Below, piece by piece: positions 1 to 43,615 of a stretch of 43,615 nt of DNA; within the stretch, counting starts at the first letter, position 1, and each line of letters begins with the position of its first letter. Source of the DNA: Osedax symbiont Rs1. Lineage in GTDB: Bacteria > Pseudomonadota > Gammaproteobacteria > Pseudomonadales > Balneatricaceae. Location: assembly GCA_000416275.1 (NCBI GenBank), contig ASZJ01000007.1, forward strand, positions 27,583 through 71,197, written 5' to 3'. The notes under the pieces were generated by a model. The model was not told the origin of the DNA. It saw nothing but the letters and a program-made list of their open reading frames with translations, and ran no database searches. A program made the translations under genes and the position numbers.

Positions 1-242
1 TCAATTCGCTTGATCTGCAAGTTCTCTAATCTATAGAGGTCTGATCTATAGTCTGCAGAGATGTTGTAGATTGGCGGTCGTATTACTCTGAAAAGGGTAT
101 AGTGAGTAAAGAAACTTGTAAAGAAAATGGCACTTATCTATACATGACTGTGTGAATTGTATCTAAAAGCTGTTTTTCTATGCAGGTTTAGGACCTTTAA
201 GGACAGCTGTTAGCCAAGCACTGAATCGAGCGTTAAACCGCG
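1..242. other. Non-coding flank downstream of thiQ
   Basis: This is the 3' flank of the thiQ gene, which reads away from it on the minus strand. It has a few short repeated words (CTATAG twice near position 35-60) but no recognisable gene, RNA or terminator. The neighbouring gene on the left is outside the window. Confidence 0.4.
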
Positions 243-851
243 TTAAGTCAGCAGCCAATTAACGTCGGCGAGCTTTTTCACGTCTTCCTCTTGATGGGTA
301 ACTAATAGCAGCGTCTTATTGTTTTGCTTGGCAATATCCGCGACCCACTGGGCGGCAACCGCTCTGGTTTGGCTGTCTAGTTCTGCAAATGGCTCGTCCA
401 GTAAAATAATTGGTTCAGGTCTTAACAAGGTGCGTAACAGTCCCACTCTTTGGCGCTGTCCACCTGAGAGTTCCGTGGGTAATTTGTGCAGTTGATCGGC
501 AATATTTAAGCGTTCGGCAGCTTCGGTAACTGTGGCTTCAGCGTGTTTCGTGGATCGATATTCGGCGCCTAAACAGGCGTTTTTGAGGGCGCTAAGGTGT
601 TCAAATAAATTATTTTCTTGAAAGAGCATCGCCACGGGCCGCTGTTCAATCGCCAGCGCGCAAAGATCAGTGTCTTGCCATAAGATGCGACCTGCAGTCG
701 GTTTGATAAAACCGGCGATGCATAGTAATAAACTACTTTTACCAACTCCACTAACGCCTTGTAAAGTTACTATATTTCCAGATTCGATATGTTGCTGATA
801 GGCGAGGACATGGCTACCTAAGGTAATCTTTAACTGGTTGATTTCAAGCAT
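243..851 (-). CDS. thiQ: Thiamine ABC transporter ATP-binding protein ThiQ
   Basis: Cytoplasmic ATPase subunit that powers uptake of thiamine and its phosphates through ThiP. The 202-residue protein has a Walker A loop (GVSGVGKS, about residues 32-39), the ABC signature LSGGQRQRVG (about 128-137) and a Walker B segment ILLDEPFAELD (about 148-158). It is short, as ThiQ proteins usually are (about 230 residues). Its ATG lies inside the end of thiP, overlapping by 8 nt, so the two are translationally coupled in a thiB-thiP-thiQ operon. On its own the ATPase could belong to another importer; the assignment rests on the ThiB and ThiP neighbours. Confidence 0.93.
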   Translation of the reverse strand: MLEINQLKITLGSHVLAYQQHIESGNIVTLQGVSGVGKSSLLLCIAGFIKPTAGRILWQDTDLCALAIEQRPVAMLFQENNLFEHLSALKNACLGAEYRSTKHAEATVTEAAERLNIADQLHKLPTELSGGQRQRVGLLRTLLRPEPIILLDEPFAELDSQTRAVAAQWVADIAKQNNKTLLLVTHQEEDVKKLADVNWLLT

Positions 852-2400
852 CGGATTTCACTTTTTCAATGTTCAATAAAATAACTAAATAGACCAATAA
901 TAAAACCGCAGAGGCAAAAGAGGCTTCGTTTATGCGGTAGCTACCGGCGTATTGATAGATTAGCCAGGGGAGAGTTTTTAAATGATCGCTGCCAAAAATT
1001 GAAAAGATCGCCACGTCTCCCATCGCAATCAGTAATACCAAGGCGAAGGTGCTAAAGATCACCGCTTTTATGTACGGCCATTCAATAGTGAAGCGCTGCC
1101 AAAAACTCAGTTTTAAGGAGCGATAGAGGATGGCATAATCTTGATCAAATTGTATTAATCGCGATCGAATTTGCTGAATTGCAAAAGGCAGTACCATTAA
1201 AGTGTTAAGCAAAACGACAAAGATCATGCCCAGTTCATCTAAGTCGATTATCGGTAAAAAGAGGATGTACAAACCGACCGATAAGACCATGGCGGGGGCT
1301 ATTAATGTGTGATTAGCCAGCCATTGTAAAATGTTTTGTAGCTGCTGTCGCTGCACAATAATACTGTTGCGGATCGGCAGCATAATGCAGTAGGCCAGCA
1401 GCATCGCCAACAGCGCTGTACCTATGCCAAGGGTAAGTGTCAGGGCCAGTGATTGAAAAATATTGAACAGTAATTGACTGCTGTATTTGGTGGCTAAGAG
1501 CCCCGGTAGCAATGAGAGTAGCGGCAGTAAAATAAACACCAATGCCAGGGTGTAAATGATCGAAAACAGCACTTTGTTAGTGGTTGATAGCCTGGGTAGC
1601 CACTGCTTTAAATTGGCATCTTTTGCCAGCCAAGGGACTGAGCTAGAGCGGTATAAGAGCATAAAAAATAGCCCGGCAATGGCAAATTGACTCCAGGCTA
1701 AGGTCAGTGCCTCAGGAATGTTGAAATCGTATTTTAGGGCCTGATAAATAGCCACTTCTAAGGTGGTGGATTGCGGGCCACCGCCGAGTGCTAGTACGAC
1801 CGCAAAGCTGTTAAAACAGATGATGGTGATAAAGCCAACAATCAGACTGAGATTGCCGCGCAAAGCGGGCCATTCAATCAACGTTAGCCGCTGCCAAGGG
1901 CTAAACTTTAACTGACTAGCCAGTATCCAGCTGGTATCGGGAATATTTTGGAGCTGGTTGTGCAAAGCCCTGACTACAAAAGGCAAATTCATATAGACAT
2001 GGGCTAATAAGATACCCTGCAGACCATATAAACTCCAATTGTCACCTAAAAAGGGGGTGAGGATGCCCGCCAGTCCGAGCAGTGAGACAAAACCGGTGAT
2101 CAACACTAAGGTCGGCAGCACAAAGCAGAGTAATGATAAGCTTAAAAAGGTGCGCTTTAAGTAAATGCTCGGAAAATAATAGATCGCTCTAGCGATTGGC
2201 CAGGCGAGGAGCGTTGAAATAACTGCGCTGAGTAACGCCTGTTTTATGGAGAATAACAAGATCGCATGAAAATAGCTGTCACTTAAAAGTGCCAGGTCCG
2301 CGCCCTGTTGGCTAAAGGCAATCAGTCCATAAAAAGCCAGCAGCGTGACCGAGCAAATCATGCTAATAAAGAGCACGCCGATCAGATTAGTCAGCTTCAT
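844..2400 (-). CDS. thiP: Thiamine ABC transporter permease ThiP
   Basis: Inner-membrane permease of the thiamine/TPP importer. At 518 residues it matches the fused two-domain ThiP layout (E. coli about 536): two homologous halves, each with about six hydrophobic helices and a binding-protein-dependent permease loop (EWPALRGNLSLIVGF in the first half, EWPYIKAVIFSTFAL in the second). It lies downstream of thiB with a 262-bp gap that carries a long inverted repeat, and it overlaps thiQ. The EAA-like loops fit the CysTW/ThiP/FbpB permease family. Substrate is inferred from ThiB. Confidence 0.93.
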   Translation of the reverse strand: MKLTNLIGVLFISMICSVTLLAFYGLIAFSQQGADLALLSDSYFHAILLFSIKQALLSAVISTLLAWPIARAIYYFPSIYLKRTFLSLSLLCFVLPTLVLITGFVSLLGLAGILTPFLGDNWSLYGLQGILLAHVYMNLPFVVRALHNQLQNIPDTSWILASQLKFSPWQRLTLIEWPALRGNLSLIVGFITIICFNSFAVVLALGGGPQSTTLEVAIYQALKYDFNIPEALTLAWSQFAIAGLFFMLLYRSSSVPWLAKDANLKQWLPRLSTTNKVLFSIIYTLALVFILLPLLSLLPGLLATKYSSQLLFNIFQSLALTLTLGIGTALLAMLLAYCIMLPIRNSIIVQRQQLQNILQWLANHTLIAPAMVLSVGLYILFLPIIDLDELGMIFVVLLNTLMVLPFAIQQIRSRLIQFDQDYAILYRSLKLSFWQRFTIEWPYIKAVIFSTFALVLLIAMGDVAIFSIFGSDHLKTLPWLIYQYAGSYRINEASFASAVLLLVYLVILLNIEKVKSDA

Positions 2401-2571
2401 TGCTAAGCCCGACTATGGGCGGTAATGGCTGAGGTTGGACGGTAGGCATTGATGCTTTCAAAGAGGGCGATAAGAGATCCGCCGTCCATTGTAAACAGTT
2501 GAAAAACAAATAGTTGAAAGAAATAATAACAGATTGTCGTCACCTGATAAGTGTTGTTCCGCGTGGTTTGC

Positions 2572-2626
2572 TTTGTCTGTCAGAAGTATACGAGAGGGCT
2601 ATCGGAAAACACCTCTGACAGACAAA
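2572..2626. repeat. 13-bp perfect inverted repeat between thiB and thiP
   Basis: Arms TTTGTCTGTCAGA (2572-2584) and TCTGACAGACAAA (2614-2626) are perfect reverse complements around a 29-base loop. In the thiBPQ transcript this would form a strong stem-loop between thiB and thiP. There is no U-tract directly after it on either strand, so it is not a classical terminator. It could protect thiB mRNA from 3' decay and set subunit ratios, since binding proteins are usually made in excess. The function is inference. Confidence 0.75.
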
Positions 2627-2662
2627 AATCCTTTAAAAATGGATAGCTCGAGAAAAAGGCGG

Positions 2663-3655
2663 TTATTTTGCCGCGCTAGTGCGCCAGACTTTGATCCAGT
2701 TTTTGCGTTGATTAGATAGATGCTCAATGTCCATGGGTAGCGTTGCAGGGCTAATTAATTTAGAGAATTGCGTCGGCAGTGAAATATTTTTCTTCACCGG
2801 CAGCATCCAATTAGTAACCGGTAAGATTTGCTGGGCGGTATCAGAGAGCAGAAACTTTAAAAAAGATTGAGCGAGCTCAGGGTGGGAGCTAGTGTTTAAG
2901 GCAGCGGCAACTTCAATCTGTGCAATGTGCCCTTCACTGAACTGTGCTGCCTGGTATTTATCTTCAGCATCGACAATCATGTGATAAGCGGGAGAGGTGG
3001 TATAACTTAAGACGTAATCAGATCCCCCTTTTAAAAACATGCTATAGCCTTCGTACCAACCTTTGGTGACCGTCACTGTATGGCTGGCAAGCTGTTGCCA
3101 AGCCTCTGCAGTTTTATCTTTATAGACTGCGTTCATCCAAAACATCAAGCCTTGGCCCGGGGTGCTGGTGCGGGGGTCTTGGTAGATGATTGAGGCATCG
3201 GATGCCACTAACTCTTGCAGTGAACTGACTGGTTTTTTGATTTTACTACTGTCATAGATAAAGGCGAAATAACCAAAGTCATAGGGGATGAATTGGCGGT
3301 CCTGCCAGTTTAAATCAGGGTTTAAGTCCTCGAATGTCTGGTTGTGCTCAGCTATTAAGCCGGTCGCTTTAGCATCTTTCATTAATGCGTGATCTAAGCC
3401 TAAAATAACATCCGCTTTTACTTTCTTGCCTTCAATTCTCAATCGGTTGAGGATGCTGACTCCGTCTTCCTCAGCGATAAAATTAAGCTCGCATTGACAG
3501 TCTTTCTCAAAGGCTAGTTTTATTTTAGGACCGGGGCCCCAGTCGGAAACAAAAGAATCGTAAGTGTAAACATTTAAAGTTTGCCGAGTAACATCAGCAG
3601 CGAAAACAGCGTTTGATAATAAGGTGGCCAAGCAAAAAGTGGTCAGTTTATTCAT
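2663..3655 (-). CDS. thiB: Thiamine-binding periplasmic protein ThiB
   Basis: Periplasmic solute-binding protein that delivers thiamine, TMP or TPP to ThiP/ThiQ. The 330-residue product starts with a cleavable signal peptide (about residues 1-19, ending in NAVFA). It then matches ThiB closely: the family segments VYTYDSFVSDWGPGP, EDGVSILNRLRIEGKK and ADVILGLD are all present. It is first in the thiBPQ operon and divergent from the kinase-like gene at 3951. No TPP riboswitch is visible in the 295-bp divergent gap, although one is common upstream of thiB in enterobacteria, so control must be different or very diverged. Confidence 0.95.
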   Translation of the reverse strand: MNKLTTFCLATLLSNAVFAADVTRQTLNVYTYDSFVSDWGPGPKIKLAFEKDCQCELNFIAEEDGVSILNRLRIEGKKVKADVILGLDHALMKDAKATGLIAEHNQTFEDLNPDLNWQDRQFIPYDFGYFAFIYDSSKIKKPVSSLQELVASDASIIYQDPRTSTPGQGLMFWMNAVYKDKTAEAWQQLASHTVTVTKGWYEGYSMFLKGGSDYVLSYTTSPAYHMIVDAEDKYQAAQFSEGHIAQIEVAAALNTSSHPELAQSFLKFLLSDTAQQILPVTNWMLPVKKNISLPTQFSKLISPATLPMDIEHLSNQRKNWIKVWRTSAAK

Positions 3656-3950
3656 TATTTTCTCGATAAAGGTAGTTTAAAATTAGTTTGAAATTATTTT
3701 GAAAGTAAATTGATTAGCAGTGTTGAGGCTAGGAGCTCGACTAAAAATAGACTAATCTATTGCGATCAAAGCTGTTCGGTTAAAATTAACGCTCAATTTC
3801 GTAGAATAGTGCGTTATGTGCCTAAAATGATCGCTAGTTTTTCATCAAAATAATCTTGCTCCAAATGCAAAAATCAGCGGATAGCCAGAGCTAGAGCAAA
3901 CTATCTTACTCCAGCTGACTATTTTTCCCAATCAAAAATTAGGATCTCAC
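3656..3950. other. Divergent promoter region thiB / kinase gene
   Basis: AT-rich 295-bp gap between two divergent genes, which should hold both promoters. I searched for the conserved TPP riboswitch elements (CTGAGA; the ACC-CTGATC region) on the thiB-sense strand and found none. No other clear operator is visible. Confidence 0.4.
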
Positions 3951-4832
3951 TTGTTTTCTAAAATTAACAACCAACTTGTTCAAGCTGCTGATTGGCAAGA
4001 AGTTACTCAAGGCACCAGCAATAAAATATTTAAAGCCGAAGTGGCCGGTCGTAAATTGGTGCTACGCATAAATGCGACACAAAACATCGCCTTTGGCGTG
4101 GATAGAAGCAGAGAAGCTAAGGTGTTGGCGTGCATCCAAGGACAAGCTTGGGCACCGGTGATCGTTGAAAACAACGTAGGCCAAGGCTGGTGTTTGATGC
4201 TTGATCACGGTGCTTGCCTGGAGCCAAGTGGCAGTTTGCGTGCCGATCTGCCAGCAGCTGGGCCTATGATGTTGGCGCTTGTACAACAGCTGCATGAATT
4301 TTCCGCAACTCTCTCCCAGGATGTGGCTAAACAGCTGATTTTTGATTACCAGGGGCTGTTTGCTGAATATAGAAATAAGTTCCCGGCAGGCAATCATAGC
4401 GCGCTAGTCTTGTGTGATTATTTATCACAGAGTGTGCGTGAGCTGCCTAAAGTTAGCGATACACTGGTGCATCAGGACTTGCATCCGCAAAATATTTGCG
4501 TTGCAGCAGCTGTAGAGCGCGCGGTGATTATTGATTGGGAATATGCCGGGTGGGGCAGTCCGTGGCTGGATGTTGCGGCATTGAATAGTGAGTTTATGGT
4601 CACTGCCGATAACTTGCAGCGCCTGCCAGTGTTTGCCGATTTAACCGCGCGAGATTTCTGCATAGGTTTGCAAAAGGCGCTTAATATCAATCGTGCTTTA
4701 GCGTGTATATGGTATTGGCTAAGGCTTGAATTGGCGTTAGTCCATGGTTCCGAAATGGCTGCAATTGCCAATCAAGTATCTTTAGATGATCTAAAAAAAG
4801 AGGCAAATCAAATAATTAAGGAGTTGATTTGA
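3951..4832 (+). CDS. Phosphotransferase, thiamine/choline kinase-like
   Basis: Small-molecule kinase of the aminoglycoside phosphotransferase / choline kinase fold, 293 residues. The catalytic Brenner motif is HQDLHPQN (about residues 174-181) and the metal-binding segment is IIDWEYAGWGSPWLDVAAL (about 191-209). The start is TTG at 3951 with AGGA five to six bases upstream; the next ATG would be much too late. It diverges from thiBPQ, so a thiamine kinase role (ThiK, salvage of imported thiamine to thiamine phosphate; E. coli ThiK is 274 residues) is the best inference. Choline or ethanolamine kinase activity is an alternative the motifs cannot exclude. Confidence 0.8.
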   Translation: MFSKINNQLVQAADWQEVTQGTSNKIFKAEVAGRKLVLRINATQNIAFGVDRSREAKVLACIQGQAWAPVIVENNVGQGWCLMLDHGACLEPSGSLRADLPAAGPMMLALVQQLHEFSATLSQDVAKQLIFDYQGLFAEYRNKFPAGNHSALVLCDYLSQSVRELPKVSDTLVHQDLHPQNICVAAAVERAVIIDWEYAGWGSPWLDVAALNSEFMVTADNLQRLPVFADLTARDFCIGLQKALNINRALACIWYWLRLELALVHGSEMAAIANQVSLDDLKKEANQIIKELI

Positions 4833-5010
4833 TCTGAATTATCGCTAATTTTTGCTGAGTTAGCGCTGTACTAGTTGTCATTTGTGCGCAGCGCGATTGT
4901 CAGAGTGGCCGGCACGCCAATTAAAAAGCGCCACTATAAATGCTGCTCAGCAGAGTTTTTTAGTAAAGGGGTATGTCGTTATGACTGGTAGAATCAGCCA
5001 AAGCAATGCT

Positions 5011-5046
5011 TTGAATTAATTTTAAATACTGTATATTTGTACATTG
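5011..5046 (+). promoter_or_regulatory. LexA-type SOS box and promoter of ruvAB
   Basis: The segment TACTGTATATTTGTACATTG (5027-5046) matches the LexA consensus CTGT-N8-ACAG with one mismatch (ACAT). A possible -10 TATATT (5032-5037) lies within it, with TTGAAT upstream at 5011 at a short spacing of 15. It is about 60 bp before ruvA, as expected for LexA repression of ruvAB. Binding is inferred, not shown. Confidence 0.7.
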
Positions 5047-5106
5047 TTTTGGTTTCAGTGATTCAGCTGCTAGCTAAACTACAGGTTTTATTATGAGGAT
5101 AAATAA

Positions 5107-5733
5107 ATGATTGGTTATATTCGTGGAGAATTAATTGAAAAGCAACCTCCACATTTAGTAATAGAAACCTATGGGGTTGGCTACGAAATAGAAGCATCTA
5201 TGCAAACTTTCTTTAAATTGCCAACAGTGTCTAGCGATATAAAACTCTATACACATTTTGTGGTGCGTGAAGATGCACAGTTATTGTTCGGCTTCTTTGA
5301 TCGGCTAGAGCGCACTTTGTTTAGAGTGCTGATAAAAGCGAATGGCGTCGGGCCAAAGCTGGCGATTGCGATACTTTCAGGGATGTCCACCGCTGAATTT
5401 TCAGCGTGTATACTGCGCGAAGATGCCGCTACGTTAACTAAAATACCTGGCGTTGGCAAAAAAACGGCCGAGCGGCTGGTCGTTGAATTTAAAGATAAAA
5501 TAGCGACACTAGGTTTAGATCAAGAACAAGATTTTGTATTGACAGGTGCAGAACTACCCAGCGCGGCATTCAATACCAATGCCTATATAGAAGAGGCGCA
5601 AAGTGCCTTAATTGCACTGGGCTACAAGCCAGTTATAGCCACTAAGGCGGTAGCTGCAGCACATAAAAAAATTGGCACAGTTAATTCTTGTGAAGAGTTA
5701 ATTAGAGTTTCACTTAAATCTATGGTCAGTTAG
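5107..5733 (+). CDS. ruvA: Holliday junction branch migration protein RuvA
   Basis: DNA-binding subunit of the RuvAB branch-migration motor; its tetramer clamps the four-way junction and loads RuvB rings. The 208-residue length is normal (E. coli 203). Domain I (OB fold, residues 1 to about 63) opens with MIGYIRGELIEKQPPHLVIE. Domain II has two helix-hairpin-helix motifs, LIKANGVGPKLAIAIL and LTKIPGVGKKTAERLVVE. Domain III (about 155-208) contacts RuvB. A GAGGAT Shine-Dalgarno precedes the ATG. It starts a unit with ruvB behind an SOS box. ruvC, usually just upstream, is not here. Confidence 0.97.
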   Translation: MIGYIRGELIEKQPPHLVIETYGVGYEIEASMQTFFKLPTVSSDIKLYTHFVVREDAQLLFGFFDRLERTLFRVLIKANGVGPKLAIAILSGMSTAEFSACILREDAATLTKIPGVGKKTAERLVVEFKDKIATLGLDQEQDFVLTGAELPSAAFNTNAYIEEAQSALIALGYKPVIATKAVAAAHKKIGTVNSCEELIRVSLKSMVS

Positions 5734-5836
5734 CAGCGTTTTGAGTAAGCTGTACCGCCCCTGATGCACGCAGTAGAAGTGGGTTTGTTCGAATAGCAGA
5801 GTTCAATGGCCTTGCGTTTAAGTAAATAGGAAAACA

Positions 5837-6856
5837 ATGATAGAAGCTGATCGTTTTATCTCTGCTGTATCAGAGACAAACAAAGTTGAAGAAGTGCAAG
5901 ATCGCGCGATAAGACCACATACCTTAGCAGAGTATCGAGGTCAGCCGGCGGTGCGTGAGCAAATGGAGATTTTCATTGAAGCTGCGCGCGCTCGCGAGGA
6001 GGCCTTAGATCATACCTTGATTTTTGGCCCTCCAGGATTGGGCAAGACCACACTGGCGAATATTATTGCCACTGAAATGCAATCAGACATTAAAACCACC
6101 TCGGGGCCTATTTTAGAGCGGGCCGGGGATCTGGCGGCACTGCTGACTAATTTAGAAGCGGGCGATATATTATTTATCGATGAAATTCATCGTCTTAGCC
6201 CGAATGTGGAAGAAATTTTATACCCGGCTATGGAAGATTACCAGCTGGACATAATGATCGGCGAAGGTCCGGCGGCCCGTTCCATTAAATTGGATTTGCC
6301 GCCTTTTACTTTAGTCGGCGCCACGACCAGAGCGGGCTCATTAACGTCGCCTTTAAGGGATCGTTTTGGGATAGTGCAGCGGTTAGAGTTTTACAATATA
6401 GAAGACTTGACACATATAGTGTCGCGCTCGGCGGAGTTGTCTAATGTTGTGATCAGCCCAGAGGGTGCCAAGGAAGTGGCGATGCGCAGTCGCGGCACAC
6501 CGAGAATCGCCAACAAGTTACTGCGCCGTGCTCGAGATTACGCAGAGGTGAAAGCGGATGGCATTATCACGGCATCAGTTGCCGATAAAGCACTGAATAT
6601 GCTCAGTGTGGATGATAAAGGTTTTGATCACATGGATAGAAGACTGTTGTTGACCATGATCGAAAAATTTGGCGGCGGCCCGGTCGGTGTCGATAACTTA
6701 GCTGCGGCAATCAGTGAAGAGCGCGAGACCATCGAAGACGTCTTAGAGCCTTACTTAATTCAGCAAGGTTTTATCATGCGCACACCGCGAGGACGAGTCG
6801 TAACTGATAACGCCTATTTACATTTTGGGCTGGCAATTCCCGAAAAAGCAGAATAA
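5837..6856 (+). CDS. ruvB: Holliday junction helicase ATPase RuvB
   Basis: Hexameric AAA+ motor that drives branch migration of Holliday junctions with RuvA. The 339 residues match the family (E. coli 336). Walker A is GPPGLGKT (residues 64-71), Walker B is [10 protein letters not shown], sensor 1 is LVGATTRAG and the arginine-finger region is SPLRDRFGI. The C-terminal winged helix includes [30 protein letters not shown]. The ATG follows AGGAAAAC. It lies 103 bp after ruvA and is co-directional with it, probably under the same LexA control. Confidence 0.98.
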
Positions 6857-6948
6857 TTATCGCACTCTGTTTAGTCTCTGGTGCTCAAAATATCGCTTAA
6901 TACGAACTTATCCTTAAAACAAAGGTCTGTTTGTTGTGAGAAATTACT

Positions 6949-6970
6949 GTTAACTATTCAAATAGTTAAC
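6949..6970. promoter_or_regulatory. Perfect 10-bp palindrome before ybgC-tol
   Basis: GTTAACTATT (6949-6958) and AATAGTTAAC (6961-6970) are perfect inverted repeats separated by two bases. It lies 50 bp upstream of the preferred ybgC start. It could be an operator for a dimeric regulator or an AT-rich hairpin in the ruvB-ybgC gap. I do not recognise the cognate regulator. Confidence 0.6.
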
Positions 6971-7019
6971 TAAGATGTTTAGAATTAGAGCAACGTATGA
7001 TGTAGAGTGGGACAAACCA

Positions 7020-7415
7020 ATGCCATTTGAGTTTTTATTGCGAGTCTATATAGAAGATACCGATCTAGGTGGTATTGTCTACTACGTGAATTATTTGAAA
7101 TTCATGGAGCGTGCGCGCACTGAGTTTTTAAGAGCGCACTCGATAGAGCAGCATCAACTACAGCAACAAGGTTATTTGTTTGTGGTTAAAACGGTGCAGT
7201 GTGATTACAAAAGATCGGCAAAGCTCGATGATCAGTTAAAGGTCAGTGTCGATATTTTAAAGTGCAGCGCAGCTAGTGTGTTTTTTGTGCAGCAAGTTCA
7301 CAGTGATCAGCTGCTGTGTACTGCAGAAGTTGAAGTGGTCTGTGTCGATGCCAACACCATGAAACCGCGCAGATTTCCCAGCAAAATCAAAGAAATTTTT
7401 GCAAGTGATAAATAA
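7020..7415 (+). CDS. ybgC: Acyl-CoA thioesterase YbgC (Tol-Pal associated)
   Basis: Hotdog-fold acyl-CoA thioesterase encoded with the Tol-Pal system and linked to inner-membrane phospholipid metabolism. The catalytic segment is YIEDTDLGGIVYYVNYLKFMERARTE, with the aspartate of the DxxGxV motif early in the chain. I start at the ATG at 7020 (131 residues, E. coli 134). An in-frame ATG at 6975 would add 15 residues that do not resemble the family. It is first in the ybgC-tolQRAB-pal-cpoB order, 44 bp before tolQ. Confidence 0.92.
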   Translation: MPFEFLLRVYIEDTDLGGIVYYVNYLKFMERARTEFLRAHSIEQHQLQQQGYLFVVKTVQCDYKRSAKLDDQLKVSVDILKCSAASVFFVQQVHSDQLLCTAEVEVVCVDANTMKPRRFPSKIKEIFASDK

Positions 7416-7458
7416 CCCTTATCGTTGAAATATCAACTACAGAATTTGGAGAAAATAA

Positions 7459-8136
7459 GTGGAGCAAATGTCAGTTTTTGACTTAGTACTAAATGCCAGT
7501 CTCGTGGTGAAATTTGTGATGGGGTTGCTAATGCTGGCTTCTGTCATGTCTTGGATCTTGATTTTTCAGCGGTTTTTCTTTATTGGGCGATCTAAGCGAG
7601 CACTGCGCAAGTTTGAAGATAGGTTTTGGTCTGGAATTGACTTAGGGCAGCTATTTAAAGATGTATCAGAGTACCCCACTTCAGAGGGTGGAGCAGAAGA
7701 GATTTTTAGAGCGGGGATAAAAGAGTACACCAAGTTAACGGCGCAGAACAACTTTGATCCAGACGCGGTAATGCAAGGTGTCGAGCGCAGCATGCGCGTG
7801 GCTCTCGCCCGTGAAGAAGAAAAACTAGATGCGCACTTACCGTTTTTAGCCTCTGTAGGCTCAACTTCTCCGTATATAGGTTTGTTCGGCACGGTGTGGG
7901 GGATCATGAACTCTTTCCGAGGGCTGGCCAATATGCATCAAGCTACCTTAGCTTCTGTGGCGCCGGGAATATCCGAGGCGTTAGTGGCCACTGCTATGGG
8001 TTTGTTTGCCGCCATACCCGCAGTGTTAGCCTATAACAGATTTTCAGCGTCTGCTGGAAGCTTGCTAAATAATTATGAAACTTTTGCGGAAGAGTTTTCT
8101 AGCATACTGCATCGCAGAGTACATGCTCCTAAATAA
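7459..8136 (+). CDS. tolQ: Tol-Pal system inner-membrane protein TolQ
   Basis: Proton-channel subunit of the TolQRA motor, a MotA/ExbB homologue that powers outer-membrane constriction at division. The 225-residue chain has three hydrophobic segments: one near the N terminus (about 15-37) and a pair in the C-terminal half. The conserved MotA/ExbB region GLFGTVWGIMNSFRGL is followed by APGISEALVATAMGLFAAIPAVLAYNRF. The start is GTG at 7459, preceded by GGAG at 7448. It is followed directly by tolR. Confidence 0.97.
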   Translation: MEQMSVFDLVLNASLVVKFVMGLLMLASVMSWILIFQRFFFIGRSKRALRKFEDRFWSGIDLGQLFKDVSEYPTSEGGAEEIFRAGIKEYTKLTAQNNFDPDAVMQGVERSMRVALAREEEKLDAHLPFLASVGSTSPYIGLFGTVWGIMNSFRGLANMHQATLASVAPGISEALVATAMGLFAAIPAVLAYNRFSASAGSLLNNYETFAEEFSSILHRRVHAPK

Positions 8137-8152
8137 GTAATGGTTTTTGATA

Positions 8153-8569
8153 ATGATTAGAAAGCATAAAAAGAAACGTGCACTCAACGCAGAAATCAAT
8201 GTAGTACCTTATATTGATGTAATGCTAGTGCTGTTGATTATCTTTATGGTGACTGCCCCGATGTTAACTCAGGGGGTGAAATTAGATTTGCCACAGGCAA
8301 GTTCCGATCCGGTCGACACATCCGATGTAGAGCCGCTGATAGTCTCCGTCGATATAGAAGGGCGTTATTACATTAACGTCGGGGGTGATGATTTAACACC
8401 TTTGACAGAAACAGAGGTTGCCAGTCGAGTTGGAAAAGTTCTACGCAGCAACCCGAGAAAATTAATTTTGGTGCGCGGTGATAAAAATGTGACTTATCAG
8501 CAAATTATTTCTCTAATGACTCTAATGCAAGGTGCAGGTGCGCCTAGTGTTGGTTTAGTCACGGAGTAA
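8153..8569 (+). CDS. tolR: Tol-Pal system protein TolR
   Basis: ExbD/TolR family subunit of the TolQRA motor, with one transmembrane helix and a periplasmic domain that binds peptidoglycan. The helix region INVVPYIDVMLVLLIIFMV contains the essential proton-path aspartate in the family motif PYIDVMLVLL. I use the ATG at 8153 (138 residues); an in-frame TTG at 8147 would add two residues, and neither start has a strong Shine-Dalgarno. Its stop is 3 nt from the TTG start of tolA, and the GGAG used by tolA lies within the last codons of tolR. Confidence 0.95.
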   Translation: MIRKHKKKRALNAEINVVPYIDVMLVLLIIFMVTAPMLTQGVKLDLPQASSDPVDTSDVEPLIVSVDIEGRYYINVGGDDLTPLTETEVASRVGKVLRSNPRKLILVRGDKNVTYQQIISLMTLMQGAGAPSVGLVTE

Positions 8570-8572
8570 ATT

Positions 8573-9568
8573 TTGAGTTATATTCTACCTACCATACTGG
8601 CGGTCATCTTACATTTGCTTTTAGCCTCCTCATTTATTATTAGTCAAATGATGGACCTCAAACAAAGCCGTGAAATGCCAAGGCATATCCAAGCGCAATT
8701 GTACGATATAAAAGCCTTGAGCACTGCCACCCAAAAAAAGAAAACGATGGCCAAAGATGCCGATTTAGTCAAACAAAAAGAGCCTAAAAAAACGCCACCA
8801 AAAAAATCAGACCTAACCCCAGAAAAATCGCAACCGGTACAAAAGAAGCAAGACGAGAGTAAACAGCAAGCGGACAAGGCTCGGCAACTGCTAAAAAAGG
8901 ATAAGGCAGAGCAGCGCAAGCTTGCCCAGCAAAAGCTTAAGAAAGATCTGCAAAAAAAGAAAAATCAGTCGGCAAAGCAGCGAAAAATTGAGTCCGAGCG
9001 CAAGCTGGCAGCGCAGAAAAAAACCGCCAAAGAACAAGCGCTAAAAAAACAGCAGCGCCAGAAGGCAGCCGCTGATAAGAAGCTCGCTAAACAGCAGGCA
9101 GCTAAAAAAGCGGCGGCGGCGAAGAAGCGTAAAGAGCTGGCGCTAGCCAAACAAAAAAAACAGGCAAAAAAACGGGCACAGACAGAAAAAGCGCGGGTTA
9201 AAGCATTGCGTAAGCAAATGGCTGACGAAGAGCGCTACGCGGCCGACTTAGTTGCCAAAGAAATGGCATCGGGTATTGACGTTTATATTAAAAGAATATT
9301 AGATGGTAATTTAAGCTACAATTTTACTGTCAGGAAAGGAACCAAGGCAGTCTTGAGAATCAGGCTGTTGTCTTCTGGGAGAGTGGCTGGTGTTGAGCTT
9401 TTAGAAAGCAGCGGTAATCCAAGTTTTGACAGGGCAGCTGAACAGGCCGTTTGGAAAAGTGAAACATTTCCAAAAGTGGCGGATGTCGCAAAAGCTTCCC
9501 CTGAATATTTTAATCGTGAATTAAGGACATTTACAATCCTTTTTGAACCGGCAGGTACTAGATGGTAA
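8573..9568 (+). CDS. tolA: Tol-Pal system protein TolA
   Basis: Periplasm-spanning TonB-like protein that links the TolQR motor to TolB and Pal. The 331 residues have an N-terminal membrane anchor (about 4-26, LPTILAVILHLLLASSFII). A long Lys/Ala/Gln-rich helical domain II follows (about 45-230). The globular TonB-like C-terminal domain begins near DVYIKRILDGNLSYNF and contains VELLESSGNPSFDRAAEQAV. The start must be TTG at 8573, because the first ATG would delete the anchor; GGAG at 8563-8566 supports it. tolB begins inside its last codons. Confidence 0.95.
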   Translation: MSYILPTILAVILHLLLASSFIISQMMDLKQSREMPRHIQAQLYDIKALSTATQKKKTMAKDADLVKQKEPKKTPPKKSDLTPEKSQPVQKKQDESKQQADKARQLLKKDKAEQRKLAQQKLKKDLQKKKNQSAKQRKIESERKLAAQKKTAKEQALKKQQRQKAAADKKLAKQQAAKKAAAAKKRKELALAKQKKQAKKRAQTEKARVKALRKQMADEERYAADLVAKEMASGIDVYIKRILDGNLSYNFTVRKGTKAVLRIRLLSSGRVAGVELLESSGNPSFDRAAEQAVWKSETFPKVADVAKASPEYFNRELRTFTILFEPAGTRW

Positions 9569-10857
9569 CTAATAAATTTATTAAATTATGCACGCTGCTA
9601 ATGTTGTTGGGTGGCATGCAGGCTAATGCAGAGCTAAGAATAGTGGTGGACGGTGGAGTTGAAGAGCCGACTAATATTGCGGTGGTTCCCTTTGGTTGGA
9701 ATGGAGATAGCCCGCTGGCAGAAAATATCTCGGCGATCGTTGCCAATGACCTGCGCCGTAGTGGTATGTTTAAATTAATGAACGAGGAGAATATGTTAAG
9801 TTCTCCAGAGAGCCAAGCGCAGATATTTTTTAGAGATTGGCGTATATCCGGCAACGATTTTATGTTGGTTGGCAGCATGAAGCCAACTGCGAATGGGGTC
9901 AAGGCGACTGTTGAATTGTTTGACATATTGACGGAAAAGAAAATTTGGTCACAGACCATCGATAGCTCTGGTAGTGATTTAAGAGATGTCGCTCACTATA
10001 TAGCCGATGAAGTATTTCAAAAAATCACCGGTATTCGAGGCGCATTTGCCACTAAAGTTGTATATGTGACGGTACAAGGGCGTGGCGCAGCACGTAAATA
10101 TCGCCTGCAAATGGCGGATTCTGATGGCGCTAGATCACAGACCATACTGGCTTCTAAAGAGCCTATCTTGTCACCGACTTGGTCTCGTGATGGCCAGAAA
10201 TTGGCCTACGTTTCCTTTGAAACCAATCGACCTGCAATCTATATCCAGCATCTATCGACAGGTAAAAGACAGAAAGTACAATCGTTTAAAGGGATCAATG
10301 GCGCTCCCGCTTGGGATCCAACCGGTAACAAACTGGCGCTGGTATTATCCAAAGATGGTAATCCTGAAATCTATGTGTTGAATTTGCAAACTGGTGGTTT
10401 AATACGCATCACCAATCATTTCGGTATAGATACAGAGCCTACTTGGTCACCTGACGGCCAGTCGATTCTATTTACCTCTGATCGAGCGGGCCGGCCACAA
10501 ATTTACCGAGTGGCAGCCAGTGGCGGCAAACCGCAGCGAATTACTTTTAATGGTAACTACAATAGCCGTGGTCGCTTAACGCAAGATGGTCGTTTCTTGA
10601 CGATGGTGCATCAAGATGCTTCAGGGTATCATATAGCAGTTCAAGACTTGCAATCGGGTCGACTTGATATATTAACAACCTCTAGGGACGACGAGTCTCC
10701 GACGATTTCACCGAATGGGGTGGTCGTGATGTACGCCACTAAATTAAGAGGTAGAGGGGTGTTGGCTGGGGTGTCACTCGATGGTAAAATTAAGTTTACG
10801 ATGCCAAGTTCACTCGGTGAAGTCCGTGAGCCAGCATGGTCACCATTTTTAAACTAA
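9562..10857 (+). CDS. tolB: Tol-Pal system periplasmic beta-propeller TolB
   Basis: Periplasmic protein that binds Pal, OmpA-type proteins and TolA and recycles Pal. A signal peptide (about 1-23, ending ANA) precedes the N-terminal domain (VVDGGVEEPTNIAVVPF). A six-bladed propeller of PD40 repeats follows, with repeated LSPTWSRDGQKLAYVSF / GAPAWDPTGNKLALVLS / TEPTWSPDGQSILFTSD units. The 431 residues match E. coli (430). The ATG overlaps the tolA stop by 7 nt, implying coupling. The gap to pal carries a 47-bp palindromic element with a target duplication starting 2 bp after the stop codon. Confidence 0.97.
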   Translation: MVTNKFIKLCTLLMLLGGMQANAELRIVVDGGVEEPTNIAVVPFGWNGDSPLAENISAIVANDLRRSGMFKLMNEENMLSSPESQAQIFFRDWRISGNDFMLVGSMKPTANGVKATVELFDILTEKKIWSQTIDSSGSDLRDVAHYIADEVFQKITGIRGAFATKVVYVTVQGRGAARKYRLQMADSDGARSQTILASKEPILSPTWSRDGQKLAYVSFETNRPAIYIQHLSTGKRQKVQSFKGINGAPAWDPTGNKLALVLSKDGNPEIYVLNLQTGGLIRITNHFGIDTEPTWSPDGQSILFTSDRAGRPQIYRVAASGGKPQRITFNGNYNSRGRLTQDGRFLTMVHQDASGYHIAVQDLQSGRLDILTTSRDDESPTISPNGVVVMYATKLRGRGVLAGVSLDGKIKFTMPSSLGEVREPAWSPFLN

Positions 10858-10863
10858 CTTTAT

Positions 10864-10910
10864 GAGACCTCTGCATAACGTTGCAAACGCAGTAGTTATG
10901 CAGAGATCTC
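10864..10910. mobile_element. Family B mini-element (inverted repeats only), tolB-pal gap
   Basis: A 47-bp element made of GAGACCTCTGCATAAC, a 15-base centre and GTTATGCAGAGATCTC; the arms differ at one base. The ends are those of the 202-bp family B copy at 31101-31302. It is flanked by an exact 5-bp direct repeat TTTAT (10859-10863 and 10911-10915), the footprint of insertion. In the tol-pal transcript it would fold into a long hairpin just after tolB. No coding content. Confidence 0.88.
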
Positions 10911-11001
10911 TTTATATAAACGGTACTCTAGCCAAAACTAAGTAGAGTGCATAATTAAGAATAACAAAAGGCTTTGAGCCATCAAACAACTGGAGAGATG
11001 A

Positions 11002-11523
11002 ATGAAAAAATTAAACACCACTAAGGCTCGCACTGTTGCGAAATTTGCCAGTATTACCTTAGCCGCATTGTTGGTCGTAGGTTGTAGTTCATCAGGCACC
11101 ATCAAAGATGATGCGCAAGATGTTGATGGTTCGTCTGCAACCACGACTGGGGTGAACAATGGATCGCAAATTACCGGTGTAAACAGTGCTAATGTTGGCG
11201 ATTTACAAAGTGTTTATTACTTTGATTTTGACCAGTCAGTGATTCGCTCTAGCGCGTTAAATGATCTGTCTTTGCACGCACAGTTTCTAGCAGGAAATTC
11301 CAATGCTGCAGTTCGCTTGGAAGGGCATGCGGATGAGCAGGGCACACGTGAATACAACATTGCACTGGGTGAGCGTCGTGCCCAAGCGGTTGAACAGTTC
11401 CTTGTTGGTCGCGGTGTTAGCAGCAGTCAGATTGATACCATTAGTTACGGTGAAGAAAAACCAGATGTATCGGGTCTGGCAACAAAAAGCCGTCGTGTAG
11501 AAGTTAAATACACGGCTAAATAA
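11002..11523 (+). CDS. pal: Peptidoglycan-associated lipoprotein Pal
   Basis: Outer-membrane lipoprotein that binds peptidoglycan and is recruited to the division site by Tol. It has a lipoprotein signal peptide with lipobox LVVGC (modified cysteine 28). A Ser/Thr/Asn/Gly-rich linker leads to an OmpA-like domain starting at VYYFDFDQSVIR. The diaminopimelate-binding motif region is LEGHADEQGTREYNIALGERRA, and the chain ends in the family's SRRVEVKY. The 173 residues match E. coli Pal. A GGAGAG Shine-Dalgarno precedes the ATG. It is separated from tolB and cpoB by small mobile elements on both sides. Confidence 0.97.
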   Translation: MKKLNTTKARTVAKFASITLAALLVVGCSSSGTIKDDAQDVDGSSATTTGVNNGSQITGVNSANVGDLQSVYYFDFDQSVIRSSALNDLSLHAQFLAGNSNAAVRLEGHADEQGTREYNIALGERRAQAVEQFLVGRGVSSSQIDTISYGEEKPDVSGLATKSRRVEVKYTAK

Positions 11524-11547
11524 TCACTTAATTAGCTGGTTCTTTAA

Positions 11548-11706
11548 CCTGAACCTTAGTTTCAAAGTGAATACAGAGTGTAAGATATTGGTTTTCCGGT
11601 GTCATTGAAAAATTTTAACGGCCTTCATAGGTTCAGTGAATGTTTCTCTAATCGCCGTTTAATCAAGAGCTAGCGCTATGTGTTGCAGTGAAGTTGCCGA
11701 GTCAGG
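11548..11706 (+). mobile_element. Family A element, copy A1 (pal-cpoB gap)
   Basis: About 159 bp, starting CCTGAACC and ending GAGTCAGG, colinear with the well-preserved copy at 32513-32672. It shares the internal stretch starting AGTGAATACAGAGTGTAAGA. Terminal repeats are partly decayed and the flanks TTTAA/TTCAA look like a worn 5-bp duplication. Non-coding. It lies between pal and cpoB in the same operon. Confidence 0.8.
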
Positions 11707-11768
11707 TTCAAGTCATGCAAGCTGTAAAAACCTCATCGGTGAAAATCGCTGGGGTTTTATGGCTATAA

Positions 11769-12473
11769 ATGGGTAAAACTGTGAAAGTAATTAAACGCTT
11801 ATGTCTGGCCGCTATTCTCATCAGTGGCAGTCTTGCTGCCGATCAAGTTGAAGTGATTCGAATAACCGAGGGAGCAGGGGTTAATAATACTAGTTTCGAT
11901 GTTGTATTGATCTTGCAAGTTCTACAAGCAGAAGTTCGCTCGCTGCGCGGTCAAGTTGAAAACCAAGAGTACCAGTTACAGAAATTAAAACAGCAGCAGC
12001 AAGAAATGTATGCTGATTTAGATGGTCGGCTTGGTGGCAATAGTTTTAAAGCACCTTCTCCCGCTGTAGATGTTGATGCAGGAAAAGTCACCGCCGCTGT
12101 ACTAGCGGGTGATGAAGCACAAGATTACAGCACCGCTTTTGCCTATGTAAAAACCCAAGAATTAGTTAAAGCTGAAGCTGCATTTTTGCAATATATGAAG
12201 CGTCATCCTAGTGCGCAGCGTGTTTCCAATGCAATCTATTGGCTGGGAGAAATTAACTCTGCCCAGGGAAAACAACCTGAAGCCCTGCGTTATTTTGTGC
12301 AGTTGCTGACACAGTATTCCAAGTCGGCGAAAATCCCCGATGCGATGTATAAGTTAGGTCGTGTCAATCAACGGATGGGGAATGCGGACGAAGCTATTAC
12401 GGTTTGGCAAAAATTGGTTAGTCAGTTTCCCAACTCAACCGCGGCGGCGCTGGCTAAAAAAGCATTAAATTAA
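11769..12473 (+). CDS. cpoB: Cell division coordinator CpoB (YbgF)
   Basis: Periplasmic TPR protein that couples peptidoglycan synthesis to Tol-driven outer-membrane constriction. The 234 residues have a signal peptide (about 1-24, SGSLAA). A coiled-coil trimerisation helix follows (about 45-85, LQAEVRSLRGQVENQEYQLQ region). The C terminus carries three TPR units (from about 115), with AIYWLGEINSAQGKQPEALR and PDAMYKLGRVNQRMGNADEA. It ends the tol-pal group and is followed by a strong terminator. A family A element separates it from pal, so it may have extra promoter or termination signals upstream. Confidence 0.93.
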   Translation: MGKTVKVIKRLCLAAILISGSLAADQVEVIRITEGAGVNNTSFDVVLILQVLQAEVRSLRGQVENQEYQLQKLKQQQQEMYADLDGRLGGNSFKAPSPAVDVDAGKVTAAVLAGDEAQDYSTAFAYVKTQELVKAEAAFLQYMKRHPSAQRVSNAIYWLGEINSAQGKQPEALRYFVQLLTQYSKSAKIPDAMYKLGRVNQRMGNADEAITVWQKLVSQFPNSTAAALAKKALN

Positions 12474-12500
12474 CCACATCTTTTGTCATACGATCTAAAC

Positions 12501-12526
12501 AAAACAGGCTCTGCGCCTGTTTTTTT
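12501..12526 (+). terminator. Rho-independent terminator after cpoB
   Basis: Stem AAAACAGGC / GCCTGTTTT with loop TCTGC, running into T6. It lies 28 bp after the cpoB stop and separates the tol-pal operon from queC. Confidence 0.88.
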
Positions 12527-12603
12527 AATTGTGGGCTAAGTGATCGACAAACGCCTTGAAATCTGTGGGATTTACTCTCATATTGATGAAATTTTGGATT
12601 GCA

Positions 12604-13299
12604 ATGATGAACAGTAAGAAGCAAAAAGCAGTAATTCTACTATCTGGAGGCTTAGATTCCGCGACTGTTTTAGCTATGGCAACCGCGCAAGGTTATGCTT
12701 GTTATGTGCTGAGTTTTGATTATGGGCAGCGCTCTATCGTCGAATTACAAGCCGCGATTAAATTAGCAAAAATCGCCGCTGCTGTGGAACACAAAATATT
12801 GCATATGCCCCTTGAAGATTTTGGAGGCTCTGCGCTGACAGATACTAGCATAGCGATGCCCTCTGCAGAGAAGGTCTCTACATCGGAAATTCCGGTCACT
12901 TATGTGCCCGCCAGAAATACCGTGTTTTTATCATTAGCACTGGGGTGGGCTGAAGTAATTGAGGCCAATTGTATTTTTATTGGTGTCAATTCAGTGGACT
13001 ACTCAGGATATCCGGATTGTCGACCCGATTTTATCGATGCTTTTGAAAAAATGGCCAATCTGGCAACGAGGGCGGGAGTAGAAGGTAATAAATTGACCAT
13101 TGAAACCCCTCTGATGCATCTAACAAAAGGCCAGATTATCACCAAGGGCTTGGCGCTGGGTGTTGATTACAAAGCAACAGTGTCTTGTTATCAGGCGGAT
13201 AGTCAAGGTAACGCCTGCGACAACTGTGCTAGTTGTAAATTGCGTAAGGAAGGTTTTATCCAAGCTGGAATTGACGATCAAACCAATTATTTTAAGTAA
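12604..13299 (+). CDS. queC: 7-cyano-7-deazaguanine synthase QueC
   Basis: ATP-dependent conversion of 7-carboxy-7-deazaguanine and ammonia to preQ0, on the queuosine tRNA-modification pathway. The PP-loop motif is [10 protein letters not shown] near the N terminus. A C-terminal zinc site is made of four cysteines in [22 protein letters not shown] start at ATG 12604 (231 residues, the E. coli length), which has TGGA five bases upstream; an in-frame TTG at 12556 would add 16 residues before the first core strand. The stop codon lies within a 10-bp direct repeat around a tiny family-B-like hairpin. Confidence 0.95.
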
Positions 13300-13300
13300 G

Positions 13301-13332
13301 ACCTCTGCTAGCGCAGCAGTTTTGCAGAGCTC
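13301..13332. mobile_element. Family-B-like micro-element at the queC stop codon
   Basis: ACCTCTGC...GCAGAGCTC (32 bp) resembles the ends of family B elements and is flanked by an exact 10-bp direct repeat TTTAAGTAAG (13291-13300 and 13333-13342). The left copy contains the queC stop codon TAA. The extended arms AAGACCTCTGC/GCAGAGCTCTT form a hairpin with one mismatch. It could work as a weak 3' end signal for queC. Whether the 10-bp repeat is a true target duplication is uncertain, since other B copies show 5 bp. Confidence 0.6.
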
Positions 13333-13635
13333 TTTAAGTAAGTCTAATTGCAGTCTGTCGAGTATAGTTAACGGTGCTATAATTAGTCTTAATATTAGCA
13401 TCCTGCAATAGGGAGTACTGCAGATCATTGGTAGTAATTACCAGGGTTGGTTTTATCTAAAACAGCGCTTCTTTATCCAATGTGATGGTCTTTACCGCTT
13501 GCAATTGAGCTGTTAAACAGTAAAAATATCTGGCCATACTAGATAGTCTTTAAAACTTATTTTAATTACATAGCTCGCTGTAAATTAATTTTAGCAGCTG
13601 TGTAAAAGCTACTCATTATTGTGCTTCTCCTTTAG

Positions 13636-13690
13636 CTTGAATCCGCGGTTTCAAAGTGAGCCAATAGCTGGTGCAGTGCAGTCACTGCGC
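13636..13690 (+). mobile_element. Family A remnant A2 (internally deleted)
   Basis: The left part (CTTGAATCCGCGGTTTCAAAGTGA) resembles the left end of family A elements, and the right part (GGTGCAGTGCAGTCACTG) resembles their right end. The about 100 bp between them in complete copies are missing. Both ends are degenerate and no target duplication is seen. Upstream of nadA. Confidence 0.55.
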
Positions 13691-13741
13691 AGCTTTAAAT
13701 GAGTATATAACTAAACGTCAACCGAATTGAAAATTAATAGC

Positions 13742-14827
13742 ATGTTAGCAGCCGCTACTCTCAAAGATAGAATCATGATTCAAGAGCACTTCGCTCATGA
13801 ACACTTGCCCTCTGAACTCAATCAAGCTGAAATTGACGCTTATAAAGCACGCATTAAAATTTTGCTCAAAGAGAAGGACGCCTGTTTAGTCGCGCACTAC
13901 TACACGGATGCGGTGGTTCAAGAAATTACTGAAGAAACCGGTGGCTGTATTTCTGACTCACTGGAAATGGCCCGTTTTGGCAGTGTTCGTCCCGAGCAAA
14001 CTTTAATCGTTGCCGGAGTGAAGTTTATGGGCGAGACTTCAAAAATCCTCAGTCCTGAAAAACGTATCTTAATGCCTACTTTAGAAGCGACTTGTTCATT
14101 GGATATCGGCTGTCCAATCGATCAGTTCTCAGCCTTTTGTGATCAACATCCCGATCATGTAGTGGTGGTATATGCCAATACTTCAGCAGCGGTTAAAGCG
14201 CGGGCTGACTGGGTTGTTACTTCTAGCATCGCGGTGGCAGTGGTTAAGCATTTAGAAGAGCAGAATAAAAAAATTATCTGGGCGCCTGATCGGCACTTAG
14301 GTAATTATGTGCAGCAGCAAACCGGCATTGAAATGCTGATGTGGCATGGCTCATGTATCGTCCATGAAGAGTTTCAGGCTAAGGGCATACTTGAATTACA
14401 TAAAATATTCCCCGAGGCTGCGATACTTGTCCATCCTGAATCACCAGCATCAGTGATTGCGATTGCCGATGCTGTCGGTTCCACCACGCAAATTATCGAT
14501 GCCGCTGTGCGCATGGATAATCAAAAATTCATTGTCGCTACTGATCGAGGAATTTTCTATAAAATGCAACAGGCGGCGCCCGGCAAAGAATTTATAGCGG
14601 CACCGACCGGCGGTAGTGGGGCTACGTGTCGTAGCTGTGCGCACTGTCCTTGGATGGCAATGAATGGATTACAAAATATCGTAGATAGTTTACAGGCCAT
14701 CGATAGCGATGTGTCGTGCGATCAGCCAGCTCTCCATGAAGTGTTTGTCGAGGCTAAGTTAATGGAGCAAGCTAGAGTTCCTCTACAGCGAATGCTAGAT
14801 TTTTCAAAAGCACAGCACTCACACTAG
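13742..14827 (+). CDS. nadA: Quinolinate synthase NadA
   Basis: [4Fe-4S] enzyme that condenses iminoaspartate with dihydroxyacetone phosphate to quinolinate in NAD synthesis. Family segments are [67 protein letters not shown] and [22 protein letters not shown]. Candidate cluster cysteines lie in [18 protein letters not shown] and the [13 protein letters not shown] region. The ATG at 13742 gives 361 residues (E. coli 347) and aligns with the usual N terminus. A TTG at 13727 and an ATG at 13775 are in frame alternatives. Confidence 0.95.
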
Positions 14828-14858
14828 CAAACGCTCGATTTTTACTGATCGTTGCTAG
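14824..14858. terminator. Possible hairpin terminator after nadA
   Basis: CTAGCAAACG and CGTTGCTAG pair with one bulge around a loop containing ATTTTTACT, overlapping the nadA stop codon. There is no U-tract after the stem, so if it ends transcription it is atypical. nadA and the DUF3461 gene converge here. Confidence 0.35.
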
Positions 14859-14919
14859 AGAGGGGATTTGAGACAGAATCGGAAAAGTGCATAATTTCTA
14901 CTTCTTCGTGATCAGGCTG

Positions 14920-15309
14920 CTAATCTAATTCTTGGAACTGTTTAGTTAAGTGGTATAACTTAGATTCAAACACGGTTTCCAAATCATTCAATCTCTCATC
15001 GATACTTGCTTTGATCTCATCGCGTTTTTGTTTGGGTCTGTCGGAGGTTAATAGGCGCAGCTCCTCAATCACTAACAGTAAAATGGGAGCGACGTGCTGG
15101 GGCCTGATAGAGTTGCTTTGCGGGTCAATTTGAATATGGTTTTGCCCTCTGGCAAAGCGAAACTTTTTACTTTTAGCTAACAGAGAATTTGGCTGTCGCT
15201 GGTAGTATATTTTCAGCACATCACTTCGCGACTCACGGGTCAAAGTATATTTGATCACATCGGCAGTAGAGGTGACGCCTATCTGCTCAAGGTTTGGAAA
15301 ATCTGACAT
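14920..15309 (-). CDS. DUF3461 / UPF0325 (YaeH-like) protein
   Basis: Conserved small cytoplasmic protein of unknown function, 129 residues (E. coli YaeH 128). It matches the family along its length: LEQIGVTSTADVIKYTLTRESRSDVLKIYYQR, the AKSKKFRF core and a helical C terminus with DERLNDLETVFESKLYHLTKQFQELD. The ATG follows AGGGATT. It stands alone on the minus strand, converging with nadA, and no function can be inferred from its neighbours. Confidence 0.85.
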   Translation of the reverse strand: MSDFPNLEQIGVTSTADVIKYTLTRESRSDVLKIYYQRQPNSLLAKSKKFRFARGQNHIQIDPQSNSIRPQHVAPILLLVIEELRLLTSDRPKQKRDEIKASIDERLNDLETVFESKLYHLTKQFQELD

Positions 15310-15679
15310 GTTAATCCCTGTAATTGTGGCGCACTAACCAAATATATATAAGTCAGCGACGAAAAAACTTAATGAGGATGTAAAACTTAGCTTTGGTTGT
15401 TGATATATACCACCAGAACTAAGTTAAAGCTTAGCACTAAATTGCTTAATCTTATTGACCATAGCTGAGCTTAAATGATCGATTTGCAACATACAAGTGT
15501 CACTTTGAACCGATTGCAGAGTTGATGGTGGATGATTGAGAGCTGAGAGTTGATGATTTAGCTTAAATCAATCACTAAGCTTTAGTCGCTATTCACTGGG
15601 CGCGCCGCATTGATTGACCTGAGTCACTAAAGCCCGCTTGTGCGGGTCAGTCAATAGCTTGATCTAGCTCCTTTCTTGA
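15310..15679. other. Intergenic region with short direct repeats and hairpin
   Basis: A 370-bp gap. It contains repeated GAGTTGATG and AAGCTTAG words (15420-15580) and a GC hairpin near 15631-15648 that may end the aminotransferase transcript. No gene, family A/B element or RNA is recognised. Confidence 0.45.
15631..15647 (-). terminator. Possible terminator of the aminotransferase gene
   Basis: On the minus strand, ACCCGC-ACAA-GCGGGCT forms a compact stem followed by TTTAG, inside a looser outer stem (ATTGAC.../...GTCAAT). It lies about 30 bp after the stop codon. The U-tract is only three bases, so this is tentative. Confidence 0.4.
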
Positions 15680-16873
15680 TTATTTGAGCACGTTTACAAT
15701 GGCATTCGCCACATAGTCAACATTGTGGGTCGCTATGCCCGCTATATTGATGCGACTCGAGCCGGCCATGTAGATCGAATATTGATCTTTGAGGCGCTTT
15801 ACTTGCTCTGCAGAAATGCTGAGGAATGAAAACATGCCTTTTTCTGCGGTGATAAAGTCGAAATCACGCTCGGTCCCCGCCGCTTTAATACCGGTCGCTA
15901 AAGCGATTCGATTGTCGGCTAAGCGACTGCGCATCACCGTTAACTCACCGCTCCATTGTCGATAGAGTGAATCTGAGTTTAAGATGGTTTCAACAATCGC
16001 GGCGCCATGTGCCGGTGGCATCGAGTAATGTCCACGTATAGTACTAAACAACTGGCTTGAGGATATCTTTGCCCGCTCACTGTTCGCAGAGATGATGATT
16101 ACCGTTCCGGTCCGCTCGCGGTATAGACCAAAGTTTTTAGAACAGGAGCTGGCGACGATCATTTCTGGAACACTATCGGCCATTAAGCGCAGCCCGTAAG
16201 CGTCTTCCTCTATCCCGTCTCCAAGGCCTTGGTAGGCAATGTCGATGAATGGAATTAAGTTCTTAGCTAAAACCAGCGCAACCACTTGTTGCCATTGATC
16301 AATGCTTAAGTCCGCACCACTGGGGTTGTGGCAGCAGCCATGTAACAGCACTAAATCGCCTGCTGCGGCTGTGTTTAAGGTGTTCATCATGCCGGCAAAA
16401 TCGACAGACTTAGTGCTGTTGTCGTAGTAGGGGTACTCTTTTAAAACCAGCCCCGCTCCCGCTAACAATGGCACGTGATTCACCCAGGTCGGAGTGCTGA
16501 CCCAGATAGTGGCATTGGGTGAACATACATTGATAAATTCTGCAGCCATTCGCAATGCACCGCAGCCACCTGGCGTTTGCGCGACGGAAATACGCTGGTC
16601 TTTAATCACCTGGTGATCTTTGGAAAATAGTAAATTTGCTGAAAGCTCACAGTACAGTGCCGACCCTGCAGAACCAATGTATGATTTAGTTTGCTGCTGA
16701 TCTAAAATTATTTGCTCTGCTACTGAAACAGCAGCCATGATTGGCGTGTTTCCCTGTTCATCTTTATAAACCCCGACCCCTAAATCTACTTTTAGAGGGT
16801 TTTGATCTTGGTTATATTGAACAGTTAATTTTAGTAGCGCATCTGGCGGTACTGCTTGCAACTGATTAAACAT
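15680..16873 (-). CDS. Aromatic/aspartate aminotransferase (class I, PLP)
   Basis: PLP-dependent transaminase of the AspC/TyrB group, moving amino groups between aspartate or aromatic amino acids and 2-oxoglutarate. The 397 residues match both (E. coli AspC 396, TyrB 397). Visible are KVDLGVGVYKDEQGNTPIM at the N terminus, the HGCCHNPSGADLS loop, the PLP-lysine site SSCSKNFGLYRERTG and the C-terminal SRINIAGI with the substrate arginine. AAGGAA precedes the ATG. A TyrR-box-like site upstream favours an aromatic (TyrB-like) role, but sequence alone does not settle TyrB against AspC. Confidence 0.9.
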   Translation of the reverse strand: MFNQLQAVPPDALLKLTVQYNQDQNPLKVDLGVGVYKDEQGNTPIMAAVSVAEQIILDQQQTKSYIGSAGSALYCELSANLLFSKDHQVIKDQRISVAQTPGGCGALRMAAEFINVCSPNATIWVSTPTWVNHVPLLAGAGLVLKEYPYYDNSTKSVDFAGMMNTLNTAAAGDLVLLHGCCHNPSGADLSIDQWQQVVALVLAKNLIPFIDIAYQGLGDGIEEDAYGLRLMADSVPEMIVASSCSKNFGLYRERTGTVIIISANSERAKISSSQLFSTIRGHYSMPPAHGAAIVETILNSDSLYRQWSGELTVMRSRLADNRIALATGIKAAGTERDFDFITAEKGMFSFLSISAEQVKRLKDQYSIYMAGSSRINIAGIATHNVDYVANAIVNVLK

Positions 16874-16909
16874 GATATTTCCTTAATATAGGTAGCAGCA
16901 AAATATTAC

Positions 16910-16927
16910 TGTAAAATTATCTTTATC
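16910..16927. promoter_or_regulatory. TyrR-box-like site
   Basis: TGTAAA-N6-TTTATC matches the TyrR consensus TGTAAA-N6-TTTACA in 10 of 12 defined positions. It lies 37-54 bp upstream of the aminotransferase start. TyrR control of aromatic aminotransferases is known in enterobacteria; binding here is inference. Confidence 0.45.
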
Positions 16928-16943
16928 CGATCTGGGTACCGCT

Positions 16944-16955
16944 GTGAGATCTCAC
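16944..16955. promoter_or_regulatory. 12-bp perfect palindrome upstream of aminotransferase
   Basis: GTGAGATCTCAC is perfectly self-complementary and sits between the divergent-facing upstream region and the TyrR-like site. The half-site spacing does not fit CRP (TGTGA-N6-TCACA). Possible operator of an unknown dimeric regulator. Confidence 0.4.
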
Positions 16956-17011
16956 TGTATACCTTGTTCAGAGTTTGCTTAGCGAAGAGCAAGCATTGAC
17001 AGCTGAGTTGA

Positions 17012-17533
17012 TTACCACATTAAATCGTCTGGAATGGCATAATCCGCATAGGGATCATCATCATCCTTAAGCTCTTTCTTAGGCAATTCCACCACCCAGT
17101 CACTTTGTAGAGCGTTTAATCTATGTGCTTGATCGGTGGGGATTAGCCAATATTTATCATCCATAAAGACCACTGTTAGTAGACCGCAGAACAGCTGTGA
17201 TTGCAGTTGCTTGTCGACATAAATGCTTTTCACAAACTTTAAATGTGAAAATTGATGCGTTATGTCGGACCCTCTGGGGATGGTCACTCGATTACTTTCA
17301 ACAATTTGCCGCGCCTGTGAAATGCTCGCTTTGTCAGCTTTTTGTTGCTCGCGATCTAAGTTAAGCTGTCTATCTTTGTCGCGCTTGGCGGTCTGTTGCT
17401 GTTGGATCTGTAGTGCGTTGTCCGGAGCGGCTGTTTTTGATTTTTTCTTGCGTTTATCCGCCTTCGCTTTATTCGCCTGCTTTTTGCTGGCGAGGCCTGC
17501 TTTTAATAATTGATCTTGAAGTGAAATAGCCAT
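17012..17533 (-). CDS. DUF2058 protein (YaiL-like)
   Basis: Conserved gammaproteobacterial protein of unclear function, sometimes described as nucleoprotein- or polynucleotide-associated. The 173 residues begin with the family signature MAISLQDQLLKAGLASKKQANKAKADKRKK. A highly charged, probably coiled region rich in Lys, Gln and Arg follows (about 20-80). The folded C-terminal part is YVDKQLQSQLFCGLLTVVFMDDKYWLIP. The acidic tail DDDDPYADYAIPDDLMW is typical. It is a single gene on the minus strand, 140 bp before the aminotransferase. Confidence 0.85.
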   Translation of the reverse strand: MAISLQDQLLKAGLASKKQANKAKADKRKKKSKTAAPDNALQIQQQQTAKRDKDRQLNLDREQQKADKASISQARQIVESNRVTIPRGSDITHQFSHLKFVKSIYVDKQLQSQLFCGLLTVVFMDDKYWLIPTDQAHRLNALQSDWVVELPKKELKDDDDPYADYAIPDDLMW

Positions 17534-17737
17534 TAGAATTACTGCGTCTGAGTGAGATTTAGCACACTATAGCACAGGCTTTTTAAGCTGTAAGTTGCGC
17601 GAATAATTTTGTCGGTATTTAAGCGAAGTTTACCGCTTAAACAGCGACTATTTTGCGCATGATTCCAGCAGCGCATAGAAAAACAGCCGTTGAAACTCAG
17701 AGTTTTATGCAGAGCTGCATTTATGTAACGTATGCGC

Positions 17738-18961
17738 TTAAACAAAGATCGCCCCCGGATTTTCCAGTAAAGTCTTCAGCGCTTGGATAAATAAAGCGCC
17801 ATCATATCCGTCTACAATACGGTGATCAAAAGAGGATGATAAATTCATCATTTTCCTAATCACTATTTTTCCATCAATCACCACTGGTCGCAGCTGCATT
17901 TTGTTAATGCCGATAATAGTGGTTTCTGGGGCGTTGATAATCGGGGTGGTCGCGATGCCGCCAATAGCGCCTAGACTAGTAATAGTGATGGTCGAACCGG
18001 TTAACTGCTGGGCCTTGGCGCCGCCACTGCGGGTGATTGCAGTTATCTTGGATAACTGTGCAGCACTTTGCCAGATGTCTAGCTGCTGAGTGTTTTTGAT
18101 CACCGGCACTAGTAATCCCTGTTCGGTCATGGTGGCGATACCCACATCAACGGCACTGTATTGCGTGAGTATTTCTGTTTCAGCATTATAGTGGGCGTTG
18201 CAATGCGGAAAATCGCGGATGACTTTGACCAAGGTTTGCATGATAAAGGGCAGCAGCGTCAGTTTTTGCTGATCGTCTTTACGGTGCTTGTTTAAATGCT
18301 CTCGCAGTGTGTCTAGTGCGGTTAGATCTATTTCTTCAATGTATGAATAATGCGGAATGTTGTGGGTAGCCTGCAGCATTTTTTTCGCAATAACTCGACG
18401 CAAGCCGCTTATTTTTATGTCTTTGCTGGCAAAGTCAGCATCTATTGTGCTGCACGTAGCAGCTACTTTACTGACTTGTTGGCCGCCGTTGTCAATGAAA
18501 TCCTGCAGGTCCGAATTATTAATGCGGCCCGCTGTCCCAGTACCCGACACTAAGCTTAAATCAATATTACCTTCCCTGGCATGTCTGCGCACGGAAGGGG
18601 AGCTAAGTACGGTTTTACTCAAAACTTGGACTGGATCGTTAGTGCTCAAACAGCTGACGGCTTGCGGGGCCGCGACGGGAGTTGGTGGTCGCTCATCCTG
18701 AGCTGCGCTTTGGCTGTTTTCCTCAAGAGTAAAAAGAATCAATTCACTGCCAACTGGGATCTCTATGCCAGCCTCACAGGCAAGTTTTGCAACCACGCCA
18801 GACACGGGGGCGGTTACCTCTACCACCGCTTTATCGGTCATGACATCGACAATGTGTTGATCTTCACTGACGGTATCGCCGACTTTGACATGCCATTCAA
18901 CAATTTCAGAGGCGACAATCCCTTCTCCTAAATCGGGTAATTTAAAGCTGAATTGACTCAT
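17738..18961 (-). CDS. bkdB: Branched-chain 2-oxoacid dehydrogenase E2 (lipoamide acyltransferase)
   Basis: Core acyltransferase of the branched-chain 2-oxoacid dehydrogenase complex, which forms isobutyryl-, isovaleryl- and 2-methylbutyryl-CoA. It has one lipoyl domain with the modified lysine in VMTDKAVVEV. A peripheral-subunit-binding domain follows (SPSVRRHAREGNIDLSLVSGTG), then a catalytic domain ending in SFDHRIVDGYDG (catalytic His and Asp). I start at the ATG at 18961, which overlaps the E1 beta stop (TAATG), giving 407 residues; a longer frame would add 22 residues unlike the family. No E3 gene follows, so lipoamide dehydrogenase must come from elsewhere. Confidence 0.94.
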   Translation of the reverse strand: MSQFSFKLPDLGEGIVASEIVEWHVKVGDTVSEDQHIVDVMTDKAVVEVTAPVSGVVAKLACEAGIEIPVGSELILFTLEENSQSAAQDERPPTPVAAPQAVSCLSTNDPVQVLSKTVLSSPSVRRHAREGNIDLSLVSGTGTAGRINNSDLQDFIDNGGQQVSKVAATCSTIDADFASKDIKISGLRRVIAKKMLQATHNIPHYSYIEEIDLTALDTLREHLNKHRKDDQQKLTLLPFIMQTLVKVIRDFPHCNAHYNAETEILTQYSAVDVGIATMTEQGLLVPVIKNTQQLDIWQSAAQLSKITAITRSGGAKAQQLTGSTITITSLGAIGGIATTPIINAPETTIIGINKMQLRPVVIDGKIVIRKMMNLSSSFDHRIVDGYDGALFIQALKTLLENPGAIFV

Positions 18962-19977
18962 TAGTTGCTCTCCAAAGTGCGCAGCATAGCATCGGTTATG
19001 CGTTTTTGGCTGGGGAAATATTGCCATTCAAAGGCGTGTGGGTAGGGCGTATCCCAGCCGGTAACACGTTCGATCGGAGCTTTTAAGTGCCAGAAACACT
19101 GCTCTTGAACTTGCGCTAAAATTTCGGCGCCAAAACCACTGGTCAAGGTCGCTTCATGTACTACTATACAGCGGCCAGTTTTAGCCACTGAGGCTTTAAT
19201 GGTATCAATATCAAGCGGAATTAGCGTGCGAATATCGATCAACTCGGCGCTAATGCCGCTGGCATTGATAGCGCCCTGGGCAACGTGCACCATATTACCG
19301 TAGGTGACCACCGTGACATCCGTGCCTTCTTGAACGACTGCAGCACTGCCTATTTCAACGCGGTAATGTTCGACTGGTACTTCACCTAAAGGGTGTGAGC
19401 TCCACGCTTTGGCGACTTGATCATGACTGCCATCAAATGGGCCGTTGTATATTCTTTTTGGCTCAAAAAAGATAATTGGATCGTTGCTTTCTATCGCTGA
19501 AATCAGCAGCCCTTTAGCATCGTAAGGATTGGATGGCATCACTGTTTTTAAGCCACAAGCGTGGGTGAAAAATGCCTCTGGGCTCTGCGAGTGCGTTTGT
19601 CCGCCCCGTATGCCGCCACCACAGGGGGTGCGGATCACTATCGGTGCAAAAAATTCCCCGCCGCTGCGATGGCGCAATCTGGCTAGCTCAGAGACAATTT
19701 GATCGATAGCAGGATAGATATAATCGGAAAACTGTATTTCAACGATCGGTCGTAAGCCATTCACTCCCATGCCGATAGCGACGCCCATAATACCGCCTTC
19801 AGCGATCGGCATATCTAAGGCGCGATGGGCACCGTATTTCTTATATAGACCATCGGTGCAGCGAAATACGCCGCCGAAATATCCGACATCTTCGCCCATT
19901 ACTAACACGTTGGGGTCGATATCCATGCAGATGTCCATGGCTGAGTTAAGTGCTTGTATCATGTTCATATTGGCCAT
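18961..19977 (-). CDS. bkdA2: Branched-chain 2-oxoacid dehydrogenase E1 beta
   Basis: Beta subunit of the thiamine-diphosphate E1 heterotetramer that decarboxylates branched-chain 2-oxoacids. The 338 residues show the transketolase-like core: MNMIQALNSAMDICMDIDPNVLVMGEDVGYFGGVFR, MPIAEGGIMGVAIGMGVNGLRPIVEIQFSDYIYPAIDQI and RTPCGGGIRGGQTHSQSPEAFF. The C-terminal domain has IDIRTLIPLDIDTI and VHEATLTSGFGAEI. The start is 3 nt after the E1 alpha stop, with GGAG just inside that gene, so the three subunits are coupled. Confidence 0.95.
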   Translation of the reverse strand: MANMNMIQALNSAMDICMDIDPNVLVMGEDVGYFGGVFRCTDGLYKKYGAHRALDMPIAEGGIMGVAIGMGVNGLRPIVEIQFSDYIYPAIDQIVSELARLRHRSGGEFFAPIVIRTPCGGGIRGGQTHSQSPEAFFTHACGLKTVMPSNPYDAKGLLISAIESNDPIIFFEPKRIYNGPFDGSHDQVAKAWSSHPLGEVPVEHYRVEIGSAAVVQEGTDVTVVTYGNMVHVAQGAINASGISAELIDIRTLIPLDIDTIKASVAKTGRCIVVHEATLTSGFGAEILAQVQEQCFWHLKAPIERVTGWDTPYPHAFEWQYFPSQKRITDAMLRTLESN

Positions 19978-19980
19978 GAC

Positions 19981-21234
19981 TTAATCTCCTATCTTCTGGC
20001 TTTGGGCTAGCAAGTGCGGGGGTATTTCTTCAAATACATCTTCAAACATCGAACTAACCGGCCAGTGTGGGCCGTTGTCTAAGGAGCCAAAAGCTAGCGC
20101 CTCTTGCCAGTGCGCAGTAATGCTTTGACTCAGTTCTTCAGTCAGTGCTAAGTGCTGCGCTTCGCTCCATTCCCCCAGGGCTATTAAATGCTGTTTCAAT
20201 CGATTGATAGGATCACCTAATGGCCAGTACTTGGCTTCATTTTTACCTCGGTAGGCATCGGGATTATCGCTGGTAGAGTGACCTTCAGTTCGGTAGGTGA
20301 AATGTTCAATGAATGTCGGTCCGCCGCCTTGTCGCGCTCGCTCTGCGGCCCATTGAGTCACAGCGTAAACCGCTAAAAAATCATTTCCGTCGACCCGAAT
20401 ACCCGGTACATTTAAGCCAATGCCGCGCGCGGCAAATGTAGTTCCGGTACTGGCAAAAGATTGCGGAGTTGAAATCGCCCATTGATTATTGACGACGTTT
20501 AAAATTACCGGGGCCTTATAAGTTGAGCCAAATACCAGCGCGTGATAAACATCGGCCGCCGCAGTAGTGCCATCACCTACCCAGGATACTGCAATTCGGT
20601 CTTCTCCTTTATAGGCTGCAGCCATGCCCCAGCCGACCGCTTGAGAATATTGGGTGGCTAAATTCCCCGACAGAGAGAAGAAATTATGTTGCTTAGAGCT
20701 GTAAAAAATCGGCATCTGTCGACCTTTAATATTATCCTTAGCGTTGGATAAACACTGACACATTAAATCGACGATCGAATGTTCGCGAACAAACAACAAG
20801 CCCTGTTGGCGATAGCTGGGAAACATCATATCGGTCGTTCTCAAGGCCATGCCCTGCGCCACAGATATCGCTTCTTCGCCGGTCGACTTCATATAAAAAG
20901 ATAACTTCCCCTGGCGCTGCATTTTAAACATTCGATCATCGAATGCCCGGACATGTAGCATATGCTTTAAGCCAAGGCGCAGTGTGTCGGCACTAATTTC
21001 TGGCACCCAAGGACCTGCACATAGATGGTCGTCGCCTAATACCCGGACGATTCCATAGGCCAGATCTTGCATGTCTAAGGCGCCAGTCAATACCTCAGGT
21101 TTATGACTGTCAGTGGGGGGGGGAATGGCTATGTGTGAAAAATCTGGTGTCGTATCAGGGCGTGAAGAAGCCTGAGGTACAAATAATTTTGAATGGTAGC
21201 TCTTAACGCTCTGCTCGGGCTGCTTGCTGGTCAT
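19981..21234 (-). CDS. bkdA1: Branched-chain 2-oxoacid dehydrogenase E1 alpha
   Basis: Alpha subunit of E1, carrying the thiamine-diphosphate motif GDGTTAAADVYHALVFGSTYKAPVILNVVNNQWAIS (GDG to NN). The phosphorylation-loop-like region TYRTEGHSTSDNPDAYR is typical of branched-chain rather than pyruvate E1. The 417 residues fit the Pseudomonas-type BkdA1 (about 410). A strong AGGAGAGG Shine-Dalgarno precedes the ATG. It follows the Leu/Val dehydrogenase gene by 75 bp, so transamination or deamination and decarboxylation of Leu, Ile and Val are encoded together. Confidence 0.95.
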   Translation of the reverse strand: MTSKQPEQSVKSYHSKLFVPQASSRPDTTPDFSHIAIPPPTDSHKPEVLTGALDMQDLAYGIVRVLGDDHLCAGPWVPEISADTLRLGLKHMLHVRAFDDRMFKMQRQGKLSFYMKSTGEEAISVAQGMALRTTDMMFPSYRQQGLLFVREHSIVDLMCQCLSNAKDNIKGRQMPIFYSSKQHNFFSLSGNLATQYSQAVGWGMAAAYKGEDRIAVSWVGDGTTAAADVYHALVFGSTYKAPVILNVVNNQWAISTPQSFASTGTTFAARGIGLNVPGIRVDGNDFLAVYAVTQWAAERARQGGGPTFIEHFTYRTEGHSTSDNPDAYRGKNEAKYWPLGDPINRLKQHLIALGEWSEAQHLALTEELSQSITAHWQEALAFGSLDNGPHWPVSSMFEDVFEEIPPHLLAQSQKIGD

Positions 21235-21309
21235 GAGTTCCTCTCCTACTGATCGATTAGAATATATACAACTAATAAGTTGTTATTTTAATTATTTAAA
21301 ATCAAGATC

Positions 21310-22395
21310 TTATAGATTAATAGTAATGTTATTTGTTGAGTTTGTTGTTTGCAGATCAGGGCGCTGAAAAATTTCTTCGGCTAGCTGGTTGGCGACTAAA
21401 TCAGTGCTGGTATTGCTTTGTTCAGCGCGTACAAATATCTCTGTCAGGGTGTCGCCAATGCGTTCAATATGAGTATTGAGAGCCGCTAAGCTCGCCCCGC
21501 TTCGCTGATAGGCTATGTCGAGAATGCCGCCAGCATTAATTACGTAGTCGGGAGCGTATAGAATACCTTTTTGCTGAAGAAGCTTGGCCACTTCTGGGCG
21601 CGCCAGTTGGTTGTTCGCAGCACCTGCGATCACCGTTGCTCGCATCTTAGATAAGCTTTCAATATTCAAGCTGCCGCCCATTGCGCAGGGGGCAAAAACA
21701 TCCGCATCGACACTGTAAATTTCATTACTAGGCACCGCTTTGGCGCCTAATTGAGACACTGCTCGGTTAACGTTATCGGCAAAAATATCAGCGACGATTA
21801 AATTAGCTCCCGCCGCTTTTAAATACTGGCAAAGGTGAAAGCCGACGTTGCCGATACCTTGCACAGCGATCGTCAGCCCGCTGAGATCCAAGGTGTTTAA
21901 CTGATAGTGTATCGCCGCTTTTATACCGACAAACACACCGAGAGCAGTAGAGGGGGAGGGATCGCCTTTGTGTAAAGTATTTTCTTGTACGCCAGAGACA
22001 TACTGGGTTGTCTGACTAATTATCTGCATGTCAGCTACGCAAGTGCCTGAATCTTCGGCAGTAATGTAGCTTCCTGACAAATTTTCAATCTGTTGACCAA
22101 GTGCCCGTAATAGCTGTGGTGTTTTTTGGCGACGATGATCGCCAATAATCACGCACTTACCGCCGCCTAGCGGCAGGCCGGCAATCGCTGATTTATAGGT
22201 CATGCCTTTAGATAAACGTAACACATCGGCAATAGCGTCACTGTCTGATGCGTAAGGCCACATCCGACAGCCGCCGAGCGAGGGGCCTAAATTGGTATTG
22301 TGTACTGCAATAATTGCTTTTAAGCCCACTGCTTCATCGCTAATAAAAACAACTTGTTGGTGATTATCAAATTCTAGATGGGAAAATACTGACAT
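21310..22395 (-). CDS. Leucine/valine dehydrogenase (Glu/Leu/Phe/Val family)
   Basis: NAD-dependent oxidative deaminase giving branched-chain 2-oxoacids from Leu, Val or Ile. The 361 residues have GGCRMWPY, the glycine-rich catalytic-lysine segment LPLGGGKCVIIGD and AEDSGTCVADM. The Rossmann motif is VQGIGNVGFHL and YVINAGGILD lies in the C-terminal half. It leads the bkd operon, feeding its product to E1. The length and GGGK motif are those of leucine and valine dehydrogenases (about 365) rather than glutamate dehydrogenase (about 420-450). Exact preference among Leu, Val and Phe cannot be read from the sequence. Confidence 0.9.
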   Translation of the reverse strand: MSVFSHLEFDNHQQVVFISDEAVGLKAIIAVHNTNLGPSLGGCRMWPYASDSDAIADVLRLSKGMTYKSAIAGLPLGGGKCVIIGDHRRQKTPQLLRALGQQIENLSGSYITAEDSGTCVADMQIISQTTQYVSGVQENTLHKGDPSPSTALGVFVGIKAAIHYQLNTLDLSGLTIAVQGIGNVGFHLCQYLKAAGANLIVADIFADNVNRAVSQLGAKAVPSNEIYSVDADVFAPCAMGGSLNIESLSKMRATVIAGAANNQLARPEVAKLLQQKGILYAPDYVINAGGILDIAYQRSGASLAALNTHIERIGDTLTEIFVRAEQSNTSTDLVANQLAEEIFQRPDLQTTNSTNNITINL

Positions 22396-22637
22396 GCAGT
22401 TACCTGTGGTTCAGGGTGTAGTTATAAGCTATTTAGAGGGCTATTATCGACCTTGTAGACAGCGTTTTATTATAGATAAAATATACCTGCTAATCGCAGT
22501 AAGATTTATTTAACTTTTATCGGTTATTGTTATCTTTTGGTATAATAAATTCAAAATTGTAAAGTTATGGGAATAAATAATATAGTTATTGGGGGAAGCT
22601 TAAATAGTAAGTATGATGGTTTTTTGAAAAAAGAACT

Positions 22638-22657
22638 TTGATTAAAGCTCTAATCAA
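22638..22657. promoter_or_regulatory. Candidate Lrp-type operator
   Basis: TTGATTA-AAGCTC-TAATCAA is a perfect 7-bp inverted repeat, ending 22 bp before the regulator start, in the AT-rich 284-bp gap between the divergent bkd operon and the Lrp/AsnC gene. It could be an autoregulatory operator. It is followed by CTCTTTTT, so a hairpin role in RNA is also possible. Confidence 0.45.
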
Positions 22658-22679
22658 CTCTTTTTACTGAGAAAATCTT

Positions 22680-23150
22680 ATGAAACTAGATAAAATTGAT
22701 CAGATGATCTTGCAACTACTACAACAAGACGCCAGTATATCTGCCTCTGAAATCGCCGAAAAAGTGAACTTGTCACAGCCCCCTTGTTGGCGGCGTATTA
22801 AGCGCTTAGAAGATCAGGGCTATATTTTAAAGCGCACTGCAATATTAGACCCGGCAAAATTGGGGCTGAATTTGGTGATTTACGCGCAAGTGAAGCTTAT
22901 TGCCAATGGTGAATTGGCTACCTTTGAGCAAGCGGTTAAAAGAATTGATGAGATAACAGAATGTTACGTGATGTTGGGGAATGTGGACTTTTTACTGCGC
23001 ATAGACACCACCGATATAGCGGGCTATGAACGTCTCTATCGCGAGCAGTTATCAAAACTACCAGGGGTACAAGAATTTAATACCAGCGTCGCGATGAGTG
23101 CCGTGAAAAGAACCACTCAGTTACCGGTAAATTTACACTTGCAAACTTAG
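22680..23150 (+). CDS. Lrp/AsnC family regulator (BkdR-like)
   Basis: Feast/famine transcription regulator, 156 residues. The N-terminal helix-turn-helix covers about residues 1-60 (LDKIDQMILQLLQQDASISASEIAEKVNLSQPPCWRRIKRLEDQGYI). The C-terminal RAM/effector-binding domain includes VKRIDEITECYVMLGNVDFLLRIDTTDIAGYERLYREQL. It is divergent from the Leu dehydrogenase-bkd operon, the position of BkdR in Pseudomonas, so it probably activates that operon with branched-chain amino acids as effectors. The regulatory link is inferred from position. Confidence 0.9.
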   Translation: MKLDKIDQMILQLLQQDASISASEIAEKVNLSQPPCWRRIKRLEDQGYILKRTAILDPAKLGLNLVIYAQVKLIANGELATFEQAVKRIDEITECYVMLGNVDFLLRIDTTDIAGYERLYREQLSKLPGVQEFNTSVAMSAVKRTTQLPVNLHLQT

Positions 23151-23364
23151 TCTATTCTCGATCGGGCTGCTAAATCAGTTGCGATAAGAATTGCGGGTGA
23201 TAGATGGGTTATGTTGCTGTTGTCTGATGTGCTTTTGGCACGATATGCCGTCAATACCTGAATATTTGGCATTCGTGGCTGGGGGTGACAGAGCAGAAGC
23301 TGCTTAAAAATTTAAGCTGACCGCTAGCTTTTAAAGCAGTTAGCGGCTAGCTTTGCCTAGTCTA

Positions 23365-23601
23365 TTACTGCTCGGCAACTTTTTTGGCAAATTCAGTATA
23401 TCCGCCGATATGTTCAGCGCCAATGAATATCTGAGGCACTGTTTCAACAGGCTTGCCCACGGTTTTTTCTAGATCGGCTTTGCTAATACCCTCTTCGTGA
23501 ATATCAATGTAGCGATGCTCTATATTTTGCTCTTCGCATAAATCTTTTGCCCTGACACAAAAACCACAACCTTTACGGCCAAAAATTGTAACGCGCTCCA
23601 T
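23365..23601 (-). CDS. Glutaredoxin (GrxC-type, dithiol)
   Basis: Small thiol-disulfide oxidoreductase using glutathione. I start at the ATG at 23601 (78 residues), which has GGGGA six bases upstream; an upstream TTG in frame would add four residues. The active site is CGFC (residues 12-15 of this start), with two cysteines as in dithiol glutaredoxins although CGF is also the start of the monothiol CGFS motif. The cis-proline region ETVPQIFIGAEHIGGYTEF binds glutathione. Single gene on the minus strand, converging with the Lrp gene. Confidence 0.92.
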   Translation of the reverse strand: MERVTIFGRKGCGFCVRAKDLCEEQNIEHRYIDIHEEGISKADLEKTVGKPVETVPQIFIGAEHIGGYTEFAKKVAEQ

Positions 23602-23613
23602 GATAATCCCCAA

Positions 23614-23960
23614 TATATTTAAAAAGCGTATTTCAGCATTTATTCGAGCAGATTACCAATAAATAAAAGCTCGATTTTGGATTATTTAATAGCAGCGCCG
23701 ATCACCGAAGATTAATCGGCTGATAGCGATCATTGTTCAGACAGTTTTAGTCTGCAACGGGGCTTTATTGGGCAAGTGATCAGGGGTCGTGGATCCGGCG
23801 CACAGATACCGGGCTAATACCTGAAGTAAATAGTGTTCAGCAATTTAGCAGATTGTTGGATCTTTAGAGTAAAAGCGCGGGTTCTTGCTAGTGCTTTGCC
23901 CGCTCAGGCTTTAAGATGGCTGAATTAAACCATTCTGATTGCTAATAAAGAGATAATTCA
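23614..23960. other. Divergent gap grx / yeeN
   Basis: A 347-bp region between divergent genes. It has a small imperfect hairpin (GCCGAT/ATCGGC near 23697-23720) and a GC-rich stretch (23875-23905) before yeeN. No regulatory motif is recognised and no small ORF stands out. Confidence 0.4.
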
Positions 23961-24686
23961 ATGGGTAGGAAGTTCGAAAAAAATAAAGCCACCATGGCTA
24001 AAACGCAAGGTGCTAAATCTCAGTTATATGCCAAGTATGCAAAAGAAATATTTGTCAGTGCTAAAAATGGCAGCTCTGATCCAGATGCGAACCCTTCACT
24101 GCGCAGTGTTATCGATAAAGCAAAGAAGGACCAAGTACCTGCACATGTCATCGATAAAGCGATCGAAAAAGCCAAGGGCGGCGGCGGTGAAAATTACGAG
24201 CCAATGCGCTACGAAGGTTTTGGCCCAGGTGGCTGCATGGTGATTATCGATTGCTTAACCGATAATAATAACCGTACTTTTGGTGATATTAGAATTTGCT
24301 TCAACAAAGGTCATGCTAAATTAGGTGGGCAGGGAACGGTCGCGCATATGTTTGATCATAACGCGATGTTCGTCTTTGAACACAGTGATGAGGAGGCCGT
24401 GTTAGAAGCGTTAATGATGGCAGATGTAGATGTCACTGATATAGAAAATGATGCAGGTACAATTACCGTATCAGCGCCGCACACCGAATATTTCAAAGCC
24501 AAGTCAGCGCTTAAAGAAAACTTTAAAGAGCTAGAATATCAGGTGGAAGAAGTCACTTTCGTCCCGCAAACTATTGTTGAATTAAGCGGCGAAGACGTAG
24601 AAAAATTTGAACAGTTCATGGAACTTCTACATGATTGTGATGATGTTCAAGAAATTTATCACAATGCGGAAATAGCTGAAGGGTAA
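23961..24686 (+). CDS. YebC/PmpR family protein, YeeN type
   Basis: Cytoplasmic YebC-family protein; members act as transcription regulators or help ribosomes through difficult motifs. The 241 residues begin [37 protein letters not shown] and contain the family core [40 protein letters not shown]. The chain resembles E. coli YeeN (238) more than YebC, notably MGRK rather than MAGHSKW at the start and the HNAEI-like end. This explains why it is not beside ruvC: the canonical yebC-ruvC pair must be elsewhere. Confidence 0.9.
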
Positions 24687-24732
24687 TATTGGAATACAGC
24701 AGCTGTGATAGTACAGCTCTGAACTATACTAC

Positions 24733-24757
24733 GCACACTTGTACGTTACAGGTGTGT
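24733..24757. other. Imperfect hairpin in yeeN-LysE convergent gap
   Basis: CACACTTGTA and TACAGGTGTG pair with one G-T mismatch around CGT. No U-tract follows on either strand, so it is not a standard terminator. The 173-bp gap has nothing else I recognise. Confidence 0.4.
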
Positions 24758-24859
24758 GTGATGGGCTCGCCCTCTATTATCGAAAGAGCTACAAGATGCT
24801 CAATGTAGTCGTAGCCCCACCACTGGGAAGGGGTTGTCTTAATACTTTCTAAATACTCT

Positions 24860-25474
24860 CTAAAAGGTTACGACTCTAATCGCCAATAGAATAAAAATGG
24901 CCCCAGTCACACGATTAACCGCTTGATTCTTTTCTTTTAGCCAGTTCAATACCGGTCCTTTCGCCAGCAGCAACACCACCAGTGAATACCATCCACCATC
25001 AATGATTACCACAGTAGCTATCATAATCGCCTGATCCATAAATGATGCATCTACCGAGATGAATTGCGAAAAAATTGCGATAAAAAAGATCGCCAGTTTA
25101 GGGTTGAGAATCGAAATCATCGCACCCTCCATGCCTGCTTTCCACAAGGTGGTTTGCTGTTTGGGGAGGCTTTCACTGACAGTGGTTGCTTTGCCAGCGC
25201 GAATAGCTTGGATGCCTAGATATGCCAAATAACCCGCACCGGCCCAAGTAATAGCTTGAAATAAAACTTGTGATTGAGTGATGATGATCGCCAAACCAAA
25301 AATACAGGCAAATGCCCACAGACCAACACCGATAGCATGAAACCAGCTGGTTGCTAAAGCGTGCTTACGACCGTTATCTGTCGCTTGTTTCAACACTACT
25401 GCTAAACTAGGGCCAGGTGATATTGCGCCTAAGCAGCAGATAGCCACTAAAGAAAACCATGATACGAGAGTCAT
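24860..25474 (-). CDS. LysE/RhtB family amino acid exporter
   Basis: Inner-membrane efflux protein of the LysE superfamily, 204 residues with about six hydrophobic helices. The N-terminal signature GAISPGPSLAVVLKQATDNGRKHALATS is typical of RhtB-type homoserine/threonine exporters. A second conserved stretch is NPKLAIFFIAIFSQF. AGGAG precedes the ATG. The substrate is not predictable from sequence. It is divergent from the cysS leader, but the 320-bp gap between them makes a shared function unsupported. Confidence 0.87.
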   Translation of the reverse strand: MTLVSWFSLVAICCLGAISPGPSLAVVLKQATDNGRKHALATSWFHAIGVGLWAFACIFGLAIIITQSQVLFQAITWAGAGYLAYLGIQAIRAGKATTVSESLPKQQTTLWKAGMEGAMISILNPKLAIFFIAIFSQFISVDASFMDQAIMIATVVIIDGGWYSLVVLLLAKGPVLNWLKEKNQAVNRVTGAIFILLAIRVVTF

Positions 25475-25711
25475 TCAGTACTCCTAGTTGAGGAAGGAGC
25501 TAAGGATACCCTCGGTGACAGCTAGATACAACTCAAGCTTAATGCGCTTAAATTACCAGCAACTATTAGTCGTGTTTGAGCTAATATTTTTTATTAGATT
25601 TTTGATATAAAGTATTGATATAACTATGATTTTAAAGTTGCTTGCGCTGAATCGACAATCAATCGTAATAGCATTTAGCAGCGAGCAAACTGATAATAAT
25701 AAGTAAGTAGC

Positions 25712-25741
25712 TTGACAGCAGTATACGAAATCTTGAATAAT
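25712..25741 (+). promoter_or_regulatory. Promoter of the cysS leader
   Basis: A perfect -35 TTGACA (25712-25717), an 18-bp spacer and -10 AATAAT (25736-25741, five of six consensus bases). Transcription would start near 25748 and run through the Cys-rich leader ORF, the terminator and then cysS. Confidence 0.7.
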
Positions 25742-25802
25742 TACCTATTCGAAATATAGCCGTATTATTTTTAGATCAAAAACCATTGGATTCCTCTTGA
25801 AT

Positions 25803-25904
25803 ATGCAAGCTCAACTTATACCCTTAAAATTTAGTCACCCTGCGCGTAGCAATAGATCATTTTGTTGTAGCTGCTGCTTTGGTTGGTTGCGGTGTACTAG
25901 GTAA
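25803..25904 (+). CDS. Cys-rich leader peptide of cysS (putative attenuator)
   Basis: A 33-codon ORF with five Cys codons, four of them clustered as FCCSCCF (Cys codons 21, 22, 24, 25), and a fifth at codon 31. It lies between a good promoter and a Rho-independent terminator, 203 bp before the cysteinyl-tRNA synthetase gene. Chance clustering of Cys codons like this is unlikely. An in-frame TTG at 25797 with TTGGA six bases upstream may be the real start. The expected role is ribosome stalling when Cys-tRNA is scarce, allowing read-through into cysS. The ORF is visible; its translation and role are inference. Confidence 0.7.
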   Translation: MQAQLIPLKFSHPARSNRSFCCSCCFGWLRCTR

Positions 25905-25921
25905 TTTTTAAATGATCGAGT

Positions 25922-25954
25922 AGGGCCGTTAATTAACATTACCGGCCCTTTTTT
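25922..25954 (+). terminator. Attenuator terminator upstream of cysS
   Basis: Stem AGGGCCG (25922-25928) / CGGCCCT (25943-25949) followed by a run of six T. It lies 17 bp after the leader ORF stop and well before cysS, with no complete gene upstream on this strand, so it should end only the leader RNA. GGTAAT at the leader stop codon (25900-25905) can pair with ATTACC (25938-25943), and GGTTGG (25881-25886) with CCGGCC (25942-25947, two G-U pairs). Both would block terminator formation. Confidence 0.85.
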
Positions 25955-26107
25955 GTGGCTGTCGTTTACTGACTATCAGTACCAATAGCTCAAAAAACTG
26001 CCGTGTAATCTGCGTTTTACCAGCAAGTTTTACAGGTCGCTGGATGTTGCAAAGCTCAATTATTGGCAGCCTATTAAACAATCTAAATCAGCAGAGAAGA
26101 GAATTTT

Positions 26108-27571
26108 ATGTTCCCAACGTTAAAGCTATACGATACTTATCGTCGAAAAATTGCAAAATTCACCCCCATCTCCAATAAAATGGTCACTCTGTACGCTTGT
26201 GGGCCTACCGTTTATGACTTTGCTCACCTGGGGAATTTAAGAAATTATTTGTTTGTCGATGTGCTGCGCCGGGTCCTAGAGTTAAATGGTTATCGGCTTA
26301 AGCATGTGATGAATATCACCGATGTTGGTCATTTAACCTCTGATGCGGATAGCGGTGAAGATAAAATGCAAAAAGGAGCGAGAAAGCACGGCCAATCTGC
26401 CTGGCAGATAGCGAAGTTCTTTGAAGCGGCATTTCTTGAAGACTTAGGAAAATTATCGATCATGCAACCGAGCAGCTTATGCCGTGCCACTGAGCATATT
26501 GCCGAGCAGATCGAATATATTGAAGATCTTGAAAGAAAAGGTTTTACCTATCAGACCTTGGACGGGGTGTATTTTGATACTCAGAAATTGGCTAGCTATG
26601 GCAAGATTGCCAAATTGGATATTGCGGGCTTACAAGGTGGTAAAAGAGTGGAGCTTGGAGAAAAACGTCAGATAACCGATTTCGCACTGTGGAAGTTTAG
26701 CGAGACTGACAAGTCTATAGCAGCTGCTAAACAAGAACGGCAAATGCAGTGGTCAAGCCCTTGGGGGATCGGCTTTCCCGGCTGGCACATCGAGTGTTCG
26801 GCAATGTCGGAGAAGTACTTAGGGACAAAATTTGATATTCATGTAGGTGGTGAAGATCACATACCTGTGCATCATGCCAATGAAATTGCGCAATCTGAGG
26901 GTAGGCATGGTCATCAGCCGGCCAATTTTTGGATGCATGGCTATTTTTTACAAATGGGTAAGGAAAAGCTATCAAAATCAGGAAAATCATTGTTGCTAAG
27001 GGATTTACTAGAACAAGGTTATGATCCTCTGGCTTTTAGGTATCTAGTATTGACCGGTCACTATCGATCATCGATGCAGTTTAGTATGCAGGCCTTGCAA
27101 AGTGCCGCTATCGCGCTGCAGCGACTGCGAACAATGGTTGCAGACTGGTTAGTTGATGCATGCCATGAATCGAGTGACCTGCAAAAATCCGCGGACCATG
27201 CTCAAGTAAGTGCCGCTGATAAGGGAATTATAAACCTTGAGTATCAGTTAGCGTTTCTCAACTGCGTCAATAACGATTTAAATATGCCACAGGCGCTCGC
27301 CATACTTTGGGCGGTAGTCAAAAGTAAACTCAGTGCTGCAGATAAACGAGCGACAGTGCTGTATTTTGATCAGGTATTTGCCTTGTCTCTGCATAAATCG
27401 ACAAATACCATCCAGATACCAAGCGAGATTACAGCGTTAGCAGAGCAGCGATTGCAAGCGAGGTTAAATCGGCGCTGGGCAAAAAGCGACCAGATAAGAG
27501 AAAAGTTGCGCCAATTAGGTTATGTCATCACAGATACTGATAGCGGCTATCAATTGCAAACTACTCTTTGA
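26108..27571 (+). CDS. cysS: Cysteinyl-tRNA synthetase
   Basis: Class I aminoacyl-tRNA synthetase charging tRNA-Cys. The 487 residues (E. coli 461) contain the HIGH-equivalent in CGPTVYDFAHLGNLRNYL. Zinc ligands lie in YACGPT, WHIECSAMS and HHANEIAQSE, and the KMSKS-equivalent is KLSKSGKSLLLRDLL. The anticodon-binding tail ends with NRRWAKSDQIREKLRQLGY, a typical CysRS segment. GAGAAGAG precedes the ATG. It is single-gene, preceded by a leader with Cys codons and a terminator, so its expression is probably tied to Cys-tRNA charging. Confidence 0.97.
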   Translation: MFPTLKLYDTYRRKIAKFTPISNKMVTLYACGPTVYDFAHLGNLRNYLFVDVLRRVLELNGYRLKHVMNITDVGHLTSDADSGEDKMQKGARKHGQSAWQIAKFFEAAFLEDLGKLSIMQPSSLCRATEHIAEQIEYIEDLERKGFTYQTLDGVYFDTQKLASYGKIAKLDIAGLQGGKRVELGEKRQITDFALWKFSETDKSIAAAKQERQMQWSSPWGIGFPGWHIECSAMSEKYLGTKFDIHVGGEDHIPVHHANEIAQSEGRHGHQPANFWMHGYFLQMGKEKLSKSGKSLLLRDLLEQGYDPLAFRYLVLTGHYRSSMQFSMQALQSAAIALQRLRTMVADWLVDACHESSDLQKSADHAQVSAADKGIINLEYQLAFLNCVNNDLNMPQALAILWAVVKSKLSAADKRATVLYFDQVFALSLHKSTNTIQIPSEITALAEQRLQARLNRRWAKSDQIREKLRQLGYVITDTDSGYQLQTTL

Positions 27572-27922
27572 GTGCTCAGTTGCAGGGCTAAAATCGCTTA
27601 AAGCAGAGGCGGTAGTTTAATTTAGCGGCATGTTGACAGCGGATAAAAAATAACCTGATTTAACTTGTTGAAATTAAATACTTTGTTAGATAGTCGCCAA
27701 GTTGAGCGGAGTATGATGGTCAATCGGGAAAAATAATGATCATCAAGGTGAGTTTTGTCTCTTCTAGCTTGCGTTTTTATGCTAAATTTCATTTTCAAAT
27801 AAGATTGATAAGCAGTGACTAAGTAGAGTGTCTATATAACATTAGCTCAGTGTTTAAAAATTAAATAGACGCCAGCAGATTTTTATTTAACCGACAGTTT
27901 ACCAACGTTTAGTAGAGGTATT
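27572..27922. other. cysS-lysO intergenic region
   Basis: A 351-bp AT-rich gap. I looked for a lysine riboswitch, because lysO genes can carry one, and did not find its conserved core. No terminator with a clear U-tract follows cysS. Nothing else is recognised. Confidence 0.4.
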
Positions 27923-28849
27923 ATGACCATATTAGTAACACTAGGGCCTTTGTTAGCGGCGCTAATAATAGGATTTAGTTGGAATATCAAAGGCCTGTCT
28001 ACTCAGGTAATAGACACAGCTTTAAAGTGGTTGACCTTTGCTATCCTGGCACTGATCGGTTATAGCATCGGTAGTTTAGATGATCTGCAGACTAAATTAT
28101 ATCAGGCGGGTTTTATTTCGCTGGTCTTATTCGCGTTCATTGTCTTGTTCAATATTGGCTTTCTGACCGTCAGTGGTAAGTATTTAAATAGCCCAGCTAG
28201 TCGGCAAGATGCCAGCCCTGAAAAAGTTTCAATTGTGTTGAATTGGGCGACCTTTTCAGATTCTGTGCAGACCATTATCTGGGTGGTGGTTGGCTGTGTG
28301 GTGGGTTATTTTAGCAAAGGTTTTTTTGAACATGCCGATGCGCTTGTTGCCTGGATGTTGTATTTGTTATTGTTTTTAGTCGGCCAGCAGTTGATGCGAG
28401 CTAACTATAGACTGAGATCACTATTTATAAATGTTCAAGGTCTGATTATTTGCTTCGTCACTATGTTGAGTACTTTACTGGCAGGAGCGGTCGGTGCGTA
28501 CGTTATCGATCTACCTATATACCAAGGGCTGGCGGTTGTCTCTGGTTTTGGTTGGTACAGTCTATCCGGCATCATATTATCGGATCTAGGTTATCCCTTG
28601 TTAGGCACCACCGCTTTTTTACTTGATATAGGTCGAGAAGTTTTTGCCCTAGTGATGATACCTTTATTATCGCGAATAAATAATCACTGTGGTGTTGGTG
28701 TATCAGGAGCTACCGCGATGGATTTTACCTTGCCAATGCTCGGTAAATTTCACGGCGCTACTATTATACCGACAGCGATTGCCAGCGGTTTCCTATTAAG
28801 TATCTTTGTGCCGATCTTAATCCCCTTGTTTATGTCTTTTTCAGCGTAG
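27923..28849 (+). CDS. lysO: Lysine exporter LysO (YbjE family)
   Basis: Inner-membrane exporter for L-lysine (and the toxic analogue thialysine in E. coli). The 308 residues (E. coli LysO 299) are strongly hydrophobic with about eight helices. The family motifs are VSGFGWYSLSGIILSDLGYPLLGTTAFLLDIGRE and GATAMDFTLPMLGKFHGATIIPTAIASGF. Within the helices are the acidic residues expected for the proton path. GAGGT precedes the ATG. It is alone on its transcript, with a family A element behind it. Confidence 0.9.
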   Translation: MTILVTLGPLLAALIIGFSWNIKGLSTQVIDTALKWLTFAILALIGYSIGSLDDLQTKLYQAGFISLVLFAFIVLFNIGFLTVSGKYLNSPASRQDASPEKVSIVLNWATFSDSVQTIIWVVVGCVVGYFSKGFFEHADALVAWMLYLLLFLVGQQLMRANYRLRSLFINVQGLIICFVTMLSTLLAGAVGAYVIDLPIYQGLAVVSGFGWYSLSGIILSDLGYPLLGTTAFLLDIGREVFALVMIPLLSRINNHCGVGVSGATAMDFTLPMLGKFHGATIIPTAIASGFLLSIFVPILIPLFMSFSA

Positions 28850-28875
28850 ATGAGAGTTGATTTTCATTAAAATAA

Positions 28876-29070
28876 TCAGCTTTATCCGTGATGTAAAAGT
28901 GAACGCAGAGTGTCAAATACTGTTTTAAAGGTGGGGCTTAAAATTTAACGACAATTTCAAAAGAGTCCTGCATTCGCTAAATAAATGCATCCGTGCATAA
29001 AACTTATCTGTTGAATCGCTGTAGAATTAAGCGCTGGTGCTATGTGCTGCAGCCAAATCCCAGATTGAAA
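28876..29070 (+). mobile_element. Family A element, copy A6 (long variant)
   Basis: About 195 bp, colinear with family A: left end TTATCCGTGA...AAAGTGAACGCAGAGTGT, right end GCTATGTGCTGCAGCCAAAT. Between them it has a roughly 40-50 bp extra segment containing GCTAAATAAATGCATCCGTG, absent from A1 and A4 but also present in the copy at the right edge of the window. Terminal repeats are worn. It fills most of the 355-bp gap between lysO and the M23 gene. Confidence 0.75.
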
Positions 29071-29204
29071 TTATAAGGGATAAGCGTGAGCACAAAGCAA
29101 GAAAAAGCAAGAAAAAGCAATTCTATAGTGTTATGTCAGGTATAGTTGGACAATGATACTTTTCAATTTTATTGATTGGCTTAAATGCAATAGCTGGAGT
29201 TTAA

Positions 29205-29723
29205 GTGAAATTAACCATTAGAATATCGATCGTACTTATGGGAGTGTTATTGATAGGTTATCTACTTCCAGGAGCTATTGTCATGCCAGTAAAAGGGGCT
29301 AGATCACCCGATTGGAATAAAGCCTCATTTTGGTATGAGCCGTGGGGGAGCTCAGGTGTTCACAAAGGTATCGATATTTTTGCTAAAAAAGGCACGCAGA
29401 TAGTGTCATCTACAGCGGGTTTCGTTGTATATCAAGGGAAGTTGAGTAAAGGTGGAAAAGTTATATTAGTGCTGGGTGCTAAATGGAGACTGTATTACTA
29501 TGCCCATCTAGACTCAATAACGACAGAGAGTTTTAGCTTTGTAGAAAAAAATCAAGTAATAGGTAGCGTTGGCAATTCTGGTAATGCCGCTGGTAAACCT
29601 GCACATCTTCATTACTCTATGATCACCATGCTCCCTTATGTTTGGAAAATGACCACGCAAACTCAAGGTTGGAAAAAAATATTTTTTCTCGACCCCGGTA
29701 AACATATTAAACAGGGCTATTAA
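29205..29723 (+). CDS. Small M23 family metallopeptidase
   Basis: LytM-type zinc endopeptidase acting on peptidoglycan cross-links, 172 residues. An N-terminal membrane anchor or signal (about 5-25, ISIVLMGVLLIGYLLPGAIV) puts it in the periplasm. The zinc ligands are in GVHKGIDIFA (His and Asp of HxxxD) and in AHLHYSM (HxH). The fold is otherwise minimal, with no LysM or coiled-coil part. The start is GTG at 29205 with GGAG five bases upstream. Elements of families A and B flank it on both sides. Its specific septal or cell-wall role is unknown. Confidence 0.88.
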   Translation: MKLTIRISIVLMGVLLIGYLLPGAIVMPVKGARSPDWNKASFWYEPWGSSGVHKGIDIFAKKGTQIVSSTAGFVVYQGKLSKGGKVILVLGAKWRLYYYAHLDSITTESFSFVEKNQVIGSVGNSGNAAGKPAHLHYSMITMLPYVWKMTTQTQGWKKIFFLDPGKHIKQGY

Positions 29724-29725
29724 TC

Positions 29726-29900
29726 GAGACTTCAGCATAACTTACCCAGAGGGTATGATAACTGCGCTCGGTAATACGGCGTTAAAAATTGACTCAATTT
29801 GCCATTTACACCAGTAATACCCATAACAGGGGCACACTAACTCCGCTATCTCGCCGGTTTTTGCCTTGTCTTACCTTCGTTCGCAACGTTAGTGCTCTGC
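29726..29900 (+). mobile_element. Family B element, copy B1
   Basis: About 175 bp. Its left end GAGACTTCAGCATAAC is near-identical to the B ends, and the next 50 or so bases match the copy at 31101-31302 exactly. It lacks a short internal segment (CTGTACCCAAAGTGAGGGG) and its right end (GTTAGTGCTCTGC) is damaged. It lies between the M23 gene and the convergent B12 permease gene. Confidence 0.8.
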
Positions 29901-30015
29901 GTTAACGGCTTTCGCCAGACCAGCAGCATTGCTCACTGCCTTAATTACCAGCTTCTCTGTGCGCCAGGGGCGTATGTGGGACTTGTTCAACGTCTCCTTA
30001 GTTGATGAGAGGAAA

Positions 30016-31041
30016 TTAGTTATTTTTTCTGCTCATCATCCAAATAAAAAACATCCCTCCAATTAAACCAGTGATTATGCCAATAGGTAGCTCTTGAGGG
30101 GAGAGTAGTTTTCTGGCAAATATATCAACCACCACTAAAAATATAGCACCGTAAATAGCAGAAAAAACAATAAGTTGTCGGTTGTCAGCACCGATAAACA
30201 TCCGCAAAATATGTGGAATCATCAAACCGACAAAACCGATAGCTCCTGAAAAAGCAACCATGACACTGGTTAATAGAGCTGTACAAATAAAAATTTTTAA
30301 TCTGAACTTGGTTATATTGATACCGAGAGTTGCTGCAATTTCTTCTCCTGCCATTAAGGCATTTATTTTTCGGCTATTTAGAGTGAACCATGTAAAACAG
30401 ACTATGAAAATCGTTAAAGGGTAGATTAGCTCTCTCCACTGAGCTAAACCTAAACCGCCTAACATCCAAAAAAGTACATTGTGCGCAGCGCGGTGATCCC
30501 CCAAGAAAATAAGAAGATTGGCAGCTGACATAATAACAAATGACACGGCCACACCGGAAAGTATCAATTTATTTGGATCATAAAAGCCGGTCTTTTTAGT
30601 CACTATAATCACCATAAAGATAGAGACTAGTGCCCCGCAAAATGCGAACACCGGAATGGTAATGGATCCAAATATTAACCCTACATGCATGATTGCCACT
30701 ATTGCACCAAATGCAGCGCCGGAGCTGACCCCCATTAAATGTGGGTCAGCTAAGGGATTGCGAGTCGCCGTTTGTAAGACACAACCAGTCACCGCTAGTC
30801 CTGCACCAACTAAAGCCCCTAAGATTATTCTCGGAGCACGAATTTGCCAAATAATATTTTGCTGGCCATTGCTCCATTCCATAGCGAGATTAGCTCTGCT
30901 AAAAATTTCTGGGGAGATTTGATTAAGTATAATTCCCCAGCTCAAGCTAAGGGGTATATCAGCTGTACCGAAAGAGATGGCGATACTCATAGATACTATT
31001 AGTATTACCAACCCGATCCAAATTCTATAAATGAAAGACAT
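30016..31041 (-). CDS. B12-type ABC transporter permease (BtuC/FecCD family)
   Basis: Inner-membrane permease of a cobalamin or iron-chelate importer, 341 residues with about ten hydrophobic helices. FecCD features are visible: RAPRIILGALVGAGLAVTGCVLQTATRNPLADPHLMGVSSGAAFGA, near the N terminus, and FVGLMIPHILRMFIGADNR and LPIGIITGLIGGMFFIWMM at the C terminus. It is the last gene of the riboswitch-led operon. A complete family B element sits between it and the binding-protein gene. Cobalamin is favoured by the riboswitch; the family also includes siderophore permeases. Confidence 0.9.
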   Translation of the reverse strand: MSFIYRIWIGLVILIVSMSIAISFGTADIPLSLSWGIILNQISPEIFSRANLAMEWSNGQQNIIWQIRAPRIILGALVGAGLAVTGCVLQTATRNPLADPHLMGVSSGAAFGAIVAIMHVGLIFGSITIPVFAFCGALVSIFMVIIVTKKTGFYDPNKLILSGVAVSFVIMSAANLLIFLGDHRAAHNVLFWMLGGLGLAQWRELIYPLTIFIVCFTWFTLNSRKINALMAGEEIAATLGINITKFRLKIFICTALLTSVMVAFSGAIGFVGLMIPHILRMFIGADNRQLIVFSAIYGAIFLVVVDIFARKLLSPQELPIGIITGLIGGMFFIWMMSRKNN

Positions 31042-31100
31042 ATAAAAATATCGCTCTAATAAATATATTTAACAACAGTAAGATAGCTAATTAATGTGTA

Positions 31101-31302
31101 GAGGCCTCTGCATAACTTACCCAGAGGGTATGATAACTGCGCTCGGTAATACGGCGTTAAAACCGGCTCAACATGCTCATTTACACCAGTAATACCCATA
31201 AATAGTGGCACACTGTACCCAAAGTGAGGGGCATACTAACTCCGCTATCTCGCCGGTTTTTGCCTTGTGTTACCTTCGCTCGTAACGTTATGCAGAGGTC
31301 TC
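31101..31302 (+). mobile_element. Family B element, complete copy B2
   Basis: A 202-bp element with 16-bp terminal inverted repeats GAGGCCTCTGCATAAC and GTTATGCAGAGGTCTC (one mismatch). It is flanked by an exact 5-bp direct repeat GTGTA (31096-31100 and 31303-31307). It has no ORF of useful size, so it is a non-autonomous MITE-like element. It is inserted between the binding-protein and permease genes of the B12 operon. This copy defines the family's ends. Confidence 0.92.
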
Positions 31303-31493
31303 GTGTAAACATTTGACTGCCGACAATCGGAATTTAATCATGTTATTTCCTTTAGCCGTTCTAAAACCAATCAGAAATAGCTTGTTCCCTGTAAGCCCTT
31401 GCTACACTTTCAAGTGGATAGGGGCTTTTTCAGAAAAACATTAGCCCCAATATCACATGGGTATTCGAACTATCAATGTTCTGGTCAACTGGT

Positions 31494-32453
31494 TTAAAAG
31501 TTTTTTAATAATTTTTTTATAGCGGCTATGTTTCTAGGGCCCGGTGTCGCCTCATCATATTGCAACACCACAAAACGATTGTTTTTCACGGCTTCAATAT
31601 CTTTAAATGCCGGGTTGTTTTTCATGAAGGCAATTTTCTGTTCAGCAGTAACATCACCGTAGTTAATAATTACAATCACTTCAGGATTGCGTTCAACCAC
31701 CGATTCCCAACCAACTTTCACCCAGCTTTGTTCAATATCATCCATTATATTTACCCCCCCAGCCGCTTCAATTAAAGCCGTCGGCATCGCATATTTCCCA
31801 GCGCTGAAAGGTTTGTCTTCTCCGCTGTCATACACAAAGACTCTAAGTGGCTTGTTTCTATCGGGGGCTTTAGCTAAAGCAGTTTGCAGTTCTAATTTAT
31901 AACCGGAAATTAGTGTTTCAGCGCGTTCAGAAACAGCAAATATTTTTCCGAGATTGCGAAGGTCATGATAAACATCTTCCAAAGTTACTTTTTTTCGTGA
32001 CATGATGTGAATACATGACTCGCTTAATTCATAGCTTTTAATACCAAATTTATTGAGAGATAAAGGGGTAACATCGCCACCTACTTTGAAACCGTAATTC
32101 CAGCCGGCAAAATAAAAATCTACATCGGCATTGAGTAATACTTCTCTAGTGGGGTATTTTTCAGATAGTTGAGGTAATTCACCAATATTAGCCACTAAAG
32201 ATGGGCTTAAATTTTTCCATCCGGATACTCCTGAATAACCAACCATGCTATCACGAAGACCAAGTGCGAGGAGCATTTCAGTAAGGTTGACATCATTGGA
32301 AACTGCTCTTGTTGGAGCTTGTTCAAAGGTAACTTTTCGATCACATGATTCAATTGTTATAGGGTAGTTATCGGTTGCAGCGTAAGCATTTATTACGCAA
32401 AAACTTAAGCAAACTAAATTAGTTTTAAGAATTTTCTTAGTCAATGTTTTCAA
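31494..32453 (-). CDS. Cobalamin-type ABC transporter substrate-binding protein (BtuF-like)
   Basis: Periplasmic binding protein of the Fe/B12 type. I start at the TTG at 32453 (319 residues), which has AGAGG seven bases upstream and begins with a good signal peptide (LKTLTKKILKTNLVCLSFCVINAYA). A longer frame reaching 32531 begins inside a mobile element and is unlikely to be used. The mature part shows MLLALGLRDSMVGYSGVSGW, ADVDFYFAGWNYGF, a long helix and VWESVVERNPEVIVIINYGD-like C-lobe elements. Substrate is inferred from the riboswitch. Confidence 0.85.
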   Translation of the reverse strand: MKTLTKKILKTNLVCLSFCVINAYAATDNYPITIESCDRKVTFEQAPTRAVSNDVNLTEMLLALGLRDSMVGYSGVSGWKNLSPSLVANIGELPQLSEKYPTREVLLNADVDFYFAGWNYGFKVGGDVTPLSLNKFGIKSYELSESCIHIMSRKKVTLEDVYHDLRNLGKIFAVSERAETLISGYKLELQTALAKAPDRNKPLRVFVYDSGEDKPFSAGKYAMPTALIEAAGGVNIMDDIEQSWVKVGWESVVERNPEVIVIINYGDVTAEQKIAFMKNNPAFKDIEAVKNNRFVVLQYDEATPGPRNIAAIKKLLKNF

Positions 32454-32512
32454 AAGTAATCCTCTACGATGATGAATTTTTATATCGTTAAAATTGTGGG
32501 GGCTATCTATCT

Positions 32513-32672
32513 CCTGAATCAGTGACTTCACTGCACCACATAGCGCAAGCTCTTGATCCTACAGCGGTTAGAAAAATTCCCACTGAACCTACGGGTGCAG
32601 CTAAGATTTTTCAATTCCACCGTAAAACCAATATCTTACACTCTGTATTCACTTTGAAGTCACGGATTCAGG
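32513..32672 (-). mobile_element. Family A element, complete copy A4
   Basis: A 160-bp element with 18-bp terminal inverted repeats: CCTGAATCAGTGACTTCA at one end and the complement of CCTGAATCCGTGACTTCA at the other (one mismatch). It is flanked by an exact 5-bp direct repeat TATCT (32508-32512 and 32673-32677). No coding capacity. It separates the ATPase gene from the binding-protein gene of the B12 operon. It differs at only two positions over about 77 bases from the copy at the right edge of the window. Confidence 0.92.
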
Positions 32673-32708
32673 TATCTCTATATATGCATAAAATTAAGGT
32701 GTGTTTGT

Positions 32709-33536
32709 TTATTGCAATGAGTATTGAAATTGATGAGTGTTGCTTTTATGGTGATAGTTGACAGTGCAATTAACACCGTATGCTTGCTTAATTAGCGGTG
32801 GGGTTAAGATATCAACCGTTTTTCCATGGGCTAGTAGTTGGCCTTGATGTAGCAACAAAATATTGTCACAAAAATTTGCAGCTAAATTGAGATCATGTAA
32901 GGTGATGATTATCGTGATGCCTAAATTAGAAATGAGCTGCATTATTTCTAGCTGATGGCGTATGTCTAAGTGGTTGGTGGGCTCATCTAAAATTAGAATA
33001 TCTGGTTGTTGAGCTAAAGCACGCGCTAAATATACTCTTTGCTTTTCACCACCAGATAGCTCAGTGAAAACACGATTGATGAAAGGTGCCAAGGATAATT
33101 GCTCTATAATTTCATTAATTATCGCATCATCGGAGTTATTTATTGAACCAAACAGGCGGAAATATGGAGTTCTGCCCATTTCAATTATCTGTTTAACTGT
33201 TAGTGAAAATTCAGCAGGACTCTCTTGTAATACCACTGCTACTTGCTGTGAAAAAATTTGCGGAGTTAGTTTCCATATATCTTGCTCAGCGAGGTAGATA
33301 TAGCCTTCACTTGGTTTATGTACTCTATATAAACAGCGTAATAAGCTTGATTTCCCCGCCCCGTTAGCACCAACGATTCCTAGAATTTCATTTTTTTGGA
33401 TATTAAAATTGAGTTTGTTTAATAAGGTAGAAGACTTGTTTGGCCCCCAAGATAAATTTATAACACGCATCACAGTTTTAAGTGTTGCCACAGGTAGAGG
33501 GGAGGTAAGTGTCTTTAGCGTATTATTATCGGTCAT
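32709..33536 (-). CDS. B12-type ABC transporter ATP-binding protein (BtuD/FecE family)
   Basis: Cytoplasmic ATPase of the importer, 275 residues. Walker A is VGANGAGKSS, the signature is LSGGEKQRVYLARALAQQP, Walker B is ILILDEPTNHLD and the H-loop lies in IIITLHDLNLAANFCD. The sequence GKTVDILTPPLIKQAYGV is typical of FecE/BtuD proteins. It is the first gene after the cobalamin riboswitch on the minus strand, so its transcript is probably repressed by adenosylcobalamin. The gene symbol is withheld because siderophore relatives look the same. Confidence 0.9.
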   Translation of the reverse strand: MTDNNTLKTLTSPLPVATLKTVMRVINLSWGPNKSSTLLNKLNFNIQKNEILGIVGANGAGKSSLLRCLYRVHKPSEGYIYLAEQDIWKLTPQIFSQQVAVVLQESPAEFSLTVKQIIEMGRTPYFRLFGSINNSDDAIINEIIEQLSLAPFINRVFTELSGGEKQRVYLARALAQQPDILILDEPTNHLDIRHQLEIMQLISNLGITIIITLHDLNLAANFCDNILLLHQGQLLAHGKTVDILTPPLIKQAYGVNCTVNYHHKSNTHQFQYSLQ

Positions 33537-33567
33537 TTTCTACTGATTCAAGATTAAGATAATGAGG

Positions 33568-33611
33568 CAGCAGAAAAAAGGAGAAGACTGAATGCATGGC
33601 ACAGAAATTCC
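33568..33611 (-). terminator. Possible riboswitch-controlled terminator
   Basis: On the minus strand AAGGGAA...TTC-T-CCTT forms a bulged stem followed by TTTTTT, with an inner CTG/CAG pair. It lies between the B12 box and the ATPase start and could be the off-state terminator. The stem is weak, so translation-level control is also possible. Confidence 0.4.
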
Positions 33612-33623
33612 CTTCCTGGCGCA

Positions 33624-33957
33624 CCCCGTCCAGTGGTTAATGCGTAAAAGGCAGGTCTCCTGACTTACATCTCAACAATAATTACCCACCTTCCCAGAAA
33701 TCAATTCCAGTGGTGTTATAAATCACAGCGAACCGTTTTAAAATGGTTGCGAAAAAATTCTAATTTATAATCGAATCAGGATAATCATCGTGGGGTTAAA
33801 TCATAAAATTAAAGATTTATGCCAAGGTGAAGTAATTAAAGCTGATTGTAGTAATTATCTAAATGCTTACAGTTGCGGGGGCAGTTAAGGAATCGAATTA
33901 AATCTCACCTTATTCCCTTTTAATTCTGAACCAGAGGCTCAAAAACCACGATACGTG
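33624..33957 (-). promoter_or_regulatory. Cobalamin (adenosylcobalamin) riboswitch
   Basis: On the minus strand the core elements appear in order. First TGCCCCCGCAACTGTAAG (complement of 33866-33883), then CCACTGG, then GGGAAGG, then the B12 box AAGTCAGGAGACCTGCC (complement of 33650-33666). A downstream CTGG...CCAG hairpin has a G-rich loop (ACGGGGTGCG) that could kiss the CCCCGC loop. It precedes the B12 transporter ATPase gene. About 150 nt separate ACTGTAAG from CCACTGG, which is long, and this part holds its own hairpin (33728-33751). Confidence 0.93.
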
Positions 33958-33964
33958 AGCGAAC

Positions 33965-33992
33965 GATATAGTATTCAGGCATTTGTTGTCAA
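33965..33992 (-). promoter_or_regulatory. Promoter of the riboswitch / B12 operon
   Basis: On the minus strand a perfect TTGACA (complement of 33987-33992) is followed after 16 bp by TATATC (complement of 33965-33970). Transcription would begin around 33958, just before the riboswitch. Adjacent to a family A fragment at 34010. Confidence 0.6.
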
Positions 33993-34009
33993 TACTAAAG
34001 TTATAATCT

Positions 34010-34130
34010 AAATCAGTGACTTCCAAGCGGCGTTTAGCATAAGCTATTGATCATACGGCGGTTAGAAAAATACCCGCTGAAGCTACGGGTTCAGGATGCA
34101 GACAATAAATACTTCACCGTAAAGAGGTAT
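34010..34130 (-). mobile_element. Family A fragment A3
   Basis: About 120 bp matching family A in reverse orientation: AAATCAGTGACTTC, then GGTTAGAAAAATACCCGCTG and CTACGGGT, in the same order as A4. The far end is worn or lost and no target duplication is visible. It lies just upstream of the B12 operon promoter. Confidence 0.65.
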
Positions 34131-34221
34131 TAACTTGTTTTATATTATGTGTTTAGCGTTGCTTTTAGGTTTTATTTGAATCGCGAAACTTGAGTTAGGC
34201 TGTATCTTCAATACTCCTTTC

Positions 34222-34698
34222 TCAAAGCCCTGAGAAGGTTCGTTTGTTAAACAATTCACTGATACTGTCCACTAATCGAATAGATTGGGCTTGGACATGT
34301 AGTGGATTTATCACGATGATATTTTCTAGTCCTGCTGGTACTGCGGTACTAGGCACGAGCAAGCCGAGAGATTTTCCTGATTTCAGCCAGCGACTACCAA
34401 TTTTTTGCGTGGCTATAGGGTAGGGGTAACTTGCCCAGTCTGCCGGCAAGTCATCATGTTCAATAATGTCCAATGTCGTGGTATCTGCAATTTGATATAT
34501 TCCCAGCCGGTAGCTTTTAGGGATTAATCTCGGAGAGGGTAAATAATTGGACATTTCTAGTAGCGCTGTCGCGGGGGATTGGGCAAAGTATAAAACCGGC
34601 TCGCCAGCAAGATTCCAGCGCGCCCCGTTTTTATAGCTAGCTCCAAGGCCTGAATAGTTCTCCAAGTACTGTTCTGGACAGATTCTAAAGAACTGCAT
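34222..34698 (-). CDS. RES domain toxin
   Basis: Toxin of a RES/Xre toxin-antitoxin module; RES proteins consume NAD+ (hydrolase or phosphorylase activity) and arrest growth. The 158 residues match the domain: the arginine-containing GARWN segment near residue 25-30, SPATALLEMSNYL with the conserved Glu, and the C-terminal LLVPSTAVPAGLENIIVINPLH with the conserved Ser and Asn. Its ATG overlaps the antitoxin stop (TAATG), so the pair is coupled. Enzymatic type cannot be read from sequence alone. Confidence 0.9.
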   Translation of the reverse strand: MQFFRICPEQYLENYSGLGASYKNGARWNLAGEPVLYFAQSPATALLEMSNYLPSPRLIPKSYRLGIYQIADTTTLDIIEHDDLPADWASYPYPIATQKIGSRWLKSGKSLGLLVPSTAVPAGLENIIVINPLHVQAQSIRLVDSISELFNKRTFSGL

Positions 34699-35120
34699 TA
34701 ATTGAATTCACCATATTCAATGTTAGTCATCACTTCTAATACCCATTGACGGCCATTAAAAGTATCAAATAAATCGATCGGCTTATCTCCAGCAAGCGCT
34801 GCGATAGGGGTGTTAAGCCATAATAATGCTGTTGCTTCGTCGTCCCAAATTCGTATCGCTTCGGCGATCATACAAAATGTATCAAGAACTTCCTCTGAAG
34901 ACGATCTACTTAGATTTTTCTTATCATAAAATCTACTTAGGTTCGCAGAAGAGGTATCTAATAATTTGATGAATAAGCCTCGATCAATCAGTTTTGAGCC
35001 CGCTTTAATCGCGGTTCCAGATATACCATTACGCACAGTATTTATATAAGATCGTCGATCGTCGATAGCGCTTAAGGGTATATTTGCTTCTTTAAATAAG
35101 CTTTGGATGGCCGTATTCAT
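34698..35120 (-). CDS. Xre/MbcA/ParS-type antitoxin (DUF2384)
   Basis: Antitoxin and probable autorepressor of the RES toxin, 140 residues. The N-terminal part (AIKAGSKLIDRGLFIKLLDTSSANLSRFYDKKNLS) looks like the Xre-type helix-turn-helix region of this family. The C-terminal DUF2384/ParS domain has the hallmark ALLWLNTPIAALAGDKPIDLFDTFNGRQWVLEVMTNIEYG, which caps the toxin active site. Overlaps the toxin gene by one base. It is preceded by inverted repeats likely to be its operator. Confidence 0.92.
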   Translation of the reverse strand: MNTAIQSLFKEANIPLSAIDDRRSYINTVRNGISGTAIKAGSKLIDRGLFIKLLDTSSANLSRFYDKKNLSRSSSEEVLDTFCMIAEAIRIWDDEATALLWLNTPIAALAGDKPIDLFDTFNGRQWVLEVMTNIEYGEFN

Positions 35121-35149
35121 GCTTTTCTCCCAACAGTCACTAAATAATC

Positions 35150-35197
35150 ATCATAATGATAACACACTCTCGTAAATATGATGAATTATTGTGTTAT
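35150..35197. promoter_or_regulatory. Candidate operator of the RES/Xre operon
   Basis: ATCATAATGAT (35150-35160) is a near-perfect palindrome, and ATAACACA (35159-35166) with TGTGTTAT (35190-35197) form an 8-bp inverted repeat. They lie 30-77 bp upstream of the antitoxin start, where autoregulation by the Xre-type antitoxin would be expected. The link is inference. Confidence 0.5.
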
Positions 35198-35204
35198 TGG
35201 GAAT

Positions 35205-35705
35205 TTAGTCTAGTTGCTGCCGAAAATATTTTTTTAGTGCATAAATATGCATTGGGTATAATTGTTCTGGAGTCTCGTTAATGATGTCAGCGAGCTGCTT
35301 GAGGGCTATCCAGCGAATGTTGTTTGTCTCCTCGCTCTGCTTCAGTAAGGTGCCGGTGGCCCGACACAAAAAGGTGATGACTAAAATCGGGTAGTGACCA
35401 CTTATATTTTGACCGATGCAGTAGGGCTCACAACTGAGTACTTGGTAATTGGGCATGCTGAGTTGCTGTGCATCGGCTTCTTCGGTTATGGATGTAACGG
35501 TGAGTCCGGTTTCTTCTTTAACTTCACGGCGTAAGGTATCAAATAAATTTTCAAATTGACGTATTTTTCCAGCGGGTATCTCTAAAAGTCCGGTTTCTTC
35601 GGGGCGACTGGGGGTGACTCTTTCCTGCATTAAAATGTGTTTTTCACCGTCGATATTGCGCTCAATAATAGCAGCGACACCGGGTATCTGAAATTTTTCA
35701 AGCAC
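35205..35705 (-). CDS. NUDIX hydrolase
   Basis: Nucleoside-diphosphate-X hydrolase, 166 residues with the start chosen at GTG 35705 (TGGAGA six bases upstream); an in-frame ATG at 35723 would add six residues. The Nudix box is complete: GKIRQFENLFDTLRREVKEETGL fits G-x5-E-x7-REU-x-EE-x-GU. The surrounding LEIPAGK and the length suggest an ADP-sugar or ADP-ribose pyrophosphatase-like enzyme, but the substrate is not certain. It lies 84 bp upstream of, and reads into, the RES/Xre module, whose toxin attacks NAD+. Confidence 0.9.
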   Translation of the reverse strand: MLEKFQIPGVAAIIERNIDGEKHILMQERVTPSRPEETGLLEIPAGKIRQFENLFDTLRREVKEETGLTVTSITEEADAQQLSMPNYQVLSCEPYCIGQNISGHYPILVITFLCRATGTLLKQSEETNNIRWIALKQLADIINETPEQLYPMHIYALKKYFRQQLD

Positions 35706-36274
35706 AACAATTCTCCACAACATTTAAGATTGGCTGAGCAACGCTATTGTTTAGCGATGATTTTAAAAGTATCACCAAAGGTTAGTCATTGTTGATGTTT
35801 ATGACAACCTGGATTGGTGGGTTTAGAGGGGCTGATATTATTATGACCCAGTTAAAAAATTAGTCACAAGCTGATCTGCGTCCGGCATGAAAAATCGGCT
35901 CAAGATGCTCATTTCCCCCAGCAATATCTATAAACAGGGGCACGCTGTACCCACAAGTGAGGGGGTATACTAACTTGGCTATTTTAGCGGTTTTTGCCCT
36001 GTATTAATTTCGCTAGTGACTTTATGCAGAGAGCTCAACGGCTTAAATTATTCGCTAAATTAATAATATCAATTATTTAGTGTAGAATTGCATTTTTAAA
36101 ATATGTCTTTCGATGCGAAATACCTGAATACCTTCATTTTTTAGTAACGATCTGCTGCGCAGGTTTTTTTGTTGACTGTAGCAGTGGTGCTGGATGGAAT
36201 CTTACTCGTTATCTGTTTGTTGGCTGGCAGGAAATGGCCAACCAGCTGATTAGTCATTATTTACTGAGGCCTTT
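35706..36274. other. NUDIX-pip divergent region
   Basis: A gap of about 550 bp between divergent genes. It holds a decayed family B copy (35873-36036) and an AT-rich inverted repeat (CTAAAT...ATTTAG, about 36052-36078). The remainder should carry the pip promoter, which I cannot place with confidence. Confidence 0.45.
35873..36036 (+). mobile_element. Family B fragment B5
   Basis: About 164 bp colinear with B2 (shared CGGCTCAA-ATGCTCATTT, TAAACAGGGGCACGCTGTACCC and TTTATGCAGAG segments). The right end TTTATGCAGAGAGCTC is recognisable; the left end is lost. It is more diverged than B1 and B2, so it is older. Confidence 0.7.
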
Positions 36275-37234
36275 ATGAACCTTTCTTTATATCCAAAAAT
36301 AAGCCCTTTTAACACTGAGTTTATTAACGTTAGTGATTTACACACTGTATATTTTGCCGAGTGTGGCAACCCGAACGGGCAGCCGGTGGTATTTTTACAC
36401 GGCGGGCCAGGCGGTGGTATCTCCGCGAATGCGGCACGCTTCTTTGATCCTGATAAATATCGTATTGTACTGATCGATCAGCGTGGCTGTGGTCGATCCA
36501 CTCCTTTTTCGGAATTGCAAGAAAATACCACTTGGGATTTAGTGAGTGATATTCAAAAAATCAAAAACCATTTGAAAATAGATACCTGGGCTGTGTTTGG
36601 TGGAAGCTGGGGCTCTACCTTAGCTTTAGCTTACGCGCAAACCTATCCTGAATCGGTGAACGCATTGTTTCTGCGTGGGATCTTTATGCTCAGGGAAAAA
36701 GAGTTGCGCTGGTTCTATCAAGAGGGGGCTTCCTTTATCTTTCCGGATGCTTGGGAGGATTATAAAAATGCGATTCCCGAAGATGAACAACATGACTTTA
36801 TTAGCGCTTACCACAAGCGCTTGACCTCATCAGATCAAGAGGTGCGATCAGCGGCTGCTAAAGCATGGTCTATCTGGGAAGCGTCGACTTCACAGTTATT
36901 TCAAAACCCTGAGGCTATTGTCGCAGCCGGTGAAGATGCCTTTGCGGACGCCTTTGCCAGAATAGAGTGCCATTATTTTATTAATAAGGGTTTTATGGAA
37001 CAGGAATCGCAGTTGTTAGACAATATCGATAAAATTCGCAATATTCCCACGGTGATCGTGCAAGGTAGATACGATGTGGTTTGTCCGATGCAAAGCTCGT
37101 GGGAATTGCATAGAGCTTGGCCTGAAGCTAAGTATGTAATCGTCGCGGATGCTGGGCATGCAATGTCAGAACAGGGCATAAGATCGGAATTAATTGCCGC
37201 GACAGATAGCTTTGCCAGCACTGGTAAAGTCTAG
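36275..37234 (+). CDS. pip: Proline iminopeptidase
   Basis: Alpha/beta-hydrolase exopeptidase that removes N-terminal proline from peptides. The 319 residues begin with the family pattern HTVYFAECGNPNGQPVVFLHGGPGGG (oxyanion HGGPGGG). The nucleophile elbow is GGSWGSTLALAYAQ. The acid is in GRYDVVCP and the histidine in ADAGHAMSE. The cap carries FPDAWEDYKNAIPEDEQHDFI as in bacterial Pip. A GAGG Shine-Dalgarno precedes the ATG. It converges with the EamA gene. Confidence 0.95.
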   Translation: MNLSLYPKISPFNTEFINVSDLHTVYFAECGNPNGQPVVFLHGGPGGGISANAARFFDPDKYRIVLIDQRGCGRSTPFSELQENTTWDLVSDIQKIKNHLKIDTWAVFGGSWGSTLALAYAQTYPESVNALFLRGIFMLREKELRWFYQEGASFIFPDAWEDYKNAIPEDEQHDFISAYHKRLTSSDQEVRSAAAKAWSIWEASTSQLFQNPEAIVAAGEDAFADAFARIECHYFINKGFMEQESQLLDNIDKIRNIPTVIVQGRYDVVCPMQSSWELHRAWPEAKYVIVADAGHAMSEQGIRSELIAATDSFASTGKV

Positions 37235-37281
37235 TGCTAGCGGTTAATTAGCTGCTGTATTTGCTTAACTGGTAATAGACG

Positions 37282-37318
37282 AGCGACACTGTGCCGATAT
37301 TTTCTCGACAGTGTCGCT
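37282..37318. terminator. 11-bp stem-loop between pip and the EamA gene
   Basis: AGCGACACTGT (37282-37292) and ACAGTGTCGCT (37308-37318) are perfect inverted repeats with a 15-base loop containing TTTTC. It lies 48 bp after pip and before the convergent gene. No U-tract follows, so a bidirectional stem-loop with unusual termination is only a guess. Confidence 0.5.
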
Positions 37319-37431
37319 TGCTATAATCGTCTTAATCTACTGAATTTGTTAAGAGTTTTCTAGTTGTATGCCAGCGAGGTGCCTGTTTTTGGACATTTTT
37401 AGGCGGATTAGAGTGTGTATGATCAAGGTGA

Positions 37432-38232
37432 CTATGACGACACTTCCCCCTGTAAAGCCGCTGGATTAGGTGTGATAGTTAAAAAAAGCCATATCCATAA
37501 CGGGCCAACCACGGTTTCAAGTAGCATCAGCATCCCCACTTCAGCTGCGGGAATATATTTAGGTCCCAAGGTGATTAAGATAAACGCGCTTGGCACAATC
37601 ACTAGGCAAAGAATAAAAGTCCAAAGCCATTGCTGACTGTCTAAAATCACTGAGTCGGTATTAAAAGCGCCGAAAACCGCCATAATTATACCGCTGCCAA
37701 TGAGCGTTGGAATCATTGAGTGTTGTTTCTCACCTCTATCCATGACAAATTTACAAGACAGAGACAAGCCGCAGAGTAAGGCCAATAAATCACCTTTTAA
37801 ATGTGGGCCTTGCCACGAATCGGCCAGTACCCAAATAATGCCCGATAGAGCAATAAAAATAGCCAGCCAAGTGACTAGCGGGGATTTTTCACCGAGTAAC
37901 AGCCAGGAAAAAAAAGCGGCAAATAAGGGCTGCACGCTAATAATCACCAGCACATTTGCCACAGAAGTGAGATTGATAGCCATGACGAAGGCAATGGAGC
38001 TGATGCTGAACAACAAGGTGGATATGATGAAGCGCCAATCACGTCTAAACAGCGCTTGCTGCGGATTGATTAACTTGCAGAAAATAGCCACGGTTATACT
38101 GAGACAAAGGCCGCGCCAAAATAAAACACTGCCACTTTCAGCGCCAATTAAACGAATAAACAAAGCGTCAAAGCTTAGTATCAGCACGCCGAATGTCGTT
38201 AATAGAAAGCCTTTTAAGTAGTTCGCTGGCAA
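37432..38232 (-). CDS. EamA family DMT transporter
   Basis: Drug/metabolite transporter of the EamA group, 266 residues with two five-helix repeats, one starting FGVLILSFDALFIRLIG and the second KGDLLALLCGLSLSCKF. It is a little shorter than most relatives (about 290-300). The start is TTG at 38232 with AGGA seven bases upstream. Such proteins usually export metabolites; the substrate is unknown. Single gene, convergent with pip. Confidence 0.85.
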   Translation of the reverse strand: MPANYLKGFLLTTFGVLILSFDALFIRLIGAESGSVLFWRGLCLSITVAIFCKLINPQQALFRRDWRFIISTLLFSISSIAFVMAINLTSVANVLVIISVQPLFAAFFSWLLLGEKSPLVTWLAIFIALSGIIWVLADSWQGPHLKGDLLALLCGLSLSCKFVMDRGEKQHSMIPTLIGSGIIMAVFGAFNTDSVILDSQQWLWTFILCLVIVPSAFILITLGPKYIPAAEVGMLMLLETVVGPLWIWLFLTITPNPAALQGEVSS

Positions 38233-39048
38233 AGTAAATCCTTTTAGCTGAGCTGGTAATATTGAGATGAATGTTCGCAGAGCACTGGTCTAGGTATTGA
38301 AAAGTTAAAAAAACATCCCTCAGTGGCAATGCGGATCTGCGCGTAGCTAGTTTTTAACGATATCAATAATTTGTGCCACTGCGCTGTTTTATCAACGGCA
38401 TTAGCATTGTAGTGCTGCATTAAATACCTTGCCCTGATATTTAGCAAGTAATCGAATCTGCGGCTATTTGGATGGTGATACAGAGCAGCTGAGGTACTGG
38501 TTTTTTAGTAAACCCATAGGGGGCGTTTTTACCGAGCTTGGTGGAAGTTAATGCTTTGAGAGCTGACTCTGAAGGTGGTTGCGTCTAAAATCATTATGTC
38601 ACAGCAAACGTACTCAAACCGCCAACCGGATACGCGCCCATAAAGTCTGCAAAAAGTATAAGGTGTTGTTGCATGTATGAGAAATTATCAAACTCACTTC
38701 TCTGTGTGGTAAGGCGTGTGTGACTTGTTCAGAGGCTAGATACCAACCGAGTGTCGGCGTTTGTTGTTATCGACTGAAAGTGCTGTATCCCTAACTGTCT
38801 TAATCGCCGGCAATTGGGCCGCTAAAGATAACTGCAAGGCTCTCATTTACAAGAGTAAAGATCGGTTAATTACTGCAAACTTTGGGTTGTTAAGCACCTC
38901 AAGCTTGCAGTATTATTAAGCCTGTTTTTTACATCTCCCAGTTTTGCTGCTGCTAATAGCCCTCGCGGGCAAAATCCACCTTAAAATAGGGGTAGGTAGT
39001 GGGAAGCTGGACATCAAAACTGTCACACTATAGCTAAAGAGATCTACC
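38233..39048. other. Long gap before hemB, no gene recognised
   Basis: An 816-bp region. I find only short frames on either strand that look like chance. There is one 8-bp inverted repeat (TACTGCAA 38871-38878 / TTGCAGTA 38905-38912) and a GC-rich palindrome-like word (GCCCTCGCGGGC near 38960). No family A or B copy is evident. The right part must hold the hemB promoter. Confidence 0.45.
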
Positions 39049-40020
39049 ATGACTGTCACTCCAAATTTTCGTTTTAGACGTTTGCGCCGCACTCCAGTAT
39101 TACGCGCGCTGACTCGCCAAGTTCACTGTACTGCCAACGATTTAATTCTACCGCTGTTTATCGAAGAAGGTATTACTGAAAAAGTGGCTATTGCCAGCAT
39201 GCCGGGGGTTTATCGGATTGCTGAAAGTGACTTGGCTGAAAGGGTTAAACAAGTCTGGAATAATGGCGTCAAAGCGGTAATTTTATTTGGTGTCTCTCAC
39301 CAAAAGGATGCTAGCGGTAGTGATAGCTGGGACGCACAAGGGCTACTGGCTCGCTGTATAAAAATTGCCCGCGAAGCCGTCCCTGAAATGCTGGTGATTA
39401 GCGATAATTGTTTTTGCGAATACACTGATCACGGTCACTGTGGCGTAGTGGTAGATGGGGATGTCGACAACGATGCCACGTTAGTCAACTTGCAGAAACA
39501 AGTGCTTAGCTGTGCGCGGGCAGGTGTCGATATGATCGCACCATCGGGCATGATGGATGGGATGATCGCCGCGATTCGCCAAGCATTGGATGCTGAAGGT
39601 TTTACTCATATCCCGATTATGAGTTATTCCACTAAATTCGCCTCCGCGTTTTATGGGCCATTTAGGGAGGCGGTAGATAGCAGTTTTAAAGGTAGCCGCA
39701 ATAGCTATCAACAAGACCCCGCCAACCCGCGAGAAGCGCTTGCCGAATCGATGCAAGATGAAGCAGAGGGGGCGGATATTTTAATGGTGAAGCCGGGCTT
39801 GGCCTATTTGGATGTGATCGCTAATATTAGTCAACACAGCTCGTTGCCGATGGCGGTGTATCAAGTCAGTGGCGAGTTTGCGATGATCAAAGCCGCCGCC
39901 AACGCAGGTGTGATCGATGAAAAGGCGGTGGTCCTTGAAACTATGACCGCGTTTAAACGCGCCGGTTGTGATTTAATTATCACTTACTATGCAGAAGACT
40001 TGGTGCAGTGGTTGAAGTAA
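39049..40020 (+). CDS. hemB: Delta-aminolevulinic acid dehydratase (porphobilinogen synthase)
   Basis: Condenses two 5-aminolevulinate molecules to porphobilinogen in haem synthesis. The 323 residues are full length. Catalytic lysines lie in YSTKFASAFYGPFRE and ILMVKPGLAYLDVI. The cysteine-rich DNCFCEYTDHGHCG segment marks the zinc-dependent type. MMDGMIAAIRQALD and GEFAMIKAAANAG are also family segments. AGAG precedes the ATG. It stands alone on the plus strand after a long gap. Confidence 0.97.
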   Translation: MTVTPNFRFRRLRRTPVLRALTRQVHCTANDLILPLFIEEGITEKVAIASMPGVYRIAESDLAERVKQVWNNGVKAVILFGVSHQKDASGSDSWDAQGLLARCIKIAREAVPEMLVISDNCFCEYTDHGHCGVVVDGDVDNDATLVNLQKQVLSCARAGVDMIAPSGMMDGMIAAIRQALDAEGFTHIPIMSYSTKFASAFYGPFREAVDSSFKGSRNSYQQDPANPREALAESMQDEAEGADILMVKPGLAYLDVIANISQHSSLPMAVYQVSGEFAMIKAAANAGVIDEKAVVLETMTAFKRAGCDLIITYYAEDLVQWLK

Positions 40021-40039
40021 TTGGCCGCGGCATTAAATC

Positions 40040-40068
40040 GAGCGAGTTGTCGCTCTTCAACATTTTTT
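40040..40068 (+). terminator. Possible terminator after hemB
   Basis: GAGCGA-GTTG-TCGCTC forms a perfect stem-loop 19 bp after the hemB stop, followed at a distance of seven bases by T6. The displaced U-tract makes it weaker than usual. Confidence 0.45.
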
Positions 40069-40076
40069 GCATCTGA

Positions 40077-40142
40077 ACACCTCTGATCTTAGATTTTCAT
40101 CCCCGACGCACGCGGGTAGGGGTGAGCTGTACAGAGGTTGTT
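40077..40142. repeat. Hairpin region between hemB and the MFS gene
   Basis: Outer arms AACACCTCTG and CAGAGGTTGTT pair imperfectly, and inside CATCCCC pairs with GGGGTG. The CCTCTG...CAGAGG words resemble family B ends but no target duplication is visible, so relation is doubtful. Confidence 0.35.
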
Positions 40143-40165
40143 TAGTCGATATTTAGGTTAAAGAT

Positions 40166-41389
40166 ATGTCCGGTCATCAAAAGTTATTTAGTACTTTAAT
40201 AGTATTTTCTTGCCTGCTGTTAACGCTCAATTTTGGACTGCGCTCGTCGATGGGGTTTTTCTTAACCCCTATTTCGGCAGAGTTTGGCTATGGTCGAGAA
40301 GTTTTTGCTTTCTCGCTCGCTTTGCAAAATCTCTTTTGGGGGCTATGTCAGCCGATAGCGGGGGCCTTCGCCGACAAATTTGGCACTTATAAAACCTTGG
40401 TGATCGGCGCTGTTGTGTATGCAGCAGGGCTGTATTTTACCTCGATAGCGGAATCGGCTTTTGGCTTGCATATGTCGGCAGGGCTGCTAATTGGCATGGG
40501 GGTTGCCGGCACCGGTTTTGGCGTGGTCTTACCCGCTATGGCCAGATTGGTCGCACCCGAGAAAAGAGCGATGGCTCTAGGGATAGGTACAGCGGCGGGT
40601 TCTGCTGGGCAGTTTTTAGTGATCCCAGCGGCGCAGCAGTTGATCAGCACTTATGGCTGGCAATTAACCATGCTGCTGTTAGCGTGTGGCGCCCTGGCTA
40701 TGGTCGCCTTAGCCATGCCCTTTGCCAAAGATAAAGCGACGGGTTTGGCGGTGGAGAACAGCAGTGAATTAACCATGAAAGCGGCGGTGATTGAAGCGAC
40801 CAGCAATATACATTACTGGCTGCTGATTGGCGGATTTTTTGTCTGCGGCTTTCAGCTGGCGTTTATCACTGTGCATATGCCTTCCTATTTGCATGATAAA
40901 GGCTTCGATCCGCAAGTAGCGGTGATCTGTCTCGCACTGATTGGCTTTTTTAATATTCTCGGTTGCTTATTATTCGGCAATTTGTCAGGTAAATATTCAA
41001 AAAAGAACTTATTGGGCATCATCTATTTATCTAGATCGATAGCCATAGCGGCCTTTATGATCTATCCGATCAGCACTACCTCCGTGTACATGTTTTCGAT
41101 AGTGACCGGCTTTTTATGGCTGGCAACAGTGCCGGCAACCTCAGGGATAGTCGCGCAAATGTTTGGTCTTAAATACATGGGGACTCTGTACGGTATTGTA
41201 TTTTTGAACCATCAATTAGGCTCGTTTTTAGGGGTGTGGTTAGGAGGTTATCTGTACGATGATACCGGCTCTTACGATGTGGTGTGGTGGAGCGCCGCGG
41301 CGATTGCTCTAGTCACCGCTATCATCCATATATTTATTGATGAACGCCCGGTGGCACGTATCAGACAGGCGGTGATGAGCAGCACTTAA
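40166..41389 (+). CDS. MFS transporter (oxalate/formate-antiporter-like group)
   Basis: Major facilitator secondary transporter, 407 residues with about twelve hydrophobic helices. Near the N terminus NFGLRSSMGFFLTPISAEFGYGREVFAFSLALQNLFWGLCQPIAGAFADKFGTYK matches the MFS loop 2-3 region, and EKRAMALGIGTAAGSAGQF the next. The monocarboxylate/oxalate-type branch is suggested by the sequence style, not by a defining residue. It converges with the TRAP transporter genes and shares their bidirectional terminator; the neighbourhood does not reveal a substrate. Confidence 0.85.
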   Translation: MSGHQKLFSTLIVFSCLLLTLNFGLRSSMGFFLTPISAEFGYGREVFAFSLALQNLFWGLCQPIAGAFADKFGTYKTLVIGAVVYAAGLYFTSIAESAFGLHMSAGLLIGMGVAGTGFGVVLPAMARLVAPEKRAMALGIGTAAGSAGQFLVIPAAQQLISTYGWQLTMLLLACGALAMVALAMPFAKDKATGLAVENSSELTMKAAVIEATSNIHYWLLIGGFFVCGFQLAFITVHMPSYLHDKGFDPQVAVICLALIGFFNILGCLLFGNLSGKYSKKNLLGIIYLSRSIAIAAFMIYPISTTSVYMFSIVTGFLWLATVPATSGIVAQMFGLKYMGTLYGIVFLNHQLGSFLGVWLGGYLYDDTGSYDVVWWSAAAIALVTAIIHIFIDERPVARIRQAVMSST

Positions 41390-41430
41390 CGCGGTATTTA
41401 GTCTGTTCTTTGAATGGCGCCAGTAAAATA

Positions 41431-41470
41431 AAAAAGGGTCGCTAAATTTTCATTTAGCGGCCCTTTTTTA
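41431..41470. terminator. Bidirectional terminator, MFS gene / dctM
   Basis: AAAAAGGG-CGCTAAA and TTTAGCG-CCCTTTTTT form a long stem around ATTTTC, flanked by an A-run and a T-run. It would terminate both the MFS transcript and the convergent TRAP transcript. Confidence 0.93.
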
Positions 41471-41493
41471 TCCTTAATTTATATCTGCAGCAG

Positions 41494-42819
41494 TTATCGC
41501 TTCGGGTAGTACTGTTCAGGTAGCCAAGTGGCAATTTCGGGGAATGCCATGATCACCCCTAAACCTATCATCATTATGATAACAAAGGGGATGATCGAGC
41601 TATAGATATCCATCAAGTTGATCTCCTTGGGCGCCATCGCTTTCATTAAGAATAAATTGTAGCCAAAAGGCGGTGTCATATAGGCAATTTGGCAAGTGAT
41701 GGTATACAGCACCCCGTACCAGATTGGGTTAAAACCCAGGGCTATTACTAGTGGTATGTACAGGGGAGCGACGATCACTAACATCGCAGTGTCATCTAAA
41801 AACATCCCCATCACAATGTAGGACACTTGCATCATGATCAATATTCCCCAGGGGGATAGGCCCCATTGATCGAGAAATAGCGATTTTATTGCATGTACCG
41901 CACCTAAGCCATCAAACACTGCGCCAAAGGCCAGTGCCGCCATAATGATCCACATAAACATACAGCTAATATTGAGGGTTTGTTTAAGTGAGTTATCCAT
42001 TACCTTAAAATTCATTTTGCCTTTAAGTAACGCGACCACAATAGCGGCAGAGGCACCGACCGCCGAACTTTCAACTAAGCTGGTGACACCCATCATGAAC
42101 AGGCCGATCACCGAAAAGATCAACAGCAGCGGAATAAGTCCAGCCTGTAATAATTTAAGCTTTTGTACGAGGGGAATATTGCGCTCTTCTTTGGGTAGTG
42201 GTGGGCCTAATTCGGGTTGCAGTTTACAGCGCACGACGATGTAAACGATGAACATCACGGCGAACATTAAGCCAGGTAGTACCCCAGCTAGCCACAGTTG
42301 ACTGACCGGCTGTCTGGCTATCATGCCGTACAGCACTAAAACGATACTAGGGGGGACTAATATACCGAGCGAACTACCGGCTTGGATGACCCCTGTCACC
42401 ATTCGTTTATCGTAACCGCGTTTTAACATTTCAGGCAGAGCGATGCTGGTGCCGATTGCCATGCCTGCTACAGATAGGCCATTCATCGCCGAAATAGCGA
42501 CCATTAAAATAATAGTGCCGATTGCCAAGCCACCATTGAGTGGTCCCATCCAAACGTGTAAAGCTTTATACAGATCCCCGGCAATGCCCGATTCAGATAA
42601 AATATAGCCCATAAAAATAAACAGCGGCAAGGTCAGCAGAGGGTACCAATTAAGTAATTTTATACTGGCGCTAAAAGCCATATCCGAGCCGCCATTGCCC
42701 CAGAGCAAAATAGACGAGAGTGAGGCGACAAAGCCGATGGCGCCAAACACCCGCTGACCGGTAATCATCATCAATAGTAGCGAGCTAAACATAAAGAGCG
42801 CAATCATTTCATGACTCAT
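41494..42819 (-). CDS. dctM: TRAP transporter large permease DctM
   Basis: Large membrane subunit (about 12 helices) of a tripartite ATP-independent periplasmic transporter, moving an organic acid with sodium. The 441 residues have the DctM features GSSLGILVPPSIVLVLYGMIARQPVSQLWLAGVLPGL and FLDDTAMLVIVAPLYIPLVIALGFNPIWYGVLYTITCQIAYMTPPFGYNLF. Its ATG overlaps the dctQ stop by four bases (ATGA), as usual in this family. No DctP binding protein is present in the window; it may be encoded beyond the right edge. Confidence 0.95.
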   Translation of the reverse strand: MSHEMIALFMFSSLLLMMITGQRVFGAIGFVASLSSILLWGNGGSDMAFSASIKLLNWYPLLTLPLFIFMGYILSESGIAGDLYKALHVWMGPLNGGLAIGTIILMVAISAMNGLSVAGMAIGTSIALPEMLKRGYDKRMVTGVIQAGSSLGILVPPSIVLVLYGMIARQPVSQLWLAGVLPGLMFAVMFIVYIVVRCKLQPELGPPLPKEERNIPLVQKLKLLQAGLIPLLLIFSVIGLFMMGVTSLVESSAVGASAAIVVALLKGKMNFKVMDNSLKQTLNISCMFMWIIMAALAFGAVFDGLGAVHAIKSLFLDQWGLSPWGILIMMQVSYIVMGMFLDDTAMLVIVAPLYIPLVIALGFNPIWYGVLYTITCQIAYMTPPFGYNLFLMKAMAPKEINLMDIYSSIIPFVIIMMIGLGVIMAFPEIATWLPEQYYPKR

Positions 42820-43328
42820 ACAATATCCTCCCCGCGAGCCGTCGCTAAGTCTCTAAAAAAGGTAGCGATCACTTGTAGCAGCATTAAAAAAATACCAGTA
42901 GTCATAATGATTTTAATCGGTGCCATCGGCGGGCCCCAAGATGAATAATTGTGTTGATTGTACTCGATCGCGTACTCAGTGCTGCCATAGCTACCATAAA
43001 GTAGTACTAACATGTAAAACAGCAGGAAAACCGAGGTCACTAGATCAACTTTGGCCTTGGTTTTAGTCGACCAATTGGCATAAAACACATCCATGCGCAC
43101 GTGTGCTTTATTTTGCAGTGAGTATCCGCCTCCTAATAAGTAGTAGGCCGCCATGGTAAATTGTGCAAGTTCAACCGCCCAGATCACCGGTATATTGAAA
43201 ACCCCGCGTGAAAGAGTGGCGTAGAGCAAAATGCCGATCATCGCCAAGACTAAATACATAGCGATACGACCGACAATACGATTGATTATATCAATCCATT
43301 TTACGTAGGCTTTAATGAAGTTGGGCAA
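42816..43328 (-). CDS. dctQ: TRAP transporter small permease DctQ
   Basis: Small membrane subunit with four helices that supports DctM. I start at the TTG at 43328 (170 residues), preceded five bases away by GGGGAG; a longer frame from TTG 43343 would put the Shine-Dalgarno inside the gene. The four hydrophobic segments include LVLAMIGILLYATL and FTMAAYYLLGGGYSLQNKAHVRMDVFY, the latter a typical DctQ loop. It is first in the dctQM unit, preceded by a palindrome and a family A element, so dctP is not directly upstream within this window. Confidence 0.9.
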   Translation of the reverse strand: MPNFIKAYVKWIDIINRIVGRIAMYLVLAMIGILLYATLSRGVFNIPVIWAVELAQFTMAAYYLLGGGYSLQNKAHVRMDVFYANWSTKTKAKVDLVTSVFLLFYMLVLLYGSYGSTEYAIEYNQHNYSSWGPPMAPIKIIMTTGIFLMLLQVIATFFRDLATARGEDIV

Positions 43329-43359
43329 AGTTGCTCCCCTCAATATCCGCTTGTTATTG

Positions 43360-43374
43360 ACCGCTTGAAGCGGT
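43360..43374. promoter_or_regulatory. Perfect palindrome upstream of dctQ
   Basis: ACCGCTTGAAGCGGT is a 7-bp inverted repeat around one base, 31 bp before the preferred dctQ start. It could be an operator for a transporter regulator or a stem in the leader. No regulator gene is nearby. Confidence 0.4.
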
Positions 43375-43477
43375 GCAATTGTAAAGCAGTATACACAATT
43401 GTTAGTGGTGATAATTAAAGATAGCTGTTATAAAATGTATAAATAACAGTATTTTATGATTGCCTCTTAATCTTTAA

Positions 43478-43615
43478 CCTGAATCCGTGACTTCAAAGTG
43501 AATACAGAGTGTAAGATATTGGTTCTACAGTGGAATTGAAAAATCTTAGCTGCAAGCTCATATGCGTCCTGCACTCGCTAAATAAATGCATCCGTGCATA
43601 AAACCCGTAGGTTCA
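43478..43615 (+). mobile_element. Family A element, copy A5 (long variant, cut by window edge)
   Basis: Begins CCTGAATCCGTGACTTCA, identical to the terminal repeat of A4, and matches A4 at 75 of 77 leading bases by eye. After GCTGCA it carries an extra segment of about 48 bases (with GCTAAATAAATGCATCCGTG) that A6 also has, then resumes with CCCGTAGGTTCA. The right end lies outside the window. Confidence 0.88.

Follow-up and report, generated by a model that had tools for sequence, protein, structure and literature searches.

A cysteine-rich open reading frame (ORF), closely followed by a hairpin, precedes a gene for a cysteinyl-tRNA synthetase (CysRS) in the genome of Osedax symbiont Rs1, which raises the question of whether the two form a switch through which the supply of charged tRNA(Cys) controls that gene. 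The window, i.e. the whole stretch of DNA analysed here, comprises 43,615 nucleotides. Comparison with relatives makes it highly likely that this gene, named here cysS2, is subject to ribosome-mediated transcription attenuation by the supply of Cys-tRNA(Cys). At the level of sequence, the comparison establishes the order of the parts, the terminator fold, the retention of the Cys cluster and of the spacing between leader stop and terminator, and the identity of the target as a second CysRS.

Architecture of the cysS2 leader region

Rechecking of the sequence confirms the parts and positions given by the original prediction, namely a promoter (TTGACA-18-AATAAT), a 33-codon Cys ORF, a terminator that starts 17 nt past the leader stop, and cysS (Table 1). 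The leader ORF contains five Cys residues in its 33 codons, four of them at codons 21, 22, 24 and 25 and the fifth, Cys31, at 25893–25895. The terminator hairpin has a predicted folding energy of −14.4 kcal/mol (z −3.74), and 1 of 200 shuffles folds equally well. A simple terminator scanner run over the leader region found no terminator and thus missed this one, and promoter-like sites in the region are not above chance (4 versus 2.4 in shuffles, s.d. 1.9); the promoter and terminator calls therefore rest on folding and conservation. No strong Shine-Dalgarno sequence is apparent by eye before the leader ORF. Rfam scans show no family at the leader and no match within 25650–26150 up to an E value of 5, hence no T-box.

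Table 1. Features of the leader region and its neighbourhood in the window
Feature	Position	Strand	Basis or remark
LysE-type exporter gene, upstream of and divergent from the leader	24860–25474	−	Family search
Fossil, 3′ end of an upstream MCP-like gene (LTAVYEILNNYLFEI, then stop)	25703–25759	+	Alignment to congeners; encloses the promoter
Promoter TTGACA-18-AATAAT	−35, 25712–25717; −10, 25736–25741	+	11/12 consensus positions
Leader ORF MQAQLIPLKFSHPARSNRSFCCSCCFGWLRCTR	25803–25904	+	33 codons, TAA stop
Cys codon cluster, codons 21–25 (CCSCC), presumed stall site	25863–25877	+	Sequence
Region 2, predicted antiterminator strand TTGGTTGCGGTGTACTA	25883–25899	+	Pairs with 25918–25935
Region 3, terminator 5′ arm and flank, partner of region 2	25918–25935	+	Pairing prediction
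Intrinsic terminator AGGGCCG...CGGCCCT and T tract	25922–25954	+	Stem 25922–25949, T tract to 25954
cysS2, second cysteinyl-tRNA synthetase	26108–27571 (ATG 26108)	+	TIGR00435, PF01406
LysO-family exporter, next gene after cysS2	27923–28849	+	PF03956

All 44 TGYTGYNNNTGYTGY sites of the genome were inspected, and the cysS2 leader is the only one that combines a short ORF with a start codon and a terminator (−9 kcal/mol or lower) within 120 nt. A wider Cys regulon was considered and rejected, there being no second such combination among the 44; another Cys-codon site of the genome (L151) has a hairpin of −9.8 kcal/mol and lacks a start codon.

The target is a second cysteinyl-tRNA synthetase

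The cysS2 product matches TIGR00435 with 415 bits (cut-off 340) and also PF01406. Its sequence contains the catalytic and zinc-ligand motifs, namely CGPTVY, HIECS, HHANE and KLSKS. The genome has two CysRS genes, the other copy (G000:C56) being 39% identical to cysS2. The original prediction of cysS as the target thus stands in that the gene encodes a cysteine--tRNA ligase, so that the structural gene matches the amino acid sensed by the leader, but the gene is the second CysRS rather than the housekeeping copy.

Among 116 genomes of the family, cysS2 of the window's type is confined to the window's genus, where all seven members searched have it; in the other genera the best matches are at the level of the other CysRS type, and three genomes have no match. 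A sample of the order contains 7 genomes out of 390, the window's own included, with a cysS2 match at E 1e-90 or better. A whole housekeeping cysS is present in five of the seven genus members; the drafts G111 and G113 show no whole copy, and G113 has no more than a fragment of 33 residues where a contig ends. Both CysRS types occur in the searched genomes of Chromobacterium, Paludibacterium, Pseudogulbenkiania, Janthinobacterium and Pseudomonas RIT-PI-S, and type 2 alone was matched in five Undibacterium and two Burkholderiales genomes, whose completeness is not given. Since these two Burkholderiales carry the leader, its presence does not strictly depend on the CysRS being auxiliary. Two matches are irregular: in Paludibacterium (L127, G491:C3) cysS2 is interrupted by an in-frame TAG, and in Paraburkholderia sprentiae (L179) it consists of two aligned pieces with no listed gene.

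Conservation within the genus

The upstream comparison in relatives that the original prediction had put forward as a check bears it out: a Cys-clustered ORF and a terminator lie upstream of cysS2 in all seven members of the genus (the window genome and G110 to G115), with peptides that otherwise differ. The clusters read FCCSCC, SCCKCCC (G114 and G110), CNSCAKCCC, CLCLGEKCCC, CVNCCACKTCRC and CCACCLCC. Spacing between leader stop and terminator stays within 15–22 nt in seven of seven members; peptide sequence, ORF length and the distance from leader to cysS2 are variable. The hairpin is found at the same place in all six congeners, the U tail of G115 being weak. G110 ends at a contig edge, which places its leader start codon and promoter region out of view. 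Promoter hexamers and their spacing are identical in the window genome, G114, G111, G113 and G112, and G115 has no aligned promoter site of the TTGACA-18-AATAAT kind.

In G114, G111, G113 and G112, a same-strand MCP-like frame ('MCP-like' is a reading from sequence, made without a family search) spans the promoter and ends just past it, upstream of the leader. As the hexamers sit inside the end of this frame, their conservation in these four genomes could be partly coding. The MCP-like C termini are intact there, of the ...LTAACEILNNRVAGYRI-stop type, and the window keeps the last codons alone. This arrangement bears on an alternative explanation of the hairpin, as the ordinary terminator of an upstream gene, with the Cys-rich ORF present by chance. 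The original prediction had seen no full gene on this strand that the terminator could serve, which is true of the window, where the upstream neighbour is divergent, but not of these four congeners, in which the MCP-like frame ends just before the leader. However, leader and terminator persist in the window with only the last codons of that gene; G115 has, like the window, an opposite-strand LysE-like gene upstream of the leader instead; the Cys ORF ends 15–22 nt before the terminator in every member; and the combination occurs in none of 30 regions upstream of housekeeping cysS. An ordinary upstream terminator is, on this evidence, very improbable.

Still slightly less credible is that the Cys-rich ORF encodes a functional small protein, e.g. 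a metal-binding one, whose adjacency to cysS2 is accidental. Outside the Cys cluster no likeness is seen by eye among the peptides of the window genome, of G115, of G112/G113 and of G114/G111/G110, and what the leaders have in common, Cys codons near the stop and an adjoining terminator, is the signature of a leader peptide; this outweighs the fact that CCxCC-like clusters could bind metal and that a uORF acting in a copper response is described in the accessible text of PMC9426467.

Leaders beyond the genus

Two of the six further cysS2 carriers in the order sample, G183 and G361, which represent two other families, have leaders, MTYQIALTQLCCCCCYRSDIRRPSHSY (LCCCCCYR) and MENFTQLKTILSAFTASECCCVSPRNPHT (SECCCVSP) respectively, both with strong terminators; the four carriers of family f39 have none. 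A detector of a Cys ORF plus terminator recovers 14 of 89 cysS2 upstream regions, 0 of 30 of housekeeping cysS, 0 of 119 reverse strands and 2 of 476 shuffles, the 89 being those of nearest relatives, mutually related and not random, with identical proteins counted once. Together with the occurrence in the whole genus, these counts lend strong support to the original prediction of a Cys-codon attenuator of cysS. The 14 matches include two Chromobacterium, Pseudogulbenkiania, Pseudomonas RIT-PI-S and three betaproteobacterial MAGs. The other 75 regions gave no detector match, at least L086 (cut) and L087 (weak tail) being misses of the detector. The housekeeping cysS was itself tried as a second leader site and rejected, the 30 type-1 regions without a match including that of the genome's own copy (L002).

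The detector was adopted because a looser criterion (4 Cys in 12 codons within 500 nt upstream, start codon and terminator not required) is too weak alone, with 12 of 80 loci on the forward versus 4 of 80 on the reverse strand. An earlier detector version with poor gene typing, since replaced, gave 11 of 72 upstream regions, no type 1, no reverse strand and 2 of 230 shuffles. The contig scan took in the best 80 of 580 relatives.

The motif CCPARP is common to the leaders of Chromobacterium amazonense, Paludibacterium and Pseudomonas RIT-PI-S, its counterpart in C. alticapitis being CCQTRP. The plasmid collection holds 624 records with a match, of which 80 are listed and five (H1, H2, H3, H5 and H7) were opened; all four opened Burkholderia/Paraburkholderia replicon copies have ACC(H/Q)xxPGGxCV and, by eye, the same layout. 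The residues that follow CC in the CCPARP, CCQTRP and Burkholderiaceae leaders may be kept because their GC-rich codons pair with the terminator arm, a pairing that does not beat shuffles. The fifth opened copy, on the Vibrio coralliilyticus plasmid pOCN014 (L177/L182), has no Cys leader; at 54.8% it is the closest plasmid-borne cysS2 among the matches listed, it adjoins an NRPS/PKS cluster with a serine O-acetyltransferase, and it could be a self-resistance synthetase. Klebsiella accounts for 503 of the 624 matching plasmid records, with a different cysS that is mostly about 33% identical among the records listed.

On a quick, preliminary tree the leader needs four changes, at least three of them forced, and is present in nine of nine rows of the window's clade, two of them labelled by hand. 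Hand labels on the tree comprise the leader rows L086 and L087 and the rows L007, L013, L029, L034 and L035 (Cys ORF, no terminator). Paludibacterium L056, with an interrupted cysS2 frame, is outside the detector count and the tree and inside the 15- and 19-leader pairing tests described below. Immediately ahead of cysS2, the Undibacterium loci L007, L013, L029 and L034 have short ORFs with Cys codons at their ends; no intrinsic terminator is clear there, and these are possibly a Rho-dependent or translational version of the leader.

Predicted antiterminator pairing and the proposed switch

Across the seven genus leaders, the sequence that pairs best with the terminator 5′ arm begins 20–34 nt past the cluster's first Cys codon; its end lies −5 to +6 nt from the leader stop, a position partly forced by the range searched. 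Compared with shuffled region-2 sequences, pairing of region 2 (codons 27–33) gives a combined p of 3.8e-4 over the genus leaders (2.4e-3 by a second definition) and of 2.7e-3 over all leaders tested (n=15; 6.5e-3, n=19, by the second definition), values that combine related genomes, which are not independent trials, and hand-chosen leader starts and ends in the 15- and 19-leader sets. Singly, 4 of 15 leaders reach p<0.05 (G113, G112, G115 and G183), or 3 of 19 by the second definition (G113, G115 and G183). Region 2 pairing in the window alone is not significant (p 0.34 and 0.54), and p is 0.98–1.0 for G361 and 0.38–0.84 for Burkholderiaceae. The original prediction had instead named GGTAAT and ATTACC as the competing pair. 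Shuffles do not favour it, p being 0.125 for the window by itself and, in combination, 0.07 for the 7 genus leaders, 0.30 for 6 divergent ones and 0.49 for 19; singly only G111 reaches 0.049. Pairing of codons 27–33 with the 5′ arm does better, as a genus set only, and on this basis it is the predicted antiterminator.

Folding of the RNA with the ORF covered, put forward as a check by the original prediction, does not reproduce the switch: at equilibrium, on the full RNA with a blocked ribosome footprint, the terminator wins at every position in all seven genus leaders. When the RNA is cut off beyond the 5′ arm, partway through the loop, moving the ribosome from the stop to early Cys codons raises sequestration by upstream RNA in G114, G111, G110 and G115, and barely does so in the window (0.53–0.61 versus 0.52). 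The expected direction is absent in G112 (0.74–0.95 at Cys codons versus 0.93 at the stop) and in G113 (0.74 at Cys19/21, 0.10 at Cys26/27 and 0.83 at the stop). This simulation of ribosome positions also allows pairing of the RNA behind the ribosome.

The weakness of the antiterminator in the window leaves room for an explanation in which the Cys codons are sensed without the proposed alternative hairpin, the switch being made by Rho, by ribosome–RNAP coupling or by translational control. The Undibacterium leaders that end in Cys runs without a clear terminator point in the same direction, as do the actinobacterial Cys leaders, also without terminators according to the accessible text of PMC1262725. 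Such a switch is nevertheless unlikely, since a hairpin with a T-rich tail is found in the window, the six congeners and G183/G361, and the genus set favours the 5′-arm pairing over shuffles.

In the preferred attenuation mechanism, RNA polymerase would start near 25748, with a ribosome following on the leader ORF. When Cys-tRNA is ample, the ribosome would reach the stop codon and cover region 2, whereupon the hairpin would form and transcription would end. When Cys-tRNA is scarce, the ribosome would stall at codons 21–25 without covering region 2, which could then pair with the terminator 5′ arm and allow read-through into cysS2 and perhaps also into the lysO-like gene. The quantity sensed should be Cys-tRNA(Cys), whatever lowers it.

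Relation to known systems

The trp, his, leu and pheST leaders of Gammaproteobacteria each encode a peptide rich in the regulated amino acid and operate an antiterminator/terminator switch, which in the case of pheST controls an aminoacyl-tRNA synthetase (aaRS). The cysS2 leader has the same plan, with Cys as the amino acid and an auxiliary synthetase as the target. An auxiliary, indolmycin-resistant TrpRS of Streptomyces is likewise under ribosome-mediated attenuation, with stalling at codons of its own amino acid; it is a second aaRS like cysS2, but concerns Trp and Actinobacteria and has a known resistance role.

A Cys-codon attenuator before cysS has been published as uORFC-8-2, with 145 examples from Rhodobacterales only (accessible text of PMC8632094). 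Judged by description rather than by sequence, uORFC-8-2 resembles the cysS2 leader in its tandem-Cys uORF, its terminator with a U run and the cysS gene that comes next, and its authors propose ribosome-mediated attenuation; it differs in that its reported examples are all alphaproteobacterial and in that its Cys codons usually lie at positions 14–15, and it has a stem containing the Cys codons (same source). With a host outside Rhodobacterales and Cys at codons 21–25, the cysS2 leader departs from uORFC-8-2 as described. The remark in the original prediction that no Cys leader for cysS is known to be described in Gammaproteobacteria holds within the literature searched. Titles and abstracts of mainly open-access literature yielded no Cys leader before a gamma- or betaproteobacterial cysS, and in PMC2965389, on premature terminators, cysteine appears in the reference list only.

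Mycobacterial cys operon leaders also have a run of Cys codons near the leader ORF stop but, unlike the cysS2 leader, serve biosynthesis operons and have no conserved terminator hairpin, as far as the accessible text of PMC1262725 goes. A second CysRS kept for stress in Beta- and Gammaproteobacteria is also on record among the CysRS paralogs controlled by Zur, such as CysS2 of Cupriavidus metallidurans, whose zinc-binding residues are said to be conserved; these are under repressor control (accessible texts of PMC10882993 and PMC2770081). Taken together, the cysS2 leader is very probably a further example of the known Cys-codon attenuation before cysS, with an unusual target. New here are the auxiliary CysRS as target, the occurrence in classes other than that of Rhodobacterales, and the LysO-type exporter neighbour in six of seven genus members.

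Neighbourhood and possible role

In the window cysS2 stands between genes of two amino-acid exporter families: after it, on its own strand, comes a LysO gene, and before it lies a divergent gene of LysE type. A LysO-family gene lies 37–354 nt past the cysS2 coding residues in six of seven genus members, at 37–46 nt in three of them, and none lies downstream of cysS2 in G113. The window's gap of about 350 nt between cysS2 and lysO contains one terminator-like and no promoter-like site. Further along the window, a cobalamin riboswitch (RF00174, 33633–33960, − strand, 68.6 bits) stands upstream of what look by sequence like cobalamin ABC-transporter genes (32709–33536, 31494–32531 and 30016–31041).

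The arrangement suggests a backup for failing tRNA-Cys charging. Because an exporter adjoins a synthetase that would be switched on by poor charging, our guess is that the pair serves against failure of CysRS itself and not against mere starvation; loss of zinc is one way in which the housekeeping CysRS could fail. It is conceivable, although doubtful as a whole, that leader, cysS2 and LysO-type exporter form a charging-triggered rescue cassette that supplies a different CysRS type and an exporter on failure of the housekeeping CysRS. Such a cassette would be off while the housekeeping CysRS works and on once that enzyme fails, be it through an inhibitor, through a toxic analogue of cysteine or through loss of zinc. 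If this were the case, type-2 cysS would have come under Cys-codon attenuators on several occasions in Gamma- and Betaproteobacteria.

With the cysS2 leader, Cys-codon attenuation of cysS reaches beyond Rhodobacterales into Gamma- and Betaproteobacteria and is linked to an auxiliary CysRS. If the proposed mechanism is true, these bacteria would use the charging of tRNA(Cys) itself to time the making of a second synthetase, as an alternative to Zur control of CysRS paralogs, and the leader might be put to use as a natural reporter of starvation for cysteine or of inhibition of CysRS.
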